A stretch of DNA of 64,000 nt from positions 23,222,501-23,286,500 of the forward strand of contig NC_052359.1 in assembly GCF_009727055.1 (NCBI RefSeq), in the 5' to 3' direction. Source of the stretch: Benincasa hispida. Its lineage: Eukaryota > Streptophyta > Magnoliopsida > Cucurbitales > Cucurbitaceae. Below, piece after piece: positions 1-64,000 of the stretch. The notes beneath the pieces were generated by a model. That model made no database searches. It was given only the letters and a program-made list of their open reading frames with translations, and was not told the origin of the DNA. A program made the position numbers and the translations under genes. The stretch's first letter is position 1. Every line of letters starts with the position of its first letter.

Positions 1-652
1 ATTTTTCTATATTTGAAAATAACCCTATAATGTATCTCTATACATTATATTAATTGTATCTTATATAATTAATGAACATTTCCTTATTTAATTTGCAAAT
101 TTAAATTTATCCAAAACTAATTAACCTTGTTTTACCTTAGTGAGCTAATGGAGGACCTAACTTACAGATTAGCAAATCCAATTATTCGAGATCAATTAAT
201 TAAACTCTTTTAAATTAATCAACATTCATTAACTGTTGGTCAGTCCATTAAAAATTCACATCTGCACTCTTCGCATTGTAGATATATTTCTGTATATATG
301 GGTATAACCAATCCATATTAAATCAACCCTTCATGAACTACCCGTAATTACAGCTGGGTCAAATTACTATTTTACCCCTGTAATTATATCTAACTCCTTA
401 AGTACCACTGATCTATCTAATGAACAATTTGTTTATAGTTCAATTATAAACTAAATCCTTCTTGGGCTAGTGAGAGGGTGAGGCCTCATTGTTCAAAACT
501 CTAAATCAACCCTCAAGGGAGCAATTCATCTACTTACTTGACAGGAAGGAGTGAGTTTCATCTTGTATAGCTATGTTCTCAGCTGTTTACTCGGACAAAT
601 CTTTAAAATGGTAGGCTTATTGAATTGACGACTTGGGCCACTCTCACCTAGA
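1..652 (-). mobile_element. Copia-type LTR, outer (3') part, cut by window start
   Basis: This AT-rich stretch matches, in the same order, the LTR at 43545-44898 and the more diverged LTRs near 7-11 kb. Shared landmarks are the block around 180-215 (aattaattaaactctttt), the 'atatatttctgt' word near 285, and the 'gggtgaggcctcattgttcaa' block near 475-500. Orientation is inferred from the terminus at 3317, which reads TGTTGGGATG on the minus strand. The LTR continues after the CACTA insertion at 2843-3317 and runs off the left edge, so its full length and partner are unknown. No coding sequence is present. Confidence 0.7.
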
Positions 653-703
653 CACTAGAAGAATTTCAGGCATTAATATCAGTTTTAAATCGAAAATAAG
701 GGC

Positions 704-814
704 TTTAATGTCGGTTGACAACCGACATTAAACATAGTGTTATTAAAGCCCTTTAATGTCGGTTGTCTTTAATGTCAGTTTTAAACAAACATTAAAGGGC
801 TTTAATAACACTAT
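704..814. repeat. Nested perfect inverted repeats in the CACTA left end
   Basis: Two perfect palindromes lie side by side. Positions 704-717 and 719-732 are 14-bp arms (TTTAATGTCGGTTG and its complement) with a 1-nt loop. Positions 734-759 and 789-814 are 26-bp arms separated by 29 nt. Together they would form strong hairpins in RNA or single-stranded DNA. The repeated TTTAATGTCGGTT word is the usual kind of transposase-binding subterminal motif, but binding is inferred. Confidence 0.8.
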
Positions 815-1569
815 CTTTAATGTCGATTGCAACTGACATTAAAGTTCTTTAATGAAATTTGCAACTGACATTAAAGCCCAGAATCTGTCCGTTTTATCAA
901 TTATTGTCCCTTTTTTTAAATTTCATTGTCGAATCCATTTTTTTTTTGGTAAAAAAGTATAACATGACACATCATCAACGAACACTGTGGCTATGACAAA
1001 TTATTTATTTATGGATTGCAAATCTATTACATTTAGTCCATAAATTCTGCTATAAATTATAATTTAAAAGGCCGTACAATAATTCAGCCCTTGAAAACAC
1101 AAATTACAAGTAATACAAACATTATGATTTTACAAACATTATGAGTTTACTATCCCTCTCCACTTGGTAAGTATGGATCCCTTCATAATTCTTCTTGAAC
1201 AGACTCCCCTAGCTTCAGCAGTGTTTGGTTATAGCCATCTTTGTTTGACCACTGTTGTTCAAAGGATCACAAACAATAAAGGTTTAAGACAAAGAATTGA
1301 AAGTAAAAATGTGATCAAAATTCATATTCAACTAACCGTGTTTATTGGAAATGTGTATAAATGGTACATTCAAGGCAAAATTCTTTACTAGAGTTCCCCA
1401 AGAAAAAGCATAAAGAGGTTGCGAAATCAAATCTTTACTCCTTTGTTGCACCTGCAAAACAAGAAAACTCAATAGTTGAATAAATGAGAGAATCTTCTTT
1501 TTAAAATTATGAGTCATCAACTAAAACTTATTAAAACTGTGAGTCAAACATTCTTTTAGTGTATTTAAT

Positions 1570-2170
1570 TAGCATAACGCACATGTTCTCAAGCCAATCA
1601 ATCGTTTAGTTCCTGCATCTATCACTTAGCTCCAACGACCCATCGTGTAGCTCAATCGTTTAGTAAACGATCTTGCGCAAAGGCTATTGTTTAGCTACTG
1701 TGCCCATCGTTTACCTCCATCATTTAGTGCTGACGCCTTATCGTCTAACGCATTTGCCTATAGCTTAACGTCATCACCTATCTCTTAGCATTCCACCTAT
1801 CGTGTAGCACGTCTGCTCATCGTCTAGCGTATCACAGCTATCGTCTAGCGTTCATGCCCATCGCATAGCGCCATCGTGTAGTCTATCGCTTAGTGCTCGC
1901 CTACACGATCAACGATTGTCCAGCGCCTGCCTACACAATCGTCCAGCGCCCGCCTACACGATTGTTCAGCGCCCGCGCATCTGCTATACGATCGCCCAGT
2001 GCTTTTCTATATGATCGACGATCGTCCAGCGCCCGCCTACACGATCGTCTAGCGACCACGCATATCTACACGATCGTCTAGTGCATCGCTTAGCTCCACG
2101 CATCTGCTATATGATCGTCTACCTCATAATTTAGCTCCCCGCATTGCTATATGACCGTCTACCCAACGCC
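1570..2170. repeat. Degenerate short-repeat block (ATCGT-TAG words)
   Basis: About 600 bp consist of drifting copies of words such as atcgtctagcg, atcgtttag and gcccgcctacacgatcgt. Spacing runs from about 12 to 30 bp with no fixed period. The clearest stretch is 1905-2060, where the unit is roughly 25-30 bp. It lies in the middle of the CACTA element and explains the short open frame at 1893-2081, which is not a gene. The same word recurs at 7127-7200 and 9600-9735 in Copia LTRs. Confidence 0.65.
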
Positions 2171-2842
2171 TTCAGATCTTCAGATTTGGACGAAGAGAGT
2201 TTAAGAGGGGAAACTAAACATTGAAAAAGAAGAAGAGCATACTAATCTAGACGAACGATGAACGGCAAACTTCAGATCTTCAGATCTGGACTTCAAATCG
2301 AACGACGAATGGCAGCACACACCACGTGGGAATATGAACTTCAGATCTGAAGATACATGATTAGCATATCAAGTTTGGGTGCTTATTTATCAAACCGAGA
2401 GTATAAGACACAGAAAAATAGTTGAAAGGGAGTAGCAGACTGGGCTGTGGCGCTTCGACAAAACAAGCAACAGATCCGGGTGATTGAGTGCGGTGGCACG
2501 GGTTGCACAACGAACAGACCTGCACGGAAGCCAGATTTACACCACAAAAGACTCTTCACCCAGATCGACAGACAAATGGCAAGGTTTTGGAAGAGAGAAG
2601 TGAGAAAGAAGAGGGTCTGAAGAGGGAAGTGTGAGAATGAGAGGAAAAAGAAAATAGGGGGAGAATGAAGAGGAAAAAATTAAACGGGTTTTTAATGTCG
2701 GTTTAAAATCGACATTAAAGGTACCCGTACAATGTCAGTTTAAAACCGACAGTAAAGATCTGCTTTCAAAAAATATATATATATATTATACATCCGATTT
2801 CACTTTTTTGAACCGACATTAAAGCCCAAAATTCTTATAGTA

Positions 2843-3317
2843 ATACAAATCAAAGGACTACCTTGATAGACAAGAATTCATAACTCACTTAAGATTGAGG
2901 TCGACTTACCTATGGTCATTTTATGAAATGTTGATCTCTTTAGTCAATGGTATTATAAATAGAGATTAATCATTTCACGGTCCGACCTTATACCAACTCT
3001 TTGTATAGGACACCTCCACTCGCATGTCTCCGCATGAACGATTTGGATCAACTCGTTTGTAATACTTACAATTCTTATAACATTTACAAAGTGGGTCGTA
3101 TCCGTAGTGCCACAGTATAAGGCATCCGACCTTATGCATATATTATAGACTAGTTAGGTTATTACTTGAACATGATCCACCTGTATGTCTACCACATACT
3201 ATTCAAGTTATATAAAATATCCTTGGATCTTTCCTTATGGATAATTGCAAATATAAAGTAATTAACCATTATTTCAAATAACATATTAACTATGATGCTA
3301 TAGCATACATCCCAACA
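2843..3317 (-). mobile_element. Copia-type LTR, inner (5') part
   Basis: This is the continuation of the LTR at 1-652 beyond the CACTA insertion. It contains landmarks common to the family: the tacaaatcaaagg junction, 'gaccttataccaactctttgtatagga', the zone resembling 'caaagtgggtcgtatccgtagtg', and an end reading agcatacatcccaaca on the plus strand. On the minus strand it therefore starts TGTTGGGATG. No polypurine tract abuts the end, so this is probably a 5' LTR whose element extends left of the window, or a solo LTR. Confidence 0.7.
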
Positions 3318-3400
3318 CCTAATGGAGAGGTGAATAGGCCCATTGCTTAACAAAATTTGAACTTATACATAAATTTAAACAAAATAAATTCAATTATTAT
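3318..3400. other. Short AT-rich spacer
   Basis: No gene or repeat boundary is recognised between the Copia LTR terminus and the solo LTR. The last five bases (attat) serve as the left target duplication of the next element. Confidence 0.5.
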
Positions 3401-4034
3401 TGTTACGGGTGATTTTGGACTGAAGAGTATAAATGACATTTAGAAATGACAAAATCAAGTAGAAGTATGATACAGGCCAAAGTGGCATCTAAAGACCGAA
3501 ATGGGCCTAGGAGAAGAGGACGAACCTGAGCCTAGCCTAAGCCAGTGACCTCGGCCTTGGCCTTGGGCTGAGGTCGATCCTTGCCAAACGTCTAATGGGG
3601 CATGCTTTTACGCATGCCCCGCCCAAAGCAACATTTTAGGCTCAAGATATGGCCTAAACGAGACACTTGACCTTGGCCTGGGGCTGAGGCCGACCTTAGA
3701 CAAAAAACGAAACTGAGCACGACCTTTGACTTGGTAGGTTATCTAGTTATCCTAAAGCGACTTGAAAACCCTAGAGCACACCCTAGGTCAACTTTCTCTA
3801 TAAATACGTCATTATAACTTCATATGAGATAAATTGAGGTCATACTCTTAAACTCTCTACTTTCCACATTATTTCACTCTCTGACTTAAGCATTAGAGTG
3901 TGTGTGACAAGCACCACATCGATGTGTAGGTTTTCTCTTTTGCAAGCCACGTTCTTCTCCCTTTCAAATAAATTCGTCACTGGTATCATTGAAAGTTAGG
4001 TGAATTCACTCTTGTCCTAAATTTGGCATCAACA
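3401..4034 (+). mobile_element. Compact solo LTR (634 bp)
   Basis: The segment starts TGTTACGGGT and ends GGCATCAACA, so it has the TG...CA ends of an LTR. It is flanked by attat on the left and tttat on the right, a 5-bp target duplication with one mismatch. A TATA box (tataaatac) sits at 3799-3807, about 400 bp in, as expected at a U3/R border. There is no internal coding region or second LTR nearby, so it is read as a solo LTR left by recombination. A GC-richer central part (3480-3700) contains repeated ggccttggccttgggctgagg-type words. Family is not assigned. Confidence 0.65.
3799..3807 (+). promoter_or_regulatory. TATA box of the solo LTR
   Basis: The sequence tataaatac, preceded by a pyrimidine-rich ctttctc, is the canonical plant RNA polymerase II TATA element at an LTR U3/R border. 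Activity is inferred only. Confidence 0.55.
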
Positions 4035-5570
4035 TTTATTACTCGAATAGACACTCTAAAATATACTAGAAATATTCCACAAAAATTCTATACATGCAGT
4101 CTACTAACAAAACAAATAGCAGAAATCAAGAAAATAGAGAAAGAAATGGCAACAAAAATTTTTACTTCAGACTTCCAAGCATAATAAATAAATATATTTT
4201 AATTTTAATAATTAAAAAGATAAAAAAAAAATAATTTTTTTTAATAAAAATGGAGTCACGCCAACTTCATGTTAACTGACCAGGGGACTAAAAAGAAATG
4301 TTTTCAAATATATAAAATAAGCCAACTTATTTATAAATATAACAAAATGTGATAGATAGTGATATTTTACTATATTTAAAAGTATTTCTAATAGTTTTGT
4401 CATTTAAAACAATTCCTTGACAAAAATGCTAGCAAATACAACTATGAAAAATAAAATGGTTAAGTTTGAAAATTCTAGAACTCAAATATAATCTAGACAA
4501 AATCTTAGAGATGAGAATGGTAATCTTTCCTGGATTTAATGAATGATACAAAGATATGGTAGATGAATAATGAAATAGTATTTAAAATTGATGTGAGGGA
4601 AGAAGATGGGATCCATGATGGGTGTTGGAGAATGATTTAGAATATACACCATAATAATACAAGAAGAAGACGACAAAAGGAAGATGGGTTTTGCAAAGTA
4701 TTTGAGTAGAGAGGTAATAAAGAAAAGAGAGAGTAATGAATAAGGAGTAGAAGGGAGCTTTAATTTGCCTCGTGCGTCTGCCTGGTCTTGTCCTTTCCAC
4801 ACAGCCCTGCAATTTCAACGCCCATCCTCTCCCTTTTTCGCCTTTGCTTTTATATATATTTCTTCCGTATACTGTCATTGTTCTGATTTTGGTCTATGAA
4901 TATGATAATCAGCCTAATGCTTGTGGGTTTGTGTCTGTCATAAAAGCCAACCAAAACACACTGGCCATTCCCATTTATCTAAAGTACACTTCACCTGATT
5001 TAAACGCTTGCTTGCAACAGAAGACTTAATGTGTAATAGTAAGTACTGCTGTGTCAAATAATAACAGCAATAATAATCATCGATGTGGACGTGACTCGCT
5101 ATATTTGATCATGTACTCCAAACTCCAAGTAACTTGTTGTGAAGACGCATTATACTGCAAAAACATTGATGAACGGGTGGCCTAATTTAGTTGACACATG
5201 AGGAGTTATCTAAAATGGCTCACATTTTTTTTACCCAAAACAAGCAAGGGAAGAACTATTTAATTAGTCTAGACAACTCAAAACTATCCATACATTGAGT
5301 TATGCCGAAATAATTGACGATTTAGCTATATTCATAGATAGGGTGAGAGAAAATTTTATTATTTTGAGAGAAACATAGTACCAATTACAAAGATATAATA
5401 CATGTAAGAGTTAGAAAGTTTATATATGATATCATTCTTAAACTCTAAACAGAATAAGCCCAAAATAAGACTCAAAATATAAGTAGTATATTAATAGTCA
5501 TATACCTTAGACAAAATATGTGCTTTCTCCGATGTTTTAATGTATGTTTAGGGATAATTTTGAAATTGTT
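4035..5570. other. AT-rich intergenic spacer without a recognised gene
   Basis: Open frames here (for example 4582-4878 on the minus strand and 4772-5029 on the plus strand) have no recognisable domain, overlap each other on both strands, and look like chance frames. The only compositional change is a pyrimidine-rich, less AT-rich patch near 4765-4860. I see no reliable promoter, RNA gene or transposon end. Confidence 0.5.
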
Positions 5571-5718
5571 AAAATCATTTTTGTTGTACTTTTATCCAAG
5601 TAAGGTGTGTTTAAATGATGTGTTTAAATGATGAATTTCTAGTTAAAATTATTTTTGTTGCACTTTTATCCAAGTAAGGTGTGTTTAAGTGATATATTTA
5701 AATGATGAATTTTTAGGT
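5571..5718. repeat. Tandem duplication, 74-bp unit, two copies
   Basis: Copies at 5571-5644 and 5645-5718 share the string 'tttttgttg.acttttatccaagtaaggtgtgttta' and end in atgaatttctag or atgaatttttag. They differ at a handful of sites. The unit is not coding. Confidence 0.75.
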
Positions 5719-5746
5719 ATCAAACATCAGAGAAGTGAGTTTGAAT

Positions 5747-6651
5747 GTTGGGGAAAAAATGAAATAAAAACAAAATGTTTAGATCCCAAACAAAGCGTCT
5801 AGTTCAAAGTAGAGATAAAATTAGAATTATGCACTTGGAGGACCTAGTGTCGGAGTGTTGCACAACGCTAGACAACGACGATACTCATAAGCACCATGGC
5901 GATGTCTTGTGGCGGCGTGGTGCCAGCACACTTAAGGAAAGTTGTTTGCGGAAGAGAAGACCATGGAATTGTGGCAGTGTCTTAGATATGGAAATCATCA
6001 AATTTGGAAAGGCCACAACATTGTGGCGCTCTCAACACTCTATAAATACCATCTTTAGTCCTCTAGGTAAAACATACCTCAGCCTCTAGCCGAATTCCCC
6101 ACTTCATCCTCTCTCTTTTCTTTGTATTTTCTCATCTTTATGCTGTACCTTTGTCATATACATTTGTACCGATATAAGATGAATATTTGTATGGACTAAG
6201 AGGTTAGTTCTAGCTCGGGTTAGGTTTTCTTGGTTGCAACGCTTGTGAGACTCGTTCTGAGTTTGATTGTTTCTATATTGTCTATGGATATTCAGCTTGC
6301 ATTAACTTCATGATTGTGTGTTTTTGAGAATGTCAGACAAACTAGTCAAAGTTGCATGATCTATTGCTATAGGTTAAGCTTAATTCATAATAGATGAGAT
6401 TCTTAGTTGCATGATGGCAAAGTTAAGTTAAACTTGTGAAGTTGTTTGGTGTCCATTGAATAAGCATTGTGTATCTAACTCAGTTAAATATCGTACTATT
6501 TGGTTTGTGAGACATTACCTACTCGTCCTGCAACTTAACTTTATCACGAGAACTTAATGCAGTTGTTTGACATGTTTAGGATGCATTACATCTAAATGTG
6601 TCGATTGATTAATTATTTTGGACTTCCATTTAGCATTAATAAATATGTTGG
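5747..6651 (+). mobile_element. Possible LTR-like fragment with TATA box
   Basis: A TATA box (tataaatac) lies at 6041-6049 in a context typical of LTR promoters in this window (ctctcaacactctataaatacc). It is followed by a pyrimidine-rich leader-like tract at 6090-6140. The start may be TGTTGGGG near 5747 or TGTTTAGATC near 5776, but I cannot define either end or a target duplication. It could equally be the promoter of a lost gene. The short frame at 5775-6089 has no recognisable product. Confidence 0.3.
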
Positions 6652-6750
6652 TGATAAGTTATAGAAATAAAAGTTATTATATCCTTTTATTTAGAATAAT
6701 TAGGAAAAATTAGAGTAAAATGCATTAACTTGATATCAATTGAAGGAACT
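6652..6750 (+). mobile_element. Tat-like LTR, first ~100 bp only
   Basis: The segment begins TGATAAGTTATAGAAATAA and continues with the ccttttatttagaataattag words that open the LTRs at 33145 (minus) and 39835 (plus). It breaks off where the antisense Copia LTR begins at about 6751. Only the U3 tip is kept, including a weakened version of the terminal hairpin. Confidence 0.65.
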
Positions 6751-8716
6751 TGATTTACAAGATCCATGAGTGGAAGCAGATTGTCCAAAACCCATTTCAA
6801 TTGAAAACAAACGTTTACAATAAAACAATACAGATTATGCATCATAACATAAGTTACAACATGCTTTTGAACAACAAGAAGGATTTAGAGAATATACCTT
6901 TGAAGAACTCTTCTTCGTGTAAATCCCTCGAACTGTCACAAACACTTCAAACAATCACGAACTCTCCAAACAACAACAAGAACTCGAACCAAAATGTGTA
7001 GATACAACCACTTAGTTTCCTTAGTATTCTTAGGGTGAGAATCCTGAAGTGGTGGACTCTAGCTATTTTGGTTAAGAGGGAGTTTGAAGTTTGGAGGAGG
7101 AAGACGATTGAGGAAGAAGAAAACTATCGTATAGGTTTTTGCTTCAATCGTGTAGACTAAGAGTCTATCATATAATCTCTCTCAATCTATCGTATAGATT
7201 TCTTAAGTTGTGATTGATTAGTTATGGAAAAAATAAAATCTTATTTTATTTTTTCATTAGCCACAAAAAACCACTTAACTTCCCACTAAGGTGGTTAGAG
7301 AGAAAAAAGAAATTAATTATCCAATAATTAATAATATAAATAAATATGATAACCAACTTATTATATTATATTTATAATCTATAGTTTTAATATTGCATCA
7401 TATACAATATAAATTATAGTTCTTTTTCTCTATTTTATGGCATTTAATATAAATCATATTTATATTAAATTTAACAACTATGAATCTCATTCATAGAAAA
7501 TATATTTAAATCATATTCAAATATTTATTCCTCCAATTAAAGAATAATGTACACTATGTCAATATATCATATATAATTGAATCAATTTAATTATATCATA
7601 TATAATAAATTCCCTCTTATTAATTTGAACATTTCAAATTAACCCAAAAACTGATTCTCAACTAAATCCTTTTGAGCTACCAAGGGGTCCTTATAGACCT
7701 GTAGCTTGAAGCTCGAACGGTACGTGAATAATTAATTAAACTCTTTAATTACATTATCCAGCATCTGTTTACTGTCGGACACTACATTAAAGATCGATAG
7801 CTGCACTCTTCACATTACAGATATATTTCTGTGTTCATTGGATATAACCAATCAACAGTACGATGACCCTTCACAAATTGCTCATAAGTATAGCTGGGCT
7901 AAATTACCGTTTTTCCCCTGTAGTTACCTTTAACTTCTTAAGTACCACTAATCCCTTTAATGAACAATATATCATTGTCGTACTATGAGTATACCCCTAT
8001 CGGGCCAGACGAGGATGTCGCACCACATTATTCAAGACCTGGAATCAGCCCTTAAAGGAGCAATTTATCTATTTTACCCCTACTTTGGGGAAAGAATTAA
8101 TTTCGTCTTGTGTTGCTAAGTTCGCAGCTCCCCATTTAGACAAATCCTCAAAATGGAAGGTTTGTTGAGTTGGCGATCTGGCCATTCTCCCCCATACAAA
8201 TCAAAGGACTGCAATCATAGACAGGAGTTCACAATTCACTTAGTATTATGGTCATGCTACCTATGGTCATCTTAGTGAAATGAAATTTTCTATTATGAAC
8301 AACATTATATAATGAGACTAAATATTTTGTGGTCCGATCTTATACAAACTTCTTTATATAGAATATCCCCGCTCGCATGTCTAATACATGAATGATCAGG
8401 ATCAGATCATTTGTAGCACTTTACAACAATTGTAACACCTACAAAGCGGGCCATATTCATTGTGTCACAAGGATAAGGTACCCAGCCTTATCCATATACT
8501 ACAGACCATTTAGGTTATCACTTAAACATGATCCACCTGTATGTCTCCATATACATGTTTAAGTTACAACGATAACCTTAGATGTTTGTTTATTGATTTG
8601 TGGTTAATGCATTTAAAATGTCCTATATTTCATAGACAAAGTGAATAAAATATCAAATATTTTTAATCACAGACACAAGTTTGTTCATACAAGGTTTACA
8701 AACTATATTATTAATC
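6751..8716 (-). mobile_element. Copia-type LTR, antisense
   Basis: This LTR is collinear with the 3' LTR of the Copia element at 9251-11229. Both contain the 'gacctgtagcttgaagctcgaacggtacgtgaat' type block (near 7697 and 10195), aattaattaaactcttta, an 'atatatttctgtg' word, the 'acagctgggc' block, 'ctcgcatgtc', and tgatccacctgtatgtc near the right. The length from the left TG (6751) to the last shared words is about 1.97 kb, close to the 1.98 kb of the other copy. The right end lacks the expected caaca terminus and seems truncated or replaced by the hairpin-bearing sequence that follows. Open frames inside are not genes. Confidence 0.6.
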
Positions 8717-8717
8717 T

Positions 8718-8794
8718 AGTTAACATGTTTCGAGTCCCGCATTATGAGATAATATTAATTCAGATCTCAGGTCGGGACACAGATCATGTTAACT
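8718..8794. repeat. Three-tier imperfect hairpin
   Basis: Outer arms AGTTAACATG (8718-8727) and CATGTTAACT (8785-8794) are perfect complements. After a symmetric 6-nt internal loop come GTCCCG (8734-8739) and CGGGAC (8773-8778). Further in are TGAGAT (8745-8750) and ATCTCA (8764-8769). The structure sits in a roughly 200-bp island (8717-8913) between two oppositely oriented Copia LTR pieces that matches neither. Function is unknown. Confidence 0.6.
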
Positions 8795-8913
8795 GGAAGT
8801 CATTATGATAATTAGGTTAAAGCATGTAAAATAGTATGTTTAATTATTTATAACCATTAATGAGTTATAATAACCTAGCTTTTAAGCTGATGAAGTCGGG
8901 CAGTTGATATTGT

Positions 8914-9245
8914 TGGGATTGGTGTCCTAATTCTCCCGGAGTCTCGTAGTTTGTAATCTATACACATTGTTATGAATAAAATAAGAGTTATTTTATTTGG
9001 CATTTACTCATATCCAATAAACAAAAGTTCAATGGTTATTGTATGTAAACTAAGCATGTATATGAGATATACAAGTGGATCATGCCTTAAGTTATAACCT
9101 AAATAGGTCTGTAGTATAAGAATTAAGGAGGGATACCTAATCCTAGTAATAATACGGATACGACTGCTTTGTAGAGGTTTGCAATGTTATATGAAGGATC
9201 TCATACCGAGAGTTCCATGAGCGGGTTTAGATCGCTCCGATTTCA
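8914..9245 (+). mobile_element. Copia-type LTR, first ~330 bp, sense
   Basis: The fragment begins TGTTGGGATTGGTGTCCTAA, a typical Copia LTR start, and then runs through words that are the reverse complement of the ends of the neighbouring antisense LTRs (for example aagtggatcatgccttaagt against acttaaacatgatccacct). It stops near 9245, where the antisense 3' LTR begins. A related sense fragment lies at 34079-34255. Confidence 0.6.
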
Positions 9246-9250
9246 CAGTG

Positions 9251-11229
9251 ACCAAACACAAAACACATACATTCCACACAAATAGTTTATGCATATAAAC
9301 CTAATTATTGGCATGCTCAAAATACAATAATTAACAAGGAAAGATTCATATCAAATGAAGACTCTCTTCGAACGTCTAAACCTAAGCAGTGGAAAACCTC
9401 CAACAGATCTACCAGCACTCGACGAGTATGTCGACTGCAACAACACAATCAGAATTACACGAACACTATAGTGGGGATGACACACCACAAAGTGAAACTC
9501 GAGTATCCTCGACGTGAAAACCTAAAGAGTGGGCTTTGGTGAGTTTGGTAAAGGACGGAGGATGACGCGTCGTGTAGACGATAAGCAAGTGGGAGATAAC
9601 ACTGTGCTATCGTATAGCGGAAGTGCTTATCGTATAGAAGAGCTACATGATCGTTTATGAAAGACTATACGATCGTTTAGGAAAATGTATACGATTGTTT
9701 TGAGAAAACATGAGGCAGACGATCGTTTAGACGAATGAGCTTTTGATGTATAGGCTCTAGTGATCGCTTTCACGGATTCTTTTTTGGGCACGAACATGCA
9801 CGATTTTGAAAATGAAAACAATTTTCATTTTTAATTCGTCGGTTACCATAACCATCGTAGCTCACTTCCCACATCCGAACGTGGATAAATTCGTTAATTA
9901 TCATATAATTAAACAATTAATTAATTAATAAATATAATCATATTATATTTATATCCTATAGTTTGGTATCACATATCTACTATAGTATTTTTCTTTTCTA
10001 CTTGATAAAAATCATATTTATATTAATTTCTTCTAAAATAATATATTTCATACATTTAGCCAATTTATATCATATGTAATTAACCAGTCCAATTATATCA
10101 TATTAATTGAACTTCCTCTTGTCAATTTAAACATTTCAAATTAACCCAAACACTGGTTCTCGACTTTATCCAAGCTACCCAGGTGACCTAATGGACCTGT
10201 GGCTCGAAGCTCCAATGGTACGTGAATAGCTAATTAAACTCTTTAGCCACGAGATCTATCATCCATTAGCTGTCAGTAATTCCACTAAAGAACCAACAGT
10301 TGAACTCTTCTTACCACAGATATATTTCTGTGTCCATCGAATATAATCAATCATGAGTACGATGACCCTTCACAGATGCTCGTAAGTACAGCTGGGCAAT
10401 TTACCGCTTTTCCCCTGTAGTTACTCTCACTCCTCAAATACCACTAATTCCTCTAATGAACAATACAACATAGTCCAACTATGTGTGAACACCTCTCGGG
10501 CTAAGAGATGGTGTGTGGCGCCACATCATTCAAGCCCCGAAATCAGCCCTTAAGGGAGCCATCTATCTACTTACCCTGCCTCGAGGAAGGAATGAATTCC
10601 ATTTTGTGTAGCTGAGTTCCCAACTCCCAAATTAGACGAATCTCCAAAATGGTAGTTTTGAATCGGCGACCTGGCCACTGCACCCATACAATCAAAGGAC
10701 CGCTCTCAATGGCAGGAGTTCCCAACGCACTCAGGATTGAGTCATGTTACCTATGGTCATCCTAGTGAAGTGAAGTCTCTGTCATGAACGATGTTATATA
10801 ACGAGACACTAACACTTCGTGTCAGGTCTTATACAAACTCTTTATAGGATGCCCCCGCTCGCATGTCCCCAACACGAATGATCAGGATCAGATCATCTGT
10901 GACAAGTCACATCACTTGTGACCATTCCATAAAGCGGGCCGCATCCGTAGCGTTACTAAGATAAGATTTCCCTCCTTCATCCATTAACTACAAACCATTT
11001 TGGTTATCACTCAAGACATGATCCACTTGTATGTCACCACATACATGTTTGAGTCACATACAGATAACCAAGGATTTTATGTTTATTGGTTTGTGGTAAA
11101 GCAAATAAAACAAATAACTAAGCAAACAAACAAGATGTGAAGTAAATATCATATATTAACAACACAGGTGTTCGTATTATACTGTTTACAAATTACAGGA
11201 TGCGAGACTTTAGGGCATGAACCTCAACA
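9251..11229 (-). mobile_element. 3' LTR of the Copia element (antisense)
   Basis: The right boundary is well supported. On the minus strand the pol end is followed by a polypurine tract (aagtggga near 11232-11240) and then TGTTGAGGTTCATG. The left boundary (TG at 9251) is a best estimate, because the adjoining sense LTR fragment has no clear junction. The LTR carries ATCGT-TAG words at 9600-9735 and the family block 'acctgtggctcgaagctccaatggtacgtgaat' near 10195. The matching 5' LTR was not found to the right of gag. Confidence 0.6.
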
Positions 11230-11231
11230 AT

Positions 11232-11240
11232 CTCCCACTT
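11232..11240 (-). promoter_or_regulatory. Polypurine tract of the Copia element
   Basis: The minus strand reads aagtgggag immediately before the LTR start TGTTGAGG. This is the position and composition of the plus-strand primer of Copia elements. Confidence 0.6.
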
Positions 11241-11339
11241 GTCCTAAAGCAAAGTGGGGTGTACAAAAAACTTAGTACAAGACAATAAACTAGGGCACAA
11301 AAGCCAATACAATAAAATCTCCCACTTGTCCTAGTCCAA

Positions 11340-13882
11340 CCGCGAGCGATCCTATAGACCCATGCTCCGTAGGTGACCTCCAAACACTGTAACCGTGAGA
11401 GCCTTCGTAAACGGGTCAGCAACATTGTCTCTGAAGCGATCTGTGTGACGATCACGTCCCTTCGATGCACTATCTCGCGGATCAGATGATACTTCCGCTC
11501 TATGTGTTTACAGCGCCGGTGACTCCTTGCCTCCTTGGAGTTTGCCACTACCCCACTATTATCACAATAGAGGGTAATGGGCCTCGATATATCTAGAACA
11601 ACTTCCAGGTCTGTCAAGAACTTCCTGAGCCAGACGGCCTTCTTAACAGGTTCGCAAGCAGCTACGTACTCTGCCTCCAAAGTGGAGTCGGCGATGCACC
11701 CTGCTTTATTGCTTCACCACACTACAGCTCCTCCGTTAAGAGTAAAGACTGACCCTGATGTGGACTTGTGAGTGTCCTTATCAGTCTGAAAGTCAAAATC
11801 TGTGTATCTTGTAAGGATCAAATCCCTCGAACCATACACAAGCATGTAGTCCCTCGTTCTCCAAAGTTACTTGAGGATGTTCTTCACTGCGGTCCAGTGA
11901 CCCTGGCCTGGGTTAGACTGATACCTACTGACTATGCCCACAGCATAGCAGATGTCTAGACGAGTACAGAGCATCACGTACATAAAACTGCCAACGACAG
12001 ATGCATATGGGACCCGTCTCATCTCCTCAACCTCTTGAGGCGTCTTAGGACACATTTCCTTAAACAAAGTGACTCCATGCCTGAACGGCAGTAGGCCCCT
12101 CTTGGAGTCCTGCATCGAGTACTTGAGCAACATCTTGTTAATGTACAATTCCTGAGACAGTGCTAGCACTTTGTTCTTATGATTTCGAAAGATCTGGATA
12201 CCTAGAAAAAATTGAGCCTCTCCCAAATCTTTCATTTGGAATATGGTCGCTAGCCAGTTCTTAACTACAGTCAGTAGACCTACATCATTCCTAATGAGTA
12301 GGATATCGTCTACATACAATACTAATAAGACTATTGAAGCATTGATGATCTTCTTGTAGACACAAGGTTCATCAACGTTTTGGTCAAAGCCATACGACTT
12401 GATCGCAGCATCAAACCGTATGTTCTAAGATCAAGACGCCTGTTTCAGTCCATGAATGGACCGATTCAATTTGCAAACTTTTTGTTCTTGACCTTGGGCT
12501 ATAAATCCCTCAGGCTGCACCATATAAATGGTCTCCTCAAGATTGCCATTCAGAAAAGCCGTCTTTACGTCCATTTCCCAGATCTCATAATTATAATAAG
12601 CTGCAATGGACAGGAGGATGTGGATCGACATTAATATGGCAATAGGCAAGAAAGTCTCCTCATAGTCGACTCCCTCTACCTGGGTATAACCCTTTGCCAT
12701 AAGTTGAGCCTTGAAGGTCTGTACTTTCCCATCAACACCCCATTTGCGCTTGTAGATCCATTTACAACCTATAGGGTGAACCCCATCAGGCTGATCTACA
12801 AGATCCCATACTGAGTTGAAGTACATCAACTTCATCTCGAGATCCATGGTCTTGACCCATTCATCCCCGTCAACATCCTCCATTGCCTTCTTATAAGACA
12901 GTAGATCCTCAACGTCGCCATCTGCGACCATAGCAAGAATTTTCGTGAAACCTAGATAGCGAACGGGTGGGTTCGCAACCCTCCCGCTACGTCGAGGTTT
13001 CCTCAACTCTTGAGGTGGAACTGACCTACTAGATGAACTCCCATCAATAACTCTTGTTGATGTAGCAGACTCTTCAACAACTCTTGTTGAAGTTTCAGTT
13101 CTTTTATTAGAAAGCTCATGCAACACGACTTTGCTTTGTGGACTGTGCTCCCTTATATGATCCTCCTCCAGGAAAGTAGTGTTTGTTGAAACAAACACCT
13201 TATTTTTATTGGATCATAAAAATAACCCCCTCGTGTACCTTTGGGGTAGCCTACAAAGAGGCATAACCTCGACCGTGATTCCAACTTCTTAGGATTAGCC
13301 TCAAGCACATGTGCAAGGCAACCCCAAATGCAGAAGTGACGTAAACTAGCTTTACGCCCGTTCCACAACTCCAGAGGTGTTCTTGCAACACTCTTGGAGG
13401 GAACACAGTTGAGTATGTACACCGCAATCTCTACTGCAAAACCCCAAAACGAATTCGGTAAGGAAGCGTAACTCATCATCGAGTAAACCATGTCTAACAA
13501 GGTCCTATTTATCCTCTCCACTACATCATTCTACTGAGGCGTACCCGGTGCTGAGAGTTGAGAAACGATTCCATGTTCTATCAAATAGTCATAGAATGCC
13601 GAGTCCAAAAACTCTCTACCTCGATCCAATCGAAGTGTTTTAATTCGTCTATCTAATGCGTTTTCAACTTCAGCCTTGAACTCTTTGAACTTTTCAAAGG
13701 ATTCAGACTTCAGTTGCATAAGATAAACATACCCGTACCTGAAGTAATCATCAATAAAACTGATAAAACAATCATAGCCACCTCGGGCTCGTACATTCGT
13801 AGGACTACAAAGGTCAGAATGTACTAACTCAAGAGGCTCCTTGGCTCTAGAACCTTTTCCAGTAAAAGGTCATTTTGTCATC
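11340..13882 (-). pseudogene. Copia pol: integrase, reverse transcriptase, RNase H (decayed)
   Basis: Reading leftward on the minus strand, this is the second half of a Ty1/Copia polyprotein. The integrase core appears at 13531-13870 and 13153-13521 (TLRLDRGREF, then ERINRTLLDMVYSMMSYA), with an in-frame stop between the two parts. The reverse transcriptase follows at 12431-13198 (GCKWIYKRKW, EMDVKTAFLNG, HGLKQAS) and 11867-12319, which holds the catalytic box YVDDILL. RNase H is seen at 11210-11680 (LEAEYVAA, LYCDNSGVVANSKEARSHRR). Stops near 12425, a frame change after 12319 and a frame change near the RNase H end make it non-functional. The order INT-RT-RH is diagnostic for Copia. It is continuous with the gag/protease half at 15869-17352, from which it is separated by an inserted LTR. 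Confidence 0.9.
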
Positions 13883-13883
13883 T

Positions 13884-13909
13884 GATGACATGCAAATATG
13901 CATGTCATC
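13884..13909 (+). repeat. Terminal LTR hairpin (10-bp perfect stem)
   Basis: GATGACATGC at 13884-13893 pairs perfectly with GCATGTCATC at 13900-13909 across a 6-nt loop (aaatat). It starts one base inside the LTR. Equivalent hairpins with different stem sequences occur at the starts of the LTRs at 18185, 24920 (minus), 33145 (minus) and 39835. Confidence 0.8.
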
Positions 13910-14482
13910 TTAGTTCTTTTACTTAGAATTATGAAGGTTGATAGGCAGAAATTGCGTCGATCATGCTAAGAATTCATGAGAAAAAGAGTTTGCATTGATC
14001 AGCATGTCGAATCTCAGCTAACCCATTACTTTGCATTAATTATGCGTTCAATGTTCTATTTTTGTAGCCAATGCAGGAAATGAACGCAAATGCAGAAATC
14101 GGACCATCACATAGACGACCGTGTATGGAGAAACACTCCATTGCAAGGCAAACGCATTGATCAATGCATGGATGTTGCGGTAATTAGTCGTATGCGTCCA
14201 TCGCATGGGAGTTGCGCTCATCAAGCGATTGTGGTCATCATGTAGAGTTGCGATATTAAGTGAATGCGATCATTGAATTATTGTGGCTGCACGATAACGC
14301 AACCAATGAGATCAACGCAAGGTAGGCGGAATGAACGCATCAATGCATCTACCTCAAGAAAATCCAAAGCTGATGCTGACATTTCACCTACCACGCCATT
14401 GGTGGCAGAGGTTCAGAAAGGACTAACGTGCCGAACATCAGACTCAGAGCAGTCCAATTAATGTTGTCGGTGACCCAAGCTC

Positions 14483-14491
14483 TATAAATAG
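14483..14491 (+). promoter_or_regulatory. TATA box of the Tat-like LTR
   Basis: The sequence tataaatag preceded by agctc is in the same context as the TATA boxes of the LTRs at 18185 and 39835. Confidence 0.55.
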
Positions 14492-15868
14492 ACACTGATG
14501 AGCTGAAATTCATTTTATCTAGGGTTTCCACCGAAGGTTGAATCCAAGGTTTTCGCCTAAGGTTCGCCTATGGCGGATCCTTGCGATCCAGACAAATGCA
14601 TGAGAAGATGGTTGAGAGTTCTTCAACTCCTTCATCCATTTTGAGTGAAGACCGGAGCATTCGATCGGAGTTAGATCTCGAGAGAGTCAGCTCCTCCACC
14701 CATCCATTGCACCACCAGCAGCCTTGACGCACATCCGCTGGAAGCAAATCTTCGCTTCCAGCCGGTCATTTCTTTTTCCTTTATTTTTCTATATTGTATT
14801 GTATGATATTTTGAATTAAGAAATTAATACAATGTGTTTTTCAATGCATTTCTCTATTCCTTCGACTCCATCTCCATCTTCTTGCTTAGCATCTTTACTT
14901 TCATTGCAACACTTAGTGGGATTGCTTGGGTATTGCATACTTAGACATGTGGATTAGGGATATGAAGCATGTAGCAAACTACCGAGAGGTATGCGTTGCA
15001 CGAGTATGTGAGTAACCTTATTTGCTTAGTGTAAAGCTACTACAATGCCTGTCTATAGGCTAGCACATTGCTTGTCTATGAGTGAAGTCGGCAACAATCA
15101 ACTGCCCGAAAGGGTAAATGGTTAATCGCATTAAGTAATGCATGCGTTCTTCACTAGGGATAGTAACAACCTTGCGTCAACCAAGTTCATGCATTTGTCT
15201 TGTCTTATATTGTGCCCAACACCCCTTTAGAGCTACCCAAGAGAGAGTTAAAGAAATAACCTAATGACTCGAGAGAGCTAGGTTTGAATCCAGACTCGAG
15301 AGAGCAAGATTAGATCGGCATAAGCAAGAGATATGGACTTAGAGATAAGCTCTGTTTGTCAACACTGCATCGCATGCACCGTAGGAATAAGAATGATGAT
15401 ATGTGGTCGCCTTGTTTGTGTATCATCGCATAGACAAGAATTAGAGGCTTATGTGTAGGCCTTATAGACACCTCTGCACATACATCACATGCGTTCTAGC
15501 ATTAAAAGCCATAGCATTCACACCGAGAGGTGGTTTAATATTGTATAAGTGTTACATGATCGAATTAGTTTGTGTTGACTGGGGTTGCCCTTGCGATCAC
15601 TCTTAAGTATTGCAATGAAAACATCTCCGCATTTTATCTATTTTCCCATTCATTTATTTCATGTCAAGGTTTGTCGCATCTCTACCTTTCATGCATATTC
15701 TCATTGCGTTGTTTGATAGATAGGAGTAGGAGTAGGATTAACTTAGCAACATCCCCTTCATTCTTTTATTTAAACCGTCGCATGCATATTAACGCAAACA
15801 TATAGTTACAAGTCCCTGTGTTCGATCTCGGATTACCCGAGAAACTTGCATTGGAATTATCTTACCCT

Positions 15869-17352
15869 CAAGGCAAGATTCGCACACAGGTAAAGAATTT
15901 TCTTCTAACTCACTTAGAAGTCCATTCTTCACGAATCTCTCAATCCTTGTGATTAATATGCCCTAAACGTAGATGCCAAATTGGGCATTTTATTTTAGAG
16001 AAACGTTGACGTTTTGATTAAGTTACGGCAGTTCTGAACATTTCAGTATTATGGAGGGAATTAATGGCTAACGGCCTTAGCACATATAAACTCAATTCCA
16101 GATTTGCTGTGCAAATAAAAACACCATCTTTATGAATAAACGCTTTATTCAAATTGAAAGAAACAGTGTATTTACATTGCAATAAACACTTTACAGAAAT
16201 AAGGTTCCTTTTTAGTTCAAGAACAATATATACATCATTTAAAATTAGAAACCTATTTTGTAAAGCTACCTAGAGTCCTCCCATTGCCACATCTGAGACG
16301 ACGTGCCCGGTGCTTACTCACGTCGTCATCTCACCAGCCTCCAGCTGTTGCCAAGATCTAATCCCCTGAAAAGAAGAACAAACATGGTTAGTGGCACCCG
16401 AATCAATTATCCAGACAGAATCATCATTCTCCACAAAACAAGTTTCGAGCACAAGTAAATCACATTTACCTTTATCCGCCTTGGCTGCTTTCTTCTTCTT
16501 CAAATACTGAGGACAGTTCCTCTTCTAGTGTCCATCTTGGTTGCAATGGAAACACTTTCCCTTAACAATTGATGGACGCCTCCTCGGGGCGACAGGCGGT
16601 GGGTTAGCAGGTGCCTTCCCTTTTCCCTTACCACCCTTCTTCTTCTTCCCCTTTGTAGAGTTAGAAGTAGAAGGTGCAGACTTCGTTCCTGAGGTCGAAC
16701 CTCGATGGAAAGTCCTTGAGGATGAAGCAATATTTGCCTCGCCCTTCTGCCTCTCCTTACTTTTTAGTAAAGATTGGTATGTCTGCAACTCGTTGAGAAG
16801 AGTTGTAAGGTTCTACTTCACTTTGTTAAGAATCACATTGCTAACAAAGTGCAGGAAGCTCTCCAGCAAAAGATGCAGAATTATGCTAACCTAGCTACCC
16901 TCATCGATGGTAGATTCATTCAACTCCGCCACATTGAAGTGGACCATCATGTTTAGCACATGTTCACGAACAGAGGTGCCTTCTTGCATTTTGGAGTTGA
17001 ATATGTATTTAAGAGCCTCATGCAAAAGTTATTCAGACGGTTGTCCAAACATCCCCCGTAGGGACTCCATGATCTCATGGACTGAAACCATAGGCTCATG
17101 CTTCTTGGCCAAGAAGTCAGAAAGACTTGTCAAGATAGAGGCTCAGGCCTTCTCATTCACCCTTGTCCATCGCTCATATGCCTCCCGAACATTTTGAGCG
17201 ACATTTGGAGCTGGAATAGGAGGACAAGCCTCCGTGAGAGCGAACATGACATCCTCGATGATTAGGATCGTCGTGATCATGTGTTTCCATGTTGAAAAAT
17301 TGTCGCTAGTTAGTTTTTCGGCGCTTAACAATGATAAGGTGGTTGTAGCCAT
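15869..17352 (-). pseudogene. Copia gag, protease and GAG-pre-integrase (decayed)
   Basis: The reading starts on the minus strand at 17352 with MATTTLSLLSAEKL and a Copia gag N-terminus (FSTWKHMITTILI). It continues through gag with stops and frame changes to a zinc knuckle near 16510-16560 (CFHCNQDGH, next residues degraded), preceded by a lysine/glycine/proline-rich linker. The aspartic protease motif follows at 16318-16503 (WIIDSGATNHVCSS), then a diverged stretch and the GAG-pre-integrase LPVCESCLEGK at about 15870-15900. The order gag-PR-INT is Copia. A near-identical gag piece recurs at 26735-27368. The initiating Met is chosen because it matches a conserved gag start and a leader-like region precedes it. 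Confidence 0.88.
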
Positions 17353-18184
17353 TTGAAAAAGTTATTGAAAATACGAACAAAGCTTTATTAGATTTTGCTA
17401 AACCACTTTTAAACCAATTTGTTTTGCAAAACAGTTCCAAGTACCCTAAGTTATAGACTTCTATTTTGTAATGATGCCCCAGTGAGTCAAGACAAATGCC
17501 ACCAGTGGGGTGATCAGTTGCCTCTTCATTGGGATGAGACATTCTCAACCATTAGGCAGAACCAACTCTTGGAACTGAACCTAACAACCACCATTTTTCG
17601 GTCCAAAATCGTTAACCTTTAACTATTCCGTGTAAGTGTAACCCCTCGTTTTCGGTGCTAGAGTCCCACCCTAATGCATTTACCGTAGGAAAAGATAGAT
17701 TAGGCTAAGAGACTAAGTTACCTTATCCTCTTACAGGAGATCAAATAAAGAAACGCACAAAACTGCCATCCTTTAGGGGACATTCCTAGGGTGCCTCGAG
17801 CCGATGCGCAGTAACTTTATTCAAACTAACGAGGGAGAACGAGGGATATGCTATCGCACTTCCCACTCCCACTTACTATGAACATTTTCTCCATCCACCT
17901 TGATATTGACCTACCCAAACACCATCCGTTGGGGGACACGCCAAAGGTTCCGCGAGGCTGAGGATAGATCTAACGGTGTGGACTTTAGGAGAAAAGTGAA
18001 AGGTTTAGAATGTTCTACCTAGGGATTCATTAACCTAGACAATCCAGCTACTAATTTTAGTCTAAGTCTTCGTTTTAAACTCTGCTCGAGTAGTCACATT
18101 TAAATACTTTAATGAACTATCCTTAACTTGCATGCATGCATCAAATCTATCTAATTCAACTTTCTAGGTAAGTTCTTAGGTAGG
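17353..18184 (-). mobile_element. Copia 5' leader region (no LTR or clear primer site found)
   Basis: This non-coding stretch lies between the gag start and the Tat LTR inserted at 18185. It carries no long open frame with a recognisable product. I looked for an iMet primer-binding site (tggtatcaga on the minus strand) and did not find one. The 5' LTR of the Copia element has probably been lost or displaced by the Tat insertion. Confidence 0.5.
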
Positions 18185-19812
18185 TGATAACGGGCAGAAA
18201 TGCACGTTATTACAGTGCTAAGTTATTAAACAATGCAGGTTTGCGTTGATAAAATATACAAGATTGCATCCAAAAAGCATTAAGTTTATAACATTGCGAT
18301 CGCATGCATTCATCACAAAAAAATAGTTAACTTTTATATTTTTGTGCAGAGTATGTGTTGACGCAAAGCGTAAAATGCGATCACAAGAAGGTAACGGTCG
18401 AGCGCAGCATTACTGCAAGGCTTTGCGGTGATTTGTGCTCGCAAATATCTGCTCATGAAGGATTGCCGCATAGAGCCGCCGCAACTTGGTGGGTGCATCT
18501 GGGTGAAAAGCATAATAAATCACGATGGGACGGAAATCTGATGACGGTCGAGTCCGAATTAAGTTGATAAGCCGCTAACGAACTACTATAGCGAGTACAC
18601 TCAGCTTTTCGGTGACAAATATTAGCGCATCAGACAGAGAATTAATGCCATCCCATCAGCGCAATCATAAGAAAGAAGATGCCTTTCACCCCGAAGCTCT
18701 ATAAATACCGAAGGCAACCTTCAGTAAAGAAGTTCGGATAGTTAGAGAATTTTTCCCTCAGAAAGAAATAGCCTTGTTCATAGTTTTTCTTTTTATTTAG
18801 AAGGCGGAGCGAGAGAAGGGAAGAGACGCCAGAAGATCGCTCTTGTCAGCTCAAGAGAGAACCTAGAGGCATGGAAAGAAAAGAGAGGGCCGACTCTCAC
18901 GGGAGCGAGACTATCTTTTGAACATAGTAGAAAAGACAGTGTAAAAGCCTTGGGAAGCAAGACATTGCTACCAGGCTCTTTATTCTCATCTTGCATTGTT
19001 ATTTTGTATTTCAACTCTATATCTATAAAATGGAACTTGCTTATCTACATCTGTTCACTCTCTTAATAGCACGCATGAGTAGCTAAATTTATCGAATGGG
19101 TTGAGAAGAACTAAGCTAACATGACCTAGGACCTTCATCTCATGCAATTATCTTGTCTTATGTTGTGCCCAACACACCCTTTAGAGCTACTCGAGAGAGC
19201 GAGATTAGATCTGCATAAGCGAGACATAGGGACTTATAGATAAGCTCTGTTTGCTAACATGCATCGCATGCAGCCTAGAGATAGGTTATGATATTATATG
19301 GTCGCCTTATTTGTGTGTGTGTCATTTGTCATCGCATAAATAAGAATAAAGGCTTATGTGTAGGTCCTATAGACTCATCGCATATATCGCATGTGTTCTA
19401 GTACTAGAAGCCGTAGCATTTGCGTTGAGAAATGATTTGCTATTGATGTGTGTTGCATGATCGCATAACATGAATGCATCCTAAGAAGTGTTAGTTGAAC
19501 CCCTTCTCAACCCGTTCCCCGCATACTCATCGCATCTTCTGTATTATCAACTCTTTTCATAACTCCGCCGTATACATTTACTTTATACCATAAACAACAA
19601 CCCAAAAACAACTATTTGATTTATTGGTTATCACAAAGTATTCTCGAAAATTATCACCGCATATCATTTTCCCTAGTTCCTGAGTTTGACCCTAGACTTA
19701 CCAGGAAACTCAGTGGAATTTATACTTGGATTCTGCTGAGAAAACTTGTTGCTCAACGCATTTCTATCACCGCATTTCCTTCCATTATTTCATCACATAA
19801 AATAACGCATCA
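18185..19812 (+). mobile_element. 5' LTR of the Tat-type Gypsy element
   Basis: The LTR begins TGATAACGGGCAGAAATGC and ends ACGCATCA, 6 nt before a tRNA-Asp-type primer site. It is 1628 bp long, similar to the 1674-bp solo LTR of the same family at 23247-24920. It has a terminal hairpin (18187-18192 with 18205-18210, plus inner GCA and TGC), a TATA box at 18700-18707 and repeated cgcat, tgcgat and gatcgcat words. The short frames inside have no recognisable product. Confidence 0.85.
18700..18707 (+). promoter_or_regulatory. TATA box of the Tat LTR
   Basis: The context is gaagctctataaatacc, in line with the two Tat-like LTRs at 13883 and 39835. Confidence 0.55.
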
Positions 19813-19818
19813 AGTTTT

Positions 19819-19836
19819 TGGAGCCATTGTCGGGGA
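19819..19836 (+). promoter_or_regulatory. Primer-binding site, tRNA-Asp type
   Basis: TGGAGCCATTGTCGGGGA differs slightly from the complement of the 3' end of plant tRNA-Asp (TGGCGCCGTTGCCGGGGA). It follows the LTR end by 6 nt, as in Tat and Athila Gypsy elements. Confidence 0.75.
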
Positions 19837-19940
19837 ACTTTGGTAATTTAGTATGCTAACAGTAATTTTTCTGATTTCTTTGTAGCTCTCAATCTCTGGC
19901 GAATTACGACCTGGAGATTAAGAGGACGTTCCAGCGATGA

Positions 19941-21410
19941 TTGAGAAACAACCACCAACAACAACAATCAGATAAAGACGATATGGCGGAGCAGTCTGGC
20001 AACAGAGCACCAAACGAAAACAATGTCATGGCGAATCCAATCTTATTGGCAAACAATCGCAATAGGCCCATTCGCGACTATGCATCGCCAAACCTCTATG
20101 ATTTCTCTCCAGAAATCATGAGGCCTGCCCTTGATGGATCTCGATTCGAAATGAAATTGGTGATGCTGCAGATGATCTAGACTACATGACAGTTTGGAGG
20201 AAGGCATGGCGAGGACCGCACGCACACCTCCGAAGCTTCATAGAAATCTGCAACACTTTTGTGTTCCCAAATATCTCTACCGAAGAAGTTCGACTAACTT
20301 GTTTCCATTTTCTCTGTGTGATCAGGCACGAAAATGGGCGTATTCTCTCGAACCGGGGGAGATCACTTCCTAGGAGCAAGTCATAAAGAAGTTTATGAAG
20401 AAATATTTCCCACCCACTGAGAATGCCATGAGAAGGAAATTAATAACCAATTTTGAACAGGAAATGGACGAATCGCTCAACGATGCCTGGGCAAGGTTTA
20501 AGAGGCTGGTAAGGGACTGTCCTCACAATGGATTACCAGACCTGTCTCTTATACACATCTAGATGTGTATAAGAGACAGGTAATAGACTGTCCACACAAT
20601 GGATTACCAGACTGCTTGCAAATGGAAATCTTTTATCACGGTTTAAATCCCGCTTCGTAAACCGCTGCCAATGCGGCAGCCGCTGGTGGTCTGCTAGACA
20701 AAACATATGATGAGGCTAAGAACATCCTCGATCGCATCTCTAAAAATCACAAAGACTAGAGAGAGAGCGATCAGAGACTGAGAATAAAGAATAATGACGC
20801 AAACAATGGGCTATCGCATCACTTCATGGTCAGATGACTGCGATGATGAACCTAATTCAGGGAATCGCAATCAACAGCCTAACACCACATAGTGGGCAAG
20901 TAAACGCAATTAATCAGATTGCCACAAGGTGTGCGACTTGCGCTGAAGGAAACACAATGGAAGAATGCTCGCAGAACCCACAATCTATCTATTTTGTGAA
21001 AAATAACCCATTCTCTAACAGCTACAACCCTGGGTAGAGAAACCACCCCAACTTTGCGTGGAAAAATCAGCAACAGAATTTCCAATCAGCGGCGCAAAAA
21101 GAAGGGCCACCCGGATTTTTCCCGCAAAACAACGGTCAGGCGAGTAGTCAAGCCAGCAGTTCGCAACAGTCGCAATATTCCTCCTTGGAAAGTTTGTTGA
21201 AGCAGTATATCGAGAAGAACGAAACTGTGCTTCAAAACCAGGCGACGTCCATCTGCAACCTAGAATTACAGATGGGCCAGATTGCGAGTGAACTCAAGAA
21301 CAGACCGCAAGGGGCCCTGCTGAGTTCAACAGAACTCCCATGCAACCCAGTGGGATCAGTAAAGAGAAATGTCAAGCCGTGACATTGCAGAGTGGAAAGA
21401 CTATGGTGGG
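19941..21410 (+). pseudogene. Gag of the Tat-type Gypsy element (decayed and adapter-interrupted)
   Basis: The first Met considered opens MRNNHQQQQSDKDD. The next conserved blocks are NRPIRDYASPNLYDFSPEIM, the capsid helices HAHLRSFIEICNTFVFPNIS, the RFKRLVRDCPHNGLPD block, and a C-terminal part with CATCAEGNTMEECSQNPQSI in place of a zinc knuckle, followed by a Q/S-rich region and LESLLKQYIEKNE. Stops such as tag at 20178-20180 and tga just after look like single C-to-T or G-to-T changes of CAG and GGA codons. A 71-bp insertion at 20542-20612 (38-bp sequencing adapter plus a 33-bp repeated segment) also shifts the frame but is not biological. Gag would form the particle shell and bind element RNA. 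Confidence 0.85.
20542..20579. other. Sequencing-adapter contamination: Nextera mate-pair junction
   Basis: The 38 bp are CTGTCTCTTATACACATCT (20542-20560) directly followed by its reverse complement (20561-20579). Each half is the 19-bp Tn5 mosaic end used in Illumina Nextera kits, and the head-to-head pair is the junction adapter formed when mate-pair fragments are circularised. The 33 bp before it (20509-20541) recur with three differences right after it (20580-20612). This marks a false join or failed trimming in the assembly, not plant DNA. Confidence 0.97.
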
Positions 21411-21473
21411 GGGGAGAAAGAAGCCTAGCCGGATGGCCCCAATTGCGCTGGAACCCGAGATTGCAGTGACTTG

Positions 21474-23246
21474 AAAAGAAGAAGGAGAAAAAGAAGCGAT
21501 AGAGCTAGAAATTGTGTCCACCTCAGAGCTAAAAGAAATGGGGACCGTGAGAGTACAGTTGCCACCTTTCCCACAGAGACTCAGAAAGAAGAAGAATGAC
21601 GAGGTACAGTATCAACGCTTCATGACTATGTTAAAACAATTGCATATTAACATTTCGTTCACTGAAGCGATTGAGGAGACGCCCGCATATGCGAAGTTTA
21701 TTAAGGATATGGTGACCAAGAAGAGAGGTACTGGTAAGTTTTCCATGGTGGCTTTGACGCAGAGCTCGAAATCCATAATCCCATCAAATATGCAAGATCC
21801 TGGGAGCTTTACTATACCTTGCTCCATTGGAGGATTGTACATCGGGCAAGCATTGTGTGACCTTGGAGCCAGCATCAACTTGATGCCTGTGTCAATCTTT
21901 AAGCAGTTGAATGTGGGGCAACTTGCACCCACGATCGTGACTCTCCAATTAGCAGATAGATCTTTGGTGCATCCAGAGGGAAAGGTGAAGGACGTGTTGG
22001 TTACAATCGACAAATTTATATTACCAGCCGACTTCATCATCTTAGATTACGAAGCCGACAAAGATGTGCCATCATCTTGGGGAGACCATTTTTATCAACA
22101 GGTCGTGCCCAGATTAACGTACACAAAGGAGAGATCACCTTGAGCGTGAATGGATAGAAGCTCAAGTTCGAGATCATCCATGCCATGAAGTTTCCTGATG
22201 AAGAAGACCTAAATGAATTTGACGACGACCAGAGTTTGAATGAAGAAGAAAGGCCTGACGATGAAAAGGAAGATGAGGATGTAATCTCATCCATTGTTGC
22301 ATGTAATGCAATCATAGAAAAAAACAAACAAGGAAGATGAGATGATCGCAACCCGAGAAGAAGAGCCAACAGTAAATGAAGAAAGAAAAACAACGCAACT
22401 GTCCTTAAAAGAACCATCAATAATAGAGCTGAAGACTCTGCCTAATCACCTAAAGTATGCATTTTTGGGGCAAAATGAAAAGCTGCTAGTAATTATTTCA
22501 TCTGAACTTAGTGAAGACCAAGAGAATGCGTTGCTGAGCATTCTGAGAAAATATGTGCGAGCAATTGTATGGACACTCGCAGACATTCGAGGAATTAGCC
22601 CCGCATACTGTATACATCAAATTCGTCTCGAAGAAAACCACAGAGGATCAATCGAACATCAGCGCAGACTCAACCCTGCGATGAAAGAGGTCGTTAACAA
22701 CGAGATAATTAAGTGGTTAGATGCGAGCATCATTTATCCGATAGCAGACAGCACGTGGGAAAACCCCGTATAGTGCGTACCGAAAAAAGGTGGGATGACG
22801 GTAGTCCCCAATGCAAATAACGAGCTGATACCACAAAGGACTGTCACCGGATGGCGTATTTGCATGGACTATCGTAAGTTGAATGTGGCAACAAACAAAG
22901 ATCATTTCCCTTTACCATTCATTGACCAAATGCTAGATCGTCTAGTCGAAAATGACTTCTACTGCTTTTTGGATGGGTATGCCGGTTATAATCAGATTAT
23001 GATTGCTCTCAAAGATCAGGACAAAACCACATTTACCTGTCCGTATAGAAGTTTTGCTTTTCGCCGCATGCCGTTCAGCCTCTACAATGTGCCAAGCACT
23101 TTCCAAAGGTGCATAATGGCCATCTTTTCAGAATATTTCAAAGACTCTATAGAAATATTCATGGATGACTTCTTCGTATATGGGCACACATATGAAGTTT
23201 ATCTTGCCAACTTAGAGAAGATATTGAAAAGATGTGAAGAGACGAA
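21474..23246 (+). pseudogene. Gypsy protease and first part of reverse transcriptase
   Basis: Positions 21514-22143 encode the aspartic protease: PCSIGGLYIGQALCDLGAS, where the usual catalytic D-S/T-G-A triad reads DLGAS, followed by INLMPVSIFKQLNVG and LADRSLVHPEGKV. A linker at 22342-22773 carries LPNHLKYAFLGQNEKLLVII and the RT entry motif HQRRLNPAMKEVVNNEIIKW. The RT palm follows at 22795-23246 (WRICMDYRKLN, FYCFLDGYAGYNQIMIA, FRRMPFSLYNVPSTFQRCIM, IEIFMDDFFVYG). The catalytic FMDD is intact. Stops at 22144 and 22771 break the frame. The RT is cut at residues CEETN by a solo LTR and resumes at 24926. Confidence 0.92.
23242..23246. repeat. Left target-site duplication ACGAA
   Basis: ACGAA precedes the TG of the solo LTR and is repeated exactly at 24921-24925 after its CA. 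Confidence 0.85.
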
Positions 23247-24920
23247 TGATGCGTTATTTTATGATGTGAAATTATGGATGAAATGCAGTGATGGAATTGC
23301 ATTGAGCACTCAAGTTTTCTCAGTGGAGTCCAAGTGTAAGCCTCACTTAGTTTCCTGGTAAGTCCAGGGTCAAACTCAGGGACTTGGGAAAACAATATGC
23401 AGTGGTAATTTTCAGGAAAACTTTGTGGTAACCGGTAACTCAAATAGTTGTTTGATTTTGTTGATTGCGGTAATGAAAAATAAACAATTGCGGCGGATTT
23501 CAGAAAAGTTTGATTGTGTGATAGATGCACTGAGTATGCAGATGAACGGGTTGAGAAGGTCTTTAGCTAGCATTATTTGGGAATGCATCAGACTATGCGA
23601 TCATGCTACACCCATGCACAGCAAGTCATTTTCCAATGCAAATACGGTGCTCCTAAGTCTAGAACGCATGTGTTGAATGCAAAAGTGTCCATAGAGCTTA
23701 TTCCTAAGTCTTTACTCTTTTCCTATGCAATGATTCAAGATACACAAAGGCAAGGTGACCGCATAGAATCATATCCTATCTCTGGGATGCATGCGATGCA
23801 TTAATAGCAAACAGTGCTTATTCTTAAACTCCTATCTCTTGATTATGCGTTCTAATCTGACTCTCTCGAGTCTAGATTCTAACCTGACTTTCCTAAGCCT
23901 AGATCCTGTCCTTAGACTACCCTCCCGAATATCTCTAATGGACGAATGAAGCATATATAACACAAGATAATCGCATAGAATGAAGATCCCCAATTGTGCT
24001 AACTAATTGTTTCTCAACCCATTCAATGGATTTAGCTACTCATGTGTGATAAACAGAAAGTGAACAGATATAGAGAAGTAAATTTCATTTCTATAAATGA
24101 GTTTGAATACACAATAACAATGGAAGATAAAGGTAGAGAGCCTGGTAGCAATCCTTTGCTGCCCAAGGCTTTTACACTGGCAACTCTATTCGGTTCAAAA
24201 GATATTCCTACTTCCGCAGGAGCTGGTCCTCTCTCTGATCTTGAAGCTTCTGGCACTCTCCCAAGCTTACTGGAACGATCTGTCAACACAACCTCCTTCT
24301 CTCGCGTCCGCCTTAAAATAAAAGAAAACCTAAGAAAAAGGCTAAACTATCTAAGGAAAAATTCTCTAACTCTCCGAACTCTTTTTCTGAAGGTTGCCTT
24401 CAGAATTTATAGAGCTTCTGGGGTGAAAAGCAGCTTCTCTCTTATGATTGCACAGAAGGGATGGCTTTAATTCTCTGACTGATGCGCCGAATATTTATCA
24501 CCGAAAAGCTGAGTGTACTTGTTATCGTCAGCGTCTGTCAACTTAATTTAGATTTGACCGTCATCAGCTTTCTGTCCCATCGTGATTAATTATGCCTTTC
24601 ACCTAGATGTACCCACCAAGTTGCGCTGGCTCTATGCGACAATCCTTCTTGAGCAGATGTATGCGAACACCAATCACCGCAAAGCCTTGCAATAATGCTG
24701 CACTCGTTCGTTGATTTCTTATGATCACTCTTTTCGCCTTGCGTCAATGCATATTCTGCATAAAAATACAAAAATCAATTGTTTCTATGCGATGAACACA
24801 TGCGATCGCAATGTCATGAATTTAACACTTTTTGGACGCAATCTAACATATTTTATCAACACAAGCCAGCACTGTTTAAGAGCTTAGCACTGTAATAACG
24901 TGCGTTTCTGCCCATTATCA
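23247..24920 (-). mobile_element. Solo Tat LTR inserted in the reverse transcriptase
   Basis: Read on the minus strand it starts TGATAATGGGCAGAAACGC and ends ATAACGCATCA, matching the 18185-19812 LTR at both ends. The perfect ACGAA duplication on both sides and the seamless return to RT coding sequence afterwards show a true insertion followed by LTR-LTR recombination. It is 1674 bp. On the minus strand a TATA-like tataaattc lies in the expected place (plus-strand gaatttatag near 24403-24412). Open frames inside are not genes. Confidence 0.92.
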
Positions 24921-26385
24921 ACGAATCTCGTACTTAACTGAGAAAAATGTCATTTTATGGTGAAGGAGGGCATTATGCTGAGGCATAAGGTATCCAGGGA
25001 CGGGTTGGAGGTGGACAAAGAAAAAATTGAAGCAATTGAAAAACTCTCACCTCCAACAAGTATTAAGGCTGTAAGAAGTTTCCTGGGGCATGCCGAATTT
25101 TACAAACATTTTGTTAAGGACTTTTCAAAAATATAACGACCGCTGAGTGCGTTGATGGAGGCTAACAGAAAATTTGACTTTGACAACAATTGCCTCAATG
25201 CATTCAGGATTTTGAAGAATGCATTGATGACCGCGCCCATGTTGATCGCACTAGAGTGGACACTTCCCTTTGAATTAATGTGCGATGCAAGTGAATATGC
25301 GATGGGATCAGTTCTGGCACAGAAGAGAAAAACAATATTACATCCCATTGCATATGCGAGTAAGACTTTGAATCCTACTCAGACTAACTACACCACCACA
25401 AAAAAAGAGCTACTTATGGTGATTTTTGCATTGGAGAAATTTACAGGATATTTACTGGGAACAAAAGTACTCATCCACACTGACCACTTGGCGATAAAAT
25501 ATTTAATGACAAAAAAGGATGCGAAGCCGAGGTTGATCAGATGGGTTCTCCTCCTCCAAGAATTGGACATAAAAATAATTGATTGCATGAGGATGGAGAA
25601 CCAAGTTGTGGATCACCTATCCAGATTGGAGAATCCAGAGGTTGACTACAATCAGTCAGAGGTGAGTGTGGTGTTCCCAGACGAGCAGCTGTTTCATATT
25701 GAAGAATTGTCGTGGTACACAGACGTGGTAAATTATCTAGTTTATGAGCAATTCCCTGAAGATTATACCGACCACCAAAAGAAGAGGCTCAGGCATGAAT
25801 GCAGATCATATTTTTGGGATGAGCCAAATCTGTATAAGAAGGGGGTAGACAAGATTCTGTAACTATGTGTACCGAATGTTGCTCAACAACGCATATTATC
25901 GCAATGTCATGATTCACCATATGGTGGGCATTTTGGAGGACAGCGCACCGCAGCTAAAGTATTACAAAGTGGATTCTATTGGCCAACACTGTTTAAGGAT
26001 GCAATTGACTATGTAATGAAGTGTGACTGGTGCCAGCGCACAAGTAACATTTCATGGAAACATGCGATGCCTATAAACACCATTTTGGAACTAGAGTTGT
26101 TCAACGTCTGGGGCATTGATTTCATAAGACCATTCCCACCATCGAATGGTCAAAATTATATTTTGTTACCTGTCGACTACGTGTCCAAGTGGGTAGAAGC
26201 AGTGGCATGTGCTACAAGCGATGCGACGGTAGTCTCTAAATTCTTGAAGAAAAACATTTTCACTCGTTTTGGCACTCCACGTGCCATAATAAGTGATGAA
26301 GGGTCCCACTGTCGAAGAATTGCTGCGCAAATATAATATCCTCTATAAAGTTGCTACCGCATACCATCCGTAGACGAATGGTCAG
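24921..26385 (+). pseudogene. Gypsy RT C-terminus, RNase H and integrase (decayed)
   Basis: Coding resumes after the solo LTR with TNLVLN, a stop, then EKCHFMVKEGI, GLEVDKEKIEAIEKLSPP and VRSFLGHAEFYKHFVKDFSK. RNase H is at 25152-25640 ([65 protein letters not shown]). The integrase follows, with an HHCC-type region around 25900-26040 (HDSPYGGHFGGQ, MKCDWCQR), the core domain at 26100-26300 (NVWGIDFIRPFPPSNGQNYI, VSKWVEA, FTRFGTPRAIISDEGSH) and the last Tat motif ATAYHP-TNGQ near 26350, with a stop in place of Gln. RT-RH-INT order is diagnostic for Gypsy. It is abruptly cut by an LTR fragment at 26386, and no 3' LTR follows in sense orientation. Confidence 0.92.
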
Positions 26386-26730
26386 GTGATGCTTGATTTT
26401 ATGATGTGAATTATGGATGATAAACGATGGTGAAATTGCATTGTGCACTCAAGTTTCTTCAGCGAAGTCCAAGTGTAAATTCCATTGAGTTTCCTGGTAA
26501 GTCCAGTGTCGAACTCAGGGACTTGTGAAAATAGATTGCGATGGTAATTTTTATGAAAAATTTGCGGCGATCGGTAACTCAATTAATTGATAGTTTGTTG
26601 TTGATTGCATTGATGAAAAATAAACAAATGCGGAAGATTTGAGAAAAGTCAGTTGTGTGATAGATACACTGAGTATGCGGATGAACGGGTTGAGAAGATC
26701 TTTAGCTAGCGTTACTTGGGAATCCTATTG
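26386..26730 (-). mobile_element. Truncated Tat LTR fragment (antisense)
   Basis: The left end TGATGCTTGATTTTATGATG and the next 340 bp match the first 340 bp of the solo LTR at 23247. The match stops after the shared words gatgaacgggttgagaag and ctttagctagcgtta, near 26730, where Copia sequence begins. There is no matching right end and no target duplication. Confidence 0.75.
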
Positions 26731-26734
26731 AGAG

Positions 26735-27368
26735 TAATGTGTCCTAATCTTAGGTTCCAAAGTTGGGTGTTTTTTTTAGGAGAAATTTTAAGTCGCTTAT
26801 TTTGAGTTACGACAATTTTAAACATCTATGTTATGGAGGACATTTGTTGCTAACGGTCTTAGCACATATAAATTACTTTCCAGTTGAGCAGAACAAACAT
26901 CAACACCATTTTTGGTAATAAACACTTTATTAAATGAAAAATGTAGTTGATATTTACATTCAAGTAAACGCTTTACAAAAACTAAGTTCCTCTTTAAACA
27001 ACTACAAACACATAATTCAGAATGAGAAATTTGTTCTATAAAGTTAATTGGAGACCTCCCACTAACACAACTGAGATGACGTGTCCAGTTCCAACTTGCA
27101 TCGTCATCTCACCAGCACCAAGCTGCCACCAGGAAGTAATTCCCTTGTTTGGCCTTCTTCTTCTCTGCCAAATATATGGGGCAGATCCTCTTCGAGTGCC
27201 CATCCTGGTTGTAATGGAAACATTTTCCCTTTTCAATGCTCGATGGTTGCCTACCCCTTGGTACAACAGGTTGTGGGTTAGTAGGTGCCTTCCCTTTACC
27301 ACCCTTCTTCTTCTTCCACTTTCTGATGTCGGAGGCAGAAGGTGCAGACTTAGTTCCAGAGGTCAAAC
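26735..27368 (-). pseudogene. Copia gag/protease-region fragment, second copy
   Basis: The minus strand encodes GTKSAPSAS, a KKKKGGKGKAP linker, the zinc knuckle CFHYNQDGHSKRICP and IYLAEKKKAKQ, near-identical to the 16.5-kb copy. Unlike that copy, the zinc-knuckle spacing is intact. Left of this the sequence tracks the 15.93-16.3 kb region (for example the 'gctaacggtcttagcacatataaa' block near 26850). The fragment is cut on the right by the Gypsy LTR at 27369 and on the left by the Tat LTR scrap. The protease DSGA part is missing or deleted. Confidence 0.8.
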
Positions 27369-27725
27369 TGTAAGACCCTAACACTAAATCTAAAGTGGGA
27401 GGTTAAATAGAGAAGAAAAATCCTAAGTAAGGATATTGGAGCAAAGGGAGAAAAATATCAAAATTATCCAAAAAGGTGACCAAAAGTCTAAATGCCTATG
27501 AAGGGCTTAAAACATGTTGGACGCAAGAAGGCATGGAGAAGGGAAGCAAGAAAACTTGAAAAATGGCTAAAGGTTGCATACACCCAACGCAAAGGCATAC
27601 ATGAGCCATGCGGATACGGGCATTATGCATGCATTGAAGTGAGCATGCAAGGTGCACCCATGCATTGAAGCCAAGCGCATAGGCCATGCACAAAGCACAC
27701 AGCCATGCGTCGAGGACGAGCACGC

Positions 27726-27824
27726 AGCCCATGCGTCGATGGTGTATGACGAACGCACAGCCCATGCGTCGATGGTGTATGCCGAATGTGCAGCCCATGC
27801 GTCGATGGTGTATACCGAGCACCC
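27726..27824. repeat. 33-bp tandem repeat, three copies
   Basis: Units start at 27726, 27759 and 27792 and share agcccatgcgtcgatggtgt. Looser relatives with the 'catgcgtcgatg' word extend from about 27650 to 28080. Because 33 is a multiple of three and the unit has no stops in several frames, overlapping open frames arise. Confidence 0.85.
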
Positions 27825-28548
27825 TGTCTATACGTCGAACGGGCAAGTGGGCAAGCCAACCTATGCGTCGAGACTGCAAGTCTGTCGGTAGCCATGCATC
27901 GATGCACTATGCCAAGCGAACGCCCATGCGGCGAGCAAGCCATGCAGCGAGACACGCCCACGCGATCGAGAGTGCCTACGTGGTCGAGCATGCCTATGCG
28001 GCTAAGCGTGCAAGTGCCTAGATAGCACACCATGCGTTGATGGTCAGCACCATGCGTCCATGTTTAATAGGTCGAGCAAGCACCACCTAGCAAACCATGT
28101 TGAGGGTGAGCGGCCATCCTATGCGTTGGTGATGGCAAACTCATACGTTGCTAAGTGGGACTTGATGAAGGAAGGGTGATTTGCTATGCATTAAGGATAA
28201 ATGGTAAGGCTAATTGATGGAGAACTTTAAGGGAGGATGCCAATGGTATACGAGCATAAGTCTTAAACAATTTAAGTAGAGAAATATGTGAAGTATTTAA
28301 GTAATTTAGGTGGCAAAAGGAGGATCACATAAAATTCTAGTAGGAGGTGGCTAAAGGAGATTCATTGCAACTGAAGTCTTATCACCCAAGAAGGAGGTGG
28401 GTGAAGGAGATTTCATGCAAAAAAAGAGATTTTGGCTGGCAAGCTAAAATGAGAACAACTCAAGGCTAGGCTTGGTAGGCTGAATGTTGGCAGCTCCAAA
28501 GTGAGACAAATGGGAGTTGAGTTGTACATGGGGTGAGTTTGAAATGGC

Positions 28549-28557
28549 TATAAATAG
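28549..28557 (+). promoter_or_regulatory. TATA box of the second Gypsy LTR
   Basis: The sequence tataaatag in the context gaaatggctataaatagagg is the likely U3/R border, about 1.18 kb into the LTR. Confidence 0.6.
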
Positions 28558-29876
28558 AGGGGTTGGGCAGGAGGAATTTATTCATACCATCACTTAAATT
28601 GTGTGTTGAGAGCATTATTAGAGAGTTACATTTGAGTTATTAGACTGCCAAGTTGATTTGGCAGATCGAAAGAAACAAAGGTTGCGTTGGTGAGGCATTG
28701 AGTCAGCCGGATGCACAGCCAGCCCACACTCTGCACGCACGCAGCGCTGCATTCGTCCGTCCGCACGCGCCTCCTTAACGCATCTCGCATGCCAGCCTAG
28801 CGTAGCTGCCTTCCCTGTACAACGCATCACGCCCAGCGCAACGCACGCCCAGACATGTCAATCCCCTGTGTGGCACAGCACGCCTACCCTGCCTACTGCC
28901 CAACACCCAGCTGCCTACCATGGTCCAAATAACCTCTAAAGAGGCTAATTTTAGTATTTTTGGCTAAATTGAAGTAGGGTAAGCTGATGTTTTCATTATA
29001 TAATAATATTTTGGCTAGTTTGACATTATTTATTGATATAACAAATATTAATTGAGGAATTTCCATGGATATGGAGGAATTCTCAGGAAGGTATTCTCAA
29101 GGTGATTTTAGTGGAAAAACTTGTTAAGAGTGAGTGTTTACTTAGTTTAATGCGTTGATATGTGGATAAATGTATATGTAAGTGCCGAATGCATGCTTAT
29201 GATGTTATGTTGTTGCCATGATATTGTTTGTGAAATTGCTATGGAAACTGAGATTATACCCAGATTACATAAGTTAACATGCTTAATAAAAGGTGCTTGG
29301 CGGGAAAATATAGTCGGCCTCGGTCGACGGGAAATAATAATCGGTGATGACCGGCGGGAAATCTAGTCAAGTACCTAAGCATGACTAGCGGGAAAAGAAT
29401 TGTCGATGTGCACATTGGCGGGAGAAGTGGGTTATAGGAAAGTTTCCATAAAAAGTTTTATGTGATTGATAATGTGTCCATGATATGAGCATGCCACGTA
29501 TAGCATGGAACTGGAGGATGATAATTGAATGAATGTACACATGATCATGCATAGATTATACTAGAATTGTGATTATGTGATTTCTTTCCCAAAAATATGT
29601 TTTGCAAAGCGGAGCATTCAGGAAGGAGTCTACTAACCATCAACACACCAGGACTTGGTAAATTCTCAGGGCATGGCTCGGATAATGTAATAAAGAATAT
29701 AAGAAATTGAACTATGTGTATGAAAGTTAGATAGAGTGTTGTAAACATGTTGAAGCCTTTAATAGATAAGGGGGGGAAATGTTGAATTTAAATATTGTCT
29801 TAGAATACTACTGGTGTACCTTTACACTCCCTTCTAGGCCTTGGGGAGTTAAGGCTACGGAGGGGGTGTGACAGCT

Positions 29877-29888
29877 TGGTATCAGAGC
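29877..29888 (+). promoter_or_regulatory. Primer-binding site, initiator tRNA-Met
   Basis: TGGTATCAGAGC is the exact complement of the 3' end of plant initiator tRNA-Met and lies 3 nt after the LTR end. Confidence 0.9.
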
Positions 29889-30207
29889 AAAGGTTTACGT
29901 AAAACCTAGAAAAAAAGTTGAGTCTAGCATAAGTATAAATAGAATCATGGAAGAGTAAAGGAAAAAGGGATAGGTTAAAGCCAAAGCAGCATCAGGAGAA
30001 GCCAAATAATATTAGAAGATAGGCCAGGTCAAAACCTAAAAAGGAATAAATATAATGAAATATATTAGGAAAAACCTAAAGTAGAATCAGGAAAGGTTAG
30101 GAGAAAGAAATGAGGAATAATAAGTGGACCTAGGAAAATATGAAAAAAAGGGAAGTGAAAATAAAGAAATTAGTAAGTAATAACCTGAATAATGTCCACT
30201 GTAGGAA

Positions 30208-30735
30208 ATGAATCCAAGCAGACAAGACTGGTGGTGGAATGACTCCGAAACGCGAACTGGAGACCGCAGTGCTAACCCAGTGGAAAACCTTGAAAGATCT
30301 GAGAATAATGTGAATAATAATACTGAATATCTTATTACTTTGAATAATGAAAACTTGGTGGAATCCCAAACTAACATGGGATGTCCACAGTGTGGTAAAA
30401 ATCATAGCAGTCTGTGTCTGAAAGGGACCGAAATTTGCTATGGGTGTGGCAAGGTTGGCCATATCCGCAAAAATTGTTATACCTTTCAGAGAAAAACAAG
30501 AGAGATTCAGAAAAAATATCAACGAGAAATCGCTGGTTCAAGTTCAGGAAGTAACAACATACTGCCTGAACTGGCGGTGGACGAAGAATGGGCGCGTGCA
30601 GGAAAGAAGGATATTCCTCGACGTATGGTGATCGAATTCGAGGAACAGCCCACTTATGACTCTAACAACGCAGAATCCTATAAATTTTGTATTTTCAGTA
30701 AGGAAATAGGACATATTCAAAAGAGGTGTGTATAG
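30208..30735 (+). CDS. Zinc-knuckle protein upstream of gag (175 aa)
   Basis: This open frame is 335 nt downstream of the LTR and encodes 175 residues. It contains CPQCGKNHSSLC (about residues 60-71) and a canonical retroviral-type knuckle CYGCGKVGHIRKNC (about residues 77-90). A degraded third one near the C-terminus, CIFSKEIGHIQKRC, has the second Cys replaced. The N-terminal part is Asn-rich without a recognised fold. Such knuckles bind RNA and are normally at the C-terminus of Gag, after the capsid domain. Here they lie in a separate frame before the capsid-bearing frame at 30894. It may be a true extra ORF of this family or the product of an internal rearrangement. The Met is simply the first in the frame. 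Confidence 0.6.
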   Translation: MNPSRQDWWWNDSETRTGDRSANPVENLERSENNVNNNTEYLITLNNENLVESQTNMGCPQCGKNHSSLCLKGTEICYGCGKVGHIRKNCYTFQRKTREIQKKYQREIAGSSSGSNNILPELAVDEEWARAGKKDIPRRMVIEFEEQPTYDSNNAESYKFCIFSKEIGHIQKRCV

Positions 30736-30893
30736 AGGAACGAGAGGATGCGCCTTAACTTTAAAAACTTACGATTATTGGGGAATGAGTAAACAAATAA
30801 CTATGTAGACTGGAAGAAACTACTAACGTAAATAGCAACAATGTTCATAAATAAAAATAGTATGTTGATAACATATGTCTAATTTATGTGTGA

Positions 30894-31690
30894 ATGATTG
30901 TAGACAAAATGCTGAGAAGTGGAAAACGTAGAACAGGGCAACCCTCTGGAAACGAAAGTGAAAGTACCTCAAGCCATCCAAGAGAAAAATCCAGGGAGGA
31001 AGAACAAATGGATAAATTCACCCAAAAACTCCAAGCAAGCTTAGAAAATATAAAATCTGATCCCGAGAAGAAATATGGGATAGAACGATTAAAGGCATTG
31101 GGAGCCACAAACTTTGAAGGAACAAAGAATCCTGCAGATGCAAAAGCATGGATGGATCAAATAGAAAAATGTTTCGAGGTGATGAGATGTCTTGAAACTG
31201 TAAGGTAAGTCTTGCCATATTCTTACTGCAAAAACAGGCAAAAGATTGGTGGAAGCTACTAAAGAATAGGAGAGGCAAGCAAGAAGAAATATGTTGGGAG
31301 GAGTTTCGAAAAGCATTTTTCGAAAGATTCTATCCCCGATCATTCAAGGATATGAAACGAGATGAGTTCCTACAGCTCATACAAGGAAACTTGATTGTAG
31401 CAGAATATGAATTAAAGTATACAAAATTATCCAAGTATGCTTTAAACATAGTGGTAGATGAAAAGGAACACTATTGGAGGTTTGAAAACAGGATTAAAAC
31501 AAGAAATTCAAACTCCTGTTACAACAACCGCGGAATGGGGAGAATTTACAAAGCTAATAGAAGCCGCGATGAGAGTAGAAAGAAGTTTAACGGCAGAAGA
31601 AGTAAGACCGAAAAGAGACTCATCAATGAGTCGGTGGCGGAGGAAAGAATCAAGAAAATGCTAGTAAGCCTTTTCAACCTTGTTTTATGA
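30894..31690 (+). pseudogene. Gag capsid domain of the second Gypsy element
   Basis: The frame opens with MIVDKMLRSGKR and a charged, Ser/Arg/Glu-rich N-terminus. The Retrotransposon_gag capsid domain starts near 31090 (GATNFEGTKNPADAKAWMDQ, EKCFEVMRCLE). After a frame change at about 31206 it continues with FLLQKQAKDWWKLLKN, WEEFRKAFFERFYPRSF, DMKRDEFLQLIQGN and VAEYELKYTKLSKYA. A second frame change near 31480 leads to ENGLKQEIQ-like and LIEAAMRVERSL blocks. The hallmark W-W spacing of the capsid is intact. No zinc knuckle follows. The sequence passes abruptly into an LTR fragment at about 31700, so no pol survives. Confidence 0.85.
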
Positions 31691-31699
31691 TAATTTCTT

Positions 31700-32073
31700 C
31701 CTATTCCACATTGTTTCGCTATGATTGTAATCACCATCATCATTTACACTACCTTCGACACATTATCAGCCACTGTCACTCACACCGCACCATCATCCAC
31801 TTCCATCATACTCATAGTTTAGTTATTTAGTTAGTTGTACAAAACATTCTCAATGCATATTTGAAAAACTCATCGCGTTAAGATCAAAAATTAGTTTTAA
31901 TGCATCTCACTTAACAGTCCTTGTGTTCGACACTGTACTTACTAGAACTCTACTTAGGTTTACACTTGGGTTTTAAAAGATAAAACATTGCGTTTAAAAT
32001 ACAATACTCATTTCCATTAGTAGAAATGCATGGCATAAGGCTCTAAAATTACATATCACTCTGAAACAAAACA
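31700..32073 (+). mobile_element. Tat/Athila-type LTR 3'-end fragment
   Basis: The end resembles the other Tat LTR ends (cttgtgttcgacactgtacttactagaa and gtttacacttgg), and a diverged primer site follows at 32080. The LTR start is missing, cut at the junction with the second Gypsy gag. Confidence 0.6.
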
Positions 32074-32079
32074 AGTTTT

Positions 32080-32098
32080 TGGTACCATTACTGGGGAC
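32080..32098 (+). promoter_or_regulatory. Diverged tRNA-Asp primer-binding site
   Basis: TGGTACCATTACTGGGGAC, preceded by agtttt, is a decayed form of TGGCGCCGTTGCCGGGGAC. Confidence 0.6.
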
Positions 32099-32334
32099 TT
32101 CAGTAACTAATTTGTGTCCGAAATTTTTTATTTTGATTTTCACAGGAACTCAATAGCAGGAGTATTGTACACTTAAACAAGATGATCACTTACTTATACA
32201 CAACTTACTAAAAATGCTAGTTTATCTTCCTCAACTCATTAAGATTTAATTGCTCATGCTCTCGAAAAGAGATATGGATAGATTGAATATGGAAGAAATT
32301 GTATTGATATTAAAAATAAAGAGTTTTTCAATCT
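32099..32334 (+). mobile_element. Leader and gag-start remnant of a third Tat-type element
   Basis: The stretch after the primer site is a leader-like region followed by a decayed gag beginning. It is interrupted near 32335 by an antisense LTR and resumes after 33145. No continuous reading frame remains. Confidence 0.45.
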
Positions 32335-33145
32335 CTACAACTTAGTACAGAATGAAGATGTGAAGAAAAATATGAGAAATAATATAGAATAGAGATGTGA
32401 TGTCGTTGGTCGCAATCTCTTGCTTCTTTCAATTTGTTTGGTCACTGCTTCATTGTGGTTGTGGTGATAATGGAGCTCTTTCCCTCCTTTTCCGAGAAGA
32501 AGACTAAGTTTCCACCTAGAATTATTCAAAGAAGAGCTTGGAAGATTAATGGCAATGGTGGAGTAGAGGAAATTTGACCAGAGCTTTGGCCTATCTTTCA
32601 ATGGGAAGTATGATGCTTAGTCATTTTTTGAAAGGCTATTTATAGGCGTCAAAAGGATAGCTTCCTTCTTCTTTAATGATTTGCTGACACCTTTGCATTT
32701 AATTTCATGCCCTTTAATTCCATGCTCTATTGCATCGACTATTTGCGTCACAGATTCATTGTTTTACTATGAATGACCCAAATTAGCTACCAACTCACGT
32801 CTTGATTTGACATTCGCCGCCCATGCATTTTGTCTTTTTTCTCTTCATGTTTCATCTCATCGTGTGGTTTCCTGTGTGCAAGATTTTGCACTGGTCTAAT
32901 TTCTTTCTCTACATCCAAGACTCCAACTTTTTGTTTCCTTAGTCGATTTTTGCTTTATTTCATTCAAATCCTGCATTCAAAGATATCAGATTTTACAATT
33001 TTCAAGATTTATGAGTGTTGTAGTGCATGAACGCAAGGAGTGATTATCTTTATGAATTCCATGTCAAGTTAATGCCTTTTCCTCTAATTTTTTCTAATTA
33101 TTCTAAATAAAATGATACAATAACTTGTATTTCTATAAATTATCA
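32335..33145 (-). mobile_element. Tat-like LTR, antisense, truncated
   Basis: Read on the minus strand it starts TGATAATTTATAGAAATAC and matches the starts at 6652 and 39835. A TATA box (ctataaatag on the minus strand) lies at about 32637-32646. Past the TATA box it follows the 13883 LTR in the gctcc, cacca and gaagcaaga words, but it stops well short of a normal LTR end. The frames inside (32335-32601, 32830-33030) are not genes. Confidence 0.65.
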
Positions 33146-34078
33146 CATATTCCTTGCAAATATTAGGGACGTATGTATAAAAGAGTAAGTGTCACCTAAT
33201 TTATATGATTTTTCACCAGAAATTATTCGACCAATATTTGCAGGGGCCATATTCGAAATGAAGTCATTAATTGATAAATAAATAATTGGCAATGATAGGA
33301 GTTGGGTTACTTCCAAACTAAGGTTCCTATCCATGGTGAAGAATTGCAACTTTTCGTACATCTAAAGGCATATTTTCATCCAAAAGTCATAATAAATCTG
33401 AAATCATTGTCAATTATTTGCTTATCAATAATGCTCCAAATGATCTAGGCAATTGGAAAATTTAGAGGAGCGCCAGGCGAAGACCCTCACACCCATTTAA
33501 AGAGCTTCATTGGGATATTTAACACCTTTGTGATCCCAAATATCATGTAGAGGAGATTCAATTGTCTTATTTTCATTCTCTTTAAAGGACGAAGCAAGAC
33601 AATGGCCTATGTGTTAGAACCAGGCAAAATTACTTCTTGGGAGCAAATGGCGATAAAATTTTATGAAGAAATTTTTTCTGCCTACTGAAAATGCAAAAAG
33701 ACGAAGAGAAATTATCAACTTTCGACAAAAGGATCTGGTGACTCTGAGTGACACGTGGCAAAGATTTAAGAGATTAGTGAGAAATTGCCCGCATAATAGC
33801 CTACCAAATTGTGTGCAAATGGAGATGTTTTATGATGAGCTTACTGAAAATTCACAGACTACAGCAAACTCTACTGCGGTGAAGGGGCCTATTAGAAAAG
33901 ACATATACTGAGGAAAAGGCCATTTTGGATAGGATTTCACATAATTATGAAGATTGGGAGGATAATGGTTTTGGATCACAATCAAACTTGAGAGGAAACA
34001 ATTCAAGAGCAACGAACAATGATGCAATAGCTACTCTTAAAACTTAAGTGATTGCTTTGAAAAACCTACTGCAGATGA
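33146..34078 (+). pseudogene. Tat-type gag remnant
   Basis: Gag words recur in shifting frames: SPNLYDFSPEIIRP-like near 33190-33240, DPHTHLKSFIGIFNTFVIPN near 33483-33542, LEPGKITSWEQMAIKF near 33615-33660, then 33663-33911 with MKKFFLPTENAKRRREIINF, RFKRLVRNCPHNSLPNCVQM and FYDELTENSQTTANSTAV. They parallel the gag at 19941-21410, so this is the same lineage but a different, more decayed copy. It ends at about 34078, where a Copia LTR fragment begins. Confidence 0.8.
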
Positions 34079-34255
34079 CTATTGGGATTGTTGTCCTAAA
34101 TCTCTTATATTTTCATAGTTTGTAAACTTGAATATACAAATTGTTATTAATAAAATAATCGTTATTTTATATGTACATCAACTCAATCCAATAAACTAAG
34201 ACCATAGGTTATTTTATGTCACTTAAACATATATGTGGTAAAATACAGGTGAAAC
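34079..34255 (+). mobile_element. Copia-type LTR, first ~175 bp
   Basis: The start (attgggattgttgtcctaaatctc) and the following words (tcatagtttgtaaac, ttgttattaataaaataatcgttattttat) parallel the LTR start at 8914. It breaks off near 34255. Confidence 0.6.
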
Positions 34256-35400
34256 AACCTGACTTATACTAGGCCATAACTACATGCATGCATAAATCTC
34301 AAAATGACTCTCTCACAAATTTTAACTAAATCAAACAAATTTTATTTAATAAATAACTTTTGTAAAATGTAAATAACTGAAAATTTTTTATTGGAGTCCC
34401 CCTGAAATATAAGTTCAAAATAAATTTCTAGAAGTTTTATAAATAAAAATTTCAACAAGAAATTCTAAGTTCAAACATCGAGACAAGAACTTAAAATACT
34501 AAAACATGAAAACATGAGCGAAAGCATCTCTCTGGTCCCAATGACACGATCACGGATTTCTTTCCATTCGCCAGTACACCCTTGCATTTGAAAAACATAA
34601 CATAAAAAAAGGATGAGTATAAAATACTCAATAAGTAATCTCACTACCGAGGTCAAGCTAAGCATCTACGTTCTCTAGATATCACTTTCTAGTGGGACAT
34701 GCATAAACCTCTAGTTTACATGGGATGGCATCTAGTAGATAATTGAACCTACTCTACCATAGATGAGATATACCCACAAACCTCTGATGAAATCTCATAA
34801 GAGATCACTAACCTTTGGTGAAATTTCGAAGGAGATCACTAATCTCTGGTGAGTCCCAAAAGAAACACAATCCTCTAGTGAAATCTCGAAGGAGATCACC
34901 ACCTTTGGTGAATCCCGAAGGAAACACAAACCTCTGGTGGGTATCTAACTATGGGTAGGGGGTAACTATCACTATCATAAATAACATTCATCATAAACTA
35001 AAGTCCCACAATCATGTAAATACATATCATCATGCTCAATATTCTTCTAGTAAATCATGTAAAAAATTTAATCCATGCTTGCACTCTTAACATGTTTTAA
35101 AACATAATTAAGATAAGCTTATTTTTCCCCATGCATCTCGATGCAAACAGTCTTAGAATCCTCAAAATTATTCTTAAATTTATCGTCTGGCACAAAGGTA
35201 GTTCCAGTAGTAAGATTACTTACCTCAAATTGAAATTCCAAAATTAATCCAAGAAATCAGTCTCCAACAAAAATTTGAATTAATAGCTCAAATGCTTTGT
35301 TTACTCCAAATTTATCCAAACTTCACTCAAAGATTCAAATGTATACATAAATCATAGAGAAGAAATTGGTTAGATTAACTTGCTTCTTGTGAAGTTGACC
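34256..35400 (-). mobile_element. Gypsy LTR fragment (TGTAACA family), antisense
   Basis: It shares ordered words with the LTR in ARA1 intron 23: 'aaaacatgagcg.aagcat', 'gatcac.gatttc', 'gagtataaaatactca.taagta', then a minisatellite, then 'ttat.gctggcac.aaggt.gttcc' near the right. The right terminus is degraded. Orientation is taken from the intron copy, whose TGTAACAACCC end is on the right. Confidence 0.6.
34781..34941. repeat. Minisatellite, about 28-32 bp unit
   Basis: Five drifting units begin cctctgatgaaatctc, cctttggtgaaatttcg, ctctggtgagtccc, cctctagtgaaatctcg and cctttggtgaatcccg. Most continue with aaggagatcac or gaaacaca. Confidence 0.7.
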
Positions 35401-36088
35401 ACCAATGAGTATTGTTTTAATCAATCTTGATATAAAATCATATTCAATGAGTTAATTGGGCGATTATAAATTATTTCGTTCATCCAGCGTAATTCCTTAA
35501 GCTTAATGCAATTAGTTCAAGATTTTAGAATGTATTATTATATTCGTATTGGCTAATTGGGTAATTATAATAGTTGGTTAGGTTTCTAATCAATTTGACT
35601 AGGATTAAATAAGAGATTTGATATAGAGTTCAATGATCAATTAAACTAATTGGGGAAACATCAAATTAAACCCAAGCTAGACCTTTTCATTATTAGTTTC
35701 ACATATCTCTCTCTTGCTGTCATTTATTTTCATGCAAATTTATCTTTCATTGAACTCAACTCCAATCACAGACTCCTCATCAGTTACCTTGGAATCGAAG
35801 GCATTATAACTAAGAAACACAAAGGTTCCCTATGGATTCGACCCATACTTAAATTTATTTTATTTGATTGGAAGGATTCAACAACCTTTTGGTCCGATCA
35901 TTCCCCTCACATTTACAACTGTAAATTAGAAAATTGGATCTTCGTAACAAATCCCTCACTTTCTTCCGGATCGACTTGATCTTTCTGCTAATACTACGTA
36001 GTAGTTGTTGCTGTATTTGATAAGTTTTAGAAATTTTATTTGATGGTCGGGAAGGACTCCACAACAAGTTCCTTTCCTTACAGTCAAA
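35401..36088 (+). mobile_element. Athila-like LTR 3' part
   Basis: The phrase aaggttccctatggattcgacccatac at about 35820-35847 matches the typical 'ccctgtggattcgacc' phrase near the 3' end of Athila LTRs. A degenerate primer site (gtcgttgtcaaggaaac) follows at about 36095-36111. The 5' portion of the LTR is absent or unrecognisable. The frame at 35650-35979 is not a gene. Confidence 0.5.
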
Positions 36089-36194
36089 TTCATGTCGTTG
36101 TCAAGGAAACTTGTTTGTTTTGCTTAGTTAAGTTTCTAGTTAAAGATTTCTTATGCTTTTGATTTGTTTTTTTTTTTTAATGTCAGTTCTATTA

Positions 36195-36670
36195 TGGCAG
36201 ATGAGGCACTTCATCAATGTTGTTCGTTGTGTGCAAGGCGAGCTACGCAACGAGGCCAAGGGGTTAGTGAGTTTTTTGAGTTTAGAAGTTAAATTTCTTA
36301 ACTAATTTCTATTGTTCAAGTTTTGGTTGATATGCAATTGAAGAGTTTGAAGTTGTGCAGAATCTGTTCATATAAAGGTCACTTTTCTGACGCGTGCCCT
36401 TGTCTGTAATGGAGCCGGAGGCCAATAGTCACCGCCTTGATAGATTATCTTGGTCACTGGGAACCTAATCCTTATATCCATCTTGGATTAAAGGATCAAT
36501 CTTATGGCTATAGAGAATCTATATGACTACTATCCTATCGTGTCCTATTGGTAAGAGTTTGCTCGGGCAGCTGACCAAGGTATGTTTCTAGAGGATATAG
36601 TGTTCTTTGACAATGACGACAATGACATGGATCTCATGCCATATATAGAATCAGTAGTCAAAACGTAGGA
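36195..36670 (+). pseudogene. Gag remnant with a zinc knuckle (Athila-like)
   Basis: After the putative primer site a frame opens with MADEALHQCCSLCARRA. In another frame CRICSYKGHFSDAC at 36356-36397 fits CX2CX4HX4C, a gag zinc knuckle. An acidic stretch, EDIVFFDNDDNDMDLMPYIE, lies at about 36591-36650. The capsid domain is not recognisable. The frames are separated by stops and shifts, and the remnant ends where a new LTR-like start (TGTAACGACC) appears at 36677. Confidence 0.5.
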
Positions 36671-36676
36671 AGAACA

Positions 36677-37390
36677 TGTAACGACCTAACTTTTTGAGAT
36701 CTCTAATTGGGGTCATTATTACCGTGCATGTAATTTTAAAACAAAAGTATTTGGCTAATGTTGCTCTTAAACCCCTTACCTAAGTAAATAAAATTTGCAA
36801 TTCACCGAACCTACTTCTTATACTAACTAGTAGTATAAGTGACAAATCCGAGGTCGAACCTTAAGGAACCTTATGACTGACTATCTCAATTTAAGAATTC
36901 CTTGACTAAAGGGGGCAGTTTGTTGGTTTGTAAAGAAATTAAAATAAAGAAGCGTGCATGATTTGATTAATGTGAGACAAACAAAATTGAGCACAAAACT
37001 GACATGAAATTCTCAATGTAAAAGTTCTTGGGGAAACATGTTCATTGGGTCAATTCTATCACTAAATTAAAAAATATTATAAAAATTCCATAATTCCCCA
37101 ACCTATTAGGCTAAAGACCTAATATCCCAATTTGCAAACAAAAATTAAAATCTTTATTAGCCCTAAATTATTCAAAATCACTTCCTTGATAGCAATTTCA
37201 TTTATCCTAATTTGCTTTAAAACTTAGGGTTTCTTTGTCGTGACATGCTTTAAGCCGGAAAGCCTAGGCGAACGATTTGTTGGAAGAATCTAAATTAGAT
37301 TATTCATGTAAGAATTCCGAAAAAAGTCTTTATTCATTACAAGAAAACCTAATTCTGCAACTTTATCTACCATTATGCAAAGTAACCAAG
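36677..37390 (+). mobile_element. LTR-like fragment starting TGTAACGACC
   Basis: The start resembles the Gypsy LTR starts at 62251 and 56517 (minus). No end, TATA box or partner was found. The rest is AT-rich non-coding sequence. Confidence 0.4.
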
Positions 37391-38345
37391 TAGAATTTGC
37401 AAACAAAAAAACAAGAAATCAATGAGAATCAAATTAATATTGGATTAATTTGAATAGTTCAAATTAATTGAGGAAATTAATTATATAAGACATAATTAAT
37501 ATAAAATTAATTATATATAATATAATTAATATGATGTATATGATACATTATATTGCAAAGTTTTATTGAGAGGAAATAAATATTTGAATTTGATTCAAAT
37601 ATTATTTATATGAATGTGATTCATATAAAAACTATAGGTTAAATCTAATATGAATTTGATTCGTATTAAATACGATAGGTTAAATGAGAGATTAATAAAC
37701 TATAGGTTATATTATATTTTATATAATATAAATTATAGGTTATTTGTTATATTTGATATGACATAAGGTTTGTTGCATATATATATTAAGGTAATTAATA
37801 TATATATTTGTATTTTAGATTAATTTTTTGAATTTAAAATTAATCTAAATTAAGGGAGGGAGTTACCGTAACTCTATCTACTCACTCTCTCATTTAAACG
37901 TGAAAATTGGTTTCACATATTAGTTTTTACAGAGATATCTTCTCCTTCACAAGAAGCTCAAGTGATAGGTTCTGAGATCACAAGTATTCTTTATAAAATA
38001 AATCATTCCTCTCAAACCAAGAACTCCCCTCCCTTCCAAAATTAAAGCGAAGCCAACCACTTTCACCGATTCTCACACTCTGAGAATACTGAGGTTTCTT
38101 TGTGGTGGTGTCCACATTGGATTTTGGTATTGTTGTCTTTGGAGCATTTGAATTCATGGGAGAATACGTTGTGTTCATGACTGGAGAGAAAACATGAAGA
38201 TAAATTGGTCTTCAAGGGTAAGTGTGACTCTCCCTTTGTTTCTCTTTAGTTCTGTTTTAACAGTATGCTGATTTTATGAATGTTTATCGCATAAGTTTTC
38301 GTCGATTCTCTGATTTGCTACTATTCTATAAAACTAAATTAAGAG
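37391..38345 (+). mobile_element. Copia-type LTR fragment, sense
   Basis: The AT-rich block (aattaattatataa, atatttgaatttgattcaaat, 'gaatttgattcgtattaaa..aggtta') is the reverse complement of the block at 43560-43800 in the antisense Copia LTR. The first few hundred bases of the LTR are missing. The right part to 38345 is assigned by default up to the pol boundary. Confidence 0.5.
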
Positions 38346-38349
38346 ACAC

Positions 38350-39834
38350 AATGCCTTTCACGCTTCTACTTTAGTCTTCAAAACCTTTAGGCATACCCTG
38401 CCAAAAACAAGTCTATAAGGAGTAGTTCCTAACGGTGTTTTAAATGTAGTATGGTACACCCATAGAGCATCGTTGAGGCGAGTGCTCCAAATTTTCCTCT
38501 TGGGGTTAACTATTTTCTCTAAAATTCTTTTCACTTTTTGGTTGGATATCTCAGCTTGCCCATTAGTTTGAGGGTGGTACGATGTAGCTACACTGTGATG
38601 AACCCCCTACTTTCTTAAAAGTGCTTAAATGGTTTGGCTGCAAAATTGGGTTCCTTGGTCACTTATTATGGCTCAAGGTATCCTGAATCTACAACAAAAT
38701 GTTATTTTTAAAAAAAAACCTTGAAACAGTAACAGAATCATTATATCTAGTAGGGATAGCCTCAACCCACTTCGATACATAGTCAACTGCTAATAAAATG
38801 TAAAGATACCCAAATGAAGAAGGAAAAGAGCCCATAAAGTTCATGCCCCATACGTCAAACACTTCACAGTCAAAAGTTGAGTTTAATGGCATTTAATTTC
38901 TCTAAGACAATAAACCTGACCTTTGACATTTTTCATAAGACTTACAAAAGGTACGCACTGACAAACAAATAATTCCAAAATAAGCCACAATCCAAGACTT
39001 TCCTAGCAGTTCTTTTTGGGCTGAAATGACCATCGCGTGCGTGCTCATGAAAAAAATATAGAATAGATTGAATTCCTCTTCGAGGACACACCTCCTAGTG
39101 ACTTAAGCAGAACAAATTTTCCAAAGATGGGGAGGGCCACACACAAAGTATTTTGAATCACTCTTAAGCTTAGACTTCTTAGATGAAGGCATGTTAAAAG
39201 GAAACTTACTGGTCATAAGGTAATTTACCATGTCGAAAAACCATGGAATGAAAGTGGATACCATGAATAAATGCTCATCTGGGAAGTCTTCTCTCATTGG
39301 AATTGGTTCTTCTTTTTGCACAATCCTACTCAAGTGGTCGGCTACTGAGTGCTCTAATCCTTTACACCAAAAATCAGAATTTGCAAAAAGAAAGACCAAA
39401 CAAAGAAACACTTCTTCCGATCTTTCCATGCCATCTATGTTATTCAGTCCAAGTCGGATGGGGCACCAAAGATTTTTGGTTGTGTCTAGGTCTCGTATGG
39501 TTTTGGTTATATGTTGAGCTGTCTCAATTGGATCAATAGCTTTGTTTCCACCAAAAACTAATCTTCCCTGGTCTAAGGCAACACAACCAGATGCTATGTA
39601 CAGAAGTATACACCTATCTTCTATGCATTCCTTCGCTGTTCTTAGTGCTACTTCCTTTGTTTACTATCGGAGTATGATAGGGCTCATCCTCTCAGTAATG
39701 TTTTCTGCTACTTTTATTTCTTCATCCTCGAACCCCTTTCTTATCCTTGGTTTTCAAATTGAACTCTTGTAGAAGGAGGATCCATCTCACTAGCCTTGGC
39801 TTTGTTTCCTTTTTCAACATAAGGTATTTAAGAG
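38350..39834 (-). pseudogene. Gypsy pol remnant: RNase H C-terminus and integrase
   Basis: On the minus strand, 39764-39834 encodes LKYLMLKKETKPRLVRWILL and QEFNLKTKDKKG, the end of RNase H. About 350 bp of unrelated sequence follows, then LEHSVADHLSRI, the end-of-RNase-H motif (39103-39429). The integrase core lies at 38689-38892 ([33 protein letters not shown]) and continues with decayed [11 protein letters not shown] and [20 protein letters not shown] motifs to about 38350. Stops and shifts are frequent. This is Athila/Tat-like. The rest of pol lies at 42009-43530 beyond an inserted LTR. Confidence 0.85.
39764..39817. repeat. 54-bp direct repeat flanking the inserted LTR, left copy
   Basis: The sequence ctcttgtagaaggaggatcc through ttttcaa is repeated at 42009-42062 with one mismatch. 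It encodes the RNase H segment KKETKPRLVRWILLLQE in both copies. It is far too long for a retrotransposon target duplication. Confidence 0.9.
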
Positions 39835-41397
39835 TGATAGCTGGTAGAAATACAAGCTATTGAGGCCTTTTATTTAGAATTATGAGGGCTAATAAGTAGA
39901 ATATTGTGTTGATAATACTAAGAATTCATGTGAAAAGTGAGCTTGCATCGATCAACACTGAAAATCTCGGCTAACCCAATATTATGCATTATTCGGCGTC
40001 AACATGTCTATTTTCGTAGCTATCGCAGGAGTTGATCGCATGTGTTCATCGCATGGATGTTGCGGCTACAGAGTGATAACCATGATAGAAGGGTGATCGT
40101 AAGGTTGGTGGAATGCGATGGTACTTCGGAAAACAAACATGAATGCATACCTTGGGAGTATAAAAAAGATGATGTTGACATTTCACCTACCGCACCAAAA
40201 GTGACAGTGATTCAAAGTGTGACCACCAATGCTGTCGGCATTTGAGCTCTATAAATAGAGCCTTAGAGCCTAAATTCAAGGTATCTGAGCTTCTGCCTTA
40301 AGGCAGATCCTTTTGATCATAGATGAGAGTATGAGCAAGATATTCTTTGAGAGTTCTTCATTCCTTCAACCCATTCTGAGTGACGACTGGAGCTTTTCCA
40401 GAGATAGAGCTTGAGAGAGACTGCTCCACCACCCATCCATGCCACCACCGACAGCCTTGACATACATCTGATGGAAGCAAGTGATTGCCTACATCTAGCC
40501 CTCCACCTCTCTTTTTATCTGTGTATTGTATTACATTTTGGCTTAAGACATTAATACATTTTGTAATCAATGCATCTCTTTATTTCCTTCGACACCATCT
40601 TCATTATCTTCTTCTCTATCATCACTTATTTTCATTGCAACGAACTAAGTAAGATCACAAGCGTTATCGCATATTCAATCATGCGTCATAGAGATATGAA
40701 ACATGTAGTAAACCACCGAGAGGTGTGCATTGTGCGAGCATAGTGAGTCAATCCTCTTCGCTTAGTGTGAGGTTGTCACAATGCTTGTCTATAGCTGATT
40801 AGCCGCAACTAACTGCCCAAGAGGGTAAGTAGTGAAACTCACCAAACAAAGTAAGTAGTGTTCCTAGAGATAGGAATAATCTTATGTTCAACCCAACCAT
40901 GCGTTATAGAGATATAAGCTGCGGCTGACCACTGAGAGGTGTGCGACGCGTTAGTGTGGCGAGCTGGGATTACCCTTGCGATCAAGCTTAATGATGCGGT
41001 GATTTATCTCCTCCACCATTCTATTTATTTTTCCATGCATCTTATTACGCGTTAACAATTACCACGTCTCTACCAATTCTCATAGTCATACTTCCATTAC
41101 TCAATCTGTTTAGTTAGGAGGAGTAGCACATAGTTTTTTAACTTCTTTATTCTTTTATTCATCGCCTCAAATGCATTGCTTCGTAACATTTAGCTACAAG
41201 TCCCTAAGTTCGACCTCGTATCACCCGAGAAACTTGTGATCTCGTTATACTTGGTGAGAAAGCAAGAAAACTTGTGATAGGAACGAATGATCATCGCATA
41301 CACAATTAACGCATATTCTTTAGTTCAACGCATGATCATCGACGCATGGAGATCAACGCATAGCATAAGATATGCATTCCGTATTTTCCTCCCATCA
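39835..41397 (+). mobile_element. Tat-like 5' LTR (1563 bp)
   Basis: The LTR starts TGATAGCTGGTAGAAATAC and ends TCCCATCA, 6 nt before an Asp primer site. The terminal hairpin pairs ATAGCT with AGCTAT plus an inner GTA with TAC. A TATA box lies at 40250-40258. It is the most complete copy of the family seen at 6652, 13883 and 33145. Confidence 0.85.
40250..40258 (+). promoter_or_regulatory. TATA box of the Tat-like LTR
   Basis: The context is gagctctataaatagagcc, matching the other Tat-like LTRs. Confidence 0.55.
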
Positions 41398-41403
41398 AGT
41401 TTT

Positions 41404-41422
41404 TGGCGCCATTGTTGGGGAC
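41404..41422 (+). promoter_or_regulatory. Primer-binding site, tRNA-Asp type
   Basis: TGGCGCCATTGTTGGGGAC, preceded by agttttt, is close to the complement of the plant tRNA-Asp 3' end and follows the LTR by 6 nt. Confidence 0.8.
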
Positions 41423-42008
41423 TTGGCAGGTAATAGTTTGTTAAGTTTTTTGTTTTCATAGGCATCTCATGGGGGTATTGTAGCTTGTGTGACCCAGTTG
41501 TAAACAATATTTCAATGAAGGTGATGTGTTGAGAGCCAATATTGACCCCGAGATAGAAAGGCTATCCGTCGCACGAGCTGAAAATAATCTGAGGCGCGTA
41601 TCAATCAACATACGACCATCAAATGCTGGAAGCTCCGATGGTCAGGACGAGTCTCTTGACCTAAGCAGTTGAGATCAATCTCCTACATGGAAGACTCCTT
41701 GCGGTGGCTTCACTCCAATTTCTCTAGGACGTCTTCTACTCTATCTTTACTTTGCTTTCCTAGTTAACTTTATTTTATTTATTTGATTATTGTCATTTTG
41801 GAATTGCGGTTGCTTTCTTGTATTTGGTGTGTGTTCGCCCCTTGTGGATGCGACATTAATTCCCCTCGATGTGTAGTTTCAACGAAAGAATTCTCTCCAT
41901 CATTCAACGCATGGCTATGACCGCATGAATTCTAAAGTATGGTCGCAATTGTTATTCTGCTCGTAGGTTCTTTTCTTGTTATCTTTTATGCATTATCCTT
42001 CTGAAATT
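41423..42008 (+). mobile_element. Leader of the truncated Tat-like element
   Basis: This is leader sequence downstream of the primer site, without a recognisable gag. It ends where the second copy of the 54-bp direct repeat (pol sequence of the host element) begins. The inserted element therefore consists only of LTR plus leader. Confidence 0.6.
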
Positions 42009-42138
42009 CTCTTGTAAAAGGAGGATCCATCTCACTAGCCTTGGCTTTGTTTCCTTTTTCAAACGGTAGGCCCCATTGTGGAGGTTGAAGAATACAGGTG
42101 AAGGTCAAATGGCTTTTGAGAGTGTCAAAGGCATCCTT

Positions 42139-42171
<33 letters not shown>

Positions 42172-43530
42172 TCAAAGTTGAACTAGCATCTTTTTGCAAC
42201 AAAAATGATAGAGGCAATGCGATCTTTGAAAAATCATTAATGAATCGTCGGTAAAATCCTACACTTTCAAGAAAAGAACACACTTCCCTAACACATGTGG
42301 GATAGAGGAGGTTCGCAACAACATATATTTTAGCCTTGTCTACCTCTATTCCTTTTGCAGAGACTAGATGTCCTAATACAATACCATGGTTAGCCATAAA
42401 GGGACACTTCTCATAATTAAGAACTAAGTTTGTTTCAATAAATCTTTTCATGATTAAGCTAAGGTTATGCAAACATTCTTCAAATGAATTCCCATAAACT
42501 GTAAAATCATTCATGAAGACCTCTATACATTTTTCTATGAAATCAGAAAATATACTTAACATGCACCTTTGAAAAGTATATGGGGCGTTACAAAGCCCAA
42601 AAGGAATCCTCCTAAAAGCGTACGTTCCAAAGATGCAATTGAATGGGCAATTGGAATTTGATAGAAACCTTAAAAACCATCTACAAAATAGAAAAATTAT
42701 TTTCCGACAAGCTGTTCTACCATTCGGTCAAGAAAGGGTATGAGAAAATGATCTTTTTTAGTTACCTCATTTAATCTTTGAAAGTTAGTACACATTTGGC
42801 AACCATTTTGAACTCTCATAGGAATTATTTCACCTTTTTTATTTTCAACAATTGTCATGTCGATTTTTTAGTACTCCATGAATAGGACTTACCCACTTAC
42901 TGTTGGGCATGGGCTAAATGATATTGGCTTTGTGGAGTTTTATTATTTCCTTGAGCACCATCTCTTTCATAGCGGGGTTGTGTCTCTTTTGTGGTTGCAC
43001 CGTAGCCTTTTCTCCATCTTTTAGAATTATCTTATGCATGCAAAGGGACAGGCTTGTCCCTTTAATTTCCTCTAAGATCTAACTGATTGCCTTTTTATAC
43101 AACTTCAAAGTTTCCACCAAGGTGTTTTCCTGAGAAGCTGTCAATTCTCTAGAAATGATCACAAGAAAGGTGTTTTCTTCCTCTAGGTACACATACTTGA
43201 GATGAGAAGGGAGAGCCTTTAGCTCGATCCCTTGTACCTGAGGATCAACCAAAACATCATCGGAAGATTTATCGTTTCCACAAAAAAAACATTAGAAGAA
43301 AATAAAGAGTCATTTGAAGAACCATCATTATTAAAATCAATAGAAGAGGTCACCAAACCATCACACTTGTCCTTAACAGTAAAAACCAATTCATCAATAA
43401 CATCAAAAGTATAAATCAAACATATAGACAAGTATTCTTCTTGAAATTTCATAGCATCATAAATGTTGAATGCAACTAAAATTTTTCTATATCTTGTAAA
43501 TATTTTCAACAGTTTTACCATTTGAAATAA
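42009..43530 (-). pseudogene. Gypsy pol remnant: RT and RNase H junction
   Basis: From right to left on the minus strand: the pre-RT linker (43219-43521, with LPSHLKYVYLEEENTF immediately after), the entry motif near 42960-43000 (PQKRHNPAMKEMVLKEI), a decayed palm, then 42125-42562 with MLSIFSDFIEKCIEVFMNDF. There the catalytic FMDD reads FMND. Further on are LVLNYEKCPFMANHGIVLGH and FYRRFINDFSKIALPL. After LLQKDASSTLT the frame runs into a 31-base A run, then resumes as KDAFDTLKSHLT and QPPQWGLPFE. About 80 residues of RNase H are missing before KKETKPRLV at 42009-42062. No gag or protease remains to the right. Confidence 0.87.
42140..42170. repeat. Homopolymer: 31 T on the plus strand
   Basis: Thirty-one consecutive T interrupt the pol coding frame of the minus-strand element, between the RT thumb region and KDAFDTLK. 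Related elements have a short Lys/Asn-coding A-rich stretch there, so expansion is plausible. Exact length is unreliable in assemblies. Confidence 0.9.
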
Positions 43531-43544
43531 TTTTCCAATTAATT

Positions 43545-44898
43545 ATCTGTAGTTTTATATGAATCTCATTTATATAATTAATATTTAAATTTTATTCAAA
43601 TATTTATTTCTCTCATATAACCTATAGTTCTAATTTGAATCTTATTTATATTAATTTTAACATATAGTTTTAATATGAATCTCATTCATATTAAATTTAA
43701 CCCATGGTTATAATATAAATCTCATTCATATTATTTATTATTTAAATCTTATTCAAATACAATATTCTCTCATATAATAAAGTATAATTTTGAATCTCAT
43801 TCAAAATTAACTTTATATTGTAATGTATTTATATACATTGTATTAATTGTATCTCATACAATTAATTTTCTTATATAATTTGAACAACTCAAATTAATCG
43901 AAAATTAGATCATTCCTCTTTTACCCTTTGTGAATTAGAAAATAGACCTAATGAACCTACAAATTAGAAGTTCCAATAATACGAGATAATTAATTAAACT
44001 CTTTAATTAAATTAACCAAATTTCATTAACTACAGGTCACTTCACTAAAGACCCACAGTTGCACTCTACGTACTGTAGATATATTTTTGTGTCCACGGAT
44101 ATAACCAATCAATAGTAAGTCGACTCTTCACGAATAGCTCATAATTACAACTGAGTGAAATTACCATTTTAACCTGTAATTACATCTAACTACTTAAGTC
44201 CCACTGATCTTCTAATGAACAACTTGTTTATGATTCTAATATTAACAAAACCTTCTCGGGCCAGTGAGAGGTAGGGCCCCATTGTTCAAGATCTGGAGTG
44301 AATGCTTAAGGGAACAATTCATCTGCTTACAGTAAAGACGAGAAGAAGTGAATTTCATCTTGTGTAGCTATGTTCCTAGCTCCATACTCAGACAAATCCC
44401 CAAAATGGTAGGCTTATTGAGTCGGTGGATTGGGTCAATCTCACCCATACAAATCAAAGGAGTGCCCTCATAGTCAGGAGTTTATAGCTCACTCATGATT
44501 AAGGTCGAGTTATCTATGGTCATCCTATGAAATGTTAATCTCTTTTATCAACAGTATTATAAAGAGAGATTAATCATTTTGTGATCTTTGTATAAGATCC
44601 TTCCACTTGCATTCTCTACATGAATAATTAGGATCAAGTCGCTTGTAACACTTTACAACTTTTGTAACAATTACAAAATGGGTCATATCCATAGTGTCAC
44701 CAAGATAAGACACTTAACTTTATCCATATACTATAGACTATTTAGGTTATTATTTGAACATGATTCACCTGTATGTCTACTCAAGTTTCATAAAATAATC
44801 TTAGATCCTTCTTTAATGATTAATTGAATATATAAAATAATCAATCATTATTTCAAATAACTTATTAACTATGAGGGTTTAGGGCATACATTCCAACA
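43545..44898 (-). mobile_element. Copia-type LTR, antisense
   Basis: On the minus strand the LTR begins TGTTGGAATGTATGCCCTAA (plus-strand end at 44898). It has the same ordered landmarks as the 1-3317 copy, including the uninterrupted tctcacccatacaaatcaaagg that shows the CACTA target site. The left end is not sharp and abuts Gypsy pol near 43530. No polypurine tract or pol adjoins the right end, so it is probably a solo or truncated LTR. Confidence 0.7.
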
Positions 44899-45239
44899 TG
44901 ATTGTGGCTAAAGTAGACTATAATTAACCATTTTTAATCATCATTTTTATAAAATAAGATAACATTTAAATGTATATTGTAAAATATTTGTATAAATATT
45001 GATGCGAGAGTAAAATTTTAAAAAGAAATGAAAAATAATTACAAAATAATATCAAATATTGATAATTAATTACAAAATTAAAGGACATGAAATATTAGCA
45101 TACAAAATAACGGTAAATTGTATATTATATTATAAAATGGGGTGGATACAAAAATGAAAAATCATAGCATTAAACTTACATAACATGATACTATATAAAA
45201 GTCAACGTTAAAGTAACACAACATAGTGGAAAAGTGAGA
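44899..45239. other. AT-rich spacer
   Basis: Nothing recognisable: no open frame of note, no repeat boundary. Confidence 0.5.
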
Positions 45240-46700
45240 AGAAAAAACTTTAAGTATTTGTTTAAGGGTTGGGATTGGATGGGTTAGACATCCTAAGCCT
45301 AACCCTTGTTTGGGGCATGGCTTCCTAAATCCTTTTCCTATGGGTTTGAATAGTGTTTACTACTCAAACCCATGGGTTACCCCCTCATTTTCTTTTCCCA
45401 ATTTAATCTAGGAAGTACATTGGCCAACCTTCGGTGACCACCACGGCCAACTCCGGCAGCCACCTCTAGCGAAACGCTGCTAGCCAACTTTGGCACACCT
45501 CCGGCGACCGCCAGTGGCCAACTCCGGCCGACACCTCCGACGATCGCCACCGGCCAACTCCAGTCACCACCTTCTGCAACCGTCATTGACCAACTCCAGC
45601 CGCCACCTCGACGACCATCACCAGCCAACTCTGTCCGCCACCTTGGTGACTGTCGTCAGCCAATTTCCAGTCGCCACTGTCCAACTTCGACTACCACCAA
45701 CCAACCTTTGGCAACCCCCTTTCCCCCACACTAACAAATTCTCTCCACCCTCCAACTGCCACAACCGGCGACCACCACCAACCAATCTTGAAAAATATTA
45801 ATAAAAATACTCTTAGTATATAATAAGCTAGACAAATTTGTATATAAAGACACTTTTAAGAAAAATTGCAATGCATGTATTATTTTTTATTTTAATGAGT
45901 TTTTATCAAAAATGTTTAATTAAAAATGAATTTTTGAAAGATTAGTTATATTTATTTAGGTTATATGTGTATAACTTATATATGTTTGAAAGCTTGAATT
46001 TAATTTAATAATATTTTAATTTTTTTGTTGGTCAATTTAACTAGCTCGAAAACTTAGAATCATTTTCTAAAGATTTAAAATGTTTAAAACAACTTAGCAA
46101 CCAAATAAAAACTAAAACTCAGAATTTATGATTTTTTATTCCTCAAATGTAATTTGATAAGAAAAAAAAGTATAGTTTTTCAATCATTGAATTTAATATT
46201 AAAATACTAGTTTATTTCAATTTTATGTCAACATATTATGATAAAAAAAAAAGATCATTTTCAAATCAGTTAAAGTGACAAAAATCTATGAAATTTTATT
46301 TCAAAATATAGTAAGATTAAAATATTAAATTATTAAAATAATAGATTAAATAAAATTATAATTTTAGTCAAAATCTCTATTTCAAAATTTTTTTAAAAAT
46401 ATTCTTCTAAATTTTTTTAGTTTATTTTAAACTTAACTATATTAAAACAATTAATATGACAAATTTTAACTAATATAAAATCTAATTGGTGATTAAATAC
46501 AAGAAAATATTTCACAAACTAAATATTTATAAATCTGTCATTCATTTCCAGGCTACTTTAAGCATGGACTCCAAACACATACATTTTAAACCCAGACTTC
46601 CAAAAACTGTATTCCAAACATACTTAAACCTCTGAGCCTAGGCTTAACTTTCACAGGTTTAAAATTCCAAACATGCGCCAAACGCCACCTACAAGTATAT
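45240..46700. mobile_element. Unclassified repeat, possibly a DNA transposon
   Basis: A left zone with 'aacccttgtttggggcatgg' (near 45300) and a right zone with 'ccaaacatgcgccaaacg' (near 46665) resemble the outward-facing TTTGG and CCAAA words of many plant DNA transposons. The arms align only weakly, and no target duplication could be fixed. The core contains the GC-rich minisatellite and otherwise very AT-rich sequence. It may equally be unrelated spacer. Confidence 0.3.
45420..45790. repeat. GC-rich minisatellite, about 36-bp unit
   Basis: Words of the type 'ggccaactccggc' recur near 45445, 45482, 45507, 45552, 45588, 45623 and 45659, mostly 35-37 bp apart, with 'gccacctccggcgacc' between them. 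The open frames on both strands (45377-45628 minus, 45490-45801 plus) come from this stop-poor repeat. The latter encodes a Pro/His/Ser/Asn-rich string without a recognised domain. Confidence 0.65.
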
Positions 46701-47580
46701 AGAGCTTGAGAGAAAATGAGAGGAATATTACTCACATCAATTGAAGTTTGAGGTGAAATGATGTGAAAGTTCAATGGAAAAGATGAATGAAGTTAAAAAT
46801 AAATATATGTTATTTTCCTCCAATTTGATTTCTTGAAAATGAAATCATGGGATGATAAAAGGAAAAAACTTTGTTAATTCAATTTTGAGGTGAAATGACA
46901 TAAAAATTCAATGAAAAAAGTTTAAATGGAGTTAAAAAATAAATATGTGGTTTCTGAAAATGATGTAACATAGCTAATTACTTAAAAAAAAATCTGAAAA
47001 TTACTAGAAATTGGAATAAAATTGAAATTCCCTCCTAAAATTGAATCTGAAAACCGACATTTTCCTAACTCGTATGAAAAAAAAAAAAAAAAAAAAGTAA
47101 TTACAGTTTACCTCTTTTTTGTCTTTTTGATTAAAAAAAAAAAAGCTGACTCTTTTATTTTTAAGGGAAAAAAAGAAAAGAAAAAGAAAGTTGAAGGATT
47201 TATTTTGTAATTAATAATCCCCCATTTTTAGGAATCCGGCCGAGGACAAGAAATCAGGTGAATTATTGGTTGTGAGTCTTGTGACGTGAAGCTTACGCAA
47301 TTAAAAGATAAAATCTAAACAAAAACAAACTGATATATATATTTTTCTCTCTTATCCAAACAGTATTTATTATTTAATTTTGATTCAAAAAGAAAAAAAA
47401 AAAAAGCCAATTAATTTTGAATTAAATGTCTCAAAACAGAGTCCAAAGGCAGAATCAAATATGAAAAAACGGTCTCAGCAGAAGAAGAGGAAAACAAACT
47501 CACAGTCATACGGTTTCTTCTTCACCTAAAATCCTCCATTTTTATCGATAACCAAAAATCCTCCATTCATATCAACACAA
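46701..47580. promoter_or_regulatory. Upstream region of the arabinokinase gene
   Basis: AT-rich sequence with A runs (about 47078-47096) and a run of ta repeats at 47332-47342. I could not single out a TATA box or transcription start. Plant housekeeping promoters are often of this kind, so the regulatory role is inferred from position only. Confidence 0.35.
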
Positions 47581-47641
47581 TTCCTCTGCTCCTCTTCTTC
47601 CTCTTCTTCCTTCCTCCCTCCCTCACTTTTCTCATTCATCC
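47581..47641 (+). other. Pyrimidine-rich 5' UTR tract
   Basis: Almost pure CT (tcttcctcttcttccttcc and similar) lies 30-90 nt before the start codon. Such CT tracts are common in plant 5' leaders and suggest that transcription begins at or shortly before it. Confidence 0.5.
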
Positions 47642-47671
47642 CTTTCTTATTGTTCCACTGACTACATCAAA

Positions 47672-50600
47672 ATGAGGATTGAGATGGAGGCCGAGGCTGT
47701 TTCAGCGTCTCGAAATCATTTGGTTTTCGCTTACTATGTCACTGGTCATGGCTTCGGCCACGCTACTCGTGTTATTGAGGTCACTTTTCTTCATCCAATT
47801 CCATTGATTACGTTTTTAATCAACTCTTTTCTTTTCTTTTCTTGTTGAATTCTGATTTAATCAACGCTTTTTTTTTACATTGAAGTGTTTTAGAGGGGGA
47901 GTTTTCAATTTAAGCTGAATTAATGATCAATTTTTTAGTTTATTTTTCATGTTTCTGTTGAATTTCGATTTTGGGGTTTTGGTTTATGGGTTTTACTTGT
48001 TTGAGGGAATGATGATATGGGACTTTCGAATTTCCCCATTTTTGTTTTAGTTGAATTGGTTTGTTGACATTTTTCTGCGGCGATCATATCCTGATTATCG
48101 AAAATTTTGATGTAATGCTTATATGAAAAGGTTGTTCGGCATCTTATACTTGCTGGGCACGATGTTCATGTGGTTAGCGGTGCTCCTGAGTTCGTTTTTA
48201 CTTCTGCAATTCACTCTCCTCGGTTATTCATACGAAAGGTAGTCCGATGTCCAATTCAGTTTTATTCTTCCCCTTGATGTTTGATTAATTTCTTGTGTTT
48301 TACGTTTGCGATTGTAAATTACTTTTCATTAGATGATTTATACCAATTGCAAGTTCATGCAATTTTGAATGAATGCCCATGCAATTGCATATGTAAACCA
48401 TATCAATCCTACGCGAAAATGATTTTGTAGTGGTTATAAAAGTCTCATTACTTGTCAGGTATTGTTGGATTGCGGAGCTGTTCAAGCAGATGCTCTGACA
48501 GTGGATCGCCTGGCATCACTGGAGAGGGTGATTGGAGAAATTTTCGTTTCTCTTTTCTTGTTTTCTTCTCCCCAGTTGCTTGTTGATTGTTTCCATCATT
48601 TCCCCCTGATTCCTTAAGAAAAGAAAATACATTGGAGCTACTTCACTAACTTTTGATTCCTTTCTACTGGATCCTTTTATTTTTTCTTCTAACTTTGTTG
48701 ATGATTTTTTCTTTGTTTTTTGATATATTAGTATCATGAGACAGCTGTGGTGCCACGTGCTTCTATTTTGGCAACTGAAGTAGAGTGGCTCAACTCGATC
48801 AAAGCTGACTTAGTGGTAAATGCTTCTCGTAATATGTATACTAAATAGTGCAATGCAAACTGCGTAGTATGATTATCATGATACATCGTAACATCTATCT
48901 AGTATCAGACATTAAATGACCTTGGCGAAATATTCTTTTGCTTTAAACCACACATTTAATATACAAAAGGTTTGTGTCAAATTTAATTAATTAATATAAA
49001 AAAGGTTTGATGGATTTACTTTTGTTGCCATGATTAAGCAGGTTTCAGATGTTGTACCAGTTGCTTGTCGTGCTGCTGCTGATGCTGGAATTCGCTCTGT
49101 TTGTGTCACAAACTTCAGGTAACTTTATTGTTTGTCTATTTCTTATTAGTCGGAACTTCAAGCATCTCTTAAATTTTAATGCTCTTTTTGCTTGGTACTA
49201 AGAGTTTAAAGGTTCGGCCAGATCTTGCATTGGTTCAAAACTTTATTATTTAGCTAATGATTGTATTAGTTGATACTTGCAGTTGGGATTTCATCTATGC
49301 GGAGTATGTGATGGCTGCAGGGCATCATCACCGTTCTATAGTCTGGCAGGTGAATCGTTCTCTTTCTGCATTGATATGTTGTAATATTGCCAACGAGAGA
49401 AAAAAAAGAAAGAAAGCTTATCCAATGAAGTCTTGATGATGATTTAGAGTCACGTTAAAAGAGTATGGCCTTGTTTTAACATTACCTTGTTAATTTCTTA
49501 GCGTCTAAATCACTCATTGAATGAACTTATGCTGATCTTACAAAGTGAATTGATAACATTTATCGTAGACTGTTATCATTTTTTTTCTGGATGTGATGTA
49601 TTTTTCTCAGTAGGAATTCCATGGGGACCATATCTTCACAAAGTGAGTTTAAGTCAAGATATGGTTTTCCAGCCAACTTCTTGACCAGATGTAATTTCCA
49701 TAATTGCAGACCACTCCGATGGTGGCTGTATTTTCAGATATATTTTGATGCATGGATCCTAAACTCTAAAAAGTATTTTAAAATAAATTTTCAATGACAA
49801 TCTTCTTTCATCCTCAGTCTGTGTGGTAGGATAACTGAGATAATAATGTTTATAATTTAACATTCTGTAATCTTCTTATAGTAGCCCTTGATTGGTCATT
49901 TCTTTGTATTAACTCATTATATCTCTTTCCAGATTGCTGAGGATTATTCACATTGCGAGTTCCTCATCCGCCTCCCAGGATATTGTCCAAGTACTAATGT
50001 CCTACCAATTTGTCTCATTTTTTTAACTGTATCACAACCACCCGAATCACAAATTCTAGTTCTGGGAGCTGGCTTATTTAAATTTTATATTTATACAATG
50101 AACCCCTGTTTTCAGTGCCTGCTTTTCGTGACGTTGTTGATGTACCTCTAGTTGTTAGAAGGCTTCATAAACAGCGCAAGGAGGTACTGTCTTGTGAAGT
50201 TTTGTTAAATCTCTCGATCATTTTAAGTCATTAATGGTTAATTCACCATTCTAGGTCAGGAAGGAGCTTGGGATTGGAGAAGATACAAAGTTAGTTATCC
50301 TCAATTTCGGTGGGCAGGTCTGTCAAATTTATTTATTTTCCACCTTTTATTATGATCAGTTCTGGTATATTGTTCGTTAACTTCTAAATAATCCACAACT
50401 TTACTTATTGAAGTAACTCTATTAATTCTTTCATTGCGTTCTTTTCTGAAATTTGGATGCCTGTAAAGACAGTGTACATAACTTACTCTGTTGACCTAGA
50501 TAAAATTTCAAATGTAGCCATATAATTTTTACAAATTATTTCAGGATTTCTTATATGATTGTCATTGCTTAGTCTTATTAACTTTTCCCTTATTTTTTCT

Positions 50601-53600
50601 CTCCCACTGGCAGCCTGCGGGTTGGAAGTTGAAAGAGGAATACTTACCCCCCGGCTGGCTGTGTCTGGTATCTTTTGGACATCTTATTTATATCATTTTT
50701 ATTAGATAATTAGGTGATTCTATGATCACAAACACTTATATTGTGGCATCTTGACTATTGGTTCAGGTTTGTGGTGCTTCTGAAACAGACGAGCTTCCAC
50801 CAAATTTCATCAAGCTTGCAAAAGATGCATATACACCTGATCTAATAGCTGCTTCCGATTGCATGCTTGGTGAGTTATAAATAATATTGTCAGTCGTTGG
50901 TCCCTGAGCTGAATCGGATTAATAAGGGTAGATTAATAATCTTCCTGTTCTTTCAGGCAAAATTGGATATGGAACTGTCAGTGAAGCATTGGCATTCAAG
51001 TTACCTTTTGTCTTTGTCCGCCGTGATTATTTTAACGAAGAACCATTCCTGAGGAATATGCTTGAGGTGAAATTGAATTGTTGTCTAACTAATCTGTCCT
51101 CCCTGTAACCTTGTTATTGATAATCTAATTATGTTGTCATCTCATGAACAACAGTATTATCAAAGTGGAGTAGAGATGATAAGAAGGGACCTACTCACAG
51201 GTCATTGGAAACCATATCTCGAACGTGCAATTAGTTTGAAACCTTGCTATGAGGGTGGCACAAATGGTGGTGAGGTATAGTCTTCTACACATTGTATCAC
51301 CATTTTGTAGCAGTTCTTTAGGATTATATTTGGTTTGTTTACTTTCTTTTTCCATAGATAAAGATGATGTGCTTCTACTTCTACATCCATGTGGTTTGAT
51401 TGTTCTATTTTCTAATTCTCTCTTTAAAAGTTTAGGTTGCAGCTCATATCTTGCAGGAGACAGCCAGTGGAAAAAACTATGCATCAGATAAGGTTAAAAT
51501 CAACTTTTAAAGTACTCATTTCTGATTTCTCATAATGATGATTCTTTCCACAGCGTAGTGAAATTTGTTGTTTGTATATGGTTAGTGAATGAGACATCCT
51601 GTGTTCTTATTCTCATTTTTCACTGTCAAACTATAGTTTAGTGGAGCCAGAAGATTGAGGGATGCTATAGTTCTTGGCTATCAACTCCAAAGGGCCCCAG
51701 GACGAGATCTATGTATTCCAGATTGGTTTGCCAATGCTGAAAGTGAACTTGGTCTTGCAAACAAATCACCAACCTTACCTGTAGAAGGGAGAGTCGCTCA
51801 TATGGAATCGTGAGAACTTTCTGTGCTTGAAATGTAGTTTATCTTGAAAACAGGTAGCTTCTTGTTCTTGAATCTAATTTCTGTTGCTGTGTGTTTATGA
51901 CTTGTAACAGATATATGGAAGACTTTGATGTGCTTCATGGCGACGTTCAAGGTCTTTCTGATACAATGAGTTTCTTAAAGAGCCTGGCTGAATTGAACTC
52001 AGTATATGATTCTGGAAAGACTGAGAAACGCCAAATGCGGGAGCGGAAGGCTGCTGCTGGGCTTTTTAATTGGGAGGTTGCAATTTTGTAGTTGTATTTA
52101 TTGTTATTGTTATTGCTATTATTATTATTTTGGTATGGATAAAATGGAAATTCTTGTATGTATATTTGCAACTACAGGAAGACATTTTTGTGACAAGAGC
52201 TCCAGGGAGATTGGATGTCATGGGAGGCATTGCTGACTACTCAGGAAGTCTTGTTCTTCAGGTAAAGTTACGCTTTTAAAACTCCTATTATATATTTCGA
52301 ACGATGCCTTTCAGAAAACAGAAAATGCAATATTCATTTTTGTATTGTTTTTTCTTAAATTTAACCGTCCAAAAAACACAAGTGATTTTTACAGTAGTTT
52401 CAAATATTCTAAATAGATTAGTTCATAATTTGCTTAACCTAAATTTGACATTTTTTTGCAATGAAAGGAAAAAAAATTGGATAGATTCTGAGCTGCATCC
52501 ATCTTTGCAGTTCACCCAGCTGTACAACTACAGTTTGTCACATAATAAACTCTTATTTATTCCTTATATAAATATCCTCTAGTTTTTTCTGTTGTATGGT
52601 TGGAGTGGGCCCCAAAAAAATAGGTGCAGCTTAAGATGCTCAAGTATTCCTGTTTTCTAATTTAATAAATTATTTTACATTATTATAATGTCTTTTATTT
52701 TGACTAATTCTTGGAAACTAAAATCTAATTAAAATGGAAAATTATAAGCATTTAAAAATCTTTTTCTTCCACCAGAACATGTGAAATTCATGTTGTGAAT
52801 TTCAATCTCCATGATTCTAAAATGTTCTTTCCGCCATCTACTGTTGTAGATGCCTATAAGAGAAGCATGCCATGTAGCTGTGCAAAGAAACCATCCTACT
52901 AAACACCGCCTCTGGAAACATGCTCAGGCTCGCCAGAATGCCAAAGGAGAAGGATCCAAACCTGTTCTTCAAATTGTAAGCTGCAACCGTAATTTCCATG
53001 GACTTGTATTAGCATTAAATCTTTCTTTCTTTTTCTCACCAATCATTATTTTCTACTTGATTAGGTGTCGTATGGGTCGGAGTTGAGTAACCGTGCCCCG
53101 ACGTTCGACATGGACTTGTCAGACTTCATGGATGGGGAGAGGCCTATGTCGTATGAGAAGGCAAGGAAATATTTTGCTCAAGATCCTGCGCAGAAGTGGG
53201 CAGCATACATTGCAGGCACCATATTGGTTTTAATGAAGGAGTTGGGTGTTCGTTTTGAAGATAGCATCAGCTTGTTGGTATGCAAAACATACCGTGTTTA
53301 AACTTTTCACATAAAGTATTTTCTAAGAGAAAATATAAAATGTGGAATAATAATATGGTAGTTTCTTATGTAAATAGCCTCTTTATTTTGCTCAATAATA
53401 ATGGTTTTAGATAAATCTTCTTTCAACTTTGGAGATTCCTCCACCATTCAGGATGGAATTCCGATTGTCCTTAGTCATTGATGCTATTTAACGTGGGACA
53501 GGTTTCTTCCACAGTCCCAGAAGGGAAGGGTGTATCGTCATCAGCCTCGGTGGAGGTAGCTTCAATGTCTGCCATAGCTGCTGCTCATGGTAATATTTCT

Positions 53601-56016
53601 AAAACTATTCCTTTTTATGGAATAATCATTTGAAAATGAACAAAATAAATTGAAATGGAAAAATATTACAGGATTAAGTATCAGTCCAAGAGATCTGGCG
53701 CTGCTTTGTCAAAAGGTATGAACTTTAACTGAGGTGGTGATATTCAACTATATTGGCTATTTATGACTCTTTATTATCTTCATAATTAATATGCTAACTA
53801 ATTAGGTGGAGAATCACATAGTCGGAGCACCGTGTGGAGTGATGGACCAGATGACATCGGCGTGTGGGGAAGCTGATAAATTGCTAGCAATGGTGTGCCA
53901 GGTATGATATAATGATATCCAATCCAATCGCTGCCAATTAAAGCTAAACCAGAAGAAGCATCATGTTCTTCAAAAGAAAAAAGATACCTCGCGAATGATC
54001 AACTTTTCTTATTCAATTTGGGATCTTTTTTATGCCAAGTGCACTACTCTTGGGGCAGGTCAGGTCACAATGACCCCCTTTTTGAGGACGAACCCCTTAT
54101 CATAAAAAAGAGTCTTCTTGAACAGATAGGTTTTGCTCCTGTGAAGGAGGAAAGAGGTGTGGGGATAACCTCGAGTCCTGAAGGCCCTTTTTCATATATT
54201 TCATCATTAACAACCCCCTCTTTATCGTACATGAGTGTACATACACACGGAAAGCCTTTTTAAACAGTTCTTCACTAATACAAGTCAATAACTCTCACCA
54301 ACTATCAATAGTTTTACAGAGTAATGATGTGCATTGGAATTTGATAATGTTTTGTTTTGCAGCCGGCAGAGGTGATTGGGCTAGTTGATATACCTGGTCA
54401 CATTCGATTTTGGGGAATTGATTCAGGAATTCGACACAGGTAATTTTTTCTTCTTGTTATCGATTTTTGTTTTCCCTTTTTTTGCCTACCATTTTGCTTT
54501 TTCTCCTTTTAAAAAGTTCTATAAATAGGTTTATGTCTTTCAAAGTTTTATCTTTTCCATCTTTTCATCAGCATACAATTCGAATTGATGATTTAGCAAA
54601 ACTAAATAAATATTATAAAATAATTATCTTTAAATTAAATCCTTTAATATCATAAAACAAAACTAGAAAATTCTCATAAAAAGGTTTAAAAGCACAAATA
54701 CCAAAACAAAATGTTGAAACATCAAGACTTTAACTTTTAATACATAAAATCTTGAAAACATGAGCGGAAGCATAGGGGACTGGTTCCAGTAGCTCGATCA
54801 CAGATTTCACTATACCTTTTTCTGAAAAAGAAACATGAGAAAAGATAGAATATAAAATACTCAGTAAGTAAACCCACTATTGGGGTCAGGCTAAACATTT
54901 ATGTCCAATAAATACAACATGAAATGAAACACTATACTAGTGGGACTTGAAGATTTCTCTTATTTGAACCCTCTGGGAATGCATCACTTTCATACACCCC
55001 AGGTCTTCTCTACGAATGTAGGGATGTGCACCCCTTTCGTACACATGGTTATGTATACACCTCTTTCGTACACACATAGCCCACCGAGCGTACACCTCTT
55101 TCGTACACCCCAGTCCCCTCTAGGTATGTATCACTTTCATACATACTAACCCTAGTACATCTTTTTCATGCACTAGCGCCCTTGGACATGTACCACTTTT
55201 ATGCAATCAAAGGGTGTGGAAAGGAAAAGAGATCACATCTAAATTCATACTATATAACATTCACATATTCATGAGTCTCATAAAATCTCGTAATCGATGT
55301 CATGTTGTCTCAACATACATGTTTAATGTAGTGTTCATAAATCATCCTTAGTACATCACTTTCATATACTAGATCACATAATAATTTGCATGGTATACAT
55401 TTATACTCACATAATAAGTCACATGAAGTTATGCTCATCAACATATATCTTATTTTTGCCTAGCGCTAAGACGTTCTAGTAGTATTATCACTTATCGTAG
55501 AATTTAGGCCCGTACTCAATCGTCCTTTTAATATATCTCATAAAATCCTAGATCATGCTCATACATATAACATGTTTCAAACATATTTCATGCTTATTTA
55601 AGTCTCAGAATCAACAAAATTATCCTTAATTTTATCGCTAGGCACGAAGGTGGTTCCTTACTTATCTCAAATTGTAAGTCCAAATATTACTCTCCAAGCA
55701 ACAATCGATAATTGAAACTCAAATTAAAACCAAAGTATAGCTTGCTTCCAAAATCGTTTCCAATCTCCCAAACAAATGGCCCAATCAAATGGGTCAAAAC
55801 CGTTTTGATATTGTTGAACGACGACTCTAAATCTCCTTGAAATCTCAAATTAATCCTCCACAATCAAGATTCAATCAATAATTAGGCCAACTATCCATTT
55901 GATTGATTAAAATCTTTGAAGGATAAGAACCAAGACCCGCCAAAATTTGGCAATCCGGTCCTTCTAACATCCGAAACTCTGTTCCAATACACACACATAT
56001 ATATAAATATACATAT

Positions 56017-56054
<38 letters not shown>

Positions 56055-59000
56055 TTTCCTCATCCAATTTTTTTTTCTTCTCTTTTTAACGGGGACTTAA
56101 CTTGACGCACGCGTGAAGAAAAAAAGAAATTTCCTTTTCTTTTTCCTTATCTTTTTTAACTTTTAGCTCAAACTTCTATATATATATATATAGAAACTCC
56201 TTTCCTAACCTCATCCAATTCTAAATTCCCAATTCCTTATGGGAAAATTACTTTAAATCAATTATTCTAATATAATTTATTTAAATGAATTATCTTTTCG
56301 AAAAATCTAAATCTCTCAATTTTCCAAATTAAATTAAAATTGAAGTCAATCCCAAATTCTCCTTAATTTAAAACTTAAATTTCAAAATCCCTTCCCCAAA
56401 AAAAAAAATTAAATTATCTTTTTACAATAATTCAATTTAACCTAAAAAAATTCAAAATAATTCTCAAATCATTTAAGATAATTAAATTAAAAATTACACA
56501 AAATTTGGGTTGTTACACTCTCTAGCATTCCTCTTTGGCCTTTTCCAACTTACCTTTATTTCTTTAAATCTGTCTCTCTCATCTTTTCTCTCTAACTTTT
56601 TCCCTCTATATTTGATTTCTTTCTAAAGTTTTGCTGGACCTCTCTTAGTCTCTTCCATATCTTCCTCTTTATCAACTTTTTTTCTACGAGTTTTCTTTCT
56701 CTATTACACATCTTTCCAACTTTTTAACCTCTCTTTCTTACCAACTTTTTCACATCAAAGTCGTTCTCCTTATTTTTTTTTTCTCCATGACCTTTCTTTC
56801 CCCCTCTAAGCTTTGTCTTTCTAAATTTTATCTCTACCTCTGTTGCATATATCTCTCTCCAACCTGTTTGAATATATATTTTTTTTTTGTTCTCTAAAAC
56901 ATCTCTATAACCTTTCTATTATCCTAATAAGAAAATATTGGAGGACGCCACCATCGTGCGGCGGGTAGATGTACTACATAAGTGGATGTATGAGAGAGAA
57001 ACAATAAATGTATTTCAAACAATTTGACTTTGGTTAAATGTTCAATGCTAGAACAATTAAATAGGTTTTTAAACTTTACAAAGTTTCTAACATATCCTAA
57101 ACTTTCAATTTTTAGATCTCTAAATTTTAGAAATGTCTAATCAATCTTTGCCTTTAAAAATGTCAAATAGATTCCTAAATTTTCAATTATGTATCTAATA
57201 GATATTTGATATATTCAACATTTTTTTATAATTGACGACGAATCTATTAGACATAAAAAAAAAAAAATGTGTTTATTTTCAAATTTAATTCTAATAATTT
57301 TGTTAAATTTAAAAAATGTTTATCCAATCAAAGATTTATTAGATACAAAGTTGAAAGTTAAAAGACTTATTCGACACTTTTTAAATCAAGGAACTTATGG
57401 AACACAAGTTTGAAAGATCAGGAACCCTAATTGAGATCTCCAATTTTCTATCAATACCTCATCCTCTTCGATTTCTGGCCCCATATTCTGGTTGTTACAA
57501 ACTTGATAGTCCGAGAATGAGGTTGTAATATAACATTTTTTCCCCCAACTATTCTCTACCTCCCCCAAATCTCTATTTAAAAATTGTCTTCTGTTTTCTC
57601 CTTTCTCTACCTTACTTTTCTCTTGAACTCATAGTTCTCTTAATCCCCTCCCCCGATATTTCATAAATTGAAAATGGTAATAACAAAACCAAATTAAAAA
57701 AAGAGAAAACAAAAAAAGAAGAAAAAGAGAGTTGTATTTTCAAAATACAGAAAACCTCATCAAACAGTAAGTAATCTCCATTGTTGGTGATGCAGCGTTG
57801 GTGGAGCAGACTATGGCTCAGTTAGAATTGGGGCATTCATGGGGCGGAGAATGATAAAGTCAAGAGCATCAGAGTTGTTATCAAACTCCTCATCACTGGC
57901 CAATGGCATAAGCCACGACGACTTGGAAGACGATGGCATTGAGTTACTGGAATCCGAATCCTCCTTAGATTATCTATGCAATCTCCCACCTCACCGCTAC
58001 GAAGCCATGTACGCCAAGCAGCTGCCGGAGACAATAAAAGGGGAGGCTTTTATGGAGAAATATTCAGATCACAACGATGCCGTAACGGTGATCGATCCAA
58101 AGAGGGTCTATGGAGTCAGGGCCCCTGCTCGTCATCCTATCTATGAGAACTTCCGTGTGAAGGTTTGCATTTGCATTGGCTTTACATTTGCAAGGCTATA
58201 CATATATTTAGTTTGATTGATTGGTTGTTGAACATTTGGGTTTAAAGGCCTTCAAAGCGCTGCTCACTTCTGCAACTTCGGACGACCAACTGACATCTCT
58301 TGGAGAATTGTTGTATCAGGTAGGTACCATTTGGTTTTGTTTCGTTTGCACTTCGTTTTGTTATTTAGATAATAATAATAAAAATGGTGAATTATTTGTT
58401 CCATGTGGAGCGCAGTGCCATTATAGTTACAGTGCATGTGGACTGGGGTCGGATGGGACGGACAGGCTAGTTCAGTTGGTTCAAGATATGCAGCACTCCA
58501 AGTTATCCAAATCCGAAGACGGAACTTTGTATGGAGCAAAGATTACGGGTGGGGGCTCCGGTGGAACCGTCTGTGTTATGGGTCGAAACTCCTTAGGCAG
58601 CAGCCACCAAATCATTGAGGTCTCTAATTTCTTCCTTTTCTTTCACATCCCTCTTTCTCTTTAAAATTACTACACTTTGATTTTAACTAACCTTAAGTTA
58701 ATGGTTAATAATATTGATTTGGAATAGGTGGTTTGTTTTATTTGCAAAATGCATACTTGAAAATGAGTTTCCAAACTCACATTTTGGGGAATAAGAAGCC
58801 CAACCTTTGGTTGGCATCTATTTGAAGGACTAAATCCACCCTCTCTTCCCCATTTACCAACAATACTAATCTCAATTAATGTGTATATTGAAATAGATAT
58901 GATTATATAATTATTGAAGTTTCAATGATCCAGATTCAGCAAAGATACAAAGGAGCAACAGGGTTCTTGCCATATGTTTTTGATGGTTCTTCCCCTGGTG

Positions 59001-59065
59001 CTGGTAGATTTGGATACCTCAAAATTCGCAGACGCTTATTGTCCCTCAAATCTAAAGGGCAATAG
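47672..59065 (+). CDS. ARA1: L-arabinokinase (27 exons, 995 aa)
   Basis: The enzyme phosphorylates L-arabinose to L-arabinose 1-phosphate in the cytosol, salvaging sugar from cell-wall turnover before conversion to UDP-arabinose. Exons: 47672-47779, 48131-48238, 48459-48527, 48732-48815, 49042-49118, 49283-49349, 49933-49990, 50116-50183, 50255-50317, 50614-50667, 50767-50869, 50957-51066, 51155-51274, 51436-51492, 51637-51809, 51911-52076, 52178-52261, 52850-52975, 53065-53277, 53502-53589, 53672-53715, 53806-53901, 54363-54439, 57796-58162, 58248-58319, 58416-58619, 58934-59065. All introns are GT-AG, the joined frame has no stop, and the total is 2988 nt. The N-terminal half is a GT-B glycosyltransferase-like domain ([13 protein letters not shown], residues 21-33). 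The C-terminal half is a GHMP kinase: [11 protein letters not shown] near 502-512, ATP loop [11 protein letters not shown] 642-652, MDQ with the likely catalytic Asp694, and GGGSGG 929-934. The length is near the roughly 1040 residues I recall for Arabidopsis ARA1. The start is the first Met, in context aaaATGA. Intact and probably expressed. Confidence 0.96.
54590..56517 (-). mobile_element. Gypsy LTR in ARA1 intron 23, antisense
   Basis: The right end reads TGTAACAACCCAAATTTTGTG on the minus strand, matching the LTR start at 62251 (TGTAACATCCCAAATTTTTC) and the words that follow (ttaaattatctta.at). It shares ordered blocks with 34256-35400. A minisatellite-like zone of 'cctctttcgtacacc' words lies at about 54985-55200. 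The left end is approximate, and no target duplication was identified. The frame at 54940-55149 is repeat-derived. Confidence 0.7.
55989..56054. repeat. Microsatellite (AC)n/(AT)n
   Basis: Alternating runs of ac and at, including acacacacacac followed by about 12 at units, lie within the LTR in intron 23. They explain the low-complexity minus-strand frame here. Confidence 0.9.
57064..57434. repeat. Foldback repeat (MITE-like) in ARA1 intron 23
   Basis: The two ends are imperfect inverted copies. On the left are 'gtttttaaactttacaaag', 'tgtcaaatagattcctaaa' and 'atgtatctaatagat'. On the right, read in reverse, are 'gttcctgatctttcaaac', 'tgtcgaataagtcttttaa' and 'ttgtatctaataaat'. A poly-A stretch and diverged sequence lie in the middle. 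This resembles the Mutator-type foldback elements common in plant introns. Boundaries are approximate. Confidence 0.5.
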
Positions 59066-59151
59066 GAAGATCATGCACTTGCGAACCCCAACATCGGGTA
59101 CAATTATTAGATGTACAAAGCCTCTTAGGATATACATTTTTTGTTTTTGTT

Positions 59152-59157
59152 AATAAA
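59152..59157 (+). terminator. Polyadenylation signal of ARA1
   Basis: AATAAA lies 87 nt after the stop codon, preceded by a T-rich upstream element (attttttgtttttgtt), which fits a plant poly(A) signal. Confidence 0.6.
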
Positions 59158-59169
59158 CTATACTGCGTC

Positions 59170-60251
59170 ACAAATATGAGGATCAAGGTAGAGATGTCTT
59201 ATCCACCTTGCGATATTGACTAACTTGCCTTCATCGCTATTTATCTGCGGAATAATTAATAATGTCTCTTTAAGGTTTCCATGAACTCCTTTGTTATGTT
59301 TTTATGATACATTAATTGGCTCTCTCAATTAATTTCCTTTTTGCATCCTTTATTCGTTTTCTTACAAAATGGAAACAAAAATCTGTTGAACTGAGACATG
59401 GTAGAGAGATTAAGATGGGTCCAAAAGAGAATGAAAGGTTATTATTATTGTTTTTTTAGTTCTAACGATATATAGGTGGAGAGTTTGAACCTCTAACCAC
59501 TTAGTCGATAGTATATACTTTACGTTAGTTAAACTGTGTATGTTGATACACAGTTGAAAAGTTGGAGAAATTTTAGAAAGAGAAGATGTTATATGAAAAT
59601 AGAAACGATTGAGATTTGTAGAGAACAAAAGAAATTAGAGGATTGTTAAGAGTGTAAATTTAGCTAAAGAGGAAAAAGTTATATACATAAATAAATTAAG
59701 TAGAATGGTAAGGTAAGCTTATTGTGTCAAATAAGCTTACTTTCTCAATTGTTGTATTAAAAAAGTCTCCATTCCTTTCATGTGAATTCTTATAAACAAA
59801 TTTCATCAAAAGAAAATTAACAATGAAAGTAGTAATTTATGTATTTTATGATGAGTGGAGGTCTCTTAATTTTTTCAATAGGAGAGATATTTGTGCAAAA
59901 TAAGTGAGATGGAGTAAAGAAAAAAAAAAGAAAGTTAACAAAAGAAAATTCTTAGAGTGAAAAATATAAGTTAGGTTAAATGTATGATATAATGAAACTG
60001 AGAATTGCTCGTAAAAAAAATTATATACAAAGGGCCAGAAAATTTTAGATAACAGTTGGAGAGTAAAAGGTATGCCGAGAGAAGGAAAAATATCTTTTTT
60101 TAAAAAAAATATCAAATTACAATTTTTTTTTGTTGAAAATTTTACTATATTTTGTAAATATTTTAATTTATTTTTCTATATTTGAAACCAACCTATTGTT
60201 TGTTAAAACTATCTTAAGTTGTCCTTATGATAAGGATTTTTCTGATGATTA
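59170..60251. other. AT-rich intergenic spacer
   Basis: No gene or repeat recognised. Frames such as 59410-59628 and 59846-60115 on the minus strand are short, T-rich and without a domain. Confidence 0.5.
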
Positions 60252-60440
60252 AAATCATAAGGACTATTTATAAGATTTATCAAACTTTGAGAACTAAACT
60301 CCAATTTGTTCCATACCATAAAGGCAAATTTGTAATTTTAATGATTTTATCAAATCATAAGGACTATTATTTATAAGATTTATCAAACTTTGAGAACTAA
60401 ACTCCAATTTGTTCCATACCATAAAGGCAAATTTGTAATT
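60252..60440. repeat. Tandem duplication, 100-bp unit
   Basis: Copies start at 60252 and 60352. Each runs from aaatcataaggactatt through aaactccaatttgttccat to caaatttgtaattt. The second copy has a 3-bp insertion (attattta for attta). High identity suggests a recent event. Confidence 0.85.
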
Positions 60441-60454
60441 TAACTTATGAGAAA

Positions 60455-61040
60455 AATATTGGTCTCTTAGTTTTTGGTTAGTTTCAGTTTAATTCTTAAG
60501 TTTCAAAATGTTATATTTTTAACCCTAAGTATTGTTTGAATTTTCATTTAGACCCTTGGTTTCAAAGGATTATTTTTTTACTCTTGAGTTTTGAGTTTTG
60601 TTTACATTTAGTTCCTAAGTTTCACATTTCATCCTTAGTATTAATGTTTATAATTTAATTTAAAAGAATTAAAAAAAAAACGAAATCAAATAGTTTTCAC
60701 CCATCCCATCATTATTAAAATTAATTTTAAAAGTTTACTTTATAATTGTTTTAAATTAATTATTAAAATTAATTTTAAAAGTTTACTTTATAATTGTTTT
60801 AAATTAATTAACCGAAAGTTTAACATCAAAGACTAAAGTGTTCAAATGCTTGAGGACCAAATGAAAACTATAGACTAAATAGAGAAAAGAAAAAACTAAG
60901 CTCAAAATTCAAGGGAAAACATTTTAAATTAACAAACTAAATAGAAATTAACCTCAAAATTTTAGGAATAAAATGTAATATTTTGAAACTTAGGCAGCAA
61001 ATGAAAACTAGACTAAAAACTTAAAAACCAAAATGGTATT
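60455..61040. repeat. Foldback repeat (MITE-like)
   Basis: The left arm (ggtctcttagtttttggttag, ttcttaagtttcaaaatgtta) is mirrored by the right arm (tgtaatattttgaaacttagg, gactaaaaacttaaaaacc). Inner words such as 'ttcatttagacc' and 'ggaccaaatgaa' also mirror. The middle contains a 48-bp tandem duplication. It is similar in style to the foldback in intron 23. Confidence 0.55.
60711..60806. repeat. Tandem duplication, 48-bp unit
   Basis: Units at 60711-60758 and 60759-60806 are identical, starting attattaaaattaatttt and ending gttttaaatta. They lie inside the foldback repeat. Confidence 0.85.
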
Positions 61041-61149
61041 TTTAAAAAAAATAAAAACATGTTTTTCTTTTCTTCTTTATTTATAAAACTTATTTACCAT
61101 ATACAAAATGTCAAGAAAGATTGTCAAATGTAGAATGTCTTGCAATAAA

Positions 61150-61797
61150 TAAATAAATAATTGATGTCAAGTCTAGTACTTGTCAAAGCTAGCGATTTCA
61201 ATAATAAAATCGAGGGGGTGATGGAAAAACAAAAGGCCTACTGTAAAGCAGAAATTACTTTAATGAAATCAAACATTTATCTTACAAATACACCCAAAAC
61301 TAAACTTGTAAAACTCTATATAAAGGGGAACTAAGTCAGAAACCAAGGTAGAATGTTCTTATCTATTTCGTTAAGCTTTTGAAAATCCTTCAAGAATCTG
61401 AAAATAAAGCTCCTCTCGTGAATGTAGGTCTCGTTGTTGAACCACGTAAAATCTCGTGTTCCTCTTCTTTTTTCCATCTTTGCATGCTTTGTTTACATCT
61501 GCAAATCATCTTCTTCTTCTTGACCGTTTCATCTGATTCTTCTCTTCTTTTCTTTCACGACTGCAAAAATAGAGAGAAAACTCGAGTGAGTTCCTTTTCT
61601 CCTTTTTGTTGTTGAAATAAGGTCTGCAAACGATGAATAATTATGATTAGAAACCTTCAACGTGTGGAAGGATCATCAGCAACGTGACCATTTCTCCAGC
61701 CATTTGTTCCATCACAGACCACCAGTTTTGAGTCTTTCTTTCAGCTTGGGCCTCGGTAGATTGTGAAAAAAAAATTTAAAAAAAAATCCCAGAAAGT
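61150..61797 (+). mobile_element. Probable Copia LTR/leader before a gag
   Basis: A TATA box (tatataaagg) lies at about 61318-61327, and a tggtatcata word at 61799 resembles the iMet primer site tggtatcaga. The LTR start is not fixed. The frame at 61379-61615 has no recognised product. Confidence 0.4.
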
Positions 61798-61885
61798 GGT
61801 ATCATACATGCAAGAACAAAGAAATGTTTTCAAAAACTTTAAAGAAAGATAATCTTTGAGTTTTTTGAAGCAAGAAAGAAGACAA

Positions 61886-62250
61886 GAAATGGCAATTGCA
61901 AGGTATGACATAGAAAAAATTGATGGAAATAGAGATTTCAACCTTTGGAAGGCCAAGATTAGAGTTGTATTGGGGCAACAGAAAGCTCATAAGACCGATC
62001 TCTTTAAAATTCCTACTATTGTGATAGAAGATGACATAAAAAATATGGAGTTGATCGCACATAGAACACTTGTTTTGAATCTCTCAGAGAGTGTACTTTG
62101 ACAAGTGATTGCTCTTAAGATGTGGATAAAGTTAAAGATCTCCCTAATAAATTGTTGTTGAGGGAGAGATTCTTTACATTCAAGATGAATTCATCCAAGA
62201 CTTTGACCGATAACCTTGATGAGTTTAAGAAGATTACAGCAGAATTTAAA
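61886..62250 (+). pseudogene. Truncated Copia gag
   Basis: From the Met at 61886 the frame reads MAIARYDIEKIDGNRDFNLW and KAKIRVVLGQQKAH, the conserved N-terminus of a Copia gag (UBN2-type). It continues to HRTLVLNLSESVL, where it meets a stop at 62099. Decayed gag then goes on in other frames (FTFKMNSSKTLTDNLDEFKK near 62170-62230). It is cut by the Gypsy LTR at 62251. No zinc knuckle or pol remains in the window. Confidence 0.8.
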
Positions 62251-64000
62251 TGTAACATCCCAAATTTTTCAAGTAATTTTCATTAAATTATCTTGAAATA
62301 TTTGGACGTTATTTTGATAAATTGGGACTAAGAGTTTAATTTGGGAGACAAGATAATTAATTTAAAAGATATTTGTAAAGAATTAGAATTTTAATTCAAT
62401 TCAAGGAAAAATTGAATTAATTTACTTGGAGAAAAGTGTGTTTTAAATTCATTAAATATTTGGAAGGATGTATCAACTATTGGATTGTATATTCCCTTTA
62501 ATTTCTGTTTGGAGCCAAAATTAAGTTAATTAGGAAAGTTAATTGGTTTAAGATTAATTTGAGAAGAGATTTGAAATTTTTCGATTATTTTGGATAAAAA
62601 TTTGAAAATTAAAAAAAAAAGTTTGGAAAAGATTTGATAAGAGAATTGGAATTTTTGGATTATTTTGGATTTAATTTAAATTAATTGCATTATGGAATTT
62701 TCAATTTAGTTAAATTGTGAAATTTCTAATTTAATTAGAATCTGGGTTCCCAAATTAATTAGATTATGAATTTTCTAATTAATTAAAATATGGATTTATT
62801 AATTAGAGAAAATGTCTCATTTAAAAACGAAATCTAATCTATCTCAAGTTATGGAATCCCAAATAATATAGGATTAGGATTATTTTTCCTCTATAAATAC
62901 AATCATCCACTACATTCTAAAGAAAGGTCAATTAGAGAGAAAAATCGCTGTTACTTTCATATTTTTTTAGCCATTCACCATTGTGCGTCCGTCGGTCATC
63001 GCCGCTCGTTGGATTTTTATTTGGTGAATATTAAGACGTGGAACTTTTTGGATTAGTTATAAATGTTGGGAATTGGATTTGAAATCCTAAATTATGATTT
63101 ATGCGTAGATTTGAATCTTTGAGTGAAGTTTGAAATAAATTTGGAGCAAACAAAGTGTTTGGAACGTTAATTCAAGTTTTAGTTGGAGATTGATTTCTTG
63201 GATTAATTTTGGAATTTCAATATGAGGTAAGTGACTTTCTATTGATTTGCCTTCGAACCAGTCCTCCCTATTACTTGGATTGCTTATTTAAGATTACTTG
63301 GACTGTTTACTTAAGAATACATGGACTAATTACTTAAGATTATATGGACTGTTTCTTGAGACTGTTAAGACAGATTTGACTGATTATTCTAGACTATTGG
63401 GACTAATAATTTATGACTGATTCAACTAAATGACTTAATGACATTGACTGGCTGGATTAGGCTGTTTTGTCTATGATGATTTTACCATTATTGAGGATAT
63501 ATATGAAAATTTAGCCCTAAGTTAAACGACTGTAATATATAACACAGAGTTGTATGAAAATTGATGCATGCTAAGTTATAGAGTTCCTATTAGTTTTTCT
63601 TATTTGGGCAGGTGTATATATATGACTATATATATGCACATTATGACTGATTCATGTCAGTTCTTTCGGGTTCATGTCTATGACTGATTTGTGGACCTAC
63701 AGGTTACACACTATGACTGATTCATGTTCATTCATGTTCATGTCTATGATTGATTTGTGGACCTTCGGGTTACACACTATGACTGATTCATGTTCCTTCG
63801 GGTTCATGTCTATGACTGATTTGTGGACCTTTGGGTTACACACTGTCCTTTCGGGTTCATGTCTATGATTGATTGGTGGGCCTTCGGGTTACACACTATT
63901 GAATGATCCGTGCTCCTTTAGGATCATGTTTATAACTGATATGTGACCATTCGGGATCACCACAACTGATATGATGAGTGTACATCGATGCCTAGATAAA
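62251..64000 (+). mobile_element. Gypsy LTR (TGTAACA family), sense, runs off the window
   Basis: It starts TGTAACATCCCAAATTTTTC immediately after Copia gag sequence and matches the intron-23 LTR start. A TATA box (ctataaataca) lies at about 62891-62901. The words 'tgaggtaagtgactttctatt' at about 63221 and the later minisatellite are in the same order as in the intron copy and the 34-kb copy, read in reverse. The 3' end is beyond the window. Confidence 0.7.
63642..63895. repeat. Minisatellite, 66-70 bp unit
   Basis: Units starting tatgactgattcatgt at 63642, 63712 and 63778, and a shortened fourth, alternate 'ttcgggttcatgtctatga' and 'tgatttgtggacc' with 'ttcgggttacacac'. This makes the repetitive open frame at 63674-63868, which is not a gene. 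Confidence 0.85.

Follow-up and report, generated by a model that had tools for sequence, protein, structure and literature searches.

An apparent untrimmed Nextera mate-pair junction adapter, with an abutting duplicate, in a retroelement gag of the Benincasa hispida assembly

The Tn5 mosaic end combines the two natural ends of Tn5 into a hybrid that natural Tn5 is not known to carry. This 19-mer is named the ME sequence for Tn5, and it is the recognition sequence of an engineered transposase, in the passages of the source that introduce it (PMC7666144). In Nextera mate-pair libraries, the transposase puts a 19-bp adaptor on each fragment end, and circularisation then joins the two adaptors, as described in the protocol passages of the NextClip paper (PMC3928519). 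NextClip scans for this pair, made of one forward adaptor and one reverse-complement adaptor, over 34 of its 38 bases (PMC3928519).

The window –the whole stretch of 64,000 nucleotides analysed here, from contig NC_052359.1 of Benincasa hispida– contains the 38-mer as a single copy, at 20542-20579, with 0 mismatches. Both 19-bp mosaic ends are exact and lie head to head, with 0 bases between them. The adapter and its immediate surroundings read as follows:

20542..20579, no strand: 38-base junction adapter of the Nextera mate-pair type (20542-20560, Tn5 mosaic end; 20561-20579, its reverse complement)
20509..20541, + strand: left copy of a 33-bp duplicate, closing the left gag piece (30/33 identical to 20580-20612)
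20580..20612, + strand: right copy of this duplicate, opening the right gag piece (30/33 identical to 20509-20541)

Positions 20542-20579 are almost certainly an untrimmed laboratory sequencing adapter, an assembly artefact and not the organism's DNA. The 38-mer never appeared in dinucleotide shuffles of the window (0/100). The perfect palindrome measures 42 bp once two flanking bases per side are counted, and the second-longest palindrome of the window is AT-rich and measures 22 bp. The only other place in the window that resembles the 19-mer with up to three mismatches is 56695-56713; it has three mismatches, and we take it as chance and not as a second half-adapter. Exact matches to TruSeq, Nextera tails, P5/P7, loxP, 454, SOLiD, EcoP15, and SMRT sequences were absent from the window. 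The window contains no N bases, hence no visible trace of gap closing.

The two 33-mers differ only at positions 5, 6, and 15. Since three of the 33 positions differ, the flanks probably come from two copies of a repeat. The left gag frame is open from 20389 to 20541, matches Pfam Retrotrans_gag (E 2.4e-08), and stops exactly at the adapter with a final 11-residue motif. From 20580 on, the right flank shows this motif again, altered in one residue, and then continues as gag until a new stop at 20658-20660; the 26-residue right piece (20580-20657) had no Pfam match. An exact search of viral_contigs with the left 33-mer returned no match.

The likeness between the two sides extends to the left of the duplicate, so the BLAST match between them spans 46 bp at 87%. 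Just before the left copy, gag at 20496-20508 shares 10/13 positions with the closing 13 bases of the adapter, a level reached at 11 of the 63,987 window positions, the adapter itself counted. The 13 bases that follow the right copy agree with the adapter at 4/13. The likeness at 20496-20508 may be due to chance, mispriming or something else.

The gag frames of the left and right pieces lie 2 apart modulo 3, and 38 and 71 each leave a remainder of 2 when divided by 3. Because 33 bp is 11 codons, this arithmetic has no power to separate a 38-bp from a 71-bp artefact. The first-pass annotation had stated that removing 71 bp restores the gag frame locally; this is compatible with the frames, but it does not discriminate, as removing 38 bp gives an equal frame shift. 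Its other statements on the site hold: the two 19-bp Tn5 mosaic ends lie head to head as an exact match without mismatches, and the 33 bp before the adapter are repeated right after it with three differences, 30 of the 33 positions agreeing. It read the whole as a Nextera mate-pair junction that had escaped trimming and is flanked by two different gag copies; the exact sequence, the protocol papers, and the recurrence in unrelated assemblies lend this strong support.

The adapter sits in the gag of a degenerate LTR retroelement of Ty3/gypsy type on the + strand; elements of this kind are plant elements. The first-pass annotation spoke of a Tat gag, and the element may fall near the Tat/Athila branch of plant Ty3/gypsy LTR retroelements, its domains having been assigned here with Pfam. 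The parts of the element and a related gag copy are:

18185..19812, + strand: probable upstream LTR of the adapter-bearing element (limits from self-alignment; begins TGATAACG, ends CGCATCA)
20389..21382, + strand: gag region of Ty3/gypsy type, interrupted by stop codons as well as by the adapter
22774..23246, + strand: first part of the reverse transcriptase, cut at 23246 (RVT_1, E 9.5e-17 on the open reading frame 22774-23361)
25137..26336, + strand: RNase H and integrase domains belonging to the same pol (RT_RNaseH, E 2.7e-34; Integrase_H2C2, E 2.7e-15; rve, E 4.6e-08)
33762..33842, + strand: related second gag copy, with the motif once, uninterrupted and without the adapter

At the DNA level, 20163-20454 matches 33431-33722 at 68%. 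In the second gag copy, the motif runs straight into residues resembling those that follow the right-hand motif of the adapter. As this copy has the motif once and uninterrupted, the adapter and one motif copy are extra relative to it. It differs from each 33-bp flank at 12/33 positions, and thus neither flank derives from it. A viral_contigs search for sequences related to the RNase H region confirmed none.

The same 38-mer is present in other assemblies. In a scan of genome_contigs, exact matches turned up in prokaryote assemblies from at least 19 organisms and numbered at least 120 stretches, an uneven sample in which Enterococcus sp. 10A9 contributes many of the stretches. By name, these organisms belong to several phyla. 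The 38-mer was also found in seven stretches of viral_contigs and five records of PLSDB plasmids. It was absent from all 20,395 complete E. coli genome records (28 billion bases) and from the 50,697 phage records (2.3 billion bases). Among the 19 organisms, records titled chromosome or complete sequence carry it as well (L025, L101, L115, and L120), and therefore a closed record is no guarantee.

Among the matches listed, 2 of 19 organisms with the 38-mer have a paper with passages that state an Illumina mate-pair library. These are Tolypothrix campylonemoides VB511288 (PMC4384489) and Scytonema tolypothrichoides VB-61278 (PMC4384490), each with a 3-kb mate-pair library and 101-base Illumina HiSeq reads, the passages on the library giving no kit name. 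A literature search on mate-pair use for Collinsella ihumii, Bittarella, and Olsenella massiliensis found no paper.

We compared 154 other junctions, in 127 loci fetched among the matches listed, with N-free control positions of the same loci, defining an abutting duplicate as a direct repeat of the flank that is 8 bp or longer and at least 85% identical. Such duplicates were found at 30/154 junctions vs. 45/16,113 control positions, and those of at least 30 bp at 18/154 vs. 16/16,113, the 18 being spread over eight organisms among the matches listed. Twenty of the 30 duplicates are exact, and 124/154 junctions have none. N runs lay within 500 bp of 60/154 junctions vs. 612/6,002 control positions. 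Together, the abutting duplicates and the nearby N runs point to gap closing. We also counted the exact copies of a 30-bp flank that recur elsewhere in its locus at a distance of 500 bp or more: 21 of the 32 lie on the side predicted by circularised fragments and 11 do not, a count that leaves out 20/154 junctions with short flanks or N and in which several copies share one locus and are not independent.

Individual junctions vary in form. The abutting duplicate agrees at 18/19 positions in L101 (at 6856) and at 133/133 in L115 (at 4386), and L120 (at 209) has a 146-bp duplicate separated from the adapter by four bases on either side. In a viral contig (L125, 8930-9184), an inverted copy of the left 30-bp flank begins 217 bp upstream of the adapter.

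The 38 bases are almost certainly the junction of an Illumina Nextera long mate-pair library. In this account, the transposase added the 19-bp mosaic end to both ends of a long genomic fragment, circularisation of the fragment brought the two mosaic ends together head to head, and a read spanning the junction was left unclipped and taken into the assembly. For the origin of the join, we infer with moderate confidence that an assembler or a gap filler bridged two gag copies via the adapter palindrome. The palindrome is common to all such reads, and the gap filler or assembler would have treated it as an overlap. The path would have gone from a read ending in the adapter to a read beginning with the adapter about 33 bp back in gag, and, with three differences in 33 bp, this second read would derive from a different copy of the repeat. 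Several points stand against the account as a whole: the window is without N, the duplicate is imperfect, 124/154 other junctions have no duplicate, and 11/32 flank copies lie on the wrong side. Besides, it leaves the 10/13 likeness before the left duplicate unexplained.

At a more general level, we lean slightly towards the idea that the palindromic adapter acts as a universal overlap, through which every read with the adapter at its end could be linked to every read with the adapter at its start, and that local gap closing leaves a footprint, namely the adapter together with an abutting direct duplication of the flank.

A second explanation, possible and in our view unlikely, is that one circularised fragment truly had its two ends in gag copies that lie kilobases apart, so that the read was built whole and no bridging took place. 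A junction that joins the two ends of one fragment is what the protocol passages of NextClip describe (PMC3928519), and the three differences in 33 positions fit two separate genomic places. At some other junctions, moreover, the flank is repeated 2-5.3 kb away (e.g., L017, L020, L028, L086, L097, and L105). However, ends at a nearly equal position in gag with an exactly abutting 33-bp overlap need a coincidence, and local duplicates recur in 30/154 junctions. The single further copy of this part of gag noted in the window also argues against it, as it differs from each flank at 12/33 positions.

Mispriming is a poorer candidate still, and we hold it improbable: a mosaic-end strand would have annealed to the adapter-like gag before the duplicate and been extended during library preparation, giving a chimeric molecule. 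The 10/13 match at 20496-20508 and its rarity in the window (11/63,987 positions) speak for it, but the likeness was noticed afterwards, so its rarity is not a test. Beside the 30 other duplicated junctions, likeness to the adapter end was found only as 13/13 matches, one before and two after the duplicate. The site before the duplicate thus reaches at least 10/13 in 1/30 of them, and that case (L089, with the full 13/13) is probably a neighbouring adapter.

Rather than an artefact, the 38-mer could be a real laboratory insertion of engineered mosaic-end DNA into the sequenced organism or clone, which we regard as extremely improbable. The mosaic end is indeed the recognition sequence of an engineered transposase in the passages that name it (PMC7666144), but here the two ends enclose nothing, and unrelated assemblies carry the identical 38-mer, likewise empty. 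Tn5 insertion yields an exact 9-bp target duplication, whereas this site has a 33-bp repeat with three differences, and the nine bases to the left of the 38-mer are unequal to the nine to its right. That the 38-mer is a palindrome arisen by chance or the end of a natural transposon deserves practically no credence and was rejected: genomes do contain perfect palindromes, but the shuffles (0/100), the 22-bp length of the next palindrome, and the absence from complete E. coli genomes and phages all oppose it, and the mosaic end is a hybrid of the natural Tn5 ends. The embedded adapter is almost certainly an ordinary assembly error.

The first-pass annotation had carried its doubt about the adapter over to the remaining abrupt junctions in the 20-31 kb interval. 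For the breaks at 23.25 and 24.92 kb this doubt is unsupported, as we read them as the limits of a nested LTR:

23247..24920, - strand: putative nested antisense LTR of 1,674 bp in the reverse transcriptase (TG/CA ends, 5-bp target duplication ACGAA)

ACGAA is present at 23242-23246 and again at 24921-24925, on either side of the LTR. Among the TG/CA pairs tried near the LTR ends, a second pair (23262/24952) also gave a 5-bp match, and because of it the 5-bp duplication alone is not conclusive. The homology in self-alignment, however, ends exactly at 23247 and 24920, and pol coding picks up beyond the LTR. It is the coincidence of the duplication with the homology ends, together with the resumed pol, that makes the case for a nested LTR. 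Thus, the breaks at 23246/23247 and 24920/24921 are best read, from these sequence features, as biological junctions of a real nested LTR insertion, and 23247-24920 is probably a solo LTR. The upstream LTR at 18185-19812 has two blocks that are 79% and 75% identical to this minus-strand LTR. With a nested LTR nearby, the artefact does not cast suspicion on every abrupt junction in the repeat block.

Further along, a sequence starting at 26387 resembles the start of the same LTR family and cuts the integrase. In the stretch that follows this start, 26721-27145 and 27152-27368 match 15942-16367 and 16487-16700 at 71% and 77%, respectively. A far end with a target duplication and resumed integrase was not found within the window for this LTR-like start. 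TCAGG preceded by CA at 29992 was considered as its far end and set aside as likely chance. In the same region, 27496-28063 has overlapping open frames in both orientations whose peptides show a recurring pattern; this may be an imperfect tandem array.

The segment 20509-20612 is unfit for gene models, insertion dating, and gag frame analysis, and the contig may fuse two retroelement copies there. If the general idea of a gap-closing footprint is true, the footprint would serve to detect false joins in public assemblies and, within repeats such as this one, would mark the fusion of two different copies. Public prokaryote assemblies still hold the 38-mer, and an exact search suffices to find it.

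Compared with known systems, the host element is like plant Ty3/gypsy elements of the Tat/Athila branch in having LTR, gag, reverse transcriptase, RNase H, and integrase in order on one strand; it differs from them in being degenerate, with several stops, a nested LTR, and a truncated integrase. The junction is like those in prokaryote assemblies (Scytonema tolypothrichoides, Westiellopsis prolifica, and Enterococcus sp. 10A9), where the exact 38-mer lies inside scaffolds and some cases have an abutting duplication. Of the prokaryote and viral junction duplicates, 20/30 are exact, whereas 3/33 positions differ in the duplicate of the window, as expected in a repeat family. Finally, the 38 bases, a 19-bp adaptor and its reverse complement between genomic ends, are those of the Nextera junction as given in the adapter passages of NextClip (PMC3928519) and Skewer (PMC4074385). 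In those passages the junction is found in reads, whereas here it lies inside a contig, between flanks that overlap by 33 near-identical bases.
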